DNA of 51,765 nt from Serinicoccus chungangensis (GTDB lineage: Bacteria; Actinomycetota; Actinomycetes; Actinomycetales; Dermatophilaceae). Shown here one piece after another: positions 1-51,765 of the stretch (positions are counted from its first letter, which is position 1; every line of letters starts with the position of its first letter). The stretch lies in assembly GCF_001483745.1 (NCBI RefSeq), contig NZ_LQBL01000007.1:1-51765 (forward strand), written 5' to 3'. Below the pieces are notes generated by a model, which was not told where the DNA came from, made no database searches, and saw only the letters and a list, made by a program, of their open reading frames with translations. The translations under genes and the position numbers were made by a program.

Positions 1-82
1 CCGCCGAAGCACACACGACTCTCCACTGAACCCGGGGCGGTTCAGTCCAGCGGGACCCGGACCAGCTGACCGTGACCGTAGA

Positions 83-571
83 GTGAGCCCCGGCACCGGC
101 GGGGGGCCCGGGCTACCGGACGGTTGCCGAGGTGCACAGCCGACGGACGGTGCGACTGGTCCACGCGCCCTGCTTCGACACCCCCGTCGTGGTGCTGTGG
201 CGCAAGCGCCGGTACCGGTGCCGGGAGGAGGCCTGGGCGGTGGGTACGTTCACCGAGCAGGTGTCCGACCTGTTCCCACCGCGGGGCTGCTGACGACACG
301 GCCGGCGCGGAAGGCCATCGCTCAGATCCGGTCCGAGCACGCCTCTGTGTGGGGTGCCGCGCGCCAGCTCGGGGCGCGGTGGCGAACGGTGTGCTCGGCG
401 ATCAAGCGAATCCTGGCCGCCGCGGCCGAGGATGAGACCCGCTTCGCCGGCGTGGCCACTCTGAGCGTGGCCGAGCACGCGTGGCACAACGTGTCCGCCA
501 AGGCACCCTAGGACGGCAGCCGGGGCCCGAAGGCGCTGACCGGGATCGTCGACCTGTCCACGGGACACGGT
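83..571 (+). pseudogene. ISL3-family transposase remnant
   Basis: A broken plus-strand reading frame resembles the N-terminal half of ISL3-family transposases. It has a basic RKRRYRC segment followed by a single surviving Cys-type position, a FTEQVSDL segment, a helical DNA-binding-like stretch (ARQLGARWRTVCSAIKRI) and then VAEHAWHNVSAKAP, which matches the segment where intact enzymes begin the DDE domain. A stop codon follows near 511, and a continuation in the same style (GPKALTGIVDLSTGHG) runs out at about 571. The frame changes near 290. No catalytic DDE region and no terminal repeats are visible. It differs in sequence from the second ISL3 copy at 7244-8660, so it is a different element. 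It lies directly against the IS3 copy that begins at 598. Confidence 0.6.
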
Positions 572-619
572 CATGAGACATCTGGAAATGCCGCAAGGGA
601 CTGCTGCACGGGTAGGTGA

Positions 620-1218
620 CCGGCTGGGTCAGGCCGCCTGAGGGGCGACTGCGGCCACGGTCGGCCTCGTACTCGATGAGCGTCAACGGACCGGCGTTGT
701 CCTGGGCCTGCATCCCCAGGCGAGACCTCATCCGGGCCTCGATGGAGTACCCGACGATGCGGCCGGACCAGACGTCCTTGACGGCGCACAGGTAGAGCTT
801 GTCCTCCCCGGTGGGGCGCTCGGTGATGTCAGTCAGCCACAGCTGGTTCGGACCGTCAGCGGTGAAGTCTCGCTCGACGAGTTCCTCGTGAGGGCGGTCC
901 TGGTTTGCCGTTCTTCCCACGCTTCTTCCCGAACGCGCTCACCAACCGGTGTGCGAGCAGGCCCGCCAAGCAGTCCGCGTCGCCATCAGCTGGCCCGACT
1001 CAGCAGCCTCGTCCATGAGGAACCGGTACCCGAACTCCGGGTCATCCAGGTGCGCGTCGAACAGGGGCGTTCGCGGATAGGCCTGCCCGCGCTCGGTGTC
1101 GGTGACCGGGCTCGCCAGCCACCGGTAGTACGGCTTGTGACCGATCTTTAGCATTCGGAACGTCACCGTGACGGGCATCCCAGACGCCGGCCAGGTCGCG
1201 AACGAGCGGGTACATCAT
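620..1218 (-). pseudogene. IS3 orfB transposase remnant (copy A)
   Basis: The remnant begins MMYPLVRDLAG at 1218, shifts frame near 1178 into MPVTVTFRMLKIGHKPYYRWLA, shifts again near 930, and continues as LWLTDITERPTGEDKLYLCA with the first catalytic Asp region (TDIT) and VKDVWSGRIVGYSIE. After SRLGMQAQDNAG the sequence jumps to the extreme C-terminal motif TLIEYEAD, so roughly a hundred residues of the integrase core are gone. Comparison with copy B makes the frame changes and the deletion clear. No function remains. Confidence 0.7.
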
Positions 1219-1516
1219 TTTCCCGGCAAGTTGGCTTGGGACAGCTAGGCCGCAGCCCGGCGCAGGACCTCGTTCTCCTGCTCCAGCGGTCGCACTCTCC
1301 TCTACAGCTCCCGGTTCTCGGCGTTCTCGGCGGCGCTGGGGCCCGGCTTCACACCGTCCTCGACGTCCGCGGTCTTCATCCAGTTCGCCAGGCACGACTC
1401 GCTGATACCGAACTTGGCAGCGATCTGCTTCGGATGACTCCCGCCTCAAGGTTCCTTGCGACACGCACGACGACATCGCGGGACTCTCGGGGAAAGGGCT
1501 TAAGTACAGTGCACAT
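1215..1516 (-). pseudogene. IS3 orfA remnant (copy A)
   Basis: Reading leftward from ATG at 1516 gives MCTVLKPFPRESRDVVVRVA, then a helix-turn-helix-like region (KFGISESCLANWMK) and the leucine-zipper-type segment RPLEQENEVLRRAAA, ending LSQANLPGK. This is collinear with the intact orfA of copy B at 6368-6670. Two in-frame TAG codons interrupt it, one before the RRVRPLEQ segment and one just before LSQANLPGK, so no full-length protein is possible. The final TGA overlaps the ATG of the orfB remnant exactly as in copy B. Confidence 0.7.
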
Positions 1517-1557
1517 CCTTCCAGCAGCACCTCTCGGCACCCCAGATCAGATGTCAC

Positions 1558-2856
1558 CTATCCGTGCAGCAGCCCCTTCCGCCGCTCTGAGCGAAGCACG
1601 AAGAGCGTTGGCACGACGGCGCAAATGACGAAACAGCCGCCAACCACCAGTCCAGTTGACGGACCATACGCCGAAGCGACACCACCGAGCCCGACAGAAC
1701 CTAGCCCTACAGCAACATTGGCGAAGGTCGATTCAACACTGAGAAGCGTTGCTCTCTGGTCATCTTCTACTTGGCTGTGCAGCAGAGGCCCCAGGAGTGC
1801 GCCAGATGGTCCCCCCACCAGGAACGCCATCCCGAAGAACAGGGCCAATATCCACAGATGGCCGGCCAGCCCACCAGCTACGAGCAGTACGCCCGAAAGG
1901 AGTGTCAGGGAGACTACCGCCCGGCCCCAGTGACCCCACCTACGGATAGCCCCCGCGCAAGCCGCACCTACCGCCGCGCACCCCTGCGTGCCCACAAACA
2001 GAACGGCAAAGAATGCTGCGGCGCTACTGGGCGACGCCACCAGATCCGCCAACTTGAGGGGGGTGAGCAACTCGAAAGCTTGGAATCCCGCCGCCATGAA
2101 CAGCCATCGAGCGGAGAAAAGCCAGATTGTCTTGTTTTTTCCCAAATTAATGAAGGCCCGCAACGCGCCTCCTTGTTTACCCGCGACAGGACCATGCTGC
2201 CGCGCGTCTTTTCGTGGTACGTGCTTCTCAAGTCGCATACCAATGACCATCATGATGAACACCACTTCCACCGCGCATCCGAGCCAAACTGGCACGGTAA
2301 GAAGCTGTAGACTCTCGGCTGACGACAGGAAAGGTCCGGACCCGAAATGCAAGACAGTAGCGGCCACGGCCGCTCCCACAGCCCCCCCAACTGCCGCGCC
2401 CGCGAACCCACTACCCAGACCTTCAGAAAGCTGCTGATCCACGTCGCCTGGAACAGCGTCCCCCACCCTGTGATGCGCTCGGTTCGCTGAAACAAACCAC
2501 GCCTGCAACGGTCCTGACTCAACCGCGCGACCTAAACCAAAAATTACTGAGGCGATACCAAACCAGAATGGTTCCGAAAAAGTGGCAAACACAGCGAACG
2601 CACACAACCGTAGAACACTTGCCGCAATAATTGAAACCGATCGAGGGAGGCGATCTGAGCCCATCCCCAGCGGAATTTCGGCACAAGCGATTGTGAAGGC
2701 ACCTAGGGCCAGGACAATACCGATAGCAGACGTAGACAGTCCGCGATCCGCCATGAGGATAACTAAGACAGGGAACGTTGCCGCAGTACCCATGATCTGC
2801 ATCGCACTCAAAACAAAATAGGTGACCCGGAGATTCCCACGCCGTCGCACTGTCAT
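1558..2856 (-). CDS. MFS transporter, probable exporter of the peptide product
   Basis: The protein has 432 residues and about 12 hydrophobic segments, starting with RVTYFVLSAMQIMGTAATFPVLVILM. The MFS-type loop after the second segment (EIPLGMGSDRLPRSVS) and the central hydrophilic loop (around MRLEKHVPRKDARQHGP) fit the major facilitator superfamily. The ATG overlaps the TGA of the upstream acetyltransferase-like gene by 4 nt (ATGA), which indicates translational coupling. As last gene of the precursor/radical SAM/methyltransferase operon it probably exports the mature product or gives self-protection; that role is inferred from position. The last residues GLLHG and the stop codon are encoded by the terminal inverted repeat of IS3 copy A, so the natural C-terminus has been replaced, probably without loss of a membrane helix. 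Third-position base use is visibly more AT-rich than in the flanking chromosome. Confidence 0.85.
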   Translation of the reverse strand: MTVRRRGNLRVTYFVLSAMQIMGTAATFPVLVILMADRGLSTSAIGIVLALGAFTIACAEIPLGMGSDRLPRSVSIIAASVLRLCAFAVFATFSEPFWFGIASVIFGLGRAVESGPLQAWFVSANRAHHRVGDAVPGDVDQQLSEGLGSGFAGAAVGGAVGAAVAATVLHFGSGPFLSSAESLQLLTVPVWLGCAVEVVFIMMVIGMRLEKHVPRKDARQHGPVAGKQGGALRAFINLGKNKTIWLFSARWLFMAAGFQAFELLTPLKLADLVASPSSAAAFFAVLFVGTQGCAAVGAACAGAIRRWGHWGRAVVSLTLLSGVLLVAGGLAGHLWILALFFGMAFLVGGPSGALLGPLLHSQVEDDQRATLLSVESTFANVAVGLGSVGLGGVASAYGPSTGLVVGGCFVICAVVPTLFVLRSERRKGLLHG

Positions 2857-4097
2857 ATGTTCATACCCTGATGGGGTTGGTGTGGTACAGCGAAGAATCT
2901 GTCCAGCCTCTCACATGCCCCAACCACATTCTCATAGATTGCACCAGCATTTCGCGCTTGCACCCACGTGGCGTCACACAAAAACAGCTGCGTCAGCCAG
3001 TCGATTCCTAAACAAACGTCTGGCTCGGCCTTTGTCTCAGTGACGCTTGCCTCGAATTCACGCACCTCAATGGCGTAGCGCCCTGAATTCTCAGGAAACA
3101 AGTCGTCAATCAGTTCCAACACGAACTGGCCTTCGACAGCGTAGGACCTGGCCAACAAACACGGCACTGGATCAAAGATTCTTGCATATATACCATCAAG
3201 AACTTGTACAGGCCTAAGTCGAGCCTCAAACTGTGGACCAGCTGCAAAACTGTCCAGGGCTTGCGGCCCCGACTTCAGACTGGCCGCGCCGAATGCCTCA
3301 AAGATTTTGCGAACCAAGAAGAACTCGTGTTGTGGACTACAATGCATGTCTAGAAGACTCCATCTTTTCGCCTCTCGGACGAACGGAGCCACAACCGCAT
3401 AGCCCGCCATACGACCACTACCGTCTACCAACTTCAGCATTCGAACTTCACCCAAGGTTGAACTCTGAGGGTCCGTCCAGAACGCCAAGAGGTCAAGAGC
3501 CGAGTTTCCTACGGCCCCAAGACGCCCCCATTGCGCCGAATCGCGATGTCCAACCAGATTCGCGGCCAGTATAGCCGCTTCGGAGTCAACAGCGGAGGCT
3601 TCGACCTCCATTTCTGAGTATAGCGAATAGTCGAAGGGACCCTTGCCCGTTCGAACATCGCTGTAAGCTATATCGGCAACCACAGACCGCGTTAGTCTGC
3701 GGCACCCGAGGTACTTGGCATGTCTTGGTTGCGCCAACATAGTCAAGCCCATCGGCAAGCCCATCTCGTTCTTGACATGGGAAATGGCGCGAGTAGGTAG
3801 GAGTAATCCGAGCCGAGGGTCAGTTGTCTCTGGGTGGGTGGCCCACCAACCCATCACGGCGACAGGCAGAGGCGCTCCCGAGTGGGAGACACGGACTGAA
3901 CGACGTAAAGTAAGAATCGCTCCTTCTAGGGACCCGTCCCGAACCGCGCAGAGGCCCTCTTCCGATGCAAGCGAATCAAACCACTCAGCTCGCGCCCGCG
4001 GAAGTGGTGTGCTGAGGCCTTTGGCCTGCCACAGCTGCGCGATCTTTGGAACCGAGCCGGCGTCCAGGGCCTGCAGTTGGTTGGTCACACGGTCCAC
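2853..4097 (-). CDS. Eis-like GNAT acetyltransferase with C-terminal SCP2-type domain
   Basis: The 414-residue protein resembles the Eis family: two GNAT folds followed by a sterol-carrier-protein-2-like domain. The N-terminal half has the GNAT-like progression LCAVRDGSLEGAILTLRRS, then APLPVAVMGWWATHPE, then HVKNEMGLPMGLTMLAQPRHAKYLGCRRL. The C-terminal half (about 300-410) has RSYAVEGQFVLELIDDLFPE, GRYAIEVREFEASVT, LGIDWLTQLFL and a final LDRFFAVPHQPH, matching the Eis C-terminal layout. The usual acetyl-CoA pyrophosphate loop (RxxGxG/A) is weak, so catalysis is not certain. Its start overlaps the methyltransferase stop by 13 nt and its stop overlaps the MFS start. It could acetylate the peptide, for instance its N-terminus, or act in resistance. 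The family call rests on pattern memory only. Confidence 0.6.
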   Translation of the reverse strand: MDRVTNQLQALDAGSVPKIAQLWQAKGLSTPLPRARAEWFDSLASEEGLCAVRDGSLEGAILTLRRSVRVSHSGAPLPVAVMGWWATHPETTDPRLGLLLPTRAISHVKNEMGLPMGLTMLAQPRHAKYLGCRRLTRSVVADIAYSDVRTGKGPFDYSLYSEMEVEASAVDSEAAILAANLVGHRDSAQWGRLGAVGNSALDLLAFWTDPQSSTLGEVRMLKLVDGSGRMAGYAVVAPFVREAKRWSLLDMHCSPQHEFFLVRKIFEAFGAASLKSGPQALDSFAAGPQFEARLRPVQVLDGIYARIFDPVPCLLARSYAVEGQFVLELIDDLFPENSGRYAIEVREFEASVTETKAEPDVCLGIDWLTQLFLCDATWVQARNAGAIYENVVGACERLDRFFAVPHQPHQGMNI

Positions 4098-4834
4098 CCT
4101 TTACGTACTATCAGTCGAAGACGACCAGCGTTGTACCTGGTCGCCGCTCGCGGCCGGAGGGCGAGTCTCTGCGCGGCATCTACTGAAGCAAACACGCGCC
4201 ACAGGCTGCTTGGTGTAAAGACGTAGGACTCTACCTCAAAGGCGCCATGCGTAGTTTGACCCGCAGGTTCGGACATGCATACCGCGTGTCGCGTAACCAT
4301 CGAATTCTTGCCTGGGCGATAATTGCTGGTCGTCTTGACCGTCCACTCGCGCGTTCGAGTTCTAAGCGTTTTAGTGTAGCTCACAGAACGGTGCCCAACC
4401 TTGGTGTAGGGCCGTAGGTCCGGAACATCGACGGCCACAGTCCCCCCTTGGCGGCAAACGCGAAGAAGCTCATTGGCAACGAGTCCCTGCCGGCGAGTAC
4501 TGATCATATGAGAGAGGAGACCACGCGGTGCAATAACGGTGTCGAAGGACTCGTCAGCAAGAGGCAGTTGAGCGGCATCCCCAGCAACGAGTGGGATGTC
4601 CTGATGCTTAAGAGTGTTTTGCCTGCCCCAGGAAAGCATAGTTGAGTCTATATCCAGACCCATGATTTTGCGCGTTGAAAACTGTCTAAGCACGCGCCCG
4701 GTTCCACAGCCCACTTCAAGTATTTCTGCGGCGTCGCTCGCGACACTCTCCCAAAAAGTGGTATCGTCCGGCGCGTCAGCATAGACCAGATCGTAGAGAA
4801 AGCCTGCACCGTCATACTGTCGTGAACTTTGCAT
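4085..4834 (-). CDS. Class I SAM-dependent methyltransferase
   Basis: This 249-residue protein has a Rossmann-type methyltransferase core: motif I AEILEVGCGTGRVL (about 36-49), an acidic residue after strand 2 (IMGLDID), the AGDAAQLPLADESFD stretch typical of motif II, and VCRQGGTVAVDVPDL after it. It belongs to the broad Methyltransf_11/25 group. It starts 14 nt after the radical SAM stop and overlaps the next gene, so it is part of one transcript with the peptide precursor. A tailoring role is likely, such as O-, N- or C-terminal methylation of the modified peptide, but the substrate cannot be read from sequence. Confidence 0.85.
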   Translation of the reverse strand: MQSSRQYDGAGFLYDLVYADAPDDTTFWESVASDAAEILEVGCGTGRVLRQFSTRKIMGLDIDSTMLSWGRQNTLKHQDIPLVAGDAAQLPLADESFDTVIAPRGLLSHMISTRRQGLVANELLRVCRQGGTVAVDVPDLRPYTKVGHRSVSYTKTLRTRTREWTVKTTSNYRPGKNSMVTRHAVCMSEPAGQTTHGAFEVESYVFTPSSLWRVFASVDAAQRLALRPRAATRYNAGRLRLIVRKGWTV

Positions 4835-4848
4835 AGCGTGGCGCGAAT

Positions 4849-6036
4849 CTACGGGCTATAGAGATAATCGAGGAGGCGGCCCTCATATGCACTACGTATC
4901 TTTTGCGAGACTGTCGCAGCTTGTTGATTGTCTTCATAGAAATCATGGCACGACAACCATTTGCTCTCAAGATCAACTTGATACCCAGCATAGATATCAC
5001 CGACTTTGTAGTCGGCGCGGCCTGCCGTCTCCCAGGAACTATATAGCCCCCCATCAGGTGTCACCACCGCCCCGGTGTGACCGGGTGTGCCCGCGCAAAA
5101 GGCGCAGTCGTTGCTTGCGGGCTTGCCAAGCAACATGCCCGCCTTGTGAGCCGTTTGCGCGGCATCAAGTAGGCTACACGCCATGCTGTCAACAGTGTCT
5201 TTTGCTTGTTGCGTCTCGAGGTCTCGGTTCCACGAGTAGTCGCGGACGATGGCGAACGAAAGAGTCAGACGCGAGAGGTCTTGAACGTTGTCTACGAGGT
5301 CGCTGATTATTCCCGGCACGCCGTCAATATTGGAACGAGTGACGTTAATTCTTACGCCAATCCTAAGGGGCGTATCGTCCACGGCTGTGGCTAGATTTCG
5401 TATGATTCGACGATACGAGGGTTGTCCCCCAGTCGTACTCCGGACGGCGTCATGGTCACGGTTATTGCCGTCAAAAGTCAATTGAATGGACTCGAGGCCT
5501 GCATCAGCTAACGCGGTTGCTGTCTCCATTGTGAGCATGTAGCCGTTTGATATCATGTGAGCGTGCTCGAGTTTGTCCTGCATGCCATTTAGGAGGGCAA
5601 GGCAAGCATGCGGGCTGAGCAGAGGCTCTCCCCCGAAGAGTAAGAGAGAGATGCGATCGCACCCGGCTTTTTCCATTCGGTTTTTGACCCAAAGAGAAAT
5701 TCGGCTCGCTTGGGGCACTGTCAGACGCATTTTGGGAATGCGCCGCACAACATCCTCTTCAGTCTTCTCGTTCTGAAAGCAATAGAAGCAGCGAAAGTTG
5801 CAGTCAGTGGAAGTGAGGACGGTAGCGGAGAAGAGTTTGGTGTCTGGCGGGCTTTGGTACCCCAGGGCTCGCATCTTCTCAAGGGCACGTTCAAGGCTAG
5901 GACTGTTGTCGTTCCCGCTATGCGCGCTTTGAGGCTGGCGCCGGACCTTTATCGTGGCGCGGGGGCTGAGGATCCAATCGTTCTCTGGGCTAGAGACGAT
6001 GCGGAATGACTGTGGGGGGCTAGTTGCTGCGCTCAC
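4849..6036 (-). CDS. Radical SAM peptide-modifying enzyme (SPASM/twitch-like)
   Basis: The enzyme has 395 residues from the GTG at 6036. That start is chosen because AGGAGG sits 5 nt upstream; an in-frame ATG at 6075 lacks such a site. The radical SAM cluster motif is C79-NFR-C83-FY-C86, followed by the SAM-binding GGEP at 135-138. A C-terminal region with C311, C314 and C363 and the segment VVTPDGGLYSSWETAG resembles a SPASM or twitch domain for auxiliary Fe-S binding. However, Ser replaces the Cys usually found after the G-x-x-Y turn, and the total of three Cys is low. Such enzymes install thioether or C-C crosslinks in RiPP precursors. The gene lies 86 nt downstream of a 34-residue Cys-containing precursor and heads methyltransferase, acetyltransferase-like and exporter genes. 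No RRE domain is evident. Confidence 0.85.
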   Translation of the reverse strand: MSAATSPPQSFRIVSSPENDWILSPRATIKVRRQPQSAHSGNDNSPSLERALEKMRALGYQSPPDTKLFSATVLTSTDCNFRCFYCFQNEKTEEDVVRRIPKMRLTVPQASRISLWVKNRMEKAGCDRISLLLFGGEPLLSPHACLALLNGMQDKLEHAHMISNGYMLTMETATALADAGLESIQLTFDGNNRDHDAVRSTTGGQPSYRRIIRNLATAVDDTPLRIGVRINVTRSNIDGVPGIISDLVDNVQDLSRLTLSFAIVRDYSWNRDLETQQAKDTVDSMACSLLDAAQTAHKAGMLLGKPASNDCAFCAGTPGHTGAVVTPDGGLYSSWETAGRADYKVGDIYAGYQVDLESKWLSCHDFYEDNQQAATVSQKIRSAYEGRLLDYLYSP

Positions 6037-6119
6037 CGGGACCTCCTTATTTGTTCCTTCTCTGGCGTGTTGCAACTCGCGTGTCGGAAGGCCAAATCCA
6101 ACAGCGGAGGTCCCGGTGA
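6033..6119 (-). promoter_or_regulatory. 14-bp inverted repeat enclosing the radical SAM ribosome-binding site
   Basis: TCACCGGGACCTCC at 6033-6046 and its exact complement GGAGGTCCCGGTGA at 6106-6119 form a perfect 14-bp stem with a 59-nt loop. In the transcript the 5' arm begins 3 nt after the precursor stop codon. The 3' arm contains the AGGAGG core's GGAGG and the GTG start of the radical SAM gene. Folding would hide the ribosome-binding site, giving much precursor and little enzyme, or it could act as a regulated switch or transcript stabiliser. Confidence 0.6.
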
Positions 6120-6122
6120 CGT

Positions 6123-6227
6123 TCAGCAGCCGATGTTGTTGGCGCCGCAGTCGGTCCGGTCGTAGATGACCTCAACTACCTCGAAGTCACTCTCGGCGGG
6201 AACGATGTCCGTGGTTGCGTGCTGCAT
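6123..6227 (-). CDS. Candidate RiPP precursor peptide, 34 residues
   Basis: This short gene reads leftward from ATG at 6227 to TGA at 6123. The first residues are MQHATTDIVPAES, then DFEVVEVIYDRT, then DCGANNIGC at the C-terminus. A strong ribosome-binding site (GAGGGAGGGGGTGA) lies about 7 nt upstream. The leader is acidic and has an alternating hydrophobic stretch (FEVVEVIY) of the kind that pairs with maturation enzymes. The core carries two Cys separated by seven positions, two Asn and two Gly, and contains N-I-G-C, an NxxC motif. It lies immediately before a radical SAM gene in the same direction. No family assignment is possible by eye. It has no signal peptide, as expected for a leader-dependent RiPP. 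The gene is far below usual annotation length cut-offs. Confidence 0.75.
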   Translation of the reverse strand: MQHATTDIVPAESDFEVVEVIYDRTDCGANNIGC

Positions 6228-6233
6228 CTTGCT

Positions 6234-6258
6234 TCACCCCCTCCCTCGATCGATCGAG
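6234..6258 (-). promoter_or_regulatory. Precursor ribosome-binding site with adjoining 14-bp palindrome
   Basis: On the minus strand a purine-rich GAGGGAGGGGGTGA lies just before the precursor ATG. Directly upstream, overlapping by 3 nt, is the perfect palindrome CTCGATCGATCGAG (6245-6258). The palindrome could be a repressor operator or an mRNA hairpin in the 5' leader. No regulator gene is present in the operon, so any binding protein would be encoded elsewhere. Confidence 0.45.
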
Positions 6259-6270
6259 TTCGACTCCTTG

Positions 6271-6299
6271 AGTGAATCCCCTTCACCACCGAAAGTCAA
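6271..6299 (-). promoter_or_regulatory. Possible promoter of the peptide operon
   Basis: Reading leftward, TTGACT (6299-6294) is followed after 17 nt by TTCACT (6276-6271). The -35 hexamer matches the vegetative consensus well and the -10 hexamer poorly (3 of 6). The -35 box lies 8 bp from the terminal repeat of IS3 copy B, so the insertion stops just short of the promoter. Confidence 0.35.
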
Positions 6300-6367
6300 C
6301 CCCCCATGGGACTGCTGCACGGATAGGTGACACCTGAGCTGCCTAGTCTTCGGGCTGGGCTGGAAGG

Positions 6368-6670
6368 ATGTTCACCGTGACCAAGCCCTACCCCCAGGAG
6401 TTCCGCGATGATGTCCTGCGGGTCGCTCGGAACCGTGAGCCCGGTGTCGGGCTTGACCAGATCGCGAAGGACTTCGGGATCCACTTCACGACCCTGTACT
6501 CGTGGATGAAGAGGGCCGACGAGGATGACGAGGGTGGCCGGCCTGGTGCTGCGGTCGCCTCTGCTGAGCTGCGCGAGGCCAGGAAGCGGATCCGCCTTCT
6601 CGAGCAGGAGAACGAGGTCCTGCGCCGTGCTGCGACCTATCTATCTCAGGCGAACCTGCCGGGGAAATGA
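6368..6670 (+). CDS. IS3-family orfA (helix-turn-helix transposase subunit)
   Basis: An intact 100-residue orfA protein. An N-terminal helix-turn-helix of the transposase_8 type (FRDDVLRVARNREPG...LDQIAKDFGIHFTTLYSWMK) is followed by a leucine-zipper-like coiled coil (ELREARKRIRLLEQENEVLRRAA) used for dimerisation. It ends LSQANLPGK, and its TGA overlaps the ATG of orfB (ATGA at 6667-6670). In IS3 elements OrfA binds the terminal repeats and is also fused to OrfB by frameshifting. With orfB broken here, OrfA could only act as a repressor. Confidence 0.88.
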   Translation: MFTVTKPYPQEFRDDVLRVARNREPGVGLDQIAKDFGIHFTTLYSWMKRADEDDEGGRPGAAVASAELREARKRIRLLEQENEVLRRAATYLSQANLPGK

Positions 6671-7235
6671 TGTACCCGCTCGTCCGCGAGCTGGCCGTTG
6701 ACGGGATCCCCGTCACGGTGACGTGCCGGGTGCTGAAGATCGCTCGACAGCCGTACTACCGGTGGCTGGCCAACCCGGTCACCGACGCCGACCTCGCCGC
6801 GGCCCACCGCGCGAACGCCCTGTTCGATGCCCACCGCGACGACCCCGAGTTCGGCTACCGGTACCTGGTCGACGAAGCCCGCGAGGCCGGCCAGGTGATG
6901 AGCGAGCGGACGGCGGGGCGTTGTGCTCGGACAACGGCTGGTGGTCAGCGTTCGGCAAGAAGCGCGGCAAGAATGGCAAGGAGCCCGGCCCGCCGGTCCA
7001 CGAGGACCGGTGCGCCATCACCGACAAGCACGGCCGGACCCGGCACGCGTTCACCGCCACGGCACCGAACGAGCTGTGGGTCGGTGACATCACCGAACAC
7101 TGGACCGGTGAGGGCAAGCTCTACCTCTGCGCGTTCAAGGACGTGTACTCCAACCGGATCGTGGGCTACTCCATCGACTCTCGCATGAAGTCCCGGATCG
7201 CCGTCACCGCACTCAACAACGCCGTCGCCCGCCGC

Positions 7236-7267
7236 GGAAACGTGGCTCTTCGACTTTGAGCGTGGTG
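7236..7267. repeat. ISL3 left target duplication and inverted repeat
   Basis: GGAAACGT at 7236-7243 is the left 8-bp target-site duplication. The 24-bp left inverted repeat (7244-7267) begins GGCTCTTCGACTTTGAGC and matches the right end at 23 of 24 positions. Confidence 0.9.
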
Positions 7268-8660
7268 GGGCCCTGAAGTAGGGCTCGCGGCCCTGCCCCA
7301 ACATGGGTGTTGTCGAAGCATCCAAGAGCGAGGACCGCGAGCGTGCACCAGCCTACGTTCGACGTCGATGCGGCGTCGATCCTGTTCAACCTGCCCGGCT
7401 ACCGAGTCGTCTCGGCCAGCCCTGCCGTCGGCGACCAGCCGCGGCAGGTGCTCATCGAGACAGTCGCGACGGAGGGCGCCTGCCCGTCCTGCGGCGTGCT
7501 GTCCTCGCGGGTCCAGGCCCGACCGACCCAGCACGTCAAGGATGTCGCCTGCGGCGGCGGGCGCCTCGACGTCGTCGTGCGCAAGCGCCGCTACGCCTGC
7601 CGTGAGTCGCTGTGCCTTTCGGCGCTCGTTCACCGAGGAGACCGAGCAGCTGCCGGCCCGGGCCAGGGTCACGACCCGGCTCGCGGAGCAGGTGATTAGC
7701 GCCTGCCGGGCCGAGCCGCGCGCGGTCTCCCGCGTCGCGCACGAGGCGCACCTGGCCTGGCCCACGGTGATGCGGATGCTCACGACCACCCTGGGTCTGG
7801 ACACCGGCGTGGACCGCCGGCACGTGCGCCACCTGGGGATCGACGAGCACCGGTTCCGCACGGTGCGGTACCTGCGCGACCCCGACACCCACGCGGTGAC
7901 GCGGGTCGAGCCGTGGTCGATCGTGTTCACCGACCTGGACGACGGCGCCATCCTCGACGTCGTCGACGGTCGGCGCGGCGCGACCGTGAAGAAGTGGCTC
8001 GCGGCGCGGCCACGGTGGTGGCGCAAGCGGGTGCGCCTGGTCGCGCTCGACATGTCCAGTGAGTTCCGCTCCGCCGTCCGAAAGGCGCTGCCCAGGGCAC
8101 GGGTCAGCGTCGACCACTGGCACGTGGTGCGCTTGGCCAACGAGATGGTCACCAAGGTCCGCCGGCGCCGGGTGTGGGAGCTGCACGAGCGCCGCGGCCG
8201 GGCCACCGATACCCCGTGGAAGTACCGCAAGCTGCTCACCTGCGCCGGCGACAAGCTCTCCGTACGGCAACGCGACAAGCTGCAGCAGATCCTGGCAGAG
8301 GACGTCGAGCTGGCCGTGGCGTGGGGCATCAAGGAACACGTCCGCCAGCTCCCCGTCGCCCGGGACAACGCCACGTTCCAGCGCGCCTGGGCCCGGCTCG
8401 AGAGCGCCGTGCGCGCCACCCGCCTGGCGAACCGGTCGCGCTGTTCCGGACGCTGCGCGCGTGGCGACGTGAGCTCCTCACGTTCTGCCGCACGAGGCTC
8501 ACGAACGCAAAGACCGAGGCCGCGAACCTGACCGCCAAAACGATCAAGAGGGTCGGTCGGGGGTACCGCAATCACGACAACTACCGGTGCCGCATCATTG
8601 GCTATGCGCCCCGACAGATCGCGGCGTGAACACCTGCACCACGCTCAAAGTTGAAGAGCC
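7244..8660 (+). mobile_element. ISL3-family insertion sequence nested in IS3 copy B
   Basis: The element is 1417 bp with 24-bp terminal inverted repeats (7244-7267 and 8637-8660, one mismatch) and an 8-bp target duplication GGAAACGT on each side. Both the repeat length and the 8-bp duplication are characteristic of ISL3. It carries a single transposase frame that is itself broken twice. The preserved target duplication shows it inserted into IS3 copy B and has not rearranged since. Its transposase differs from the remnant at 83-571. Confidence 0.92.
7343..8629 (+). pseudogene. ISL3-family transposase with two frameshifts
   Basis: The N-terminus from GTG 7343 (or ATG 7307) contains the ISL3 zinc-finger region (GACPSCGVLSSRVQ...RKRRYACRESLC). 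A frameshift near 7612 leads to FRRSFTEETEQLPARARVTT and then the DDE domain: LGIDEHRF with the first Asp, LVALDMSSEFRSAVRKAL with the second, and SVDHWHVVRLANEMV. A second frameshift near 8430 leads to LRAWRRELLTF and NAKTEAANLTAKTIKR, which carries the catalytic Glu, ending GYAPRQIAA. The catalytic residues are conserved and only the frame is damaged, so inactivation looks recent or reflects small sequence errors. Confidence 0.85.
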
Positions 8661-8668
8661 GGAAACGT
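8637..8668. repeat. ISL3 right inverted repeat and target duplication
   Basis: The 24-bp right inverted repeat occupies 8637-8660 and is followed by the second copy of the 8-bp duplication GGAAACGT at 8661-8668, identical to 7236-7243. Confidence 0.9.
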
Positions 8669-9025
8669 CACCGGGTGCGTGGTCCACACGGATCGCGATT
8701 CTCAATTTCGTAGCAGGAAGGTCGTCCACGCTCTCAACCGCCACGACATGGTCGGGTCAATGGGGCGAGTCGGTGTCGCGGGCGACAACGCTGCCATGGA
8801 GTCCTTCTTCGCGCTGCTTCAGAAGAACGTCCTGGATCGCCACGCCTGGGCCACCCGCCACGACCTACGCATCGCCATCGCCACCTGGATCGAACGGCCT
8901 ACCACCGCCGCCGACGACAAGCCGCTCTCGGCCGGTTGACCCCCATCGAGTACGAGATGATCATGACCGCACCAGCCGATCAGGCTACGTGACTAACCAC
9001 TGTCACCCATCCGTGCAGCAGTCCC

Positions 9026-9290
9026 CGGGCATCCGTTGAACCACCACGAGAGTCGTCCCTTGTAGCCCAAGGAGGCCTGCACTTAGACCCCGGTGAGGCG
9101 CACCGCCGCACGCGCGCATCTACCGCATGTTGGAGTCTGCTGTGGAAGCACCTACTCACACCTGTCTCTGCCGCAGTCCCACTCAAGATGCACGCAAGAT
9201 GCACGTTAGGCAATCTCGCATGTGGTGGAAGCGACCGCTGGACCGCGTTTGCCCAAGTCATCAGACTTCCGACCCCTGGAATAGCAGGGT
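9026..9290. other. Gene-free stretch between IS3 copy B and tRNA-Val
   Basis: About 265 bp without a credible gene. It contains a perfect tandem duplication of an 11-mer (9184-9205) and abuts the 3' end of the tRNA-Val gene. The layout suits the attachment-site arm of an element integrated at the tRNA, but no integrase is present in this part of the window. Confidence 0.4.
9184..9205. repeat. Perfect 11-bp tandem repeat near the tRNA 3' end
   Basis: CAAGATGCACG occurs twice back to back (9184-9194 and 9195-9205), about 85 bp from the tRNA-Val 3' end. Integrase arm-type sites often occur as such short direct repeats. A comparable tandem pair lies beside the integrase at 50011-50031, though with a different sequence. 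Confidence 0.6.
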
Positions 9291-9363
9291 GGACGTGAAG
9301 GGACTCGAACCCCTGACCTCTCGCGTGTGAAGCGAACGCTCTAACCAACTGAGCTACACGTCC
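9291..9363 (-). tRNA. tRNA-Val (anticodon CAC)
   Basis: The 73-nt gene folds as a complete cloverleaf on the minus strand. The acceptor stem GGACGTG pairs perfectly with CACGTCC. The D-arm has GCTC/GAGC. The anticodon stem TTCGC/GCGAG encloses loop TTCACAC with anticodon CAC, which reads GTG valine codons. The T-arm AGGGG/CCCCT encloses TTCGAGT. CCA is not encoded; the next bases are ACCC. Its 3' end points at the IS-rich island (1-9290), a common arrangement for integrated elements. Confidence 0.95.
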
Positions 9364-9375
9364 GGACGTGCCCGC

Positions 9376-9409
9376 GGGCACGAGGAGGCAGTCTAGCCTC
9401 CCCGTGCCC
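9376..9409 (-). terminator. Hairpin between the protease gene and tRNA-Val
   Basis: GGGCACGAGGAGGC (9376-9389) pairs with GCCTCCCCGTGCCC (9396-9409): 14 bp with one mismatch and a 6-nt loop. It lies downstream of the protease stop codon at 9438 and probably ends that transcript. There is no long T-tract. The loop holds TAGACT on the minus strand, which could alternatively be part of the tRNA promoter. Confidence 0.55.
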
Positions 9410-9437
9410 GAGCGACGAAATCGCCTCGGCTGGTGCC

Positions 9438-10352
9438 TCAGCTGGTGCTGGCGGCGGTGTAGACCTGCTGCTCGACGTTCCCGAAGTAGGGGCCGTACAT
9501 GACGTCCCGCTCCCCCTGGTAGCCGAAGGAGTTCACCGAGTTGAGGACGCCGCCGGTGATCCAGCCACCCCCGCTGGAGCCGCCGGTCATCGAGCACGGC
9601 AGACGGTGGTCGGTGGTGCCGCGCGTGTCCTGTCCGGCGACCCCGGAGCAGCGCCACAGCTCCTCCCCGTCGTAGGGGCTGGCCGCCGGGTAGCCGAAGG
9701 CGTCGAAGGTCAGGCCGTAGCCCTGGTTGAAGGCGATCGGGTAGTCGCCGGTCACGTCGGTGAGGCTCTGGCCTCCCTGCTCGGCCATGACGGCGAAGCC
9801 GACGTCGTGGTTGAAGTCGCCGCTGTTCACCCAGGCCTGGGGGGCGACGAGCGACTCGGCGACCCAGGTGCCGTAGGGCCGGGCACCGTTGTCGTAGGCG
9901 GGGACGAAGGCGAAGTTCGTGGCGTAGGCGCCCGGACCCTCGTTGAGGCAGTGGCCAGCCGTGGTCACCACGTCGCCGTTGGCGCTGTCGGTCGCGGTGC
10001 CCGAGCACACGTAGTTGGCGCCGCCGAGGGTGAAGAAGACCTTGCCGAGCTCGGCCTGGGCGGGCGCCTGCACGGCCTGGGCCGAGCTCGTCGTCCCGCC
10101 GGGCTTGCCCTTGCCGTCGGGCCTGGCCATCTCGCGGGGGGTGGCGTTCTTCATCCGCTCGGGGGTCCAGTAGGCCCGGACCTCGGCCTGCGCCGACCGC
10201 GTGGAGGCGGCGGCGTGCTTGGCGACCGCCTCATCCTGACCGTTCCCCGCACCGTTGCCGGGTGCGGCTCCCGCACCGGTGGCTCCGACCAGGGACAGGG
10301 CCACGGCACCGGTGCTGATGAGGGCCAGGGTGCGCTTTCCAGCAGGACGCAT
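9438..10352 (-). CDS. Secreted trypsin/V8-like serine protease
   Basis: A 304-residue protein with an N-terminal signal peptide (MRPAGKRTLALISTGAVALS, probable cleavage after GAGAA near residue 30), a pro-region of about 70 residues, and a chymotrypsin-fold peptidase domain from about residue 100. The triad is visible as TAGHC (H134), NHDVGF (D183) and TGGSSGGGW (S260). Cys pairs at C116/C135 and C235/C253 could form disulphides. It resembles secreted actinobacterial peptidases of the glutamyl-endopeptidase group. The gene is monocistronic, with a hairpin downstream and a TGTAA-N4-TTACA palindrome upstream. Confidence 0.85.
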   Translation of the reverse strand: MRPAGKRTLALISTGAVALSLVGATGAGAAPGNGAGNGQDEAVAKHAAASTRSAQAEVRAYWTPERMKNATPREMARPDGKGKPGGTTSSAQAVQAPAQAELGKVFFTLGGANYVCSGTATDSANGDVVTTAGHCLNEGPGAYATNFAFVPAYDNGARPYGTWVAESLVAPQAWVNSGDFNHDVGFAVMAEQGGQSLTDVTGDYPIAFNQGYGLTFDAFGYPAASPYDGEELWRCSGVAGQDTRGTTDHRLPCSMTGGSSGGGWITGGVLNSVNSFGYQGERDVMYGPYFGNVEQQVYTAASTS

Positions 10353-10427
10353 ACGTCTCCTCCTTGTGAGAGGGACGGACGCCGTCGCTGGCGTCCTCTC
10401 TCGAACGTAGCCACGCTCCCGCGCGGT

Positions 10428-10441
10428 TGTAACCGCTTACA
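10428..10441. promoter_or_regulatory. Palindrome upstream of the protease gene, possible operator
   Basis: TGTAACCGCTTACA has 5-bp inverted arms TGTAA/TTACA around a 4-nt centre, about 75 bp upstream of the protease start. On the minus strand TTGACG and TTGACC (about 10449-10460 and 10441-10446) are nearby -35-like hexamers, so a bound protein could block transcription. No regulator is assigned. Confidence 0.35.
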
Positions 10442-10465
10442 GGTCAATTCTCCGTCAAGGTTGGG

Positions 10466-11401
10466 TCAAGGATCCAGGGTCCGCGCGGCCCGCTCGGCGA
10501 AGACCCGCAGGGCCCGCTGCGCCATCGGGCCGGGCTGTTCCCCCAGGTCACGGGGGGTGAGCCCGGGCACGGCCAGCTCCTGACCGCTCGCCAGCAGCAC
10601 CGGGTCGTGGACGTCCAGCCGGTGCAGGGCGGTGATGTCGCGGATGCTGCTCGAGAGCCAGATCTCGTCGGCCTCGGCCAGCACCGACAGCGGCAGCGCC
10701 TCCTCGACCACGTCGACGCCGTCCTCGCGCAGCCACTCGACGACCAGCCCGCGGGTGACCCCGGCCAGCGGCCCCGAGCCGAGGTCCGGGGTGCGCACGG
10801 TGTCGCCGGTCACGACGAAGACGTTGGTGCCGGTCCCCTCGCACAACATCCCCGCGGTGTTGGCGAGGATCGCCTCGGAGTGCCCGCGCGCCTTCGCCGC
10901 CGCGAGCGCGACGACGTTCTCCGCGTAGGACGTCGACTTCACCCCGGTGAGCGCCCCCCGCTCGTTGCGGACCCAGGGCACCACGAGCGCGGAGGTCGTC
11001 GCCGGGATGGGGTCCTGCTCGACCGCGGTGACGACATACGTCGCCGCTCCCGGGACCCGGTCGCTGCCGAGCGGCCCGAGCCCGGCGGTGACGGTGTAGC
11101 GCAGCCGGCCGAACGGCATACCTCCCTCTGCGAGGACCGCGGCGATGCCCTCCCCGACCCGGTCCCGGTCCAGCGGCTCCAGGCCGAGCGCCGCGAGCGA
11201 CCGGTCCATCCGGTCGTGGTGCCGCGTGAGCGCGAAGACCTCCCCGTCGACCACCTTGCAGGTCTCGAACACCCCGTCGCCGACGGTGATCCCGTGGTCC
11301 AGCGCCGGCACCGAGCCCTCCGGCCCGACGAGGGCGCCGTCGACCCACACCCGCACCGCGGAGAGTCCACCGGCAGCGGTCAGCGAGCTCGACGTGTCCA
11401 T
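10466..11401 (-). CDS. pabC: Class IV PLP aminotransferase, probable aminodeoxychorismate lyase
   Basis: A 311-residue fold-type IV PLP enzyme. The N-terminal segment VRVWVDGALVGPEGSVPALDHGITVGDGVFETCKVVDGEVF and the PLP lysine region GALTGVKSTSYAENVVALA are typical, as is the later EGTGTNVFVVTGDTVRTPDLGSGPLAGVTRG phosphate-binding region. Among the class (4-amino-4-deoxychorismate lyase, branched-chain and D-amino-acid aminotransferases), the short length and SYAENV after the lysine favour aminodeoxychorismate lyase in folate synthesis; the distinction is not certain. ATG 11401 was chosen because in-frame sequence further upstream overlaps pta. Only 34 bp separate it from the divergent pta start. 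Confidence 0.75.
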   Translation of the reverse strand: MDTSSSLTAAGGLSAVRVWVDGALVGPEGSVPALDHGITVGDGVFETCKVVDGEVFALTRHHDRMDRSLAALGLEPLDRDRVGEGIAAVLAEGGMPFGRLRYTVTAGLGPLGSDRVPGAATYVVTAVEQDPIPATTSALVVPWVRNERGALTGVKSTSYAENVVALAAAKARGHSEAILANTAGMLCEGTGTNVFVVTGDTVRTPDLGSGPLAGVTRGLVVEWLREDGVDVVEEALPLSVLAEADEIWLSSSIRDITALHRLDVHDPVLLASGQELAVPGLTPRDLGEQPGPMAQRALRVFAERAARTLDP

Positions 11402-11435
11402 GGACGCAGCGTAAAGCGTGGCTATCGTGGGACCC

Positions 11436-13529
11436 GTGAGCACCTCCCTGTATGTCGCGTCCGCCGAGCCCCGGTCCGGCAAGTCGGCGGTGGCGGTCGG
11501 GCTGCTCGCCCAGCTGTGCGCCCTCGGCGGCCGGGTCGGCGTCTTCCGCCCCGTCGTGCAGGACCGGGAGCACGACCCGCTCCTGCACCTGCTGCACCCG
11601 CTCTCGACGTCGGCGTCGGCCATCGAGGACGCCGTCGGGGTGACCTACGACGACATGCACCACCAGCACGATGCGGCCATCGGCGACATCGTCGACCGGT
11701 TCCACCGGTATGCCGCCGAGCACGAGCGGGTGCTCGTCGTCGGCTCGGACTACACCGGGGTCACCGCCCCCACCGAGTTCTCCACCAACGCCGGCATCGC
11801 CGCCCACCTCGGCGCGCCCATGCTGCTCATCATCCCGGCCGCCGGCCGCAGCGTGGAGGACACCGCCACGGCCGCGGCCGTCACCGTGCAGGAGGCGCTG
11901 AGCCGGCACGCGGCGGTCGCGGGCGTGCTCGCCAACCGCGTCGACGACGACCTGGACGAGGTGTCCGCGGCGGTCCGCGACGCGGTCACCGAGCAGGTGG
12001 CCGGCGGTGGCAGCGACCCGGTCGTCCTCGCGATGCCCGCCGACCCGCTGCTCGCCGCCCCGACGGTGGGCGACCTCATGGCGGCGACCGACGGCATACT
12101 CCGGGCGGGTGACGAGACCCTGCTCGAGCGGGAGGCGACCGGGCTCATCATCGCCGGGATGACCATGCCCAACGTCCTGGACCGGCTGCGCGAGGGCAAC
12201 GTGCTCATCTGCCCCGGCGACCGCGAGGACGTGCTGCTGGGCGCCATCCTCGCCCACCGGTCCTCGACCTTCCCCTCGCTCGGGGCCATCGTCCTCAACG
12301 GTGGGCTGCGCCCCAGCGAGCAGGTGTCTCGGCTCGTCGAGGGCCTCGCGGTGGAGCTGCCGATCATCGGCTGCGAGGGCGGGACCATGCGCACGGCGAT
12401 GACCATGCACGACGTCGTCGGCCGCATCACCCCCCGCTCGCAGCGCAAGATCGAGCACGCCCGGTCCCTGGCCCAGCAGCACGTCGACCTCACCCGGCTG
12501 CTCCCCGTCGACGACGACACCGGTCGCCGGTCCGGCGTGGTGACCCCCCTCATGTTCGAGCACGAGATCATGGCCCGGGCGCGGGAGACGGGCGCGCACG
12601 TGGTGCTGCCCGAGGGCGGGGAGGACCGGATCCTGCGCGCGGCCGACACCGTGCTCGCCCGCGGGGTCGCCCGTCTCACGCTGCTCGGTGACGAGGCGCA
12701 GGTGCGTGAGCGGGGGGCGGCACTGGGCCTGCGGCTCGACGCCGCCGAGGTCGTCGACCCGCTCACCAGCGACTGGCGCGAGGACTTCGCGCGGACGTAT
12801 GCCGAGCTGCGGGCGCACAAGGGCGTCACCCTGGAGCAGGCCCAGGACATCGTCACCGACCCGGCCTACTTCGGCACCCTCATGGTCAAGACCGGGCGGG
12901 CCGACGGCATGGTCTCCGGGTCGATCACCACGACCGCGCACACCATCCGGCCGGCGCTGGAGGTGATCCGCACCTCCCCCGGTGTCTCGGTCGTCAGCTC
13001 GGTGTTCTTCATGTGCCTGGCCGACAAGGTCCTCGTCTACGGCGACTGCGCCATCAACCCCGACCCGGACGCCGAGCAGCTCGCCGACATCGCGATCTCC
13101 TCGGCCGCGACGGCCGCCCGGTTCGGTGTCGAGCCGCGGGTGGCGATGCTGTCCTACAGCACCGGCGGCTCGGGCAGCGGGGCCGACGTCGACAAGGTGC
13201 GCACGGCGACCGACCTCGTGCGTGAGCGGGAGCCCTCGCTCCTCGTCGAGGGGCCGATCCAGTACGACGCCGCCGTCGACCCTTCCGTCGCGGCCACCAA
13301 GCTCAAGGACTCCCCCGTCGCCGGCCAGGCCACCGTGCTCGTCTTCCCCGACCTCAACACCGGCAACAACACCTACAAGGCGGTGCAGCGCAGCGCCTCC
13401 GCGGTGGCGGTCGGTCCGGTGCTGCAGGGGCTGAACGCCCCGGTCAACGACCTGTCCCGAGGCGCGACGGTCCGCGACATCATCAACACCGTCGCCATCA
13501 CGGGGATCCAGGCGGGGGCGGGCCGATGA
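11436..13529 (+). CDS. pta: Phosphate acetyltransferase
   Basis: A 697-residue long-form Pta. The N-terminal part has a P-loop-like start (VASAEPRSGKSAVAVGLLAQ), followed by the DRTGG-type middle region and the C-terminal catalytic PTA_PTB domain from about residue 380 (GAHVVLPEGGEDRILRAAD, KTGRADGMVSGSITTTAHTI, SVVSSVFFMCLADKV, LSYSTGGSGSGADVDKV, DLNTGNNTYKAVQRSA). It converts acetyl-CoA plus phosphate to acetyl phosphate and, with acetate kinase, forms the acetate overflow or assimilation pathway. GTG 11436 begins VSTSLYVASAEPRSGKS, the usual family start. The stop overlaps the ackA start (ATGA), so the two are translationally coupled. Confidence 0.95.
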   Translation: MSTSLYVASAEPRSGKSAVAVGLLAQLCALGGRVGVFRPVVQDREHDPLLHLLHPLSTSASAIEDAVGVTYDDMHHQHDAAIGDIVDRFHRYAAEHERVLVVGSDYTGVTAPTEFSTNAGIAAHLGAPMLLIIPAAGRSVEDTATAAAVTVQEALSRHAAVAGVLANRVDDDLDEVSAAVRDAVTEQVAGGGSDPVVLAMPADPLLAAPTVGDLMAATDGILRAGDETLLEREATGLIIAGMTMPNVLDRLREGNVLICPGDREDVLLGAILAHRSSTFPSLGAIVLNGGLRPSEQVSRLVEGLAVELPIIGCEGGTMRTAMTMHDVVGRITPRSQRKIEHARSLAQQHVDLTRLLPVDDDTGRRSGVVTPLMFEHEIMARARETGAHVVLPEGGEDRILRAADTVLARGVARLTLLGDEAQVRERGAALGLRLDAAEVVDPLTSDWREDFARTYAELRAHKGVTLEQAQDIVTDPAYFGTLMVKTGRADGMVSGSITTTAHTIRPALEVIRTSPGVSVVSSVFFMCLADKVLVYGDCAINPDPDAEQLADIAISSAATAARFGVEPRVAMLSYSTGGSGSGADVDKVRTATDLVREREPSLLVEGPIQYDAAVDPSVAATKLKDSPVAGQATVLVFPDLNTGNNTYKAVQRSASAVAVGPVLQGLNAPVNDLSRGATVRDIINTVAITGIQAGAGR

Positions 13530-14836
13530 GCGCGGACCAGCGCGCCGGGGCGGGCGGCCGGAGCGCGGACCACCGCTCCGGGGCGGGCGGCCGGAGCGCG
13601 GACCACCGCGCCGGGGCGGGCGGCCGGAGCGGCGCCGCGGGAGGCGACCCGGTCGTGCTCGTCGTCAACGCCGGATCTTCGTCGGTGAAGTACGAGCTGC
13701 TCGACCCGCGCACCGGCGCCTCGCAGGCCAAGGGGCTGGTGGAGCGCATCGGCCTGAGCGATGGGGTGGCGCGCCACACCGTGGGCGGGAGGACCCACGA
13801 GCAGGTTCTCGACGTGCCCGACCACGCGGCGGCGCTGCAGCTGGCGACCCGCGCCTTCCAGGAGCACGGCCCCACCCTCGCCGACGTCGACCTGCTCGCC
13901 GTGGGGCACCGGGTCGTGCACGGCGGCGCGGAGTTCGCCGACCCCACGCTCATCACCCCGGAGGTCATCGCGACCGTCGAGCGCCTCGTGCCGCTCGCAC
14001 CGCTGCACAACCCCGGCAATCTCGCGGGTATCGCCGCCACGCAGGAGGCGTTCCCCGACGTGCCCCAGGTCGCGGTCTTCGACACCGCCTTCCACCAGGG
14101 CATGCCGGAGGCCGCCGCGACCTACGCCGTGCCCCGGCAGTGGCGCGAGGAGCACCGGGTGCGGCGCTACGGCTTCCACGGCACCTCCCACGCCTACGTC
14201 TCCCGACGGGCCGCCGACCTCCTGGGCCGTCCGCTGGAGGAGGTGCGCAGCATCGTGCTTCACCTGGGCAACGGGGCCAGCGCCGCCGCGGTCGACGGCG
14301 GCCGCAGCGTCGACACCTCGATGGGCATGACCCCGCTGGAAGGGCTGGTCATGGGCACCCGTCCGGGTGACCTCGACCCCGGGGTCGCCGGGCACCTGGG
14401 CCGGGTGGCCGGGCTGTCGACCGAGGAGGTCGAGCGTGCGCTGTCCAAGGAGTCAGGGCTGCTCGGGCTCACCGGCTCGGCGGACTTCCGGCAGGTCATG
14501 GCCCGGCGGGCGGACGGGGACCCGGCGGCAGTGCTGGCCTTCGAGGTGGTCGTGCACCGGCTGCTGCGCTACGTCGGGGCCTTCGCCGCGGTGCTCGGCG
14601 GGCTCGACGCACTGGTCTTCACCGCGGGGGTGGGCGAGAACAACGCCGAGCTCCGCGCGGCCGTCCTGGAGCGGCTGGCCGGGTTCGGCGTGCTCCTCGA
14701 CGCACCCGCCAACGCCGCTGCCGACGGGGAGACCCTCATCACCACCGCGGACAGCCGGGTCGCGGGCTACGTCATACCGACGGCGGAGGAGTGGGAGATC
14801 GCCCGGCAGGCCGCCGCTCTGGTCACCCGCACCTGA
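13526..14836 (+). CDS. ackA: Acetate kinase with repeat-containing N-terminal extension
   Basis: A 436-residue acetate kinase interconverting acetyl phosphate plus ADP with acetate plus ATP. Family motifs are clear: LVVNAGSSSVKYELL, VGHRVVHGGAEF, YGFHGTSHAYVS, VLHLGNGASAAAVDGG, GTRPGDLDPG and FTAGVGENNAELR. Normal family members begin at VLVVNAGSS; here about 41 residues precede it. They consist of three near-identical 11-residue units (SADxRxGAGGR) from a 33-bp tandem repeat. ATG 13526 overlaps the pta stop (ATGA), supporting this start, though an internal start near residue 40 cannot be excluded. The extension is basic, Gly-rich and probably disordered. The convergent galK gene follows after two inverted repeat arrays. 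Confidence 0.95.
   Translation: MSADQRAGAGGRSADHRSGAGGRSADHRAGAGGRSGAAGGDPVVLVVNAGSSSVKYELLDPRTGASQAKGLVERIGLSDGVARHTVGGRTHEQVLDVPDHAAALQLATRAFQEHGPTLADVDLLAVGHRVVHGGAEFADPTLITPEVIATVERLVPLAPLHNPGNLAGIAATQEAFPDVPQVAVFDTAFHQGMPEAAATYAVPRQWREEHRVRRYGFHGTSHAYVSRRAADLLGRPLEEVRSIVLHLGNGASAAAVDGGRSVDTSMGMTPLEGLVMGTRPGDLDPGVAGHLGRVAGLSTEEVERALSKESGLLGLTGSADFRQVMARRADGDPAAVLAFEVVVHRLLRYVGAFAAVLGGLDALVFTAGVGENNAELRAAVLERLAGFGVLLDAPANAAADGETLITTADSRVAGYVIPTAEEWEIARQAAALVTRT
13529..13627 (+). repeat. Three 33-bp tandem repeats in the 5' end of ackA
   Basis: Units at 13529-13561, 13562-13594 and 13595-13627 each start AGCGCGGACCA and end GGCGGGCGGCCGG. They differ at a few positions, and because 33 is a multiple of three they keep the frame, encoding three 11-residue units. 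Confidence 0.9.
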
Positions 14837-14848
14837 CCCCTCCCCCCT

Positions 14849-14976
14849 CCCACCGAGCGCCGCGAATGGTTGGCCCTGGACCCACCGAGCGCCGCCAATG
14901 GTTGGCACACCACCCACCGAACGCCGCCAATGGTTGGCACACCACCCACCGAACGCCGCCAATGGTTGGCACAACG
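14849..14976 (+). repeat. Array of four 32-bp repeats downstream of ackA
   Basis: Four contiguous units start at 14849, 14881, 14913 and 14945. Each begins CCCACCGA(G/A)CGCCGC and contains AATGGTTGG. Units 2 to 4 are nearly identical; unit 1 is more diverged. The related array at 15051-15178 runs in the opposite direction. The array starts just after the ackA stop codon. Confidence 0.9.
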
Positions 14977-15050
14977 CCTGATGACCGCCGCCGTCTGAGA
15001 CAGGGTGGCGTCCTCGCACCGTGAGGTCGTCGACCGGAGGACGCGAGAAG

Positions 15051-15178
15051 CAACCATTCACAGCGCTCGGTGGCACCAAGAACAACCACCCACGACGCCC
15101 GGTGGGTCCAAGGCCAACCACTCACGACGCCCGGTGGGTATGGGGCCAACCACTCACGACGCTCGGTGGGTATGGGGC
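15051..15178 (-). repeat. Array of four 32-bp repeats downstream of galK (inverted)
   Basis: Units at 15051, 15083, 15115 and 15147 each start CAACCA and contain CGGTGG(G), the complements of TGGTTG and CCCACCG in the first array. The outer parts of the unit are conserved between the arrays and the middle differs. It ends 9 bp before the galK stop codon. The 74 bp between the arrays (14977-15050) hold nothing recognisable. Confidence 0.88.
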
Positions 15179-15187
15179 CGGGCCGGC

Positions 15188-16380
<1,193 letters not shown>

Positions 16381-16384
<4 letters not shown>

Positions 16385-17646
16385 AGTCCCACCCTCTCCA
16401 GGTAGTCGTTGCGCAGCGCACCGCGCGGGTCCAGTCGGGCGGCCAGCTCGAGCATCCGCCCACGCCGCGGGTAGAGCTCCTCGATGCGCCGCGCGAGCGC
16501 GCGCTCGTCGAACAGCTTGCCCCAGTGCGGCCGTGCCCCGAGCGGCTCCAGCCCCTCCTCGATCCTCGGGAGGAGTGCCTCGACGGCGGGCTGGTCCCGC
16601 CGCCAGGTCACGTGGAAGGCGACGCTGTCCTCCTGCGCGGGGTCGAGCCACTGCCGGCCGCGGGACACGGTGCGCATCTCCGCGCTCAGGGCCAGACCGG
16701 CGAGCTCGCCGGCCATCCCCCGCAGCTGCTCCAGCGCCGGGCCGACCGCGCGCCGCGGCAGCAACCACTCCGACTGCAGCTCCTCGCCGGCCGAGGGGGT
16801 GAACCCCATCCGGAAGTGCGGCAGCCGGTCCAGCCAGGGGCCGGGCACGCCGCCCTGCGGGGTGCAGTGCTCGGGCCGCCCGCCCCTGATCATGTGCCGC
16901 GGCCCGTCCGCAGGCCGCAGCCCGAGGGCACCGACGGCACCGTCGCCGCCCCGGGGCCGGTCCACCCGGTCCTTGACCCACACCTGGGTCGTCCGGTCCG
17001 GGTCCCGCCAGTCGGTGAAGACCGAGACGCTCGTGCCCAGCCCGGTGACGGCGTCGAGGTCCTCCACCACCCGGTCCCAGGTGAGGCCCTCGTAGACGGT
17101 CTGCGCGACGTCGTAGGTGGGCTCGACCTCCAGCTCGACCACAGTGACGGCACCGAGCATGCCCAGCGAGACCACGGCACCGCCGAAGTCGGGGTCCCCG
17201 CGCTCCAGCCGCACCTGCTCGCCCCCGGTGGTGACGATCTCCACGGCGGCGACCCCCTCGGCCAGCGACGCGGCGCCGTCGCCCGAGCCGTGCGACCCGG
17301 TCGCCACCGCTCCCCCGACGGTGATGTGCGGCAGCGAGGCCATGGCGTGCAGCGCCCACCCCTCCTCCTGGATCCGGACGCCCACCTCGCCGTAGGTCAG
17401 GCCCGCCCCGGCACGCACGACGCCTCGCCCCCGGTCGACCTCCAGCTCGGTCGGCAGCCGGCGCAGGCCGACGAGGGTGCCGGTCGTGTCGGCGACCCGG
17501 TTGAAGGAGTGCCGCGAGCCGAGGACCCGGACGCGCCCGGCCCCGCCCATGACCTCGGCCAGCTCATCGATGCTGGTGGGCTCGACCAGCTCACCGGCCG
17601 AGTAGGCGAGGTTGCCGGCCCAGGTCCGTCCGGGTGCTGGTGCCAT
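16381..17646 (-). CDS. FAD-dependent alditol oxidase
   Basis: A 421-residue flavoprotein of the VAO family, close in layout to Streptomyces alditol oxidase (AldO). It starts RTWAGNLAYSAGELVEPTSI; VLGSRHSFN places the predicted covalent FAD histidine at H46, the position known in AldO. LPHITVGGAVATGSHGSG is the FAD-binding loop, and the C-terminus has LPHFRMGFTPSAGEELQSEWL and RPHWGKLF, typical of aldonolactone/alditol oxidases. Such enzymes oxidise terminal alcohols of sugar alcohols with O2. It lies 9 nt after the alpha-galactosidase stop and overlaps galK, suggesting a substrate derived from galactosides or galactitol. Confidence 0.85.
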
Positions 17647-17655
17647 CCGCTCAGC

Positions 17656-19794
17656 CTACGCCCGGGCCGCGCGCCAGATCTGGCCGTGCTCGGGGTCCAG
17701 GGGCTGCATCGGCAGGCCCACCTCGGCGAGCAAACGGCCGGGCAGCACGACCCCGTCCACGGCCCACGGCACCACCCCGGGACCCGCCCGCAGCGGCTCC
17801 TGGCCGGGGCGCTCCAGGGTCACCCGGTAGCGCGCGTCCGGGTCGAGCCCGGGTAGCCGCACCCGGTGCGGTCCGGTGGTGGCGGGCCGCGCGAGCGCGG
17901 CGACCTGGAAGAGCGCCTCGGACCGGTCCTGGGCCACCGTGCCGTGGACCCAGGTCGCCTCGTCGTGGTGGTCGCCGTTGACGACCCGCCCGGTATGCAG
18001 CAGCTCCCGGTGCGCGCGGTGGAAGGCCACCCACGCCTCCAGCTCGGCGAGCTCGGCCTCGGTGCAGGTGGCCAGGTCCCACTCGATCCCCAGGTGCCCC
18101 CACAGGGCCGTCCCGGCGCGGAAGTCCAGGTCGTGGCGGCGGCCGGTGGTGTGTGAGCGGCCCGAGGCGATGTGCGTGCCGACGAACTCGGGCGGGAGCA
18201 GGAGCATGGTGCCGCGCTGGATCTGCTGGCGCTCCAGCGGGTCGATGCAGTCCGAGGCCCAGACGCGCACCGCCCGCTCCAGGATCCCCAGGTCGACCCG
18301 CCCGCCGCCGGCCGAGCAGGACTCGATCTCCAGCCCGGGGTGGGCGGCCAGCAGCTCGTCCATGAGCCGGTAGACCGCGAGCGTGTGCTCCCGCACCCCC
18401 GGCTCGCCGCCCGGGGTGTGACCGGCGTCGTTGAGGTAGCGGTTGTGGTCCCACTTGAGGTAGGCGATGTCGTAGCGGTCGAGCAGCGCCATGAGCTGGT
18501 CGCGGACGTGCGCGTAGGCGCCCTCGTGGCCGAGGTCGAGCACGTGCTGCTGGCGCGACTCCAGACCTCGACGACCCCCGGCGGAGAAGATCCACTCCGG
18601 GTGCGCCCGCGCCAGGTCGGAGTCCAGGCTCACCATCTCCGGCTCCACCCAGAGGCCGAACTCCATCCCGGCGGCGTGCACGTGCTCGATGAGGGGGTCC
18701 AGCCCGTCCGGCCAGACGTCCGGCGAGACCACCCAGTCCCCCAGGCTGCTCGTGTCGTCGCGGCGTCCGCCGAACCAGCCGTCGTCGAGCACGAACCGCT
18801 CGGCCCCCACCCGCGCACCCCGGTCGACGAGGTCCGTCAGCCGGTCCAGGTCGTGGTCGAAGTAGGTCGCCTCCCAGTTGTTCAGGGTCACCGGGCGGGG
18901 CCGGTCGGGGTGGTGGGGTCGGCTGCGCAGCCAGGCGTGGAAGCGCCCGGCGACCTCGTCGAGCCCGGTGCCGTGCGCGGCGTACAGCCAGGGGGTGGTC
19001 AGCTCCCCACCCGCGCCGAGGCGCGCCTCGCCGTGCTCGAGCCGCTCCCCCGACCCCAGGACCCGCGAGCCGTTGAAGAGCCGCTCCGCGTACGTCGTCT
19101 GGTTGCCGCTCCACCCCAGGTGCACCGCCCAGACCTGGCCGTGCCCGAACCCGAAGCCCGGCTCCCCCGCGCACAGCAGGTGCACCGCGTCCAGGCCGGT
19201 GCGTCCGGTGCGCACCTCCCGGCTGTGCACGCCGACGGAGAACGGCTGGCGCTGCGGCACCCGCTCCATGGTGTGCCGGCCGGCGAAGTCCAGCAGCTCC
19301 CCGGCCCGCTCCGGCACCGGCAGCGCCACGCGGACCGCACCCACGTCATACGTCTCCTCGCCGGTGTTGGTGAGGGTGACCCGGGTGCGCAGCAGCCCGC
19401 CCGGGTGCAGCTCGAGCTCGAGGACGACGGCGAGGTATGCCGTGTCGTCCGCCCCGCGCACCACGACCCGCTGGGTGCCGTCGGACGTCGTCGAGACGTC
19501 GGCGGGCCCGTCGGTGCGGAACGCCGGCGACCAGTCCCGCCCCTGCCGCGAGCCCTCGACCCCGGGGCGGCCCAGCCACGCGCGGGCGTGCTCGGGCAGC
19601 AGGCTCACCTGGTCGGCGACGTCGAAGGGGCTGTCCCCACGGGCGACGCGCCCGGTCGCGGTGACCGCCTCCAGGTCCTGCTCGTCCAGGTCGCCGAGGT
19701 CGGCGCCCCAGTGGCGGACCACCGGGAGCAGGTCGTCGGCGAGGTCGAGGACGAGGGAGGTGCCGGCGGCGCGCAGGTGCAGCAGGGAGGTCAC
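17656..19794 (-). CDS. Alpha-galactosidase, glycoside hydrolase family 36
   Basis: A 712-residue GH36 enzyme of typical length. An N-terminal beta-supersandwich domain leads to the (beta/alpha)8 barrel beginning PRPVTLNNWEATYFDHD and RFVLDDGWFGGRRDDTSSLGDW. The nucleophile is the Asp of AYLKWDHNRYLND (near residue 447) and the acid/base the Asp of WASDCIDPLERQQIQRG (near 515); ESCSAGGGRVDLG lies between. No signal peptide is seen, so it acts in the cytoplasm on imported alpha-galactosides. GTG 19794 is chosen because it starts the usual SLLHLRAAGTSLVLDL strand; more upstream in-frame codons would overlap the divergent small gene at 19901. It is the first gene of the operon with the oxidase and galK. 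Confidence 0.93.
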   Translation of the reverse strand: MTSLLHLRAAGTSLVLDLADDLLPVVRHWGADLGDLDEQDLEAVTATGRVARGDSPFDVADQVSLLPEHARAWLGRPGVEGSRQGRDWSPAFRTDGPADVSTTSDGTQRVVVRGADDTAYLAVVLELELHPGGLLRTRVTLTNTGEETYDVGAVRVALPVPERAGELLDFAGRHTMERVPQRQPFSVGVHSREVRTGRTGLDAVHLLCAGEPGFGFGHGQVWAVHLGWSGNQTTYAERLFNGSRVLGSGERLEHGEARLGAGGELTTPWLYAAHGTGLDEVAGRFHAWLRSRPHHPDRPRPVTLNNWEATYFDHDLDRLTDLVDRGARVGAERFVLDDGWFGGRRDDTSSLGDWVVSPDVWPDGLDPLIEHVHAAGMEFGLWVEPEMVSLDSDLARAHPEWIFSAGGRRGLESRQQHVLDLGHEGAYAHVRDQLMALLDRYDIAYLKWDHNRYLNDAGHTPGGEPGVREHTLAVYRLMDELLAAHPGLEIESCSAGGGRVDLGILERAVRVWASDCIDPLERQQIQRGTMLLLPPEFVGTHIASGRSHTTGRRHDLDFRAGTALWGHLGIEWDLATCTEAELAELEAWVAFHRAHRELLHTGRVVNGDHHDEATWVHGTVAQDRSEALFQVAALARPATTGPHRVRLPGLDPDARYRVTLERPGQEPLRAGPGVVPWAVDGVVLPGRLLAEVGLPMQPLDPEHGQIWRAARA

Positions 19795-19900
19795 CGCCCC
19801 ACCCCACTGCACCGGGGCCGCCGGTGTCCAGTCGGGTCCCGGACCCAACGTTCGTGTCTCGTCCACCCACCCGCAACGTGGCCTCGTTAGCGTCGCTGCG

Positions 19901-20104
19901 GTGGCTAGGGAGCTGGAGTTCATCAAGGGTGTCGACAAGCTGCACGCGTTCTACACCGAGCACGTGCGGATGCTGGCACACGCCTACGACCTCAGCGACG
20001 AGGACGCCGCCCGCATCCTCGACCGCTTCGACTTCAAGAACGTCTCCCGGTCCATCCTGGCCCCGGCGCGGGTGGACCTGTTCGAGGCCCCGCCCGAGCT
20101 CTGA
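19901..20104 (+). CDS. Small helical protein of unknown function
   Basis: A 67-residue frame starts GTG at 19901 (VARELEFIKGVDKLHAFYTE) and ends LFEAPPEL. It is rich in charged residues and leucines and predicted to be helical, with DLSDEDAARILDRFDF in the middle. No family is recognised. It faces away from the alpha-galactosidase gene, and no clear ribosome-binding site precedes the GTG, so it could be leaderless. Base composition fits coding sequence, and no better frame covers the gap. Confidence 0.5.
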   Translation: MARELEFIKGVDKLHAFYTEHVRMLAHAYDLSDEDAARILDRFDFKNVSRSILAPARVDLFEAPPEL

Positions 20105-20226
20105 GCCGGCGCCGTCCGCACGGTCCGACCTCCCGGGCGTCGGGTGCGGCGCCCCGTAGAATGGGGGGTGATGTCCCTCCGGTCCCCTGCCGGCGGACCG
20201 CTCCCCGCCCTCGACCCGGGACGCCG

Positions 20227-21315
20227 ATGACCACTGCCGAGCCAGGCCCGACCCGACGGTCCGCACGACTGCACGGGCTGGACGTCGCGCGCGGCCTGGC
20301 GATCGTGGGGATGATCGTCGTCAACGTCGGGCCGGTCCAGGTCGACTCCCTCCTGCAGCGGCTCTACCTGCTCCCCTACGGCCGGGCCTCGGTGCTCTTC
20401 GTGACGATCGCCGGGATCGGCATGGGCTTCTTCCTGCGCGGCCGCACCGGGTCCCGCCGGTGGCGCGAGCTGTCCTGGCGCATCGTCCTGCTCCTGGTCC
20501 TCGGCCTGGTGCTGCAGACCCTCACCACCAGCGTGAGCGTCATCCTCACGACCTACGCACTGCTGTTCCTCCTTGCCCCGCTGGCGTGGCGGCTACCCTC
20601 CCGCCGCCTCCTGCTCGTGCCCGGCGTCCTCACCGTGGCCGGGCCGCTGTGGATCGTGTGGCACGACCTCGAGGTCCACGGGCACGCCCAGGGCGCCGTC
20701 AGCCTGCTGACCCCCCGCGACGAGATCGTCCACTCGCTGCTCTTCGCCGGGCCCTACCCGCTGGCCAGCTGGTCGGTGCCCTTCCTCGTCGGCCTGTGGC
20801 TGTCGCGCACCGCCCTCGGCGACCCGCTCGTCCAGCGACGCCTCATGGTGTGGGGAGCGGTGACCGCGGTCGTCAGCTTCGTCGTGGCCGACCTCGCCTA
20901 CTCCGCCCTCGGGCCCGAGGCCGACGTCGGCTGGACCCGCATCCTCACCGGCGTCGCGCACGGGCAGATGCCGCTGTGGATCGTCAGCGCGACCGCCGGG
21001 GCCTGCTGCGTCGTCGGCGCCTGCCTGCGCTGGGGCCTGCGGGGGCGCGTCAGCCGGTGGCTGGCGAGCGGGGGCACCATGGCGCTCACCCTCTACGTCC
21101 TCCACGTGCTCGTCCTGGCCGTCATCAAGCCGGAGGACGGCTTCGCCTTCGTCGTCGGCGTGCTCATCGCCACCGTGCTCTGGACCGGCCTGCTCGCGCT
21201 GGCCGTGGCCTGGCAGCGGGAGGGCCGCAGCGGGCCGTTGGAGCGCCTCCTGCGCACGCCGTGGCTGCGGCCGACCGCACCCTCCCCCCGACCCTCGCAG
21301 GAGCGCCTGTCGTGA
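20227..21315 (+). CDS. Multi-pass membrane protein, DUF418/acyltransferase-like
   Basis: The 362-residue protein has about nine to ten hydrophobic segments. The N-terminus RLHGLDVARGLAIVGMIVVNVG is the signature shared by the DUF418/DUF1624 and heparan-alpha-glucosaminide acetyltransferase-like families, and the later HVLVLAVI and WTGLLALAVAWQREGRSGPLE segments fit DUF418 C-termini. Members are thought to be membrane acyltransferases, but the substrate is unknown. ATG 20227 follows ACGCCG without a strong ribosome-binding site. Its TGA overlaps the next gene's GTG, so it is coupled to the gamma-glutamyltransferase lipoprotein. Confidence 0.75.
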   Translation: MTTAEPGPTRRSARLHGLDVARGLAIVGMIVVNVGPVQVDSLLQRLYLLPYGRASVLFVTIAGIGMGFFLRGRTGSRRWRELSWRIVLLLVLGLVLQTLTTSVSVILTTYALLFLLAPLAWRLPSRRLLLVPGVLTVAGPLWIVWHDLEVHGHAQGAVSLLTPRDEIVHSLLFAGPYPLASWSVPFLVGLWLSRTALGDPLVQRRLMVWGAVTAVVSFVVADLAYSALGPEADVGWTRILTGVAHGQMPLWIVSATAGACCVVGACLRWGLRGRVSRWLASGGTMALTLYVLHVLVLAVIKPEDGFAFVVGVLIATVLWTGLLALAVAWQREGRSGPLERLLRTPWLRPTAPSPRPSQERLS

Positions 21316-23018
21316 CCCGACGTCATACCCTCCCCGTGGCCCTCGTGGCGCTCACCCTCGCCGCCTGCAGCGGCGGCGACCCAGGACCGGACGCGGCGCC
21401 GACGACGGCTCCCGAGGCCCCGGCCGCCACCAGCGCGCCGCCGGACGACGCCGCCGCCACCACCGAGCCCGCTCCCCCGGAGGCCGCGCCCAGCACCACG
21501 GCGCCGGAGCCCCCGCCGGAGCCCGGGCTCGGTGCCAGCGGGGTGAGCGCGGGGCACCCCCTGGCCGCCGAGGCCGGGATGCAGATGCTCGAGCGGGGCG
21601 GGTCGGCGGTGGACGCGGCGATCGCGGCGGCGTTCACCGACGCGGTGACCCAGCCGTCCTCGTCGGGCATCGGCGGCGGGGGCGTCACGATCGTCGCCGC
21701 CGACGGCGAGGCGGTCAACTACGACTACCGCGAGGTGGTGAACGCGCAGGGCGCGGTCCCGGAGGACGGTGTCGGCGTGCCCGGCTTCGTCGCCGGCATG
21801 CACCGGCTGCACGAGGAGCACGGCGAGCTCCCCTGGGAGGTGCTGCTGGAGCCGGCCATCACCGTCGCCGAGGACGGGCACCCGGTGTCGGACTTCGTCG
21901 CCGCGGCGCTGCGGACCCCCAACGGCGAGGCGGCCACCGGCGACCTGCCGCACTTCCGGTCCGGCGGGGCCCCGCTGCAGGCCGGCGACCCCCTCGTCCA
22001 GACCGACCTGGCGGCGACGATGCGGACCCTGGCCGAGGAGGGCGCGCCGTCCTTCTACACCGGATCCCTGTCCGGACGGGTCGCCGGTGTCCCGGGGCTG
22101 GACGCCCGCACGCTGCAGGACTACGAGGTCCAGGTGTCCGCCCCCGCGGCCGGCGACCTGGCCGGGGACGTCCTGCTGTCCGGGGCGCCGCCCCTGCCGG
22201 GCGCCGCGATCGTGCAGATGGCGCAGATCGCCGAGGCCGGCGGAATCGGTGAGGTCGACCCCGACTCCGCCGAGTTCGTGGACCGGCTCTCGCAGGCGTG
22301 GCTGGTGGCCGACCGCACGGTGCAGGAGGAGCTGGGCGACCCGGCGTTCGTGGACGTGCCGGTCGAGCGCATCACCGACCAGGAGGCCAACGCCGCGCTG
22401 GCCGCCGACCTCTACGACGGCGACGGCGGCGTCGCGGCGGTCGCCGACCCCTACGACAGCGACCCGAACACCACCCACATCTCGGTGGTCGACGAGGACG
22501 GCGTGGGAGTCTCGATGACCAACACCCTCACCAGCTTCTGGGGCAGCGGGCGCTACCTGGACGGGTACTTCCTCAACGACCAGCTCTCACGGTTCTTCGC
22601 CATCGGCGTCTCGGACGCCAACCAGCCGGAGGCGGGGCGACGGTCCGTGTCGTGGAGCGCCCCGTCGATGGTGGTCGACGAGGACTACCGACCGGTGCTC
22701 GTCGTCGGCACCCCCGGCGGGCGGCAGATCCCGAGCACCACCGCCTCGGTCGTGCTGCGGTGGGGCCTGCACGGCGAGCCCCTGGACGCCGCCGTCCCGG
22801 CCGGGCGTTTCCTGCTCAGCGACGGCCGGCTGCGGCTCGAGGACCCCGCGCTCGCCGGTGAGCTGCGCTCGATGGGGTATGCCGTGGACGTCGCCGACCC
22901 GGGGCGGCGCGCCGACTTCGGCTCGGTGCAGGCGCTGGCGGTCGACTGGGAGCAGGGGACGGTGACCGGGTTCGCCGACGACCGGCGCTCGGCCGGGTTC
23001 GTCGTGGACTCCCCCTGA
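21312..23018 (+). CDS. Gamma-glutamyltransferase, lipoprotein form
   Basis: The 568-residue protein starts with a lipoprotein signal peptide (VTRRHTLPVALVALTLAACSGG, lipobox LAAC), then a Pro/Ala/Thr-rich linker of about 50 residues, then the Ntn-hydrolase domain of gamma-glutamyltransferases (GHPLAAEAGMQMLERGGSAVDAAIAAAF, SSSGIGGGGVTIV). The autoprocessing/nucleophile motif NTTHISVVD places the catalytic Thr at residue 387, followed by SMTNTLTSFWGSG and NQPEAGRRSVSWSAPSMV. It would be anchored outside the membrane and cleave gamma-glutamyl bonds such as in glutathione-like compounds. GTG 21312 overlaps the upstream TGA (GTGA). Confidence 0.88.
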   Translation: MTRRHTLPVALVALTLAACSGGDPGPDAAPTTAPEAPAATSAPPDDAAATTEPAPPEAAPSTTAPEPPPEPGLGASGVSAGHPLAAEAGMQMLERGGSAVDAAIAAAFTDAVTQPSSSGIGGGGVTIVAADGEAVNYDYREVVNAQGAVPEDGVGVPGFVAGMHRLHEEHGELPWEVLLEPAITVAEDGHPVSDFVAAALRTPNGEAATGDLPHFRSGGAPLQAGDPLVQTDLAATMRTLAEEGAPSFYTGSLSGRVAGVPGLDARTLQDYEVQVSAPAAGDLAGDVLLSGAPPLPGAAIVQMAQIAEAGGIGEVDPDSAEFVDRLSQAWLVADRTVQEELGDPAFVDVPVERITDQEANAALAADLYDGDGGVAAVADPYDSDPNTTHISVVDEDGVGVSMTNTLTSFWGSGRYLDGYFLNDQLSRFFAIGVSDANQPEAGRRSVSWSAPSMVVDEDYRPVLVVGTPGGRQIPSTTASVVLRWGLHGEPLDAAVPAGRFLLSDGRLRLEDPALAGELRSMGYAVDVADPGRRADFGSVQALAVDWEQGTVTGFADDRRSAGFVVDSP

Positions 23019-23027
23019 GCCGCTGAC

Positions 23028-23042
23028 CGGCCCTACGGGCCG
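23028..23042. terminator. Short hairpin between convergent genes
   Basis: CGGCCC-TAC-GGGCCG forms a 6-bp stem with a 3-nt loop. It overlaps the last codons of the minus-strand gene ending at 23033 and follows the gamma-glutamyltransferase stop. No T-tract is present; a weak two-way terminator is possible. Confidence 0.3.
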
Positions 23043-23293
23043 CGGGGGACCAGCCGGAGCTCCAGGACGTGCTCCGAGGGTGCCGTGAGCCGTGCCCGGG
23101 CGCTCGCGTCGTCGCCGTGGGCGGCCACGACATACTCCCCGGGGGTCGGCAGGTCCAGCGCGAAGGTGCCGTCCGCGCCGGTGAGCAGGGCGACGTCGGG
23201 CAGCGGGACGGGCCCCGCCTCCAGCGCCACGCGGGCGCCGGGGACGGGGCCGCCGTCGGCGTCGAGCACGACGCCTCGGACCCGTGCGGTCAT
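23033..23293 (-). CDS. Small carboxypeptidase-regulatory-like beta-sandwich protein
   Basis: An 86-residue protein made almost wholly of one transthyretin-like/carboxypeptidase regulatory domain: VRGVVLDADGGPVPGARVALEAG, LLTGADGTFALDLPTPGEYVVAAHG and EHVLELRLVP. Such domains bind proteins or carbohydrates and are usually attached to larger enzymes. Here it stands alone with no signal peptide. It starts 8 nt after the stop of the V8-like protease gene, so the two probably share a transcript and may work together. Confidence 0.7.
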   Translation of the reverse strand: MTARVRGVVLDADGGPVPGARVALEAGPVPLPDVALLTGADGTFALDLPTPGEYVVAAHGDDASARARLTAPSEHVLELRLVPRGP

Positions 23294-23301
23294 CCGGCCG
23301 G

Positions 23302-24231
23302 TCAGCCCTTCCACAGCTTGAGGTTGTCGAACACGGGCTTGTTGATGCGCGTCCCGCTGTTGCTCCCGGACCCACCGTAGGCGTGGATCGCCACGGCGTA
23401 GCGGCCTCCCTCGTGGAACACGTAGACCCCGCTGCCGCTCTGGCCGCCGGCGGTGTCCAGCGTGTAGTACACCTTGCGCGCGCTCAGCGCGGCGACGCCG
23501 CTCCAGTGGTACCACTGGGTGCCGGAGGGCTTGTCGCCCGGGTAGCCGGAGAGGTTGAGGCTCTTGGCGTTCAACGTGGCGTCCGACCAGTTCGCGAAGC
23601 CGAGCCACCCCGTGGCGTCGCCCTTGGGCTCGGTGAGCAGCAGCGCACCGTAGTCGTACTCGTGGTCCGGCGAGCTCGTCCAGCCGTGGACGCTGCGCAG
23701 CTGGGCGCGGGGCACGAGGAACCGGCCGTAGGGCAGGCTCGCGCCGTTGCGCCCCGGCATGACGTCGATGCTGCGCACCCACCCGTGCCGCTGGGTGCCG
23801 GGGGCGTGGATGAACACGCAGTGCCCGGCGGTGATGATGCTGCGCGGCCCGTTGAACCACCCGGTGCCGATCCACTGCGAGCCGTCGTTGGCCGTGATGA
23901 GCAGCGAGCAGTGGACGCGCCACGGGTAGCTGCCGGTGGCGGTGATCTGGACCCGGTTGTCCGGGCCCTGCACGGTCTCGGCGTCGACCGGGGGGCCGTA
24001 GGTGGCCTCCCCGACCGGCCGCAGGCCCGACGTGTCCGGGGCCTGCTCGACCTCGCCCAGCGCCTGCGCCATGACGGCCGCCACCGGCTCGATGTCCAGC
24101 CCGGCGGCGGCCTCCTCGTGCGCACCGCCCCCGGCCCCCGGCTCCTCGGTGAGCTCCTCGGTGCCGACCTCGTCGGCCGGCTCCGCCTCCGGCGCGACCG
24201 GCTCGTGCGGGTTGATGTCGTCGTGTGACAT
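23302..24231 (-). CDS. V8/glutamyl-endopeptidase-like serine protease without signal peptide
   Basis: The 309-residue protein has an acidic N-terminal stretch of about 90 residues (SHDDINPHEPVAPEAEPADE) and a chymotrypsin-fold domain. The triad is visible as TAGHC (H137), EYDYGALLL (D193) and AGGQSGSGVY (S265), the pattern of the V8/glutamyl endopeptidase group. No classical signal peptide is present, which is unusual for this group. ATG 24231 is chosen because GAGGAG lies 9 nt upstream. The small regulatory-like domain gene follows directly. Confidence 0.82.
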   Translation of the reverse strand: MSHDDINPHEPVAPEAEPADEVGTEELTEEPGAGGGAHEEAAAGLDIEPVAAVMAQALGEVEQAPDTSGLRPVGEATYGPPVDAETVQGPDNRVQITATGSYPWRVHCSLLITANDGSQWIGTGWFNGPRSIITAGHCVFIHAPGTQRHGWVRSIDVMPGRNGASLPYGRFLVPRAQLRSVHGWTSSPDHEYDYGALLLTEPKGDATGWLGFANWSDATLNAKSLNLSGYPGDKPSGTQWYHWSGVAALSARKVYYTLDTAGGQSGSGVYVFHEGGRYAVAIHAYGGSGSNSGTRINKPVFDNLKLWKG

Positions 24232-24321
24232 GGGTTCTTCTCCTCCTCGGGCGCACCGGCCCCTGCGCCGGTGCATGCTGGGAGGAGTCGGGTGGGGGCC
24301 GCCAGATACCTTGGCGTGGCC

Positions 24322-25233
24322 TCAGAGGTGGGGCTGCACCAGCTCCACGTAGCGGCGGGCCATGGTGGCGACGACGTCCGCACCGGGGGCGGCCCACACG
24401 TCGGCGTGGAAGATCTCCACCTCGACGTCGCTCGCGTAGCCCGCCTGCGCGACCTGGCGGGTGAAGGCCGGGAAGTCGATGTGGCCGTCGCCCATCATCC
24501 CCCGGCTCAGCAGCGCGTCGGCCGGGAACGGCGTGATCCAGTCGCACACCTGGTAGCTGACGATGCGGCTGCCCGCCCGGGCGATCTGCTGCTCGATGCC
24601 GGGCTCCCACCACAGGTGGAAGGTGTCGACGACCACCCCCACCGTCTCGGGGTCGAGCTGCTCGGCGATGTCCAGCGCCTGGCCCAGGGTGGAGACCACG
24701 CCACGGTCCGCCGCGAAGATCGGGTGCATCGGCTCGATGCCCAGCCGCACGCCGTGCTCGGCCGCGACGGGCTGCAGCGCGCCGATGGCCTCGGTGGCCC
24801 GTGCGCGCGCCCCGGGCAGGTCGGTGTCGCCCTCGGGCAGGCCACCGGGGACGAGCACCAGGGTGGCCGCGCCGAGCGCCGCGGTCTCCCGGACCGCCTC
24901 GACGTTGGCCTGGTGGGCGGCCGCGACGGCCCCCGGGTCGGACCCGGTGAAGAACCCTCCGCGGCAGACCGACGAGACGCGCAGCCCGGCTTCCCGGACC
25001 CACCGGACGGCCGTCTCCAGCCCGACCTCGGCCACCGGCTCGCGCCAGACGCCGATCGCGGGCAGCCCCGCGGCCAGGCAGCCGTCGATCGCCTCCCGCA
25101 GCGACCAGCCGGCGCAGGTGCGCTGGTTGAGCGAGAGCCGCGCGAGCCGGGGGTCCCCCGGCTCCGGCGTGGGCACCGCCGCCGGGCGGCCCGAGGGGAC
25201 GTCGAGCGGGACGGTGCCCGCCGCCGCCGTCAC
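24322..25233 (-). CDS. Sugar phosphate isomerase/epimerase-like TIM-barrel protein
   Basis: A 303-residue AP-endonuclease-2-type TIM barrel (xylose isomerase-like). Visible motifs: RLSLNQRTCAGWSLREAIDGC, LRVSSVCRGGFF, LGAATLVLVPGG, GVRLGIEPMHP with a metal-binding Glu, TVGVVVDTFHLWWEPG with Asp/His, and SDVEVEIFHADVW with a Glu ligand. GTG 25233 overlaps the TGA of the DUF993 gene (GTGA), making it the last gene of the liv-linked catabolic operon. Relatives isomerise, epimerise or cleave keto-sugars; the exact substrate is unknown. Confidence 0.8.
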   Translation of the reverse strand: MTAAAGTVPLDVPSGRPAAVPTPEPGDPRLARLSLNQRTCAGWSLREAIDGCLAAGLPAIGVWREPVAEVGLETAVRWVREAGLRVSSVCRGGFFTGSDPGAVAAAHQANVEAVRETAALGAATLVLVPGGLPEGDTDLPGARARATEAIGALQPVAAEHGVRLGIEPMHPIFAADRGVVSTLGQALDIAEQLDPETVGVVVDTFHLWWEPGIEQQIARAGSRIVSYQVCDWITPFPADALLSRGMMGDGHIDFPAFTRQVAQAGYASDVEVEIFHADVWAAPGADVVATMARRYVELVQPHL

Positions 25234-26429
25234 GGCGTCAGCCCCGCGCCCACGAGCCACGTGCGCATCCGCCGCGCCGCCAGGTCGGGGTCGGGGAGCA
25301 GCCGCGCCTCGTCGGCCAGCTCGAAGAGCCGGGCCAGGTGCACCGCGCTGCGCGCCGACTGCAGACCGCCGACCATGACGAATCCGGGCTGCTGACCGGT
25401 GAGCCACGAGAGGAAGGCGATGCCGGTCTTGTAGTGGAAGGTGGGACGCTCGAAGATGTGCCGCGACAGCGCCAGCGTCGGCGCCATCTCCTGGTCGTAG
25501 GTCTCGACGTCTCCCTCGTCGAGCGCCGCCAGGGCCGCGGAGGCCGCGGGCGCGATGGCGGCGAACGCCCCGAGCAGGGCGTCGGAGTGGTGCGTCCCGT
25601 CGCCCCTGATGAGCTCGGGGTAGTTGAAGTCGTCGCCGGTGTAGAGACGGACACCCTCGGGCAGTGCCGCCCGCAGGCCGACCTCGTGCTCGGCCGACAG
25701 CAAGGACACCTTGACGCCGTCCACGACGTCGGCGCGGTCGTGCACGAGGCGCAGGAACGCCTCCGTCGCCGCCGGCACCTCGCTGCTCCCCCAGTAGCCG
25801 GACAGGGCGGGGTCGAACATCTCCCCCAGCCAGTGCAGGATCACCGGCTCCTGCGCGCGGTCCAGCACCGGGTCAAGGACGCTGCGGTAGTCCGTCTCGC
25901 CCTCGGCGGCGGCCGCGAGCTGGCGCGAGGCCATGACGATGACCTGCGAGCCGGTGCCCTGGACGAAGTCCACCTGCTCGAGGTACGCGTCACGCACCGC
26001 CCCCAGGGTCGTCGCGTCCGGGGCGTGGTCGGTGCCGGCGCCGCTGGCGATGCGGGCGCCCAGCTCGGCCGCCTGCGCCGCGCTGCGGGTGACGAGCTCC
26101 TGCACCGCCGCCCAGTCCAGCCCCATGTTGCGCTGGGCGGTGTCCATGGCCTCGGCGACGCCGAACCCGTACCGGAACAGGCCGCGGCGGAAGGCGAGGG
26201 TCGAGTCCCAGTCGACGCGGGCCGGTGCCCCCGGGGTGTTGTCACCGTAGGGGTCCGCCACGACGTGGGCCGCCGCGAAGGCGACCCGGCTGGCGTAGGG
26301 CTCCGGGTGCTCCTGCCACTGCCTCGGGGCGTGCAGGGCGACCTCGCGCCAGCGGCCGTCGGCCCCGGGCAGCGCGACCGTGTCCGACCCCGTCGTCGAG
26401 GGAGCCCGGCGCGCGGTCGCCGTGCTCAC
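25230..26429 (-). CDS. DUF993 protein, dihydrodipicolinate synthase-like fold
   Basis: The 399-residue protein matches the DUF993 family, related to DapA/NanA class I aldolases. Typical segments are VDWDSTLAFRRGLFRYGFGVAEAMDTAQRNMGLDW, EPVILHWLGEMFDPALSGYWGS, VDGVKVSLLSAEHE (whose Lys corresponds to the Schiff-base Lys of the superfamily) and VRLYTGDDFNYPELIRGDGTHHSDALLGAF. GTG 26429 overlaps the stop of the upstream oxidoreductase gene, and its own stop overlaps the TIM-barrel gene. An aldolase role on a keto-sugar acid is plausible but not shown. Confidence 0.82.
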   Translation of the reverse strand: MSTATARRAPSTTGSDTVALPGADGRWREVALHAPRQWQEHPEPYASRVAFAAAHVVADPYGDNTPGAPARVDWDSTLAFRRGLFRYGFGVAEAMDTAQRNMGLDWAAVQELVTRSAAQAAELGARIASGAGTDHAPDATTLGAVRDAYLEQVDFVQGTGSQVIVMASRQLAAAAEGETDYRSVLDPVLDRAQEPVILHWLGEMFDPALSGYWGSSEVPAATEAFLRLVHDRADVVDGVKVSLLSAEHEVGLRAALPEGVRLYTGDDFNYPELIRGDGTHHSDALLGAFAAIAPAASAALAALDEGDVETYDQEMAPTLALSRHIFERPTFHYKTGIAFLSWLTGQQPGFVMVGGLQSARSAVHLARLFELADEARLLPDPDLAARRMRTWLVGAGLTP

Positions 26430-27631
26430 GCCACCGGCTCCGTCGCGCGCAGCCGCTCCGTCGACGCCTGGTCGGCGGGAGGGGTCGCGACCTCGGTCAG
26501 GTCGACGCTGCGGCGCTCGGACGAGGACCGCAGACCCGCCTCCACCAGCTGGAGCCCACGCACGCCGGCGGCGAAGTCGTAGGCGTGCGGGCGGCCGGCG
26601 TACACGTCCAGGAGGAACTGCTCCCACTGGGCACGGAAGCCGTTGCCGAACTCGGTGTTGTCCGGGATCTGGGCCCACTGCGACCGGAAGTCCTCCTCGG
26701 TCGGCAGGTCGGGGTTCCACACGGGCTTCGGGGTGCTGACGGCCGGCTGGATGCGGCAGCCGAACAGCCCGGCGACGGCCGAGCCACGGGTGCCGTCCAC
26801 CTGGAACTCCACCAGCTCGCCCCGGTCGACACGCACCGCCCAGGAGGAGTTGACCTGCGCGATGACCCCTCCCTCCAGCTCGAAGATCGCGTATGCCGCG
26901 TCGTCCGCGGTCGCGCGGTACTCCCGGCCCTGCTCGTCCCACCGGGTCGGGATGTGGGTCACCGCGCGGGCGGTCACCGACTCCACCGCGCCGAAGAGGT
27001 TCTCCAGCACGTAGTTCCAGTGGCAGAACATGTCGAGCACCATGCCGCCGCCGTCCTCGGCGCGGTAGTTCCAGCTGGGTCGCTGGGCGGGCTGCACGTC
27101 CCCCTCGAACACCCAGTAGCCGAACTCGCCGCGGACCGACAGGATCGTCCCGAAGAAGCCGGAGTCGATGAGCCGCTTGAGCTTGACGAGGCCGGGCAGG
27201 TAGAGCTTGTCGTGGACCACGCCGTTGATGACGCCGGAGGCGACCGCGGCGTCCACCATCTCCTGGCCGTCGCCGACCGTCTCGGCGATGGGCTTCTCGG
27301 TGTAGATGTGCTTGCCCGCCGCGATGGCCCGCAGGATGGCGCCCTTGCGCTCGCTGGTGACCTGGGCGTCGAAGTAGACGGTGGCGCTCTCGTCGGCGAG
27401 CGCCGCGTCGAGGTCGGTCGTCCAGTCCTCGACGTCGTGCCGCCGGGCCAGCTCCTGCAGCTTCTCGGCGTTGCGCCCCACGAGGACGGGCTCGACCTGG
27501 ATGCGGTCCCCGGAGGGCAGCTCGACCCCGCCGGCGTCCCGGATGGCCAGGATCGAGCGGACGAGGTGCTGCCGGTAGCCCATCCGGCCGGTCACGCCGT
27601 TCATGATGATGCGGGTGGTGTGGGTGGCCAT
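26426..27631 (-). CDS. Gfo/Idh/MocA-family oxidoreductase
   Basis: A 401-residue NAD(P)-dependent sugar oxidoreductase. The N-terminal Rossmann region is RIIMNGVTGRMGYRQH, which lacks the classic GxGxxG. The conserved EKP motif is present (GKHIYTEKPIAET), followed by NGVVHDKLYLPGLVKLKRLI and a C-terminal domain with GGMVLDMFCHWNYVLENLFG. ATG 27631 is preceded by GAAAGGACC. The gene follows livF by a few nt and is coupled to the DUF993 gene. This trio (oxidoreductase, DUF993, TIM barrel) recurs in actinobacterial sugar loci and likely oxidises an imported glycoside or polyol. Confidence 0.85.
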   Translation of the reverse strand: MATHTTRIIMNGVTGRMGYRQHLVRSILAIRDAGGVELPSGDRIQVEPVLVGRNAEKLQELARRHDVEDWTTDLDAALADESATVYFDAQVTSERKGAILRAIAAGKHIYTEKPIAETVGDGQEMVDAAVASGVINGVVHDKLYLPGLVKLKRLIDSGFFGTILSVRGEFGYWVFEGDVQPAQRPSWNYRAEDGGGMVLDMFCHWNYVLENLFGAVESVTARAVTHIPTRWDEQGREYRATADDAAYAIFELEGGVIAQVNSSWAVRVDRGELVEFQVDGTRGSAVAGLFGCRIQPAVSTPKPVWNPDLPTEEDFRSQWAQIPDNTEFGNGFRAQWEQFLLDVYAGRPHAYDFAAGVRGLQLVEAGLRSSSERRSVDLTEVATPPADQASTERLRATEPVA

Positions 27632-27636
27632 GGTGT

Positions 27637-28449
27637 TCAGGTCCTTTCGGGGGCGGGGCTGCTCAGCTCGGGTGAGCGCGACCCGGAGGGGGTGGGGTCC
27701 TCGGCCGGGTCGGCGCCACGGGCGCCACCTCCGCCGAGGTAGAGCTCGGCGAGCTGCGGGTCCTCCAGCAGCTCGGGGGCCGGTCCGGTGATGTGGACCC
27801 GGCCCAGGTCGAGCACGCAGCCGATGTCGGCGGTCTCGAGGGCGCGCCGGGCGTTCTGCTCCACCAGGAGCACCGCGATCCCGGCCTCCCGCATCCGGAC
27901 GACCTGCTCGAAGACGACGGAGGTCGTCTTGGGGTCCAGGCCCATGCTCGGCTCGTCGAGGAGCACGACCTTGGGGCTGACCATGAGCGAGCGGGCGAAC
28001 TCGACCTGCTTCTGCTGGCCTCCGGACAGCGCGCCCGCCAGGGCGGCCCACCGGTCGGCGACGACGGGGAAGAGGTTCTTGACGAACTCGACCCGCTCCT
28101 GCACCTGGGCCTTGTCCTTGACGGTGTAGGCCCCCAGCGAGACGTTCTCGGCGACCGTCATCTCCTTGAAGACGCTGTGGCCCTGGAGGACGTGCGAGAG
28201 CCCGTGCCGGATCATCGACTGCGGACCTGCCCCGGTGACCTCCTCGCCGTCGACGACGATGGAGCCCGAGCGCGGCGCCAGCATGCCGCTGGCGACCTTG
28301 AGCACGGTGGACTTGCCGGCGCCGTTGGGACCGACGAGGCAGACGACCGAGCCGGCCGGGACCTTGACCGTCAGCCCGCGCAGCACGAGGGCGGCCCGGC
28401 CGTAGCCGGCCTCGATGTCGTTGAGCTCGAGAAGGTGGTCAGACGCCAA
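27637..28449 (-). CDS. livF: Branched-chain-amino-acid-type ABC transporter ATPase LivF
   Basis: A 270-residue ABC ATPase with Walker A GPNGAGKST, signature LSGGQQKQVEFARSLM, Walker B VVLLDEPSMGLDP and the H-loop replaced by Gln (LLVEQNARRAL), as is usual for LivF. TTG 28449 is taken as start: it overlaps the livG end and gives ASDHLLELNDIEAGYG, the normal LivF N-terminus. The tail after ELYLGGG is longer than usual and Pro/Glu-rich. Confidence 0.9.
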   Translation of the reverse strand: MASDHLLELNDIEAGYGRAALVLRGLTVKVPAGSVVCLVGPNGAGKSTVLKVASGMLAPRSGSIVVDGEEVTGAGPQSMIRHGLSHVLQGHSVFKEMTVAENVSLGAYTVKDKAQVQERVEFVKNLFPVVADRWAALAGALSGGQQKQVEFARSLMVSPKVVLLDEPSMGLDPKTTSVVFEQVVRMREAGIAVLLVEQNARRALETADIGCVLDLGRVHITGPAPELLEDPQLAELYLGGGGARGADPAEDPTPSGSRSPELSSPAPERT

Positions 28450-29191
28450 GGTAGGCCTCCAGCACTCGGGGGTCCTGCTGGACCTCGGACGGCGTGCCCT
28501 CCGCGATGGGGGCACCTCGGTCGAACACGACGATGTGGTCGGACAGACTCATCACCATGTCCATGTTGTGCTCGACGATGATGAAGGTCCGCCCCTCGGC
28601 GTTGAGCTCCTTCACCAGCGTGCCGATGCGGCCGATGAGGGCCGGGTTGACGCCGCCGGCCGGCTCGTCGAGCAGGATCGTGTCGGGTTCTCCCATGAGC
28701 ACGCCCGCGAGCTCCAGCAGCTTCTGCTGGCCGTAGGAGATGTCCTGGGCCAGCGAGCCCTCCAGGTGGTCGATGCCGACGCGGCGCAGCAGCTCGCGCG
28801 CCCGCTCCACCTGGCGGCGGTTCCGGCTCGACCCCACCAGCTGACCCAGCCCCGAGGGGCGGACGGCGACGAGGAGGTTCTCCAGCACGGTCATCCGGGG
28901 GAAGGTGCGGCAGAGCTGGAAGCTGCGCCCGATGCCCGCCGCGCAGATGCGGTGCGGCGCCCGCCGGGTGATGTCCTGGCCACGGAACCGCACGGTGCCG
29001 GAGTCCGGCGCGATCATGCCGGTCACGATGTTGAAGAAGGTCGACTTCCCGGACCCGTTGGGGCCGATGAGGGCGTTGACCTTGCCCTCGTGGAAGGTCA
29101 CCGTGGCGCCGTTCACGGCCTGCACGCCGCCGAACGCCTTGGACAGGCCCTCGGTCTGCAGGCTGGGGCGCACGTCCTGCTGCACGCTCAT
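28439..29191 (-). CDS. livG: Branched-chain-amino-acid-type ABC transporter ATPase LivG
   Basis: A 250-residue ABC ATPase with Walker A GPNGSGKST, the LivG-specific IGRSFQLCRTFPRMTVLENLLVA, signature ISYGQQKLLELAGVLM, Walker B TILLDEPAGGVNP and IIVEHNMDMVMSLSDHIVV. It starts at ATG 29191, overlapping the livM stop by 4 nt, and ends overlapping livF. The signature has ISYGQQ in place of LSGGQQ, which is common in LivG. Confidence 0.92.
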   Translation of the reverse strand: MSVQQDVRPSLQTEGLSKAFGGVQAVNGATVTFHEGKVNALIGPNGSGKSTFFNIVTGMIAPDSGTVRFRGQDITRRAPHRICAAGIGRSFQLCRTFPRMTVLENLLVAVRPSGLGQLVGSSRNRRQVERARELLRRVGIDHLEGSLAQDISYGQQKLLELAGVLMGEPDTILLDEPAGGVNPALIGRIGTLVKELNAEGRTFIIVEHNMDMVMSLSDHIVVFDRGAPIAEGTPSEVQQDPRVLEAYLGV

Positions 29192-30381
29192 GATCGTCCC
29201 TTCCCGGTGCTCGCGTGGTGCACGTCCTCGACCGGTTCCCGCTCGGCCTCGGTCTCGCTCTGGGCCCGGCGCTCGGCGTCGATCGCCTTGTTGCGCTCGA
29301 GCAGCTGGGCGGCGCTCTCCTCGCGGATGGAGGTGGCCGCGGGGCGCAGGCGGTGCACGAGCCCGAGGAGGGCGGGCACCACCCCCTCGGGCATGAAGAG
29401 GACCACGACCGCGAGCAGCAGACCCAGCGCCACGAGGTGGAACTGGCTGTCGCCGTACTGCGCCTTGAAGACCTCCATGGCGTAGCCGACGACCACCGCA
29501 CCCACCACCGGGCCCACCAGCGAGCGGATGCCCCCGAAGAGGGACATGAGCACCATGTAGGAGCCGGTGAGGATGGAGAACTGGAAGACCGGGTCGAGGT
29601 TGCCGAACCAGAGCGCGTAGAGGCCGCCGGCCAGGCTGGTGAAGAACGCGGAGATGACGAAGACGACCAGCTTGTAGCGGAACGTCGGCACCCCGAGCGC
29701 CTCGGCCTTGTCCTCGTCCTCGCGGATGGCCTTGAGCCCGGCACCGAACTGCGAGCGGTCGATGAGCCACCACACGAGCAGCGCGATGCCGATGAGGACG
29801 AGGAAGAGGAAGTAGAAGCGGGTGTGCTGCTCGGGACGCAGCACCGAGTTGTCGAACGGCCGCGGCACCCGCAGACCCTCCGACCCGCCGGTCACCGAGG
29901 CCCAGCTCTGGAACACCAGGAGCAGGATGAGCACGAGGGCGATGGAGACGATGACGAAGGAGGCGCCGCGGACCCGCAGCGAGGCGATGCCGATCGGGAC
30001 CGCCAGCAGCGCGACGGCGACCGCTCCCAGCACCAGCGCCACCCAGGGGTTGATCCCGGTGTGCGTGGTGAGCAGCGCCACGGCATACCCGCCCAGGCCG
30101 GAGTAGGAGGCGTGGCCCAGGGAGATGTAGCCGGTGAACCCGCCGACGAAGTTCCAGCCGACGGCGAAGGCGGCGTAGCTGGCGATGACGACCGCCACCG
30201 ACAGGATGAAGGCGTCCGGCGCGAGCCAGGGCACCATGAGCGCGAGCACGACCGCCACGACTCCCAGGCCGGCCTTGGCCAGGCCCAGGCGCCGGTCGAA
30301 ACGCTCGCCGGCGCTGTCGTCCGGTCGCCCGGCGGCCGCTGCCGTCGGCGTGGGGGTGGCGAGGTCAGAAGCGTTGGGCAA
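29188..30381 (-). CDS. livM: Branched-chain-amino-acid-type ABC transporter permease LivM
   Basis: A 397-residue permease with about nine to ten membrane segments. LivM hallmarks are present: SYAAFAVGWNFVGGFTGYISLGHASYSGLGGYAVALL, the cytoplasmic EAA-like loop GLKAIREDEDKAEALGVPTFRYKLV, and GGIRSLVGPVVGAVVVGYAMEV. The C-terminal tail of about 50 residues is hydrophilic. It overlaps livH by 17 nt at its start and livG by 4 nt at its end. Confidence 0.92.
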   Translation of the reverse strand: MPNASDLATPTPTAAAAGRPDDSAGERFDRRLGLAKAGLGVVAVVLALMVPWLAPDAFILSVAVVIASYAAFAVGWNFVGGFTGYISLGHASYSGLGGYAVALLTTHTGINPWVALVLGAVAVALLAVPIGIASLRVRGASFVIVSIALVLILLLVFQSWASVTGGSEGLRVPRPFDNSVLRPEQHTRFYFLFLVLIGIALLVWWLIDRSQFGAGLKAIREDEDKAEALGVPTFRYKLVVFVISAFFTSLAGGLYALWFGNLDPVFQFSILTGSYMVLMSLFGGIRSLVGPVVGAVVVGYAMEVFKAQYGDSQFHLVALGLLLAVVVLFMPEGVVPALLGLVHRLRPAATSIREESAAQLLERNKAIDAERRAQSETEAEREPVEDVHHASTGKGRS

Positions 30382-31246
30382 GGCGACCTCCGAAGAATCC
30401 CTGCGGACGGACCATCAGGGTGATGAACAGGGCGAGGTAGAACACGGTCTGGGCCCAGGTGGTGCCCAGCGGGATCTGCAGCAGGCTCTGGCTGAGGCCG
30501 AGGACCAGCGCGGCGATGGCCGCGCCCGGGATGCTCCCGAGGCCCCCGACGACGATGATCGCCATGAGCGGGCCGATCCAGTGCCAGTGCAACGAGGGGT
30601 AGATCGTGGAGTCGAGGGACAGCGCGGTCCCACCGATGGCCGCGGTCGCGAGGCCGAGACCGAAGCCGTACCCGGCCACCTTCTCCGTGTCGATCCCCAG
30701 CAGCGCCGCGGCCTCCTTGTGCTGGATGGTCGCGCGCAGCGCCTGGCCGAAGCTCGTGGCCTTCATGAGCAGGTAGAGCGCCAGCAGGCTGACCGCCGCC
30801 AGCCCGAACGCCACCAGCTTGACCACGGCGATGTTGGCCCCGAAGATCTCGATGCTCGCCGTCGAGTAGCTCAGGCTGATCCGCCGCTGCGTCCCGGTCC
30901 AGACGAACCCCAGCATCCCCTCGATGATGAGGGCGATGGCGAAGGTCAGCAGGACCGACATCATGGTGAGGGTGACGGGCTTGAGCCGGGACAGCAGGAA
31001 GCGCTGCATGACCACGCCCAGGAGGAAGAACAGCGGCACCGTCGCGATGAGCGAGAACAACGGGTCGATGCCGGTGGCGCGGTGGAACGCCCAGGCGAGG
31101 TACGCGGCGAGGATGAGGAACGCCGAGTGGGCGATCATCACCACGCGCATCACCCCGAAGTAGAGCGTCAGGCCGGCGGCGAGGAGGGCGTAGAGGCCCC
31201 CGAGCAGGATCCCGAGGATCACCGCCTGGGTGATGAGGGCGCTCAC
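30365..31246 (-). CDS. livH: Branched-chain-amino-acid-type ABC transporter permease LivH
   Basis: A 293-residue permease with about eight membrane segments. It opens LITQAVILGILLGGLYALLAAGLTLYFGVMRVVMIAHSAF, the standard LivH N-terminus, and has LRATIQHKEAAALLGIDTEKV as the cytoplasmic coupling loop and GGLGSIPGAAIAALVLG near the end. The gene lies about 50 nt downstream of the binding-protein gene. Confidence 0.92.
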   Translation of the reverse strand: MSALITQAVILGILLGGLYALLAAGLTLYFGVMRVVMIAHSAFLILAAYLAWAFHRATGIDPLFSLIATVPLFFLLGVVMQRFLLSRLKPVTLTMMSVLLTFAIALIIEGMLGFVWTGTQRRISLSYSTASIEIFGANIAVVKLVAFGLAAVSLLALYLLMKATSFGQALRATIQHKEAAALLGIDTEKVAGYGFGLGLATAAIGGTALSLDSTIYPSLHWHWIGPLMAIIVVGGLGSIPGAAIAALVLGLSQSLLQIPLGTTWAQTVFYLALFITLMVRPQGFFGGRLAQRF

Positions 31247-31298
31247 GAGAGGCTCCCTTCTGATCGGTCGCGGGTGCGGTGCAGCAGGCGGATGGGGC

Positions 31299-32609
31299 TC
31301 ACCAGTCCTGCTTGGGGAAGCTCAGCTCGGCGTCGCTGGCGTCCTCGGGCAGGACGATGACGATCTCGTCGTCCTGCCACTGCTGGATGAGGTGGGCGGC
31401 CTGCGGGCGGCCCTCGGCGTCCCACGACAGCGGGCCCACGACGGTCTCCACCTCGTTCTCGCGCAGCCAGTCGATCATCGACTGCTGGCACTCCGGGCTG
31501 GGGTCGGCGCACTCGTTGGCCTCGGCCGCGGCGGCGACCACCTGCATGGTGGTCCAGGCGTTGGCCTCGTCCTCGTTGGGCGGGTTGCCGTGCTGCTCGG
31601 TGTAGAAGTCCACGAACTCCGCGTTCGACGGGTAGTCCGCGTCCGGGGTGTAGCCGGTGGGCGACAGGATGCCCTCGGTCTCGCCGATGGCCTCCGGGAA
31701 CTCCGGGTTGGTGGGCGCCGTGGAGAAGGCCGCGAGGCGCGGCTGGTAGTCCAGCTGCTGCAGGGCCACGATGAGGTTGACCGCGTCCTGGTACTGCGTG
31801 CCGCCGACGAGGATGTCCGCGTCGGTGTTGGCGATCTTGTTGGCGATGCTGGAGAAGTCGGTGGTGTTGGGCGGGTAGACCTCGTCGGCGACGGTCTCGA
31901 TGCCGCCCTCCTCCAGCTTCTCCTTGAGCCCGTAGGCGGTGCCCTGGGCGAAGGGGTCGTCCATCGAGGCGTAGGCGGCCGTGGTCGGGCGCTCCCCCTC
32001 GGGCATGGCCAGGATGTGCTCGGCCAGGTAGTTGTAGTGGTCGTTCGCGATGGCGGGCGCGGCGTAGAAGAGGTTGTCGAAGCCCTGGGTGAAGACCTCC
32101 TCGGCGGCGCCGGCCGGCTCGACGAAGAGGAAGCCGTAGTCCTGCGCCACCTGAGCCGCCGGCACCACGAGGCGGGTGGAGAACGGGCCGACGACGATGT
32201 CCACCTGGTCCTGGTTGATGAGCTTCTCGTAGTCGGAGGCGACCCGGTCGGCGTTGGACTGGTCGTCGTAGATGATGAGCTCGACGTCGCGGCCCAGGAG
32301 GCCGCCGTTGGCGTTGGTGTACTCGGCCCAGGCCTCGTAGCCGCGCTGGACGCCCTTGCCGGGCTCGGAGAAGTCACCGGTGAGCGGCAGCGAGATCCCG
32401 ATGGTGACCGGACCCTCGTCCCCCTCGCCCTCCTCCCCCTCGGCGGAGGAGCCTGCGCCGCCACCGAGGCCGCAGGCGCTGAGCGTGAGGGCCCCGGCGG
32501 CGGCCACGGCCAGGGCGGCGCGGCGGCGGCCCGGCCGGCCGACCGCGGTGGAGGTCCCCCCGGCCTGGTCGACGGACATCAGGACGGATCGGCGGGTGCT
32601 GTGCTTCAT
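31299..32609 (-). CDS. ABC transporter substrate-binding lipoprotein, Leu/Ile/Val-type
   Basis: A 436-residue lipoprotein. The signal sequence after RRRAALAVAAAGALTLSAC carries the lipobox with Cys46, followed by an acidic Gly/Glu linker. The binding domain (Peripla_BP_6) shows VTIGISLPLTGDFSEPGKGVQRGYEAWAEYTNANGGLLGRDVELIIYDDQS and VDIVVGPFSTRLVVPAAQVAQDYG. As first gene of the liv operon it sets the substrate. Because sugar-type enzymes follow in the same operon, the ligand may be a glycoside or a related polar compound and not an amino acid; that is inference. A LacI-type operator lies upstream. Confidence 0.88.
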   Translation of the reverse strand: MKHSTRRSVLMSVDQAGGTSTAVGRPGRRRAALAVAAAGALTLSACGLGGGAGSSAEGEEGEGDEGPVTIGISLPLTGDFSEPGKGVQRGYEAWAEYTNANGGLLGRDVELIIYDDQSNADRVASDYEKLINQDQVDIVVGPFSTRLVVPAAQVAQDYGFLFVEPAGAAEEVFTQGFDNLFYAAPAIANDHYNYLAEHILAMPEGERPTTAAYASMDDPFAQGTAYGLKEKLEEGGIETVADEVYPPNTTDFSSIANKIANTDADILVGGTQYQDAVNLIVALQQLDYQPRLAAFSTAPTNPEFPEAIGETEGILSPTGYTPDADYPSNAEFVDFYTEQHGNPPNEDEANAWTTMQVVAAAAEANECADPSPECQQSMIDWLRENEVETVVGPLSWDAEGRPQAAHLIQQWQDDEIVIVLPEDASDAELSFPKQDW

Positions 32610-32652
32610 CTGGCGCTCCTTTGCGGCCCACGGGGGAAGGTCAACCGATTAC

Positions 32653-32664
32653 GCAAACGTTTGC
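32653..32664. promoter_or_regulatory. LacI-family operator between livK and lacI
   Basis: GCAAACGTTTGC is a perfect 12-bp palindrome with the central CG typical of LacI-family operators. It sits between the divergent liv operon and lacI. A second, imperfect copy (CAAACGATTGCG) follows at 32666-32677. For lacI, TTGCAC at 32661 and GATAAC 17 nt later could form the promoter, placing the operator over it. A near-identical site occurs at 39208-39219. Confidence 0.7.
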
Positions 32665-32783
32665 ACAAACGATTGCGTTGTACGATAACGTGCGTCTTGG
32701 GCGTTGGCAAGGAGGTACCGGCGCGGGTCTCCCGGGACGCCCGGCCCGCCGACCAGCGGACGCACCACGAGGACGAGGAGTCG

Positions 32784-33818
32784 ATGATGACCGGAGCGGC
32801 GGCACCACGGTTGGTGGACATCGCGCAGTCGGCAGGTGTCTCGGTGGCCACGGCCTCCCGGGCGCTGAGCGGCCGGCAGGGCGTCAGCACCGCCGTCGCC
32901 GAGCGGGTCAAGGAGATCGCCGAGTCCCTGGGCTACATCGGCAACGTCCACGCCCGGTCGCTCGCGGGGGGCACCAGCTCCAGCGTCGGCCTGGTGGTCC
33001 ACGAGGTGGCCGACCCCTACTTCTCCGAGATCGCCAGCGGCGTCATGCGGGTGGCCGGCCGACGGGGGCTGTCCGTGCAGATGTGCCATAGCGGGCGGGA
33101 CCCGCAGATCGAGCTGCGGCAGCTGCGGACCCTCATCGCCAACCGGGTCGGGGTCATCGTCGTGGCGGGGTCGGGCTACCTCGACGCCGAGGCCGAGCGC
33201 AGCATCCACCGCGAGCTGACCCGCTTCACCCAGGCGGGCGGGCGCGTGGTGGCGATCGGCCGCCACCAGCACGCCACCGACGCCGTGCTCCCCGCCAACA
33301 CCGACGGCGCCCAGGCCGTCACCCGGCACCTGCTGGCGCTGGGCCACCGCCGGGTCGCCGTCGTCACCGGGTCGCTAGGGCTCACCACCGTCGCCGACCG
33401 GCTCACCGGCGTGCACCGGGCGCTCGCCGAGGCGGGCATCCCCCGCGAGGAGGTGCCCGTCGTCGTGGCCCCCTTCACCCGGGACGGCGGCAAGACGGCC
33501 ACCCTCGAGGTGCTGCGCGAGCACCCCGGCAGCACCGCCGTGCTCGCGCTCAACGACGACATGGCCATCGGTGCGCTGTCGGTGCTCCGGTCCCGGTCGC
33601 TGCGGGTGCCGGACGACATGTCGGTGACCGGCTTCGACGACGTGCCGGTGGCCGCCGACCTCTCCCCGTCGCTCACCACCGTCCGGCTGCCGATGCAGCA
33701 GATGGGCGAGAAGGCCCTGGAGCTCGCGCTGCGCCCGGCGGCCAAGCGGCCGCGCCGGGTCGTCATGCCGGCCACCCTGGTGGAGCGGGACTCCAGCGGG
33801 CCGCCGCGACGCTCCTGA
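32784..33818 (+). CDS. LacI-family transcriptional regulator
   Basis: A 344-residue repressor-type protein. The N-terminal helix-turn-helix is LVDIAQSAGVSVATASRALSGRQGVSTAVAERVKEIAESLGY, followed by the periplasmic-binding-protein-like ligand domain (SVGLVVHEVADPYFSEIASGVMR, ALGHRRVAVVTG, VLALNDDMAIGAL, SVTGFDDVPVAADLSPSLTTVRLPMQQMGEKALELAL). The start is ATG 32784 or 32787 after GAGGACGAGGAG. It is divergent from the liv operon and probably binds the palindromes at 32653 and 39208, relieved by a sugar ligand. Confidence 0.9.
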   Translation: MMTGAAAPRLVDIAQSAGVSVATASRALSGRQGVSTAVAERVKEIAESLGYIGNVHARSLAGGTSSSVGLVVHEVADPYFSEIASGVMRVAGRRGLSVQMCHSGRDPQIELRQLRTLIANRVGVIVVAGSGYLDAEAERSIHRELTRFTQAGGRVVAIGRHQHATDAVLPANTDGAQAVTRHLLALGHRRVAVVTGSLGLTTVADRLTGVHRALAEAGIPREEVPVVVAPFTRDGGKTATLEVLREHPGSTAVLALNDDMAIGALSVLRSRSLRVPDDMSVTGFDDVPVAADLSPSLTTVRLPMQQMGEKALELALRPAAKRPRRVVMPATLVERDSSGPPRRS

Positions 33819-33824
33819 GCGCCA

Positions 33825-33862
33825 CGCCACCGTGCAGCACGCCGGCCGGCGCGGTGGTGGCG
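33825..33862. terminator. Possible hairpin between lacI and the FNT gene
   Basis: CGCCACC (33825-33831) pairs with GGTGGCG (33856-33862), with the self-complementary GCCGGCCGGC in the loop. It lies between convergent genes. There is no T-tract, so support is weak. Confidence 0.3.
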
Positions 33863-33872
33863 TCTCCGGTCG

Positions 33873-34757
33873 TCAGCGGAGGTGGCCCTCGGAGAGCCGG
33901 CGCGCGCGCTCCTCGCGCACCAGCTCCCACGTCCGGACGATGCGCGGGGCCGTCATGATGACCAGGCCCCCGACCATGTTGAGCAGGGTGACCCACCAGA
34001 ACCAGCCCAGCCACTGGCCGATCGAGATCTCTGCGCCGGCCTGCATCGCACCGAAGATGAGCACCGAGGACAGCGCCCCGTGGTGCATCTCCAGGCCGAC
34101 CACGAGGAGCCCGCCGATGAGCGAGATCACGGCCGTCATGACGTCGGAGCTGGTGCCCTGGTTCATCCGGGTCATCAGGGTGATGGTGCTCCCGGCGAGC
34201 AGCGCCAGGGCGATCGTCTCCATGGTGAACCCGGCCGTCACGTAGTCGACCGCGGAGCTGGTGAGGTCCTCGTGGAACTGCGGGAAGGCATACACCACCA
34301 GCCACATGAACATCCATCCCCCGGCCAGGTTGGTCACCAGGGTGACCGACCACAGCCGGAAGAGCTGGGCGAAGGTGCCGTGCCCGGCCAGGACGGCGTT
34401 GACCGGGAGCATGAAGTCCTCGGTGAACAGCTCGGAGTGCGCCAGCCGCAGCGCCAGCAGGCCGATGCCGAAGGCCAGGCCGGACAGCAGCGTGCTGCCG
34501 GTGGCGTGCATCACCGCGAGCATCGCCATGATGCCCAGCCCCACGTCGATCCCGCCGAAGAGGCCGGTCACCACCAGTCCTCGGTGGGTGCGCTTGAGCC
34601 GCTCCTCGCCCTCGGAGACGGTGGCGTTGAACTCCTCGTGCAGCTCCTCCTCGAGCCGGCGCTCCACTCCCCCGACCTCGACGGTCTCGTACTGGTCGCC
34701 CTGGCCACCGGCCTCCGGCTCGGTGCTCTGGTCGAGGTCGCCGTCCTGCGAGCTCAT
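33873..34757 (-). CDS. Formate/nitrite transporter (FNT) family channel
   Basis: A 294-residue protein with a charged N-terminal region of about 65 residues and six membrane segments. Family features include the segment HSELFTEDFMLPVNAVLAG (FNT-type broken helix) and VTLVTNLAGGWMFMWLV. The AGFTMETIALALLAGS and MTAVISLIGGLLVVGLEMHHGALS segments match the FNT group often annotated near formate/nitrite or small-anion channels. A likely substrate is a small monovalent anion; it could export acetate, formate or lactate. It does not overlap neighbouring genes and is convergent with lacI. Confidence 0.82.
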   Translation of the reverse strand: MSSQDGDLDQSTEPEAGGQGDQYETVEVGGVERRLEEELHEEFNATVSEGEERLKRTHRGLVVTGLFGGIDVGLGIMAMLAVMHATGSTLLSGLAFGIGLLALRLAHSELFTEDFMLPVNAVLAGHGTFAQLFRLWSVTLVTNLAGGWMFMWLVVYAFPQFHEDLTSSAVDYVTAGFTMETIALALLAGSTITLMTRMNQGTSSDVMTAVISLIGGLLVVGLEMHHGALSSVLIFGAMQAGAEISIGQWLGWFWWVTLLNMVGGLVIMTAPRIVRTWELVREERARRLSEGHLR

Positions 34758-34861
34758 CGGGTGCGGTCCTGGGCAGCGGGAGAGGTCATCCTCCCATCCT
34801 GCCTGCTCGGTGGGACGTCTCAGACCACCCGACGCCGCCGGTGCCGGTGGCGCACGTGCGG

Positions 34862-34908
34862 GAGGCCCCCCGGTGGTGGTGGGCGGAGCACCACCACCGG
34901 GGGGCCTC
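34862..34908. terminator. Strong 19-bp hairpin downstream of the secreted multidomain gene
   Basis: GAGGCCCCCCGGTGGTGGT (34862-34880) pairs perfectly with its complement at 34890-34908 around a 9-nt loop. It begins 22 nt after the stop codon of the minus-strand gene at 34931. No T-tract follows, as is common in high-GC actinobacteria. Confidence 0.8.
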
Positions 34909-34930
34909 GTCAGGGCCGGTCAGTCGCGAC

Positions 34931-37900
34931 TCAGGAGCAGCTCACCGCCCCGTGGTCCACCTCGTAGCGCTCGTAGTGGCCCACGCCGTCGTAGAACGCG
35001 TAGCCCGCGACGGTGACGGTCCCGGCCTCGATGGAGCCCTCGCCCGAGCGGAACACGTGGTAGACGGCCTTGCCGTCCTTGACGTTGGTCCACTTCTTGT
35101 CGCCGAAGGCGGTGGTCGCGCGGATGTCCACCCGGTGACCGTCCTCGTTGACGACGTGCACCGCGACCACGGCGGTCTTGTTGGAGCACTGCGCGTTGGT
35201 CGAGATCCGCAGGTCCACCTCGTCCGTGGGGGTCGCCGGGGCCACCAGCGTCAGCGCCGCGGTGTCCGAGGCGTTGCCGTGGCCCTTGGACCGGACCGAC
35301 ACCTTGATCGTGTAGTCACCGGGGGTGAAGCCGGAGACGTCGAACGAGGTGGCGAAGGTGCCGTCGGTGACCGGGACCTCCCGTCCGACGACCTTGCGGC
35401 CCTCGGCGTCCTGGAGCTCGGCATACACCGCCTCGACGTCCTTGCGCCAGCCGGTGCTTCCCGGGGTCGCCTCGCCCGTCACCTCGACGGGCTCGTCGGT
35501 CGCGACCTCACCACCACCGCCGGTGATGGTCACGCTCGGCTGCACCACCGGGACCTCGGCGCTGTCTCCCGTGACGGTGACGCCGCGGATCCGGCCGACG
35601 TTGTCGAAGGAGCCGAAGCCCACCCGGCCGGAGCCGAAGGTGTCGTCCGTGGCGGTGAGCAGCGGACGCTCCAGCCCGTCGAGGTAGACGGCGACCCGGC
35701 CGGTGTCGGCGCAGTGCACGAGCCGGACGTCGTGCCAGGCGTCGTCGGTGACCGCGGGCGGGGCACCGATGGTGCCGTCCCACTGGTCGTCGATCCGCTC
35801 CCGGTCGGCGCCGTCGACCTTGAAGATGCCGTTGTGCGCGTAGATGGTGTTGTCCTGCGACAGGTGCGCGTAGTAGTACTCCGTGTCCGACTGGTAGCCG
35901 AAGACGAGGATGACGTCCCTGTTGTTGACCGACACCGGCTCGTCGAGCCGCACCTGCGCGTCCATCACCACGGAGCCCAGCTCGGGCCCCTCGGTGAGCA
36001 CGGCGTACTCGAACGGCCGGCGGATGCCGTCGTCCGGGTTGTCACCGGCCTCGGCCAGCACAACCGCGTCACCGGGGAACTCCCACTTCTCGGGGGTCCG
36101 CGGCGCCCAGTTCGAGGCGTCCATGACATCGGTGATGACCGTGTCACCGGGGGTGCAGCCCGGGTCGAAGACCGGCTGCTCCTCCGGGACCTCGAACAGC
36201 GCGTACTGCGCCGCCATCTGCTCGGCGGTCGGCACGGCGTCCAGGAACATGAGGTCGTCCATCCGGCAGTCGCAGGGGTTGCGCTCCTGGGTGTCCTGGG
36301 GGAAGCTCCCACCGATCTTGATCCCCGCGGGGTCGGTGTCGGAGGTCCGACCCGAGCCCCAGGGGTTGGACGCGGTGTAGTCGCCCTCGAGCGGCTCGCC
36401 GTTCATGTAGAGCGCCATCTCGCCCTCGACGAAGTCGAAGGTGGCGGCCAGGTGCACCCACTCGCCCTGCTCCAGGATCTCGTCCCAGGGCAGGTCGGCC
36501 GCGTAGGTCCAGGAGGAGGACCCGTCGACCCGGCGGCCCAGGGCCACGAGCTTCTGCTCGCCGCCCACGTCGATGACCTCCAGCAGGGCGCGCACACCGT
36601 GCCCGTCGGAGTCGCCCGAGAGGACGCCCGCCAGGCCGATCGCGTTGTAGCGGTCGTCCGGGTTCGTGGTGTTCGAGTTCGGTGCCGGCAGCTCGCCGGT
36701 GGGCTTGAACCAGCCCATGACCGTCGTCTCCTCGGCACCGGCGAAGCGGGACAGGCTCTGCACGCCGTCGGCGTCGTAGACCCCGGCCTTCCAGTCGTCG
36801 TCGGAGTCCTGGTCCGGGCTCAGCTGCTGCGTCTGCAGCGCCTCGCCGGCACCCGGGTATGCCGCGTCCGCCACCCGCATCTCCACCCCGCCGTTGACGA
36901 GGTCGATGTCGGTCCCGGACGGGCCCTGGTCGGCCTCCTGGGTGGCGTCGCCCTCGACCGGGTGGTCGAAGTCGTAGCGGGCCACGACGTCGGCGGCGAT
37001 GTCCTCCAGGACGTAGGGCGAGGACAGGACGTCCTCGCGGGCGCCGGTCACCTCCCAGACCTTGCCGTCGGCCTTGGACACGAGGTAGAGCTCGCCGTCG
37101 GCGTCGGACCCGAAGCGCAGGTCGACCCGGCTGTCACCGACGAGCTCGGCGAAGGTGGTCTCCTCGCCGTCGGCGAAGACCCTGAGCTGCTCGATGTCGG
37201 CCAGGTCCTCGAGGTCGCCGTCGTTGCGGTTCATCTCGTCGGCCTCGGTGGAGAGCACCCACCCCCGGACCAGGTCCGTGAAGAGGTACTTGCCCTGCAG
37301 CTCCTCGATCTCGCCGCGGTAGACGAAGCCGCCGTTGAGCGCCACGCCCGCGTCGCCGGTCTGGCCGGGGTCGCGGTTGTGGTCGTAGGCCGCCACCGGG
37401 TAGGTGAAGTCGAACTGCTCGGCGTCGTCCTCGGGCAGCGGGAAGATCTGCCGGTTCTGCGCCACGAAGGGACCCTCGCGGTCGGACCAGCCGAAGTTGT
37501 CGCCCGGCTCCACGGCATACACCGACTCCACCTGCCACTCGCCGATGTGCCCGAGGTACATCGTGTTCTCGCCCTCGGGGTCCCAGCTGATGCGGTGCGG
37601 GTCGCGCAGGCCGACGGCGTAGATCTCGCCGAGGGCGCCCTCGGTCTCCACGAACGGGTTGTCGGAGGGTATGCCGTACTGCCCGTTGTCGCTGTCGTCG
37701 CCCATCGGGTCGATCCGGAAGATCTTGCCGTGCGGCGTCGCCAGGTCCTGCGGGTTGTCGTTGCCGACGCCGTTGCCGCCGTCGCCGGAGAGGATGTAGA
37801 GCATCCCGTAGTCGGGGTCGCCCGGGCTGACGGTCGGGTTGAAGGCGATCTGCTGCAGGGTGTGCACGCGGCCCGCGAACGGCACGCGCATCAGCTCACG

Positions 37901-39190
37901 GCTGGTGCCGGAGAAGACGTCGGCGGCGGGGTCGTCGGCGGTCCACTCGGTGACGACGCTGTGGTAGCCGGTGCCGCCGAAGGCGGGGAAGTCCGGCTCG
38001 TCCTCGGTGAGCGCGCTGCCGGCCTCGGTGTGCACCGTGTAGAAGATGCCGTTCTCGGCATACTCCGGGTGGTGCTCGACGAAGCCGAACCCGGTGCCCA
38101 GGCCCGCGTGGTTGTGGAAGTTGTCGACGAACTGGTCGCGGACGTTGAGGTAGGGGCTGTAGTCCCCCGTCTCCTTGTCCACCAGGTAGAGCATCTCGTT
38201 CATGTCCGGGATCGCCAGACGGCCCGAGCCGTCCGGGATCTCGTCCAGGTGGGTGATCCGGTTGTGCCGGATGAGCCGCTGGTCGCTGGCCGCCGGCGTC
38301 GTCGTGGACTCCGGGAGCTGGACGAGCTCCTCCACCTCGATGCCCAGGGTCGACGGCTCGGGGTCGGGCAGCGGGTTCAGCAGCGGTTGCTCGGGGATCT
38401 CCCCCGCCTCGCAGTCGGCGGGGTTGCCGCTCGGGATGGCGAGGTTCTCCCCCGCGGTGTCGATGCCCACGTCGTCCAGGTAGAGGTCGCCGGGGCTGCG
38501 TGAGCCGTTGATCCAGAAGAACCGGTCCAGGGCGCCGGAGACCGGGACCCGGAAGTCGAACTGCTCCTCGGCGCCGTCCGGGAGCCGGGTCTGCTCCTCG
38601 TAGGGGCCGCCCTGGCTGTAGACGGCGACCTCGTCGGCCGCGTTGTCGGCGACGATCCAGACGCACTGCCAGGAGTCCTGGCCCCAGATGCCGACGGACT
38701 CGAACGCCCCTCCGTCGCGGGCGCGGAGGATGTCGTCGTTCTGGTTGTTCACGTAGGCGCGGCTGTCGGTGTAGGTGCCGGGCACGTCCACGTCGGTGAT
38801 CCCGAAGGAGGTGTCGACGGTCTCCGTGCGCAGGAACCGGAAGAACAGCGTCCCGGTCTCACCGTCCTCGATGGACGGGATCTCGCGGTAGGTCTTCTCC
38901 CCGGGCCCGTTGAGCTGACCCACGAAATTGTTCTGGTTGAGCGGGTCCTGCACCACCGAGGCGGCCGCCGAACCCACCCAGCCGTCCTGACCGTCCAGCG
39001 GGCCGGGGGTGTAGGTCTCGAAGTCGAGCAGGGCGGTGAAGTCGGCCGCCTCCTGGTCCGTCCCCCCGGCCTCCTGCGTGGCCGGCTGGACCGCCAGGGC
39101 GGCGGGTGCGAGGCCGGTGATGCCGACCGTCGTCGCGAGCGTGAGGGCTGTCCATCTCCGGGACCGGTGTGGTCGGAGCCGTGACGTCAT
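34931..39190 (-). CDS. Secreted multidomain sugar dehydrogenase-like protein
   Basis: The 1419-residue protein starts at ATG 39190, preceded by AAGGAGA. A signal peptide (about 1-33, ending LAPAALA) is followed by a jelly-roll-like domain (about 45-265), then a glucose/sorbosone dehydrogenase-type beta-propeller (about 305-725; HNHAGLGTGFGFVEHHPEY, GDGGNGVGNDNPQDLATPHGKIFRIDP, GLRDPHRISWDPEG). Next come a LamG/concanavalin-like domain (about 735-1000), a DUF1080-like 3-keto-glycoside hydrolase domain (about 1025-1207), an Ig-like domain (about 1215-1320) and a C-terminal beta domain ending AVSCS. It likely oxidises or binds extracellular carbohydrate. A LacI-type operator overlaps its leader, linking it to the liv operon. 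No sortase motif is present. Confidence 0.85.
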   Translation of the reverse strand: MTSRLRPHRSRRWTALTLATTVGITGLAPAALAVQPATQEAGGTDQEAADFTALLDFETYTPGPLDGQDGWVGSAAASVVQDPLNQNNFVGQLNGPGEKTYREIPSIEDGETGTLFFRFLRTETVDTSFGITDVDVPGTYTDSRAYVNNQNDDILRARDGGAFESVGIWGQDSWQCVWIVADNAADEVAVYSQGGPYEEQTRLPDGAEEQFDFRVPVSGALDRFFWINGSRSPGDLYLDDVGIDTAGENLAIPSGNPADCEAGEIPEQPLLNPLPDPEPSTLGIEVEELVQLPESTTTPAASDQRLIRHNRITHLDEIPDGSGRLAIPDMNEMLYLVDKETGDYSPYLNVRDQFVDNFHNHAGLGTGFGFVEHHPEYAENGIFYTVHTEAGSALTEDEPDFPAFGGTGYHSVVTEWTADDPAADVFSGTSRELMRVPFAGRVHTLQQIAFNPTVSPGDPDYGMLYILSGDGGNGVGNDNPQDLATPHGKIFRIDPMGDDSDNGQYGIPSDNPFVETEGALGEIYAVGLRDPHRISWDPEGENTMYLGHIGEWQVESVYAVEPGDNFGWSDREGPFVAQNRQIFPLPEDDAEQFDFTYPVAAYDHNRDPGQTGDAGVALNGGFVYRGEIEELQGKYLFTDLVRGWVLSTEADEMNRNDGDLEDLADIEQLRVFADGEETTFAELVGDSRVDLRFGSDADGELYLVSKADGKVWEVTGAREDVLSSPYVLEDIAADVVARYDFDHPVEGDATQEADQGPSGTDIDLVNGGVEMRVADAAYPGAGEALQTQQLSPDQDSDDDWKAGVYDADGVQSLSRFAGAEETTVMGWFKPTGELPAPNSNTTNPDDRYNAIGLAGVLSGDSDGHGVRALLEVIDVGGEQKLVALGRRVDGSSSWTYAADLPWDEILEQGEWVHLAATFDFVEGEMALYMNGEPLEGDYTASNPWGSGRTSDTDPAGIKIGGSFPQDTQERNPCDCRMDDLMFLDAVPTAEQMAAQYALFEVPEEQPVFDPGCTPGDTVITDVMDASNWAPRTPEKWEFPGDAVVLAEAGDNPDDGIRRPFEYAVLTEGPELGSVVMDAQVRLDEPVSVNNRDVILVFGYQSDTEYYYAHLSQDNTIYAHNGIFKVDGADRERIDDQWDGTIGAPPAVTDDAWHDVRLVHCADTGRVAVYLDGLERPLLTATDDTFGSGRVGFGSFDNVGRIRGVTVTGDSAEVPVVQPSVTITGGGGEVATDEPVEVTGEATPGSTGWRKDVEAVYAELQDAEGRKVVGREVPVTDGTFATSFDVSGFTPGDYTIKVSVRSKGHGNASDTAALTLVAPATPTDEVDLRISTNAQCSNKTAVVAVHVVNEDGHRVDIRATTAFGDKKWTNVKDGKAVYHVFRSGEGSIEAGTVTVAGYAFYDGVGHYERYEVDHGAVSCS

Positions 39191-39205
39191 TGTCTCTCCT
39201 TGCGT

Positions 39206-39220
39206 GCGTAAACGTTTGCG
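39206..39220. promoter_or_regulatory. LacI-family operator upstream of the secreted sugar-dehydrogenase gene
   Basis: GCGTAAACGTTTGCG contains GTAAACGTTTGC (39208-39219), which matches the palindrome at 32653-32664 at 11 of 12 positions. It lies 16 nt upstream of the start codon at 39190, where a bound repressor would block expression. It is also in the region between this gene and the divergent HAD gene. Confidence 0.65.
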
Positions 39221-39341
39221 TCTTTGCCCTGACAGGTATAGGTCACCGCCTCCGGGGCTCACAAGGGTTTGCGTGAATTTACGTGCGGACCCCCGGAGGG
39301 TGTCGGTGGCCGGACGGGGTGACCTCGCTAGGGTCGGTCGG

Positions 39342-40070
39342 ATGGAGACCGCCCGCCGCCTCGTCGAGGACGCCCGGACCCTGCTCGTCGACTTCGACGG
39401 GCCGCTCGCCCGGCTCTTCCCCGGGTCGTCCTGGGCCGAGCTGGGGGACCGGGTGCGGGCGGAGGCGCACCGGCTCGGGGGTCCGGGGCTGGCAGAGCGG
39501 CTGCAGGACGAGCCGGACCACGTGCAGTGCCTGCGCCTGGTGGACGAGCACTCCCCCGGCCTGCTCGCACCCCTGGAGCGGCTGGTCACCGAGCTGGAGC
39601 TCGACGCCGCCTCCCGGGTGTCCCCCCGACCCGGAGCGCTGGACCTCGTCGACCGGACCCTCGAGCGCGGTGCCTCGCTGGCCGTCGTCACCAACAACAC
39701 CCCGCAGGTCGTGGCCCGCGTGCTGGACCGCGCCCGGCCGGGCACCAGCGGGCGGCTGCTCGTCGTCGGACGCTCTGCGGGCCGTGTCAGCGACCTCAAG
39801 CCGGCTCCGGACCTGCTGCTGCGCGCGATGCGCCTCCTCGACGCCCGGCCCGAGGACGCGGTCTTCCTCGGCGACTCGGTGACCGACGTGCAGGCCGGCC
39901 GGTCGGCCGGTGTGCCGGTGGTCGGGGTGGCCGAGGACGAGGGTCGTCGCCAGGAGCTGCTCGAGGCGGGCACCGTGGCCGCGGTCCCCGGGGTCGACGC
40001 GTTCGTCGTCCCGGGCGGTCGACACGCTGCTCACCCCTCCGCAGGAGAAGATCGCCGGCCACGACCATAA
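39342..40070 (+). CDS. HAD-superfamily phosphatase
   Basis: A 242-residue HAD hydrolase. The nucleophile motif LLVDFDGPLARLF has D17 and D19, motif II is LAVVTNNTPQVVARVL, and motif III/IV are VSDLKPAPDLLLRAM and VFLGDSVTDVQAGRSAGVPVVGV. A cap domain lies between motifs I and II. The stop TAA overlaps the ATG of the next gene (TAATG), so it is coupled to the GTP cyclohydrolase II fusion. A phosphatase acting on a ribitylaminopyrimidine phosphate intermediate would fit that context, but this is inference. Confidence 0.82.
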   Translation: METARRLVEDARTLLVDFDGPLARLFPGSSWAELGDRVRAEAHRLGGPGLAERLQDEPDHVQCLRLVDEHSPGLLAPLERLVTELELDAASRVSPRPGALDLVDRTLERGASLAVVTNNTPQVVARVLDRARPGTSGRLLVVGRSAGRVSDLKPAPDLLLRAMRLLDARPEDAVFLGDSVTDVQAGRSAGVPVVGVAEDEGRRQELLEAGTVAAVPGVDAFVVPGGRHAAHPSAGEDRRPRP

Positions 40071-41470
40071 TGTGGAGGATGGGTGAGCAGGCGAGAACCG
40101 CACCGCGGCGGGTCGAACGGGTGGCCGACACCCGTCTCCCGACCGACCACGCGACCTTCCGGATGACGGCATACCGCGACGACACGGGGATGGACCACGT
40201 CGTCCTCAGCCTCGGCGTGAGCGACGACGACGGCCCCGACCTCCCGCCCCCCCTGGTGCGGGTGCACTCCGAGTGCCTCACCGGGGACGCCCTCGGGTCC
40301 CGCCGCTGCGACTGCGGCGAGCAGCTCCAGCAGGCGCTCCACCTGCTGGCCCGCACGGGCCGGGGCGCCGTCGTCTACGCCCGCGGCCACGAGGGCCGGG
40401 CCATCGGACTCGCGGAGAAGCTGCGGGCCTACGCCCTGCAGGACCGCGGGGTGGACACGGTCGACGCCAACCTCGCGCTCGGGCACCCGGCGGATGCCCG
40501 CACCTACGACCACTGCGCCGCGATGCTGCTCGACCTCGGGATGCGCCGCGTCCGGCTGCTGTCGTCCAACCCGGCCAAGGAGCTCGCCCTCAGCGCTCTG
40601 GGGATCGAGGTCGTGGAGCGGGTGCCGCTCGTCGTCCCGGACCGCGAGGAGAACGCCTTCTACCTGGCCACCAAGCGGACGCGGATGGGCCACGACGAGG
40701 CCGACCAGGGCGAGTGGGAGCAGCTGCTCGCCGGGCGGATCCCGGCGTCCGGTGAGCTCGCCCACCGCTACGGCGACCTCAACCGGGCCGACGGCCCTCT
40801 CGTCCTGGCCCAGCTCGGCCAGAGCCTCGACGGCTTCATCGCCAGCCGCACCGGCGACGCCGCCTTCGTCACCGGGGAGCAGGACCGTGAGCACCTCCAC
40901 CGGCTGCGCGCCCTCGTGGACGCCGTCGTCGTGGGCGCGGCCACCGTGGTCTGCGACGACCCCCGGCTCACCGTTCGCGCGGTGAGCGGAGCGCACCCGG
41001 TCCGGGTCGTGCTGGACCCGCGGGGCGTGACCCCGGCCGACGCCGCGGTGCTCACCGACGGCGCGGCGCCGACGCTGTGGGTCCGCGGGGGCGACACCCC
41101 CGTCGGCCCCGTGGGTGGGCACGTCGAGGTCGTCCGCTGGCCCGGCGAGGGCCCCATGGAGCCGCGCGCCGTGCTCGACCTGCTCGCCTCCCGCGGCCTC
41201 CACCGGGTGCTCGTGGAGGGTGGCGGACGGCTGGTGTCGGCCTTCGTCCGGGCCGGGGCCGTCGACCGGCTCTACCTCACGACCGCGCCGGTGCTCATCG
41301 GGGACGGGGTGCCGGGGCTCCGCGTCGCCGGCGAGGACCTGCTGTCCGACGCCCTCCGGCCGCCCGCACGCCGCTACCAGCTCGGGGACGACATGGTCAC
41401 CGAGCTGGACCTCCGGCGCAGGGACGCCGTGCCCTCGACGCTGGCGGCCGACGTGCCGGACGCCAGCTGA
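40070..41470 (+). CDS. GTP cyclohydrolase II fused to RibD-type reductase domain
   Basis: A 466-residue fusion. Residues about 15-200 are GTP cyclohydrolase II: VRVHSECLTGDALGSRRCDCGEQL gives the zinc Cys at 69, 80 and 82, and Tyr121 (RAYALQD), Asp142 and Arg144 (PADAR) correspond to the catalytic Tyr105, Asp126 and Arg128 of E. coli RibA. Residues about 235-455 are a RibD C-terminal reductase (LVLAQLGQSLDGFIAS, VDAVVVGAATVVCDDPRLTVR, VLVEGGGRLVSAFVRAGAVDRLYL). It lacks both the deaminase domain of RibD and DHBP synthase, so the predicted product is the ribityl-diaminopyrimidinone phosphate, made in the archaeal/fungal order. An alternative start is ATG 40079. Confidence 0.88.
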   Translation: MWRMGEQARTAPRRVERVADTRLPTDHATFRMTAYRDDTGMDHVVLSLGVSDDDGPDLPPPLVRVHSECLTGDALGSRRCDCGEQLQQALHLLARTGRGAVVYARGHEGRAIGLAEKLRAYALQDRGVDTVDANLALGHPADARTYDHCAAMLLDLGMRRVRLLSSNPAKELALSALGIEVVERVPLVVPDREENAFYLATKRTRMGHDEADQGEWEQLLAGRIPASGELAHRYGDLNRADGPLVLAQLGQSLDGFIASRTGDAAFVTGEQDREHLHRLRALVDAVVVGAATVVCDDPRLTVRAVSGAHPVRVVLDPRGVTPADAAVLTDGAAPTLWVRGGDTPVGPVGGHVEVVRWPGEGPMEPRAVLDLLASRGLHRVLVEGGGRLVSAFVRAGAVDRLYLTTAPVLIGDGVPGLRVAGEDLLSDALRPPARRYQLGDDMVTELDLRRRDAVPSTLAADVPDAS

Positions 41471-42189
41471 TGTCGGCACAGGCGCCCGCGGCACGGCTGC
41501 GCGGCGGCGGGGTGGTCGAGTCGGCCGTCGTCCTCCTCCCGCTGGCCCTGTGCGTGGGGCTGGTCACCCGCGTCGGTCCCGGTCTCGGCGTGGGCGTCCT
41601 CGCGGTCGCCGTCGGCCTGGTGGTACCGGTCGTGGCCACCGCGGCGCTGGTGCGTCGTCGCCCCGCGACGGTGAGCCCGCCGGACGTGGTCACCCTGGCG
41701 CGGGTCGCGCTGACGGGGGTGGTCGCGACCGCGACGGTCCTCGTCCTCGCCGGCCAGCTGCCCGCCCGCACGTGGGCCGTGGCGCTGGTCGTCGGGGCCG
41801 CGCTGCTGCTGGACGCCGTGGACGGGTGGCTGGCCCGGGCCACGGGCACCGCGAGCGCAGCAGGGGCGAGGCTCGACATGGAGTCCGACGCCGCCCTCCT
41901 GCTCGTCCTGTCGGCCCTCGTGGGCGCGACGCTGGGCTGGTGGGTCGTGGCCGTCGGAGCGATGCGCTACGTCTTCGTGCTCGCCTCGTGGGTGCGCCCG
42001 GCCCTGCGGGCGGAGCTGAGGCCGAGCCTGGCCCGCCGGACGGTCGCCGCCGTCCAGGGCATCGCCCTGTGGGTCGCCCTGGTGCCGGTCGTGCCCCCCG
42101 CGTGGGCCGCAGGTGGGGTGGCCCTGGCGCTCGTGGCGCTCGCCGCCTCGTTCGTCCGCGACGTCGTCGACCTGGAGACGCGCGGGTGA
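41470..42189 (+). CDS. CDP-alcohol phosphatidyltransferase family membrane protein
   Basis: The 239-residue integral membrane protein has about six hydrophobic segments. The class signature D-x2-D-G-x2-A-R-x8-G-x3-D-x3-D is present as DAVDGWLAR ... GARLDMESD. These enzymes transfer a phosphatidyl or similar group from a CDP-linked donor to an alcohol. Its start overlaps the upstream stop (TGATG) and its stop overlaps the next gene (GTGA). In this operon the acceptor may be the ribityl or another hydroxyl group of the pyrimidine or pterin product, which would anchor it in the membrane; inference. Confidence 0.85.
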   Translation: MSAQAPAARLRGGGVVESAVVLLPLALCVGLVTRVGPGLGVGVLAVAVGLVVPVVATAALVRRRPATVSPPDVVTLARVALTGVVATATVLVLAGQLPARTWAVALVVGAALLLDAVDGWLARATGTASAAGARLDMESDAALLLVLSALVGATLGWWVVAVGAMRYVFVLASWVRPALRAELRPSLARRTVAAVQGIALWVALVPVVPPAWAAGGVALALVALAASFVRDVVDLETRG

Positions 42190-43211
42190 GCGCCGGAGCG
42201 CAGACGGCCCTGGCCTACTGGGCCACCGGGCCGGGCCAGGGCGAGCTGCGTGAGGAGCAGCTCGGCGAGCCGGGGCCGGGCGAGGCCCTCGTGCGGGCGT
42301 CGTTCAGCGGCATCAGCCGGGGCACCGAGCTGCTGGTGCGCCGCGGCGGCGTGCCCGACTCGCAGGTCGACCGGATGCGTGCGCCCTTCCAGGAGGGCGG
42401 CTTCCCCTTCCCGGTGAAGTACGGCTACCTGTCCGTCGGGGTGGTCGAACGCGGACCGCGGGAGTGGGTCGGGGCGCGGGTGTTCTGCCTGCACCCGCAC
42501 CAGGACCGGTATGTCGTGCCCGTGGACGCCCTCACCCGGGTCCCGGACGAGGTGCCCTCGCCCCGCGCGGTCCTCACCGGCCCGACCGAGACGGCGCTCA
42601 ACGCCCTCTGGGACGCCCCGCCGTGCGCGGGCGACCGCGTGGCCGTCGTGGGGGCCGGGCTCATCGGCGGCGCGCTCGCGCTGCTGCTGCACCGCTTCCC
42701 GCTGGCCCGGCTGCAGGTGGTGGAGGCCGATGCCGCCCGGCGTCGGCAGCTGGCCGACGTCGGGCTGGACGCGGTGGCCCCGCAGGAGGCGCAGGGCGAC
42801 TGCGACCTCGTCTTCCACGCCTCGGCCAGCGAGCCGGGCCTCGCGCTGGCGCTCTCGCTCGCCGGGGACGACGCCGACGTCGTCGAGCTCTCGTGGTTCG
42901 GCTCCCCCGCACCGCAGGTGCCGCTCGGCGAGGACTTCCACTCGCGCCGGCTCCGGCTGGTCGCCAGCCAGGTCTCGCGGGTCGGGGCGGCCCGCCGCCA
43001 CCGCCGGGACCCGGCGGCCCGGCTGGGCACCGCTCTGGACCTGCTGTCCGACCCCGCCTTCGAGGTGCTCCTCGGCGGGGTCCGACCCTTCGCCGCGGTC
43101 ACCAGCGCCCTCGACGAGCTCGAGCACCACGACGACCTCGCCGGGTGCGTCCTGCTGGCCTACCCCGACGCGGACGGCACCGAGCCCACCACCCCCGGCC
43201 GGCACCCCTGA
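42186..43211 (+). CDS. MDR-superfamily dehydrogenase lacking classical zinc motifs
   Basis: A 341-residue medium-chain dehydrogenase/reductase-type protein. The N-terminal GroES-like part has FSGISRGTELLVRRGG and KYGYLSVGVVERGP, and the NAD(P)-binding part VAVVGAGLIGGALALLLHRFPLARLQVVEAD. The GHE zinc-binding motif is not seen, so it is probably a zinc-independent or atypical member. It is commonly annotated as zinc-binding alcohol dehydrogenase in actinobacteria. Here it lies between the phosphatidyltransferase and the PTPS-like gene; a redox step on the side chain is likely. Confidence 0.78.
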   Translation: MSAGAQTALAYWATGPGQGELREEQLGEPGPGEALVRASFSGISRGTELLVRRGGVPDSQVDRMRAPFQEGGFPFPVKYGYLSVGVVERGPREWVGARVFCLHPHQDRYVVPVDALTRVPDEVPSPRAVLTGPTETALNALWDAPPCAGDRVAVVGAGLIGGALALLLHRFPLARLQVVEADAARRRQLADVGLDAVAPQEAQGDCDLVFHASASEPGLALALSLAGDDADVVELSWFGSPAPQVPLGEDFHSRRLRLVASQVSRVGAARRHRRDPAARLGTALDLLSDPAFEVLLGGVRPFAAVTSALDELEHHDDLAGCVLLAYPDADGTEPTTPGRHP

Positions 43212-43250
43212 CCCCCTGACCCCCTGTCCCCCCGTCCCACGAGGAGCACG

Positions 43251-43631
43251 ATGTTCGGACTCACCGTCACCGACCACGTCATGATCGCCCACAGCCTGCC
43301 CGACCCGTTCTTCGGGCCGGCCCAGGGTCTGCACGGAGCCACCCTGGTCGTCGAGGCCACCTGGCGCCGCCGCGAGCTGGACGAGCACGGGGTGGTGGTG
43401 GACATCGGCGAGGCGGGGGGCCATCTGGCCGCGGTGCTCGACCCGCTGCGCTACCAGAACCTCGACGAGCACCCGGACTTCGCGGGCCGACTCAGCACGA
43501 CCGAGGCCGTCGCCGCCCACGTCGCGCACGCGCTGGCCGCCCGCGCCGAGCCCGCCATCGACGGCATCGGCGTGGTGGTGCGCGAGCATCCGCAGGCCTG
43601 GGTGACGTATGACCTCGACCTCCGCTCGTGA
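43251..43631 (+). CDS. 6-pyruvoyl-tetrahydropterin synthase/QueD-like protein with altered zinc site
   Basis: The 126-residue protein has the length and layout of the PTPS/QueD family. DHVMIAHSLPDPF gives the first zinc histidine (H14), and GLHGATLVVEATW is where family members have HGH: H28 is kept but the third ligand is Ala30. The catalytic Cys usually found before HGH is also absent. NLDEHPDF and STTEAVAAHVAHAL match the family's conserved L-D/H and E-x2-A segments. It starts 39 nt after the dehydrogenase gene (GAGGAGCACG upstream) and overlaps the glycosyltransferase gene. A pterin-like substrate is plausible, with chemistry differing from QueD. Confidence 0.78.
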   Translation: MFGLTVTDHVMIAHSLPDPFFGPAQGLHGATLVVEATWRRRELDEHGVVVDIGEAGGHLAAVLDPLRYQNLDEHPDFAGRLSTTEAVAAHVAHALAARAEPAIDGIGVVVREHPQAWVTYDLDLRS

Positions 43632-44679
43632 GAACGCTGCCTCGCGGGCGCTGATCGTCCCCGGGGACCTCGCCGGGCCCAGCGGGGGCAACCACTACAA
43701 CGACCGGGTCGTCCAGGAGCTCCTCGCCCGCGGGCTCGCGGTGGCGGTCGAGCACGTGCCCGGGACGTGGCCCCGACCGACCGAGGTGGACCGGTCGGTG
43801 CTGCGCGAGGCGCTGGGACGGCATACCGACGTCGTCGTCGACGGGATCATCGGGTCAGCCGCACCCGAGGAGCTGTCGTGGGCCCGGGTGCACGGCGTAC
43901 GGGTCGCGGTGCTGGTTCACCTGCCGCTGCCCGCCGAGGGCGGTGCCAGCGCTCGGGAGCAGCGTCGGCTCGCGGCCCTGGAGAGGGCCGCCCTGCACGT
44001 CGCGGACACGGTGGTGGCCACCAGCGGCTGGGCCCGGGAGGACCTGCGCCGCCGCTACGGGCTGGCTGCCGTGCACTCCGTGCCCCCCGGGGCGGACGCG
44101 GCGACACCGGCGGGCGGGAGCACTCCCCCGCACCTGCTCCACCTCGGCGCGGTCACCCCCCGCAAGAACCCGCTCGCCCTGCTCGACGCGCTCCGGACGG
44201 TGGCGGACCGCCCCTGGACCGCCTCCCTGGTCGGGCCGGCCGGCCCGGACGAGACCTACGTCGCGGCGGTGCGGGAGCGGTCGGCGCAGCTCGAGGGGCG
44301 CGTCCGGGTGCTGGGTCCCCGCGCCGGCGAGGACCTCGAGCAGGTCTGGGAGGCCACCGACCTCCTGGTCCTGCCCTCCCGCGCCGAGACCTACGGGATG
44401 GTGGTGACCGAGGCGCTCGCGCACGGCATACCGGTCCTGGTCCCGGCCGGGACCGGGGCCGTCGAGGCGCTGCTGGGGTCCGGCGAACGAGACGGTCTGC
44501 CGTCGCCGGGCGCCGCCGTCGACGCCACCGACCCGGAGGCCTGGTCCCGGGCCCTGTCCCGGTGGCTGGACGACGGCGACGTCCGGCGCGCCTGGCGGGA
44601 GGCCGCGCTGGCCCACCGGGATAGACTCCGCGGGTGGGCCACGACCGCGACGGACGTCACCGAGGCGCTGGGGTGGTAG
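43609..44679 (+). CDS. Family 4-type (GT-B) glycosyltransferase
   Basis: A 356-residue GT-B fold glycosyltransferase. The N-terminal domain has LAGPSGGNHYNDRVVQELLARG; the C-terminal nucleotide-sugar domain has LLHLGAVTPRKNPLALLDAL, VRVLGPRAGEDLEQVWEATDLLVLPSRAETYGMVVTEALAHGIPVLVPAGTGAVEAL. The E-x7-E motif (ETYGMVVTE) is typical of GT4. No membrane segment is present. It starts within the PTPS-like gene (23-nt overlap) and overlaps the next methyltransferase, so it is part of the same operon and probably glycosylates its product. Confidence 0.88.
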   Translation: MTSTSARENAASRALIVPGDLAGPSGGNHYNDRVVQELLARGLAVAVEHVPGTWPRPTEVDRSVLREALGRHTDVVVDGIIGSAAPEELSWARVHGVRVAVLVHLPLPAEGGASAREQRRLAALERAALHVADTVVATSGWAREDLRRRYGLAAVHSVPPGADAATPAGGSTPPHLLHLGAVTPRKNPLALLDALRTVADRPWTASLVGPAGPDETYVAAVRERSAQLEGRVRVLGPRAGEDLEQVWEATDLLVLPSRAETYGMVVTEALAHGIPVLVPAGTGAVEALLGSGERDGLPSPGAAVDATDPEAWSRALSRWLDDGDVRRAWREAALAHRDRLRGWATTATDVTEALGW

Positions 44680-45530
44680 CCCGCCCGGTGCCCGCCGACT
44701 GGTTGGCACTGCGGCGTCGCGCCGACCACCGTGCCCGCGAGGAGGCTCGCGACCTGCTGGCCCTGCTCACCGACCACCTGCGGGCGCGCGGCGTCGACGA
44801 GACCGTGGTGGTCGACGTGGGGGCCGGCACCGGCTCGAACCAGGCCTGGCTCGCGCCGCGCCTGCCCGGACGGCAACGGTGGCTCCTCGTCGACCACGAC
44901 GCCGACCTCCTCGAGCTCAAGACGGCGGCCGAGGCGGGCGACCGTGTCACGACCGAGCGGGCCGTCGCGACGGTGGAGGACCTGCCCTCCCTGGTCCCGC
45001 AGGACGGTGCCGTCCTGCTGACGTGCGCGGCGCTGCTCGACCTGCTGTCCGAGGCGGAGATCGAGACGCTCGCCGAGGTGGTGGCACCGGAGGCGGCGCC
45101 CGGTGCGGCAGCCCTGCTGAGCCTCAGCGTCACGGGCGAGGTCGCGCTCACCCCCGGCCACCCCGGCGACGCGGCCGTCACGGCCGCCTTCGACGCGCAC
45201 CAGCGGCGGGAGGGTCGGCCCGGGCCGGACGCCGCGGAGGTCATGGCCCGCGCCCTGCGGCGGCGCGGGGCGCGCGTGGAGCTCCGGGCGACGGACTGGG
45301 TCCTGGACGCCGCGGACGAGCCGCTGCTGCGCCGTTACCTCGAGGACCGCGCCGCGGTGGCGGTCGAGCACGACCCCGGGCTGGCTCCCGTGGTGCGGGA
45401 GTGGCTGCAGGAGCGGTCGCACCAGCTCGAGACCGGCTCGCTCCGGGCGCGCGTCGGTCACCTCGACCTGCTGAGCCTGCCCCGCGGGGCCGACGACGAG
45501 GGTGCCGGCGCGGCACCGCGGAGCCGGTGA
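44673..45530 (+). CDS. SAM-dependent methyltransferase
   Basis: A 285-residue class I methyltransferase: motif I ETVVVDVGAGTGSNQAWLAPRL, the acidic end of strand 2 RWLLVDHDADLL, and DGAVLLTCAALLDLLSEAEIETL as motif IV region. GTG 44673 lies 7 nt inside the glycosyltransferase gene and gives VVARPVPADWLALRRRADHRAR; the stop overlaps the next gene's GTG (GTGA). It methylates an intermediate or the final glycoconjugate of this pathway; substrate unknown. Confidence 0.82.
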   Translation: MVARPVPADWLALRRRADHRAREEARDLLALLTDHLRARGVDETVVVDVGAGTGSNQAWLAPRLPGRQRWLLVDHDADLLELKTAAEAGDRVTTERAVATVEDLPSLVPQDGAVLLTCAALLDLLSEAEIETLAEVVAPEAAPGAAALLSLSVTGEVALTPGHPGDAAVTAAFDAHQRREGRPGPDAAEVMARALRRRGARVELRATDWVLDAADEPLLRRYLEDRAAVAVEHDPGLAPVVREWLQERSHQLETGSLRARVGHLDLLSLPRGADDEGAGAAPRSR

Positions 45531-46456
45531 GCGACAGCCTCGTCGCGACCCGACCACGGCCCCGCCGCGGGCGCCTCGTGGTCGGGGCGACGCTGCAGGT
45601 GCTCCTCACCCTGGGCCTGCTGGGTGCCGTCGTCGCGTTGTGGGGGCTCAGCCCGTTCACCACCGCGGCGGGAGCACTGCCCTGGTGGGCGGTCCTGACC
45701 GGCCTCGGCCTGGGTGCCGCCGGGGTGGTCCTCCAGGCGCTGCGCTGGCGCATCGTGGCCCGGCACCACCGGATCTCCCTGCCCGTGGGGCCCGCCGTGG
45801 CCCGCTGCTGGCAGGCCGCCTTCCTCAACAGCGTGCTGCCCGGGGGCGTCGCCGGCGACGCGCTGCGCGCGGCGGACGACAGCAGCGACGCCCAGGCGCC
45901 GGACGGGCGGCGCGCGCTCGCCAGCGGCTTCGCCGCCGTGGCCGCGGAGCGTCTGGTGGGGACCACGGTCGTGCTGCTCGCCGCGGCGGTGGCGCTGCTG
46001 GGACCGGTCCCCCTGGTGGGGGTCGCCTGCCTGGCCGGCGCCGTCGTCACCGCGGCCGTGGCCTGGCGGTGGCTGCGGGTGCTGCCGCTGCGGGACCTCG
46101 CCCTCGTCCTGCTGCTGTCGGTCGCCGGGTGGGCAGCCTTCGTCGCGATGTTCGTCCTGGCCGTCGTCGTCGTCGCACCCGACGTGGAGGTGTCCCTCGC
46201 CCCGGGTCTGGCCACCGTCTCCGTCGCCGCGATGTCGGTGCCGCTCACCGTCGGCGGATGGGGGACGCGCGAGGCTGCCGCGGGATGGATCTTCATGGTG
46301 CGCGGGCTCGACATGGGCACCGGGGTCACGGTCTCGATCGGCTACGGCATCCTGGCGCTGCTGTCCACGCTCCCCGGTGCCGCGATCCTGGCCGTGCGCA
46401 CCGCACCACGGCTCCGCGAGGTGGGCCGGGCCCGCACCCGTCGCGGCGCCGGGTGA
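45527..46456 (+). CDS. Flippase-like membrane protein (lysylphosphatidylglycerol synthase TM/UPF0104 family)
   Basis: A 309-residue protein with about eight membrane segments and the UPF0104/LPG_synthase_TM pattern: GAAGVVLQALRWRIVARHHR, CWQAAFLNSVLPGGVAGDALRA (the conserved N-x-x-LPGG-x-GGD-like loop), VAAERLVG, and SVPLTVGGWGTREAAAGWIF. Members without an aminoacyltransferase domain are thought to move or handle lipid-linked glycoconjugates. As the last gene of the operon it would fit flipping a membrane-anchored product outward. Confidence 0.82.
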   Translation: MSDSLVATRPRPRRGRLVVGATLQVLLTLGLLGAVVALWGLSPFTTAAGALPWWAVLTGLGLGAAGVVLQALRWRIVARHHRISLPVGPAVARCWQAAFLNSVLPGGVAGDALRAADDSSDAQAPDGRRALASGFAAVAAERLVGTTVVLLAAAVALLGPVPLVGVACLAGAVVTAAVAWRWLRVLPLRDLALVLLLSVAGWAAFVAMFVLAVVVVAPDVEVSLAPGLATVSVAAMSVPLTVGGWGTREAAAGWIFMVRGLDMGTGVTVSIGYGILALLSTLPGAAILAVRTAPRLREVGRARTRRGAG

Positions 46457-46548
46457 TGCCGCGCCCATCCCTGGTGGGGCTCGGCGCGTAGTACCCTGTT
46501 TCGAGCCTCCAACACAGCGGGCGTCCGACGTACCGTTGTGGGAGCAGC

Positions 46549-47310
46549 ATGATGACGACGCCCCGTCAGGACCGGCCCCGCCTCGCGGTGGCCACGATCG
46601 TGCACCACGAGCACGAGGCCCTGCTCGGCCAGGTCGACGGGCTCGCGATGAGCACCTGGCCACCCGACCTGCATGTCGTGCTCTCGGTCAGCGACCGCGA
46701 GCTGACCCGCAACCGCCTGCCGATCCGGTCCGACCGCTGGGAGACGCGGGTGCCTCGGCTGCAGATGCCGGGTGGCACACGCCCGTGGGAGCACGAGGCC
46801 CTCGTGCGTGCCATGGACGCCGCCGCGGACAGCGACGCCGAGGTGCTGGTGTTCATGGCGGTCGACAGCATCCCTGCTCCCGGGCTGCTCCAGGCCTACG
46901 CGGAGCAGGCCGGGGACGTGCAGGGAACCCCACCCACCGTGCTGGAGGCGCAGGTCGTCGCCCTCGCACCGCCCGGCCCGCTGGGGTACCCCGTCTCGAG
47001 CGAGCTGGAGACGTGGGCCACCACCGAGGACCGCGGAGCCGACAGCCGGCCCGGCCCGACCCCGGCGTCCTTCGGCCTGCTCACGAGGCACTGGGACCAG
47101 GTGCGGGACTCCTGGCGCGAGCTCGCACAGGACGGCAGGGCCGCCGTCACCCCTGCCGCCGCAGCGATGGCCGGCGCCGGCTCGAGCCGGCAGCTGCGCG
47201 GGGCCGTCGTCTACCGGCAGCACCCTGCTGCCGCCACGGCGCGCTACATGCACGGGAGGGGCGACCAGCTCATCGACGAGAGCGACGGCACCGACTCGGT
47301 GTCGGCGTGA
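46549..47310 (+). CDS. Putative GT2-like glycosyltransferase
   Basis: A 253-residue protein of uncertain family. Its first strand RPRLAVATIVHHEHEALLGQVDGLAMSTWPPDLHVVLSVSDREL and the later EHEALVRAMDAAADSDAEVLVFMAVDSIPAPGLLQAYAEQA follow the order of GT-A glycosyltransferases, with AVDSIP in place of the D-x-D region. The C-terminal part lacks a clear acceptor motif. It is separated from the operon upstream by about 90 bp and may have its own promoter. Confidence in the function is low. Confidence 0.6.
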   Translation: MMTTPRQDRPRLAVATIVHHEHEALLGQVDGLAMSTWPPDLHVVLSVSDRELTRNRLPIRSDRWETRVPRLQMPGGTRPWEHEALVRAMDAAADSDAEVLVFMAVDSIPAPGLLQAYAEQAGDVQGTPPTVLEAQVVALAPPGPLGYPVSSELETWATTEDRGADSRPGPTPASFGLLTRHWDQVRDSWRELAQDGRAAVTPAAAAMAGAGSSRQLRGAVVYRQHPAAATARYMHGRGDQLIDESDGTDSVSA

Positions 47311-47383
47311 ACAGCCGGGCAGCCAGCCACCGTCCACCGGGAGGGTGGCCCGGGCGGCTCCCGTCGGGCATACTGTCACCCCC

Positions 47384-48097
47384 ATGAGCGCCGTCCAGAG
47401 CGACCTGCCCCGCCGCACCGCCGAGATGGCCCGGATCGTGCACGGCGAGCCGACCGTGGCGTTGACGGCCGAGGTGGTGGTCGGGCTGGCGATGTCCCTC
47501 GTCTCGGGGTGCGACGCGGCGGGTGTCTCCCTGGTCCGCAAGGGCAGGGTCCGCACCGTCGCCTCGTCCCACGACTGGTGCGCCGCGGGCGACCGGTGGC
47601 AGTACGAGCAGGCACAGGGCCCCTGCCTGGAGGCCATGCAACCCCACGAGTTCCTCATCGAGAGCACCGACCTGCGCTCCGAGGTCCGCTGGCCCCGCTG
47701 GACGCCTCGGGTGGTGGACGAGCTGGGGGTCCGCTCCATGCTGTCCTACCGCCTGTTCACGAGCTCGAGCCTGGTCGGCGCCCTCAACCTCTACTCGTTG
47801 ACCCCGGACGCCTTCACCACCGACGACCACGCCGAGGGCCTCATCCTCGCCGGCCAGGCCGCGCTCGCGTTGTCCTCGAGCGAGAAGATCGAGAACCTCC
47901 AGCTGGCCGTGGACCGTCGTACGACCATCGGACAGGCGCAGGGTCTGCTCATGGAACGCTTCGACCTGGACAGCCAGCAGGCCTTCGACGTCCTGGTCCG
48001 GCTCTCCCGCGACAGCAACAGCAAGCTCTTCGACATCGCGCAGTCCATCGTCTCCACCCGACGGCTCCCGGAGCAACCGGCCCCGCAGGGCTCCTGA
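47384..48097 (+). CDS. GAF- and ANTAR-domain regulator
   Basis: The 237-residue protein has an N-terminal GAF domain (about 25-165; CDAAGVSLVRKGRVRTVASSHDW, GPCLEAMQ, RSMLSYRLFTSSSLVGALNLYS) and a C-terminal ANTAR domain (about 170-230; LQLAVDRRTTIGQAQGLLMERFDLDSQQAFDVLVRLSRDSNSKLFDIAQSIV). ANTAR domains bind paired RNA hairpins and prevent transcription termination; this GAF-ANTAR form is common in actinobacteria. The signal sensed is unknown. It lies convergent with RNase J, 12 bp apart. Confidence 0.9.
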   Translation: MSAVQSDLPRRTAEMARIVHGEPTVALTAEVVVGLAMSLVSGCDAAGVSLVRKGRVRTVASSHDWCAAGDRWQYEQAQGPCLEAMQPHEFLIESTDLRSEVRWPRWTPRVVDELGVRSMLSYRLFTSSSLVGALNLYSLTPDAFTTDDHAEGLILAGQAALALSSSEKIENLQLAVDRRTTIGQAQGLLMERFDLDSQQAFDVLVRLSRDSNSKLFDIAQSIVSTRRLPEQPAPQGS

Positions 48098-48109
48098 GCC
48101 GCTACGCCC

Positions 48110-49795
48110 TCAGGCGTCGATGACCACCGGCACCACGAGCGGGTTGCGACGGTGCGTGCGGAACGCCCACCGGGAGACGGCCCGCGCGATCCGCTGCTCG
48201 AGCTCGTGGGTGTCCCCGATGCCCTGGGCGGCGGCCTCGGCCAGCGCCTTCTCGATCGCCGGGACCGAGGCCTCGAACATGCGCTCGTCGGTGCCCAGGC
48301 CGCGCGCCACGAAGTCCGGTGCCTCGGTGAGCCTGCCCGTGTCGGCGTCGACGAGTGCGACGACGGTCACGGTGCCCTGCTGGCTGAGGGTCAGCCGGTC
48401 GCGCAGCTCGTCCTCGGTGACGTCCCCCACGTTGCCCGCCGAGACGTAGACGTAGCCGGCGCGGACCTTGCCGCTGACCCTCGCCTTCCCCTGCACCAGG
48501 TCGACGACCATGCCGTCGTCGACGACGACCACGTTCTCCGGGTGCATCCCCGTGGCGATGGCCAGGTCGGCGTTGGCACGCAGGTGCCGCCACTCACCGT
48601 GGACCGGCATGACGTTGCGGGGTCGGATGATGTTGTAGCAGTAGACGAGCTCCCCGGCACTGGCGTGACCGGAGACGTGCACCTTGGCGTTGCCCTGGTG
48701 GACGACCTTGGCGCCCCAGCGGGTCAGGCCGTTGATGATGCGGGAGACGGCGTTCTCGTTGCCGGGGATCAGCGAGCTGGCCAGCAGCACGGTATCGCCC
48801 TCCCCGATACGGATCTGGTGGTCGCGGTTGGCCATCCGCGACAGCGCGGCCATCGGCTCGCCCTGGGAGCCGGTGGAGACGAGCGTGACCTTCTCGGGCG
48901 GCAGGTTGTCGAGCTCCTTGACGTCCACGACCAGCCCGCGGGGCACCTCGAGATATCCCAGGTCCTGGGCGATCTTCATGTTGCGCACCATCGAGCGGCC
49001 GACGAAGGCGACCTTGCGCCGGTGCGCGGCGGCGGCGTCGATGACCTGCTGGATGCGGTGGACGTGGCTGGCGAAGCTGGAGACCACGATCCGCCCGGGC
49101 GCGGTGCGGAACACGGTGTCGATGGCCGGGGACAGGTCCTTCTCCGCGGTGGTGAAGCCGGGCACCTCGGCGTTGGTGGAGTCGACCATGAAGAGGTCCA
49201 CACCCTCCTCCCCCAGCCGGGCGAAGGCGCGCAGGTCGGTGATCCGGTCGTCCAGGGGGAACTGGTCCATCTTGAAGTCGCCCGTGTGCAGCACCGACCC
49301 GGCCGAGGTGCGGACCATGACGGCCAGCCCGTCCGGGATGGAGTGGTTGACCGCGACGAACTCGCAGTCGAAGGGGCCCAGGGTCAGCCGGTCACCCTCG
49401 GCGACCTGCGTGGTCCTGGGCTTGATCCGGTGCTCCTTGAGCTTGGCGCTCACGAAGGCCAGGGTCAGGCGCGAGCCGACGAGGGGGATGTCCCCCCGCT
49501 CCTTGAGCAGGTACGGCACCCCTCCGATGTGATCCTCGTGACCGTGGGTGAGGACGACCCCGACGACGTCCTGCCACCGGCCCTGCAGGAAGGTGAAGTC
49601 GGGCAGGATCACGTCGACACCGGGCTGGTGCTCCTCGGGGAACAGCACGCCGCAGTCGATGATGAGCAGCTTGCCGCGGTGCTCCAGCACGGCCATGTTG
49701 CGGCCGACCTCGCCCAGGCCTCCGAGCGCCACCACCCTCAGGCCGTTGCGGGGCAGGGAGGGCGGGGCGCCCAGCTCGGGGTGCGGATGGCTCAA
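48110..49795 (-). CDS. rnj: Ribonuclease J
   Basis: A 561-residue metallo-beta-lactamase/beta-CASP ribonuclease. It contains GLRVVALGGLGEVGRNMAVLEH, the metal-binding HGHEDHIGGVPYLL, DFKMDQFPLDDRIT, and the beta-CASP motifs VSSFASHVHRIQQVID, VTLVSTGSQGEPMAALSRMA, VHVSGHASAGELVYCYN and PVHGEWRHLRANADLA. It degrades and processes RNA by endo- and 5' exonucleolytic cleavage. TTG 49795 is chosen because AAGGAG lies 5 nt upstream; this gives the usual length. In related genomes dapA often lies upstream; here an integrated element begins there. Confidence 0.95.
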   Translation of the reverse strand: MSHPHPELGAPPSLPRNGLRVVALGGLGEVGRNMAVLEHRGKLLIIDCGVLFPEEHQPGVDVILPDFTFLQGRWQDVVGVVLTHGHEDHIGGVPYLLKERGDIPLVGSRLTLAFVSAKLKEHRIKPRTTQVAEGDRLTLGPFDCEFVAVNHSIPDGLAVMVRTSAGSVLHTGDFKMDQFPLDDRITDLRAFARLGEEGVDLFMVDSTNAEVPGFTTAEKDLSPAIDTVFRTAPGRIVVSSFASHVHRIQQVIDAAAAHRRKVAFVGRSMVRNMKIAQDLGYLEVPRGLVVDVKELDNLPPEKVTLVSTGSQGEPMAALSRMANRDHQIRIGEGDTVLLASSLIPGNENAVSRIINGLTRWGAKVVHQGNAKVHVSGHASAGELVYCYNIIRPRNVMPVHGEWRHLRANADLAIATGMHPENVVVVDDGMVVDLVQGKARVSGKVRAGYVYVSAGNVGDVTEDELRDRLTLSQQGTVTVVALVDADTGRLTEAPDFVARGLGTDERMFEASVPAIEKALAEAAAQGIGDTHELEQRIARAVSRWAFRTHRRNPLVVPVVIDA

Positions 49796-49829
49796 CGGAT
49801 CTCCTTGGTCTCGTGCTGCGGACACACCA

Positions 49830-49865
49830 AAGCCCCCGACCGGTATACCTGCTGGTCAGGGGCTT
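49830..49865 (-). terminator. tRNA terminator hairpin left of the second integrated element
   Basis: On the minus strand AAGCCCCTGACC (49865-49854) pairs with GGTCGGGGGCTT (49841-49830), 11 of 12 bp, with a 12-nt loop and a following T. It begins 2 nt after the CCA end of the tRNA fragment, so it is most simply that tRNA gene's own terminator, left in place upstream of RNase J. Confidence 0.7.
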
Positions 49866-49867
49866 GT

Positions 49868-49895
49868 TGGTGGACGATACTGGGATCGAATCAGT
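49868..49895 (-). other. 3'-end fragment of a tRNA gene, probable attachment site
   Basis: The minus strand reads as the last part of a tRNA: T-loop TTCGATC, T-stem 3' strand CCAGT, acceptor strand ATCGTCC, discriminator A and encoded CCA. The matching 5' T-stem strand would need a G next to the loop (the invariant G53-C61 pair) but has A, so tRNA identity ends at about 49890. No D-arm or anticodon arm follows. This is the picture of an att site: the host 3' end plus terminator on the left, and the integrated element with its integrase on the right. The tRNA's identity cannot be told from the fragment. Confidence 0.7.
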
Positions 49896-50010
49896 TCCAC
49901 CACCAAAACCCGATACTGATACTGACCTGCGGAAAGGGACTCTGACCTGCATGTACGGTCAACAGTATCGCATGACATGGGAGGACTTAAATCGACACCG
50001 ATGTACTCTG

Positions 50011-50031
50011 ATCCTGCACGTATCCTGCACG
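50011..50031. repeat. 10-bp direct repeat upstream of the integrase gene
   Basis: ATCCTGCACG occurs at 50011-50020 and 50022-50031, spaced by 11 bp, about one helical turn. It is placed just before the integrase start and could be integrase arm-type binding sites or an autoregulatory site. Confidence 0.55.
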
Positions 50032-50042
50032 AGAGGAAGCAC

Positions 50043-51170
50043 ATGCCTGGTCGCAAGAAGCGTGGCTTCGGCCAGTTGCGCCGCCTCCCCAGTAAGCGAT
50101 GGCAAGCGTTCTACACGGGGCCAGACGCTAGGTTGCACTACGCCGCGACCACCTTCGAGACCGCCGAAGACGCCGAGGCATGGCTGGCCGCCGAGCGTCG
50201 ACTGACAACGGGCAATGAGTGGTCATCGCCCAAGGAGCGCGTGAGCATCCGACATCAGCGCGAGGCCACCACCCTCGCAGCTTACGTCGAGAGATGGCTG
50301 AGGCATCGCGAGCTCAAGCCACGCACCCGCGAGCACTATACGCAGCTCTTGGAGCGGCAGATCCTCCCAGCCCTTGGCGCGCTTCCACTCACGGCGATCA
50401 CGCGCGAAGTGGTCAGGGACTGGTATGCCGATCTCGATCCCCAGAGACCGACGATCCGTTCACACGCCTACGGCCTGCTCCGCACCATCATGGGCACCGC
50501 GGTGCTGGACGAGAAGATCGCGGCAAACCCCGTGCACATCCGGGGTGCTGGGAACGCCAAGCGCGCCACCAAGACCGAGCCTGCAACCCTCGAACAGCTC
50601 GCCAGTCTGGTGAGCGCTATGCCGGAGCGCTACAAGGTCATGACACTGCTCGCCGCGTGGTGCGGACTGAGATTCGGGGAGCTGACGGAACTGCGCCGCA
50701 AGGACGTCGACCTGACGAGCGGTGTCGTCAAGGTGCGCCGTGCCGTCACCCGCGTTGGTGGGAAGTTCGTCGTTGGCACCCCAAAGTCCCAGGCCGGGAT
50801 CCGGGACGTGGCGATCCCCCCTCACCTGCTGCCCTCCGTGCGTGAGCACCTTGCCGCGAACGTGACAAGCCAGGACGGCCTGCTGTTTCCGGCTGCTGGC
50901 GACCCTTTGAAACACCTGGCTCCCGCCTCGCTCTACACAGTGTTCTACCGGGCTCGCGACGTCGCCGGAAGGCCTGATCTCCGCTGGCATGACCTGCGCC
51001 ACACCGGCGCAGTGCTCGCTGCTCAAACGGGCGCGACGCTGGCCGAACTCATGGGCAGGCTAGGGCACTCCACCCCAGCCGCAGCGATGCGCTACCAACA
51101 TGCTGCGAAAGGTCGCGACGCTCAGATCGCTGCAGCCCTTTCCGCCATGGCACAAGGCGACCCAGGATGA
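50043..51170 (+). CDS. int: Tyrosine site-specific integrase
   Basis: A 375-residue phage-type integrase. The N-terminal part (PGRKKRGFGQLRRLPSKRWQAFYTGPDARLHYAATTF) is an AP2-like arm-binding domain, then a SAM-like core-binding domain (TTLAAYVERWLRHRELKPRTREHYTQLLERQILPALG). In the catalytic domain the visible residues are Arg in AAWCGLRFGELTEL, His and Arg in WHDLRHTGAVLAA, His in GRLGHSTPAAA, and the nucleophile Tyr in AMRYQHAAKGRD. ATG 50043 has GAGAGGAAGC before it. It lies beside a tRNA 3' fragment, so it most likely inserted an element extending beyond the right window edge. Confidence 0.93.
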   Translation: MPGRKKRGFGQLRRLPSKRWQAFYTGPDARLHYAATTFETAEDAEAWLAAERRLTTGNEWSSPKERVSIRHQREATTLAAYVERWLRHRELKPRTREHYTQLLERQILPALGALPLTAITREVVRDWYADLDPQRPTIRSHAYGLLRTIMGTAVLDEKIAANPVHIRGAGNAKRATKTEPATLEQLASLVSAMPERYKVMTLLAAWCGLRFGELTELRRKDVDLTSGVVKVRRAVTRVGGKFVVGTPKSQAGIRDVAIPPHLLPSVREHLAANVTSQDGLLFPAAGDPLKHLAPASLYTVFYRARDVAGRPDLRWHDLRHTGAVLAAQTGATLAELMGRLGHSTPAAAMRYQHAAKGRDAQIAAALSAMAQGDPG

Positions 51171-51418
51171 TCTGGTGCGTCGACGCTGCTGGTGGGTGCC
51201 AGCGGCGAGAGGTGGGGGAAACTGCTCGCCAGTGCTCTGACCAGCATCAATGCTCGCTCCACTCCCCCTGTGTCAGCCCGGTGTCAGATTCGAGACCTGC
51301 AAGTCACGTTCCGGCCCGGAGGCCGTTTCCCTCTGGCTGAGGTGAAGCCACCCACGCTCCCAGCCTAAAGCGCCATGACTCTGAGCAACTATGAAGCGCC
51401 CCAGGTTCTCTGCCGTCC
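51171..51418. other. Gene-free stretch between integrase and IS3 remnant
   Basis: About 250 bp in which I see no credible gene, RNA or strong repeat. It presumably belongs to the integrated element or to the flank of the truncated insertion sequence. Confidence 0.3.
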
Positions 51419-51757
51419 TCATGTGGGCTGCGGCTCGGGGTTGAGGGCAGCGTAGTGGACCTGCTCGAACTCGACCGGTGGGACGTTGCCCAGGGTCGAG
51501 TGGAGCCGGCGGTTGTTGTACCAGTCGACCCAGCCGGCGGTGGCGTACTCGACGTCGGCGATGGTCTTGTAGGGCCCGTCGTGGAAGACGGTGGTGCGGA
51601 TGCACTCGGCCTTGTAGAGGCCGTTGACCGTCTCCATGAGCGCGTTATCGTACGCATCGCCGACGGTCCCGATCGAGGGACGGATCTCCTGCAGCGCGAG
51701 GTGCTCGGTCAGCCGGATGCTGGTGTACTGCTTGGGTTCAACCGGTCGTTGCAACAC
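51419..51757 (-). pseudogene. IS3-family orfB transposase, 5'-truncated, at the window edge
   Basis: The frame encodes the C-terminal part of an IS3-group transposase: QYTSIRLTEHLALQEIRPSI, GTVGDAYDNALMETVNGLYKAECI with the catalytic Glu, ATAGWVDWYNNRRLHSTLG, and ALNPEPQPT at the end. Intact relatives have HSD-x-GSQYTSIR here; instead the sequence before QYTSIR reads LQRPVEPK and derives from TGTTGCAACGACCGGTTGA, which looks like the end of another insertion sequence. The 5' part is therefore replaced or lies beyond the edge. It differs from the IS3 copies in region 1. Confidence 0.7.
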
Positions 51758-51765
51758 CGGGTTGT

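Follow-up and report, generated by a model that had tools for sequence, protein, structure and literature searches.

An insertion-sequence-flanked cassette of Serinicoccus chungangensis that very probably constitutes a RiPP operon with a short cysteine-containing precursor and a radical SAM maturase

The window analysed here, a stretch of 51,765 nt of the Serinicoccus chungangensis contig NZ_LQBL01000007.1 (all coordinates refer to the forward strand), carries on its minus strand, in this order, the genes for a 34-aa peptide, a radical SAM enzyme, a methyltransferase, an Eis/SCP2-like protein, and an MFS transporter. The peptide gene (6123..6227, ATG start), identified from the ORF list and the sequence, encodes MQHATTDIVPAESDFEVVEVIYDRTDCGANNIGC, with a leader containing the stretch FEVVEV and the C-terminus DCGANNIGC; it is preceded by a purine-rich Shine-Dalgarno-like stretch, GGGAGGGGGTG, found by direct reading at 6245-6235, in agreement with the earlier note on this DNA, which had claimed a short peptide gene with a strong ribosome-binding site. 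The radical SAM enzyme (4849..6036, minus strand, GTG start, 395 aa; Pfam Radical_SAM) contains the motifs CNFRCFYC (CxxxCxxC) and GGEP, along with the C-terminal Cys 311, 314, and 363, just as that note had described. The SAM-dependent methyltransferase (4085..4834, 249 aa, motif EVGCGTG; Pfam Methyltransf_25, 62.5 bits), the Eis-like protein (2853..4097, 414 aa), and the MFS transporter (1558..2856, 432 aa; Pfam MFS_1, 47 bits) follow on the same strand, and the tight coupling attributed to these three genes is evident in overlaps of 13 nt at the first of their junctions and 4 nt at the second.

The GC content of the cassette is 56.6%, against a comparison value of 72.8%, and the five genes are bounded by two insertion sequences that, to judge by their repeats and end motif, are related copies lying on either side of the cargo and inverted relative to each other. 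The left copy (597..1576, minus strand) retains both ends, with the end motif at 601-620 and 1553-1572, around a degenerate interior; the right copy (6308..9025, plus strand, recognized by repeats and ORFs), with its end motif at 6312-6331 and 9002-9021, is split by a second element at about 7244-8660. From the look of the ORFs in the left copy we take both to be IS3-like, while the element within the right one is, by eye, presumably ISL3-like. The five-gene cassette is rare and was probably acquired. Both insertion sequences are damaged, the final codons of the MFS gene (GLLHG-stop, in the sequence at 1558-1576) fall inside the left insertion-sequence end, and 80 bp separate the right insertion sequence from the peptide start—circumstances that would suit a decayed, nonworking passenger of those elements; such a decay is nevertheless quite improbable, in that all five frames are open and of lengths close to those of their homologues in the L015 genome.

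That genome, the second with all five genes, has them in the same order, the methyltransferase and the MFS transporter being 37% and 41% identical, respectively, to those of the window. Its peptide, of 31 aa (9054-8959), occupies the matching position in the operon and scored 65 against the precursor, where the runner-up among 1,532 small ORFs from 13 loci scored 34 and the shuffled controls at most 49 (20,000 shuffles), which values, together with the syntenic five-gene operon, indicate that the match is more than chance. In both genomes the peptide gene lies directly 5' of the enzyme gene, so that the linked precursor and modifying enzyme expected of a RiPP are present. The conservation of both core Cys that the earlier note had looked for extends to only the first of them, which alone is general; the second is present in L015 but missing in L031, a relative without the methyltransferase and Eis-like genes, whose peptide has CGxN but has lost the final Cys.

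Beside the enzyme, 12 of 14 loci had a Cys-peptide candidate, chosen by eye from the small ORFs that a scan requiring an SD-like match plus a Cys had listed, with other Cys ORFs in many loci being likewise set aside by eye; the enzyme loci are thus not consistently devoid of a small Cys gene, an outcome that would have spoken against the earlier proposal. In 10 of the 14, a short peptide was recognized by eye that has a leader stretch like that of the precursor as well as a Cys close to its C-terminus, the L025 and L026 peptides, which lack that stretch, entering only the former count. The Cys ORFs listed for L021 seem spurious, and L027 was given no verdict; the L016 peptide was located afterward by means of the motif itself; and L023 and L024, which are truncated at contig ends, were left out of the peptide counts. 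The distant L027 was also left out of the tree and the alignment, L025 and L026 were left out of the enzyme alignment A2 but retained in the tree, and the L019 peptide, a near copy of the L018 peptide, was omitted from A4. From the conserved small peptide, the conserved synteny, and the similar peptides beside related enzymes we conclude that the five genes are very probably a RiPP operon, which call of the earlier note is thereby well supported.

In several loci the peptides are very short (20-34 aa) and their tails variable, as might also be the case with a carrier whose C-terminal residues were modified and excised as a small molecule, in the style of PQQ or the 3-thia-amino acids, that small product then being the substrate of the methyltransferase and the SCP2 protein. 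We regard such a carrier as unlikely, since a fixed cofactor is hard to square with a variable tail, and the three tandem leader-core units of L020 suit a peptide product.

A scan of genome contigs yielded a single relative, L030, and enzyme searches of the L015 genus and order and of a sample of the phylum returned no further locus at E values of 1e-40 to 1e-45. Among plasmids, the maturase matched 16 records, every one at less than 60% identity, and the Eis-like protein matched none; one viral-contig scan was empty, and the other gave three pieces at 26% (L032-L034), which were not used.

The interval between the peptide and radical SAM genes can form an RNA hairpin (6033..6119, minus strand) with perfect 14-nt arms at 6106-6119 and 6033-6046, whose fold has a z of -5.02, with 0 of 200 shuffles being equally stable. 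Folding of eight intergenic stretches revealed a strong hairpin 3' of the peptide gene in six loci (the window, L015, L031, L030, L017, and L020) and no significant one at the matching position in L018 and L022. In the window the peptide stop and the upstream arm are 3 nt apart and the downstream, 3' arm includes the SD and the GTG start of the radical SAM gene, an arrangement that would fit a regulatory leader peptide whose translation opened the hairpin hiding the enzyme start (translational attenuation), with no role in any product. We find this function hardly credible: the peptide residues are conserved despite codon differences (at 4 of the 11 residues identical between the precursor and the L015 peptide), and the leader stretch recurs both in the absence of a significant hairpin (L018, L022) and in L016, which has a divergent peptide gene.

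The AlphaFold model of the maturase had a pLDDT of 83.1, and CteB was, among the matches listed, both the nearest solved fold and the best profile match. No NCBIfam family among the best 25 listed reached its cut-off: the best two were TIGR04463 (119 bits versus 525) and CefB (NF038107; 106 versus 600)—which models also ranked within the top three for six relatives—and the named ranthipeptide and SCIFF models likewise failed (PapB, 74 versus 340; SCIFF, 47 versus 425 bits). An alignment of 11 enzymes left C311, C314, and C363 as the only invariant C-terminal Cys, which number suggests, from sequence, one auxiliary cluster, where the full SPASM domain of ranthipeptide maturases has two. Other assignments were rejected, namely anti-phage defence, for which PADLOC gave only viperin and methyltransferase overlaps of at most 50.3 bits and the NCBIfam viperin model 47 versus 180 bits, and membership in the PQQ or mycofactocin systems, whose models, where listed, were far from cut-off (PqqE, 37.6 versus 381 for L015; the mycofactocin maturase, 35 versus 265 for L022).

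The designation Eis-like acetyltransferase stood for one half of the protein: the C-terminal SCP2_2 domain (PF13530) passes the Pfam cut-off of 23.2 with 49.9 bits and matches Eis2 6rft at E 2.1e-17, whereas the diverged GNAT half, with 14.5 bits, fails the cut-off of 25 for Acetyltransf_9 (PF13527). In the L015 homologue the SCP2 domain also passes, and the GNAT half was unmatched at E up to 0.01. The Eis2 CoA loop RRRGLL aligns with PRLGLL in the window protein, and the L015 homologue has AQPVVRDLL, without Gly, at that position, the alignment there being nonsignificant; AlphaFold, from two sequences, reached a pLDDT of 41. With only the SCP2 half above a cut-off, the acetyltransferase label is uncertain.

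We assign a probability of roughly 0.7 to the reading of a RiPP operon on an insertion-sequence-flanked, probably acquired cassette, with the following course of maturation. The leader stretch FEVVEV would dock as a strand onto the N-terminal three-stranded part of the enzyme, which would employ, besides its SAM cluster, a single auxiliary cluster with C311, C314, and C363 as ligands and a site left free for the substrate Cys; the conserved Cys27 would then be bonded to the second or third residue after it. The formation of a thioether or carbon crosslink is what we infer, with a Cys thioether as the best guess; in the CGxN clade the putative acceptor would be Asn30, and the first guess a beta-carbon thioether. 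The stretch DCGANNIGC lacks Trp, Phe, Tyr, and His, and Tyr22 stands five residues upstream of Cys27 in a peptide whose core start is not fixed; triceptides and cyclophane RiPPs have an aromatic residue in the core. A RiPP with a different first step—an alpha-carbon thioether or other change to the Cys, involving for example residue Cys+2, with the Asn uninvolved—is possible, if doubtful; against the alpha-carbon thioether, PapB outscores RumMC, a sactipeptide model, in each relative for which RumMC is listed (L018, L020, and L031), and RumMC is absent among the best 25 models listed for the window maturase. Following the Cys-to-Asn crosslink that we prefer, the leader would be removed by a protease encoded outside the cassette (two prolyl oligopeptidase-type genes are present in the host), after which the methyltransferase would methylate the product, the Eis/SCP2 protein might bind or acylate the methylated product, and the MFS protein would export the final one.

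The cassette is apparently part of a broader family of similar systems, and we found no name for this family; searches of an open-access library listed no description of the cassette, and the "Bioinformatic atlas" of radical SAM RiPPs (Clark and Seyedsayamdost 2022) may list the group. The epithet undescribed in the earlier note holds to the extent of those searches and of the 25 best NCBIfam models listed. Only tentatively would we join these elements into a RiPP class, unnamed and mainly actinobacterial, of which the window would hold a rare branch. Such a class would be characterized by a short, acidic leader containing the strand E-V-V-A/E and by one conserved Cys in the C-terminal region; its maturase would have a single auxiliary cluster, open toward that Cys, and its partners (prolyl oligopeptidase, JmjC protein, methyltransferase, and Eis/SCP2 protein) would be interchangeable. 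In the window branch the maturase would close a small ring from Cys to Asn within CGxN, and a diverged Eis/SCP2 protein would act on the peptide. If correct, the proposal would combine a compact maturase, which may have just one auxiliary cluster, with the near-minimal substrate CGxN, useful for understanding how radical SAM enzymes select the acceptor carbon; would add a peptide family easily overlooked by gene callers; and would give the Eis/SCP2-type protein a testable new role, as a new RiPP partner.

Among known systems, the ranthipeptide pairs PapA/PapB and NxxcA/NxxcB likewise have a short Cys peptide with a leader beside a radical SAM enzyme, and the window maturase matches the PapB-type profile, yet below its cut-off. 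In the parts of the two reports consulted (PMC8326336, PMC9413430), the Cys donor of PapA precedes the acceptor, as in CX3D, and NxxcA offers Asn as a possible acceptor; the window system differs in the CxxN spacing, in having one or two Cys, in the three invariant C-terminal Cys of its maturase, and in its methyltransferase and SCP2 partners. The SCIFF maturase CteB, though the best match in fold and profile among those listed, is 16-19% identical, its SCIFF model scores far under cut-off, and the window peptide is not of the six-Cys type. TIGR04463 and CefB, the top two NCBIfam matches, bear names that imply Cys-rich peptides, whereas cores of the window type have 1-2 Cys; and Eis and Eis2 share the SCP2-type C-terminal half, but not a GNAT half above the Pfam cut-off. 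Finally, the biarylitides, in the portion of the myxarylin report consulted (PMC12951456), have a similarly very short precursor and crosslinking as the first step, after which the leader is cut off, probably by a prolyl oligopeptidase, and N-methylation follows; their crosslink, however, is made by a P450, and the enzyme of the window system is a radical SAM protein.

The five genes lie on the minus strand from 6227 to 1558, in the order 34-residue peptide, radical SAM enzyme, methyltransferase, Eis/SCP2-like protein, and MFS transporter, with 86 nt between the peptide and enzyme genes and 14 nt between the enzyme and methyltransferase genes, followed by overlaps of 13 and 4 nt. We consider this operon to be a RiPP cluster with a probability of about 0.72. 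Pfam yielded Radical_SAM, methyltransferase, SCP2_2, and MFS_1 above the cut-off and nothing beyond such generic domains, and NCBIfam yielded, among the matches listed, no model at cut-off for any of the four proteins. Nor was a description of the family found among the matches listed from a mainly open-access literature; since only those matches were considered and subscription journals lie mostly outside that literature, the family may have been described elsewhere.

The best relative, L015—which shares the host's order but belongs to a different family (E 1.1e-86 for the enzyme)—carried all five genes arranged as in the window, with identities of 38% for the enzyme, 37% for the methyltransferase, 26% for the Eis-like protein, and 41% for the MFS protein; by tblastn, the complete set was present in these two loci only. 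At the position equivalent to the peptide gene, L015 had a 31-residue ORF, MESIPVKTVDELEVVEITYELQDCGVNHVIC, which sequence was the top match to the window peptide among 1,532 small ORFs from 13 loci, with a score of 65 versus 34 for the next; none of 20,000 shuffles reached that value (maximum, 49). In L031, from the family of L015, MDTIEIIAVDDQTAPCGTNLIIV lay upstream of the enzyme and another MFS gene downstream, and tblastn detected no methyltransferase or Eis-like homologue on that 11.7-kb contig. This ORF scored just 30 in the same ranking, and its kinship therefore rests on position, leader, and the CGxN motif.

The scan for small ORFs covered 14 enzyme loci, counting the window; gene calls came from a simple script at 10 loci and were read at six. 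Candidate Cys peptides, picked by eye, occurred at 12 of the 14 (the window, L015–L020, L022, L025, L026, L030, and L031), that of L016 having been located separately, later than the general scan. At 10 loci an acidic leader bore an EVVE/EVVA/EIIA/DVVA-like stretch starting 10–15 residues ahead of a Cys, and nine of those motif-bearing peptides were taken into the leader alignment. The 91-residue L020 precursor (8941–8666, minus strand), with three tandem leader-like plus core units (EVVAH ... WCGVHQE), is by its sequence a multi-core RiPP precursor. L025 and L026, from the window's own family, had related enzymes after peptides with an MDPAL start and a single-Cys stretch at the end, a different peptide type.

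As to partner genes, Pfam identified prolyl oligopeptidases in L016, L018, L020, and L022, MFS proteins in L016, L018, and L031, a methyltransferase in L021, and, beside related peptide and enzyme genes, JmjC_2 proteins in L016 (5873–6790, minus strand), where the divergent peptide gene adjoins it, and in L030 (8056–9174, plus strand), which proteins could possibly hydroxylate the peptide; L017 had a methyltransferase-like tblastn match on the opposite strand. The leader motif recurred as PEVLAH/EPDVLAH in the linker of an MFS–prolyl oligopeptidase fusion (L016, 8440–11859, plus strand) and, in an MFS protein, close to the C-terminus (L018, 5597–6940, minus strand); these transporters perhaps carry their own docking sequence. 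The window operon contained no protease gene, and the host possessed two Peptidase_S9_N genes on other contigs; protease-free clusters are common, with roughly a third of the lanthipeptide clusters in a single study being of this kind, according to an excerpt of PMC10885120.

The stretch between the peptide and enzyme genes was more stable than its shuffles in six of the eight loci folded (z −4.2 to −5.6; at most 1/200 shuffles equally stable for each), without such an excess in L022 (z −1.5) or L018 (z +1.4). In the window, 14-nt perfect arms cover the enzyme's SD and start codon, an arrangement that fits either a peptide kept in excess of the enzyme or translational coupling.

Two insertion sequences in opposite orientation, which we take by eye to be IS3-like, flank the operon: the left at 597–1576 (minus strand) and the right at 6308–9025 (plus strand), the latter being interrupted by a presumably ISL3-like element at 7244–8660. 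Because the operon sits between these inverted copies, whose end motif (≤2 mismatches) occurs five times genome-wide—four in the window and one on another contig—the cassette was probably acquired. The GC content was 56.6% over 1577–6307 versus 72.8% over 9100–51765. GC and kin point to an actinobacterial host; the enzyme was single-copy in the host genome, and matches at E 1e-20 were found in four of 186 genomes of the host's family, the other three being from other genera. The insertion-sequence end also supplies the final residues and stop codon of the MFS protein (1553–1576).

In the Eis-like protein, only the SCP2 half passed the Pfam cut-off, and that half matched Eis2, the acetyltransferase of known structure (6rft), significantly. 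RRRGLL of Eis2 corresponds to PRLGLL in the window and AQPVVRDLL in L015, in an alignment stretch that is not significant; the CoA loop may therefore be kept in the window and seemingly not in L015. The two homologues share the C-terminal ending G-[MI]-N-I. A role in binding or acylating the peptide is possible, with acetylation unproven.

Across 11 enzyme sequences, Cys 79, 83, 86, 311, 314, and 363 were invariant and C145 nearly so. Of the 13 enzymes in the tree, seven had Cys at a further position, which is Ser in the window (YSSW), and this character was mixed on the tree (three changes); the clade of the window, L015, and L031 had 100/99 support, the deeper forks being weak. The Cys pattern suggests a twitch-like state with one auxiliary cluster, the twitch domain being a shortened SPASM domain with one such cluster (PMC9012708, in excerpt). 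With a good AlphaFold model (pLDDT 83.1, pTM 0.83), the SCIFF maturase CteB ranked first by Foldseek, VIA-align, and profile, and ChlB was level with CteB by VIA-align, so that fold alone leaves the reaction unfixed. By analogy, a Cys–Asn thioether might form in CGxN, a proposal that we consider less likely than not; among the 10 motif-bearing peptides, Asn stands at that position in just three, a count that speaks against it. According to excerpts of the respective papers, the ranthipeptide maturase PapB links the Cys of CX3D to an Asp or Glu residue, tolerating spacings of 0–6 (PMC9413430), and NxxcB joins Cys23 to the Asn20 beta-carbon (PMC8326336); the CGxN of the window clade would thus combine features of PapB (CX3D) and NxxcB (the Asn acceptor).
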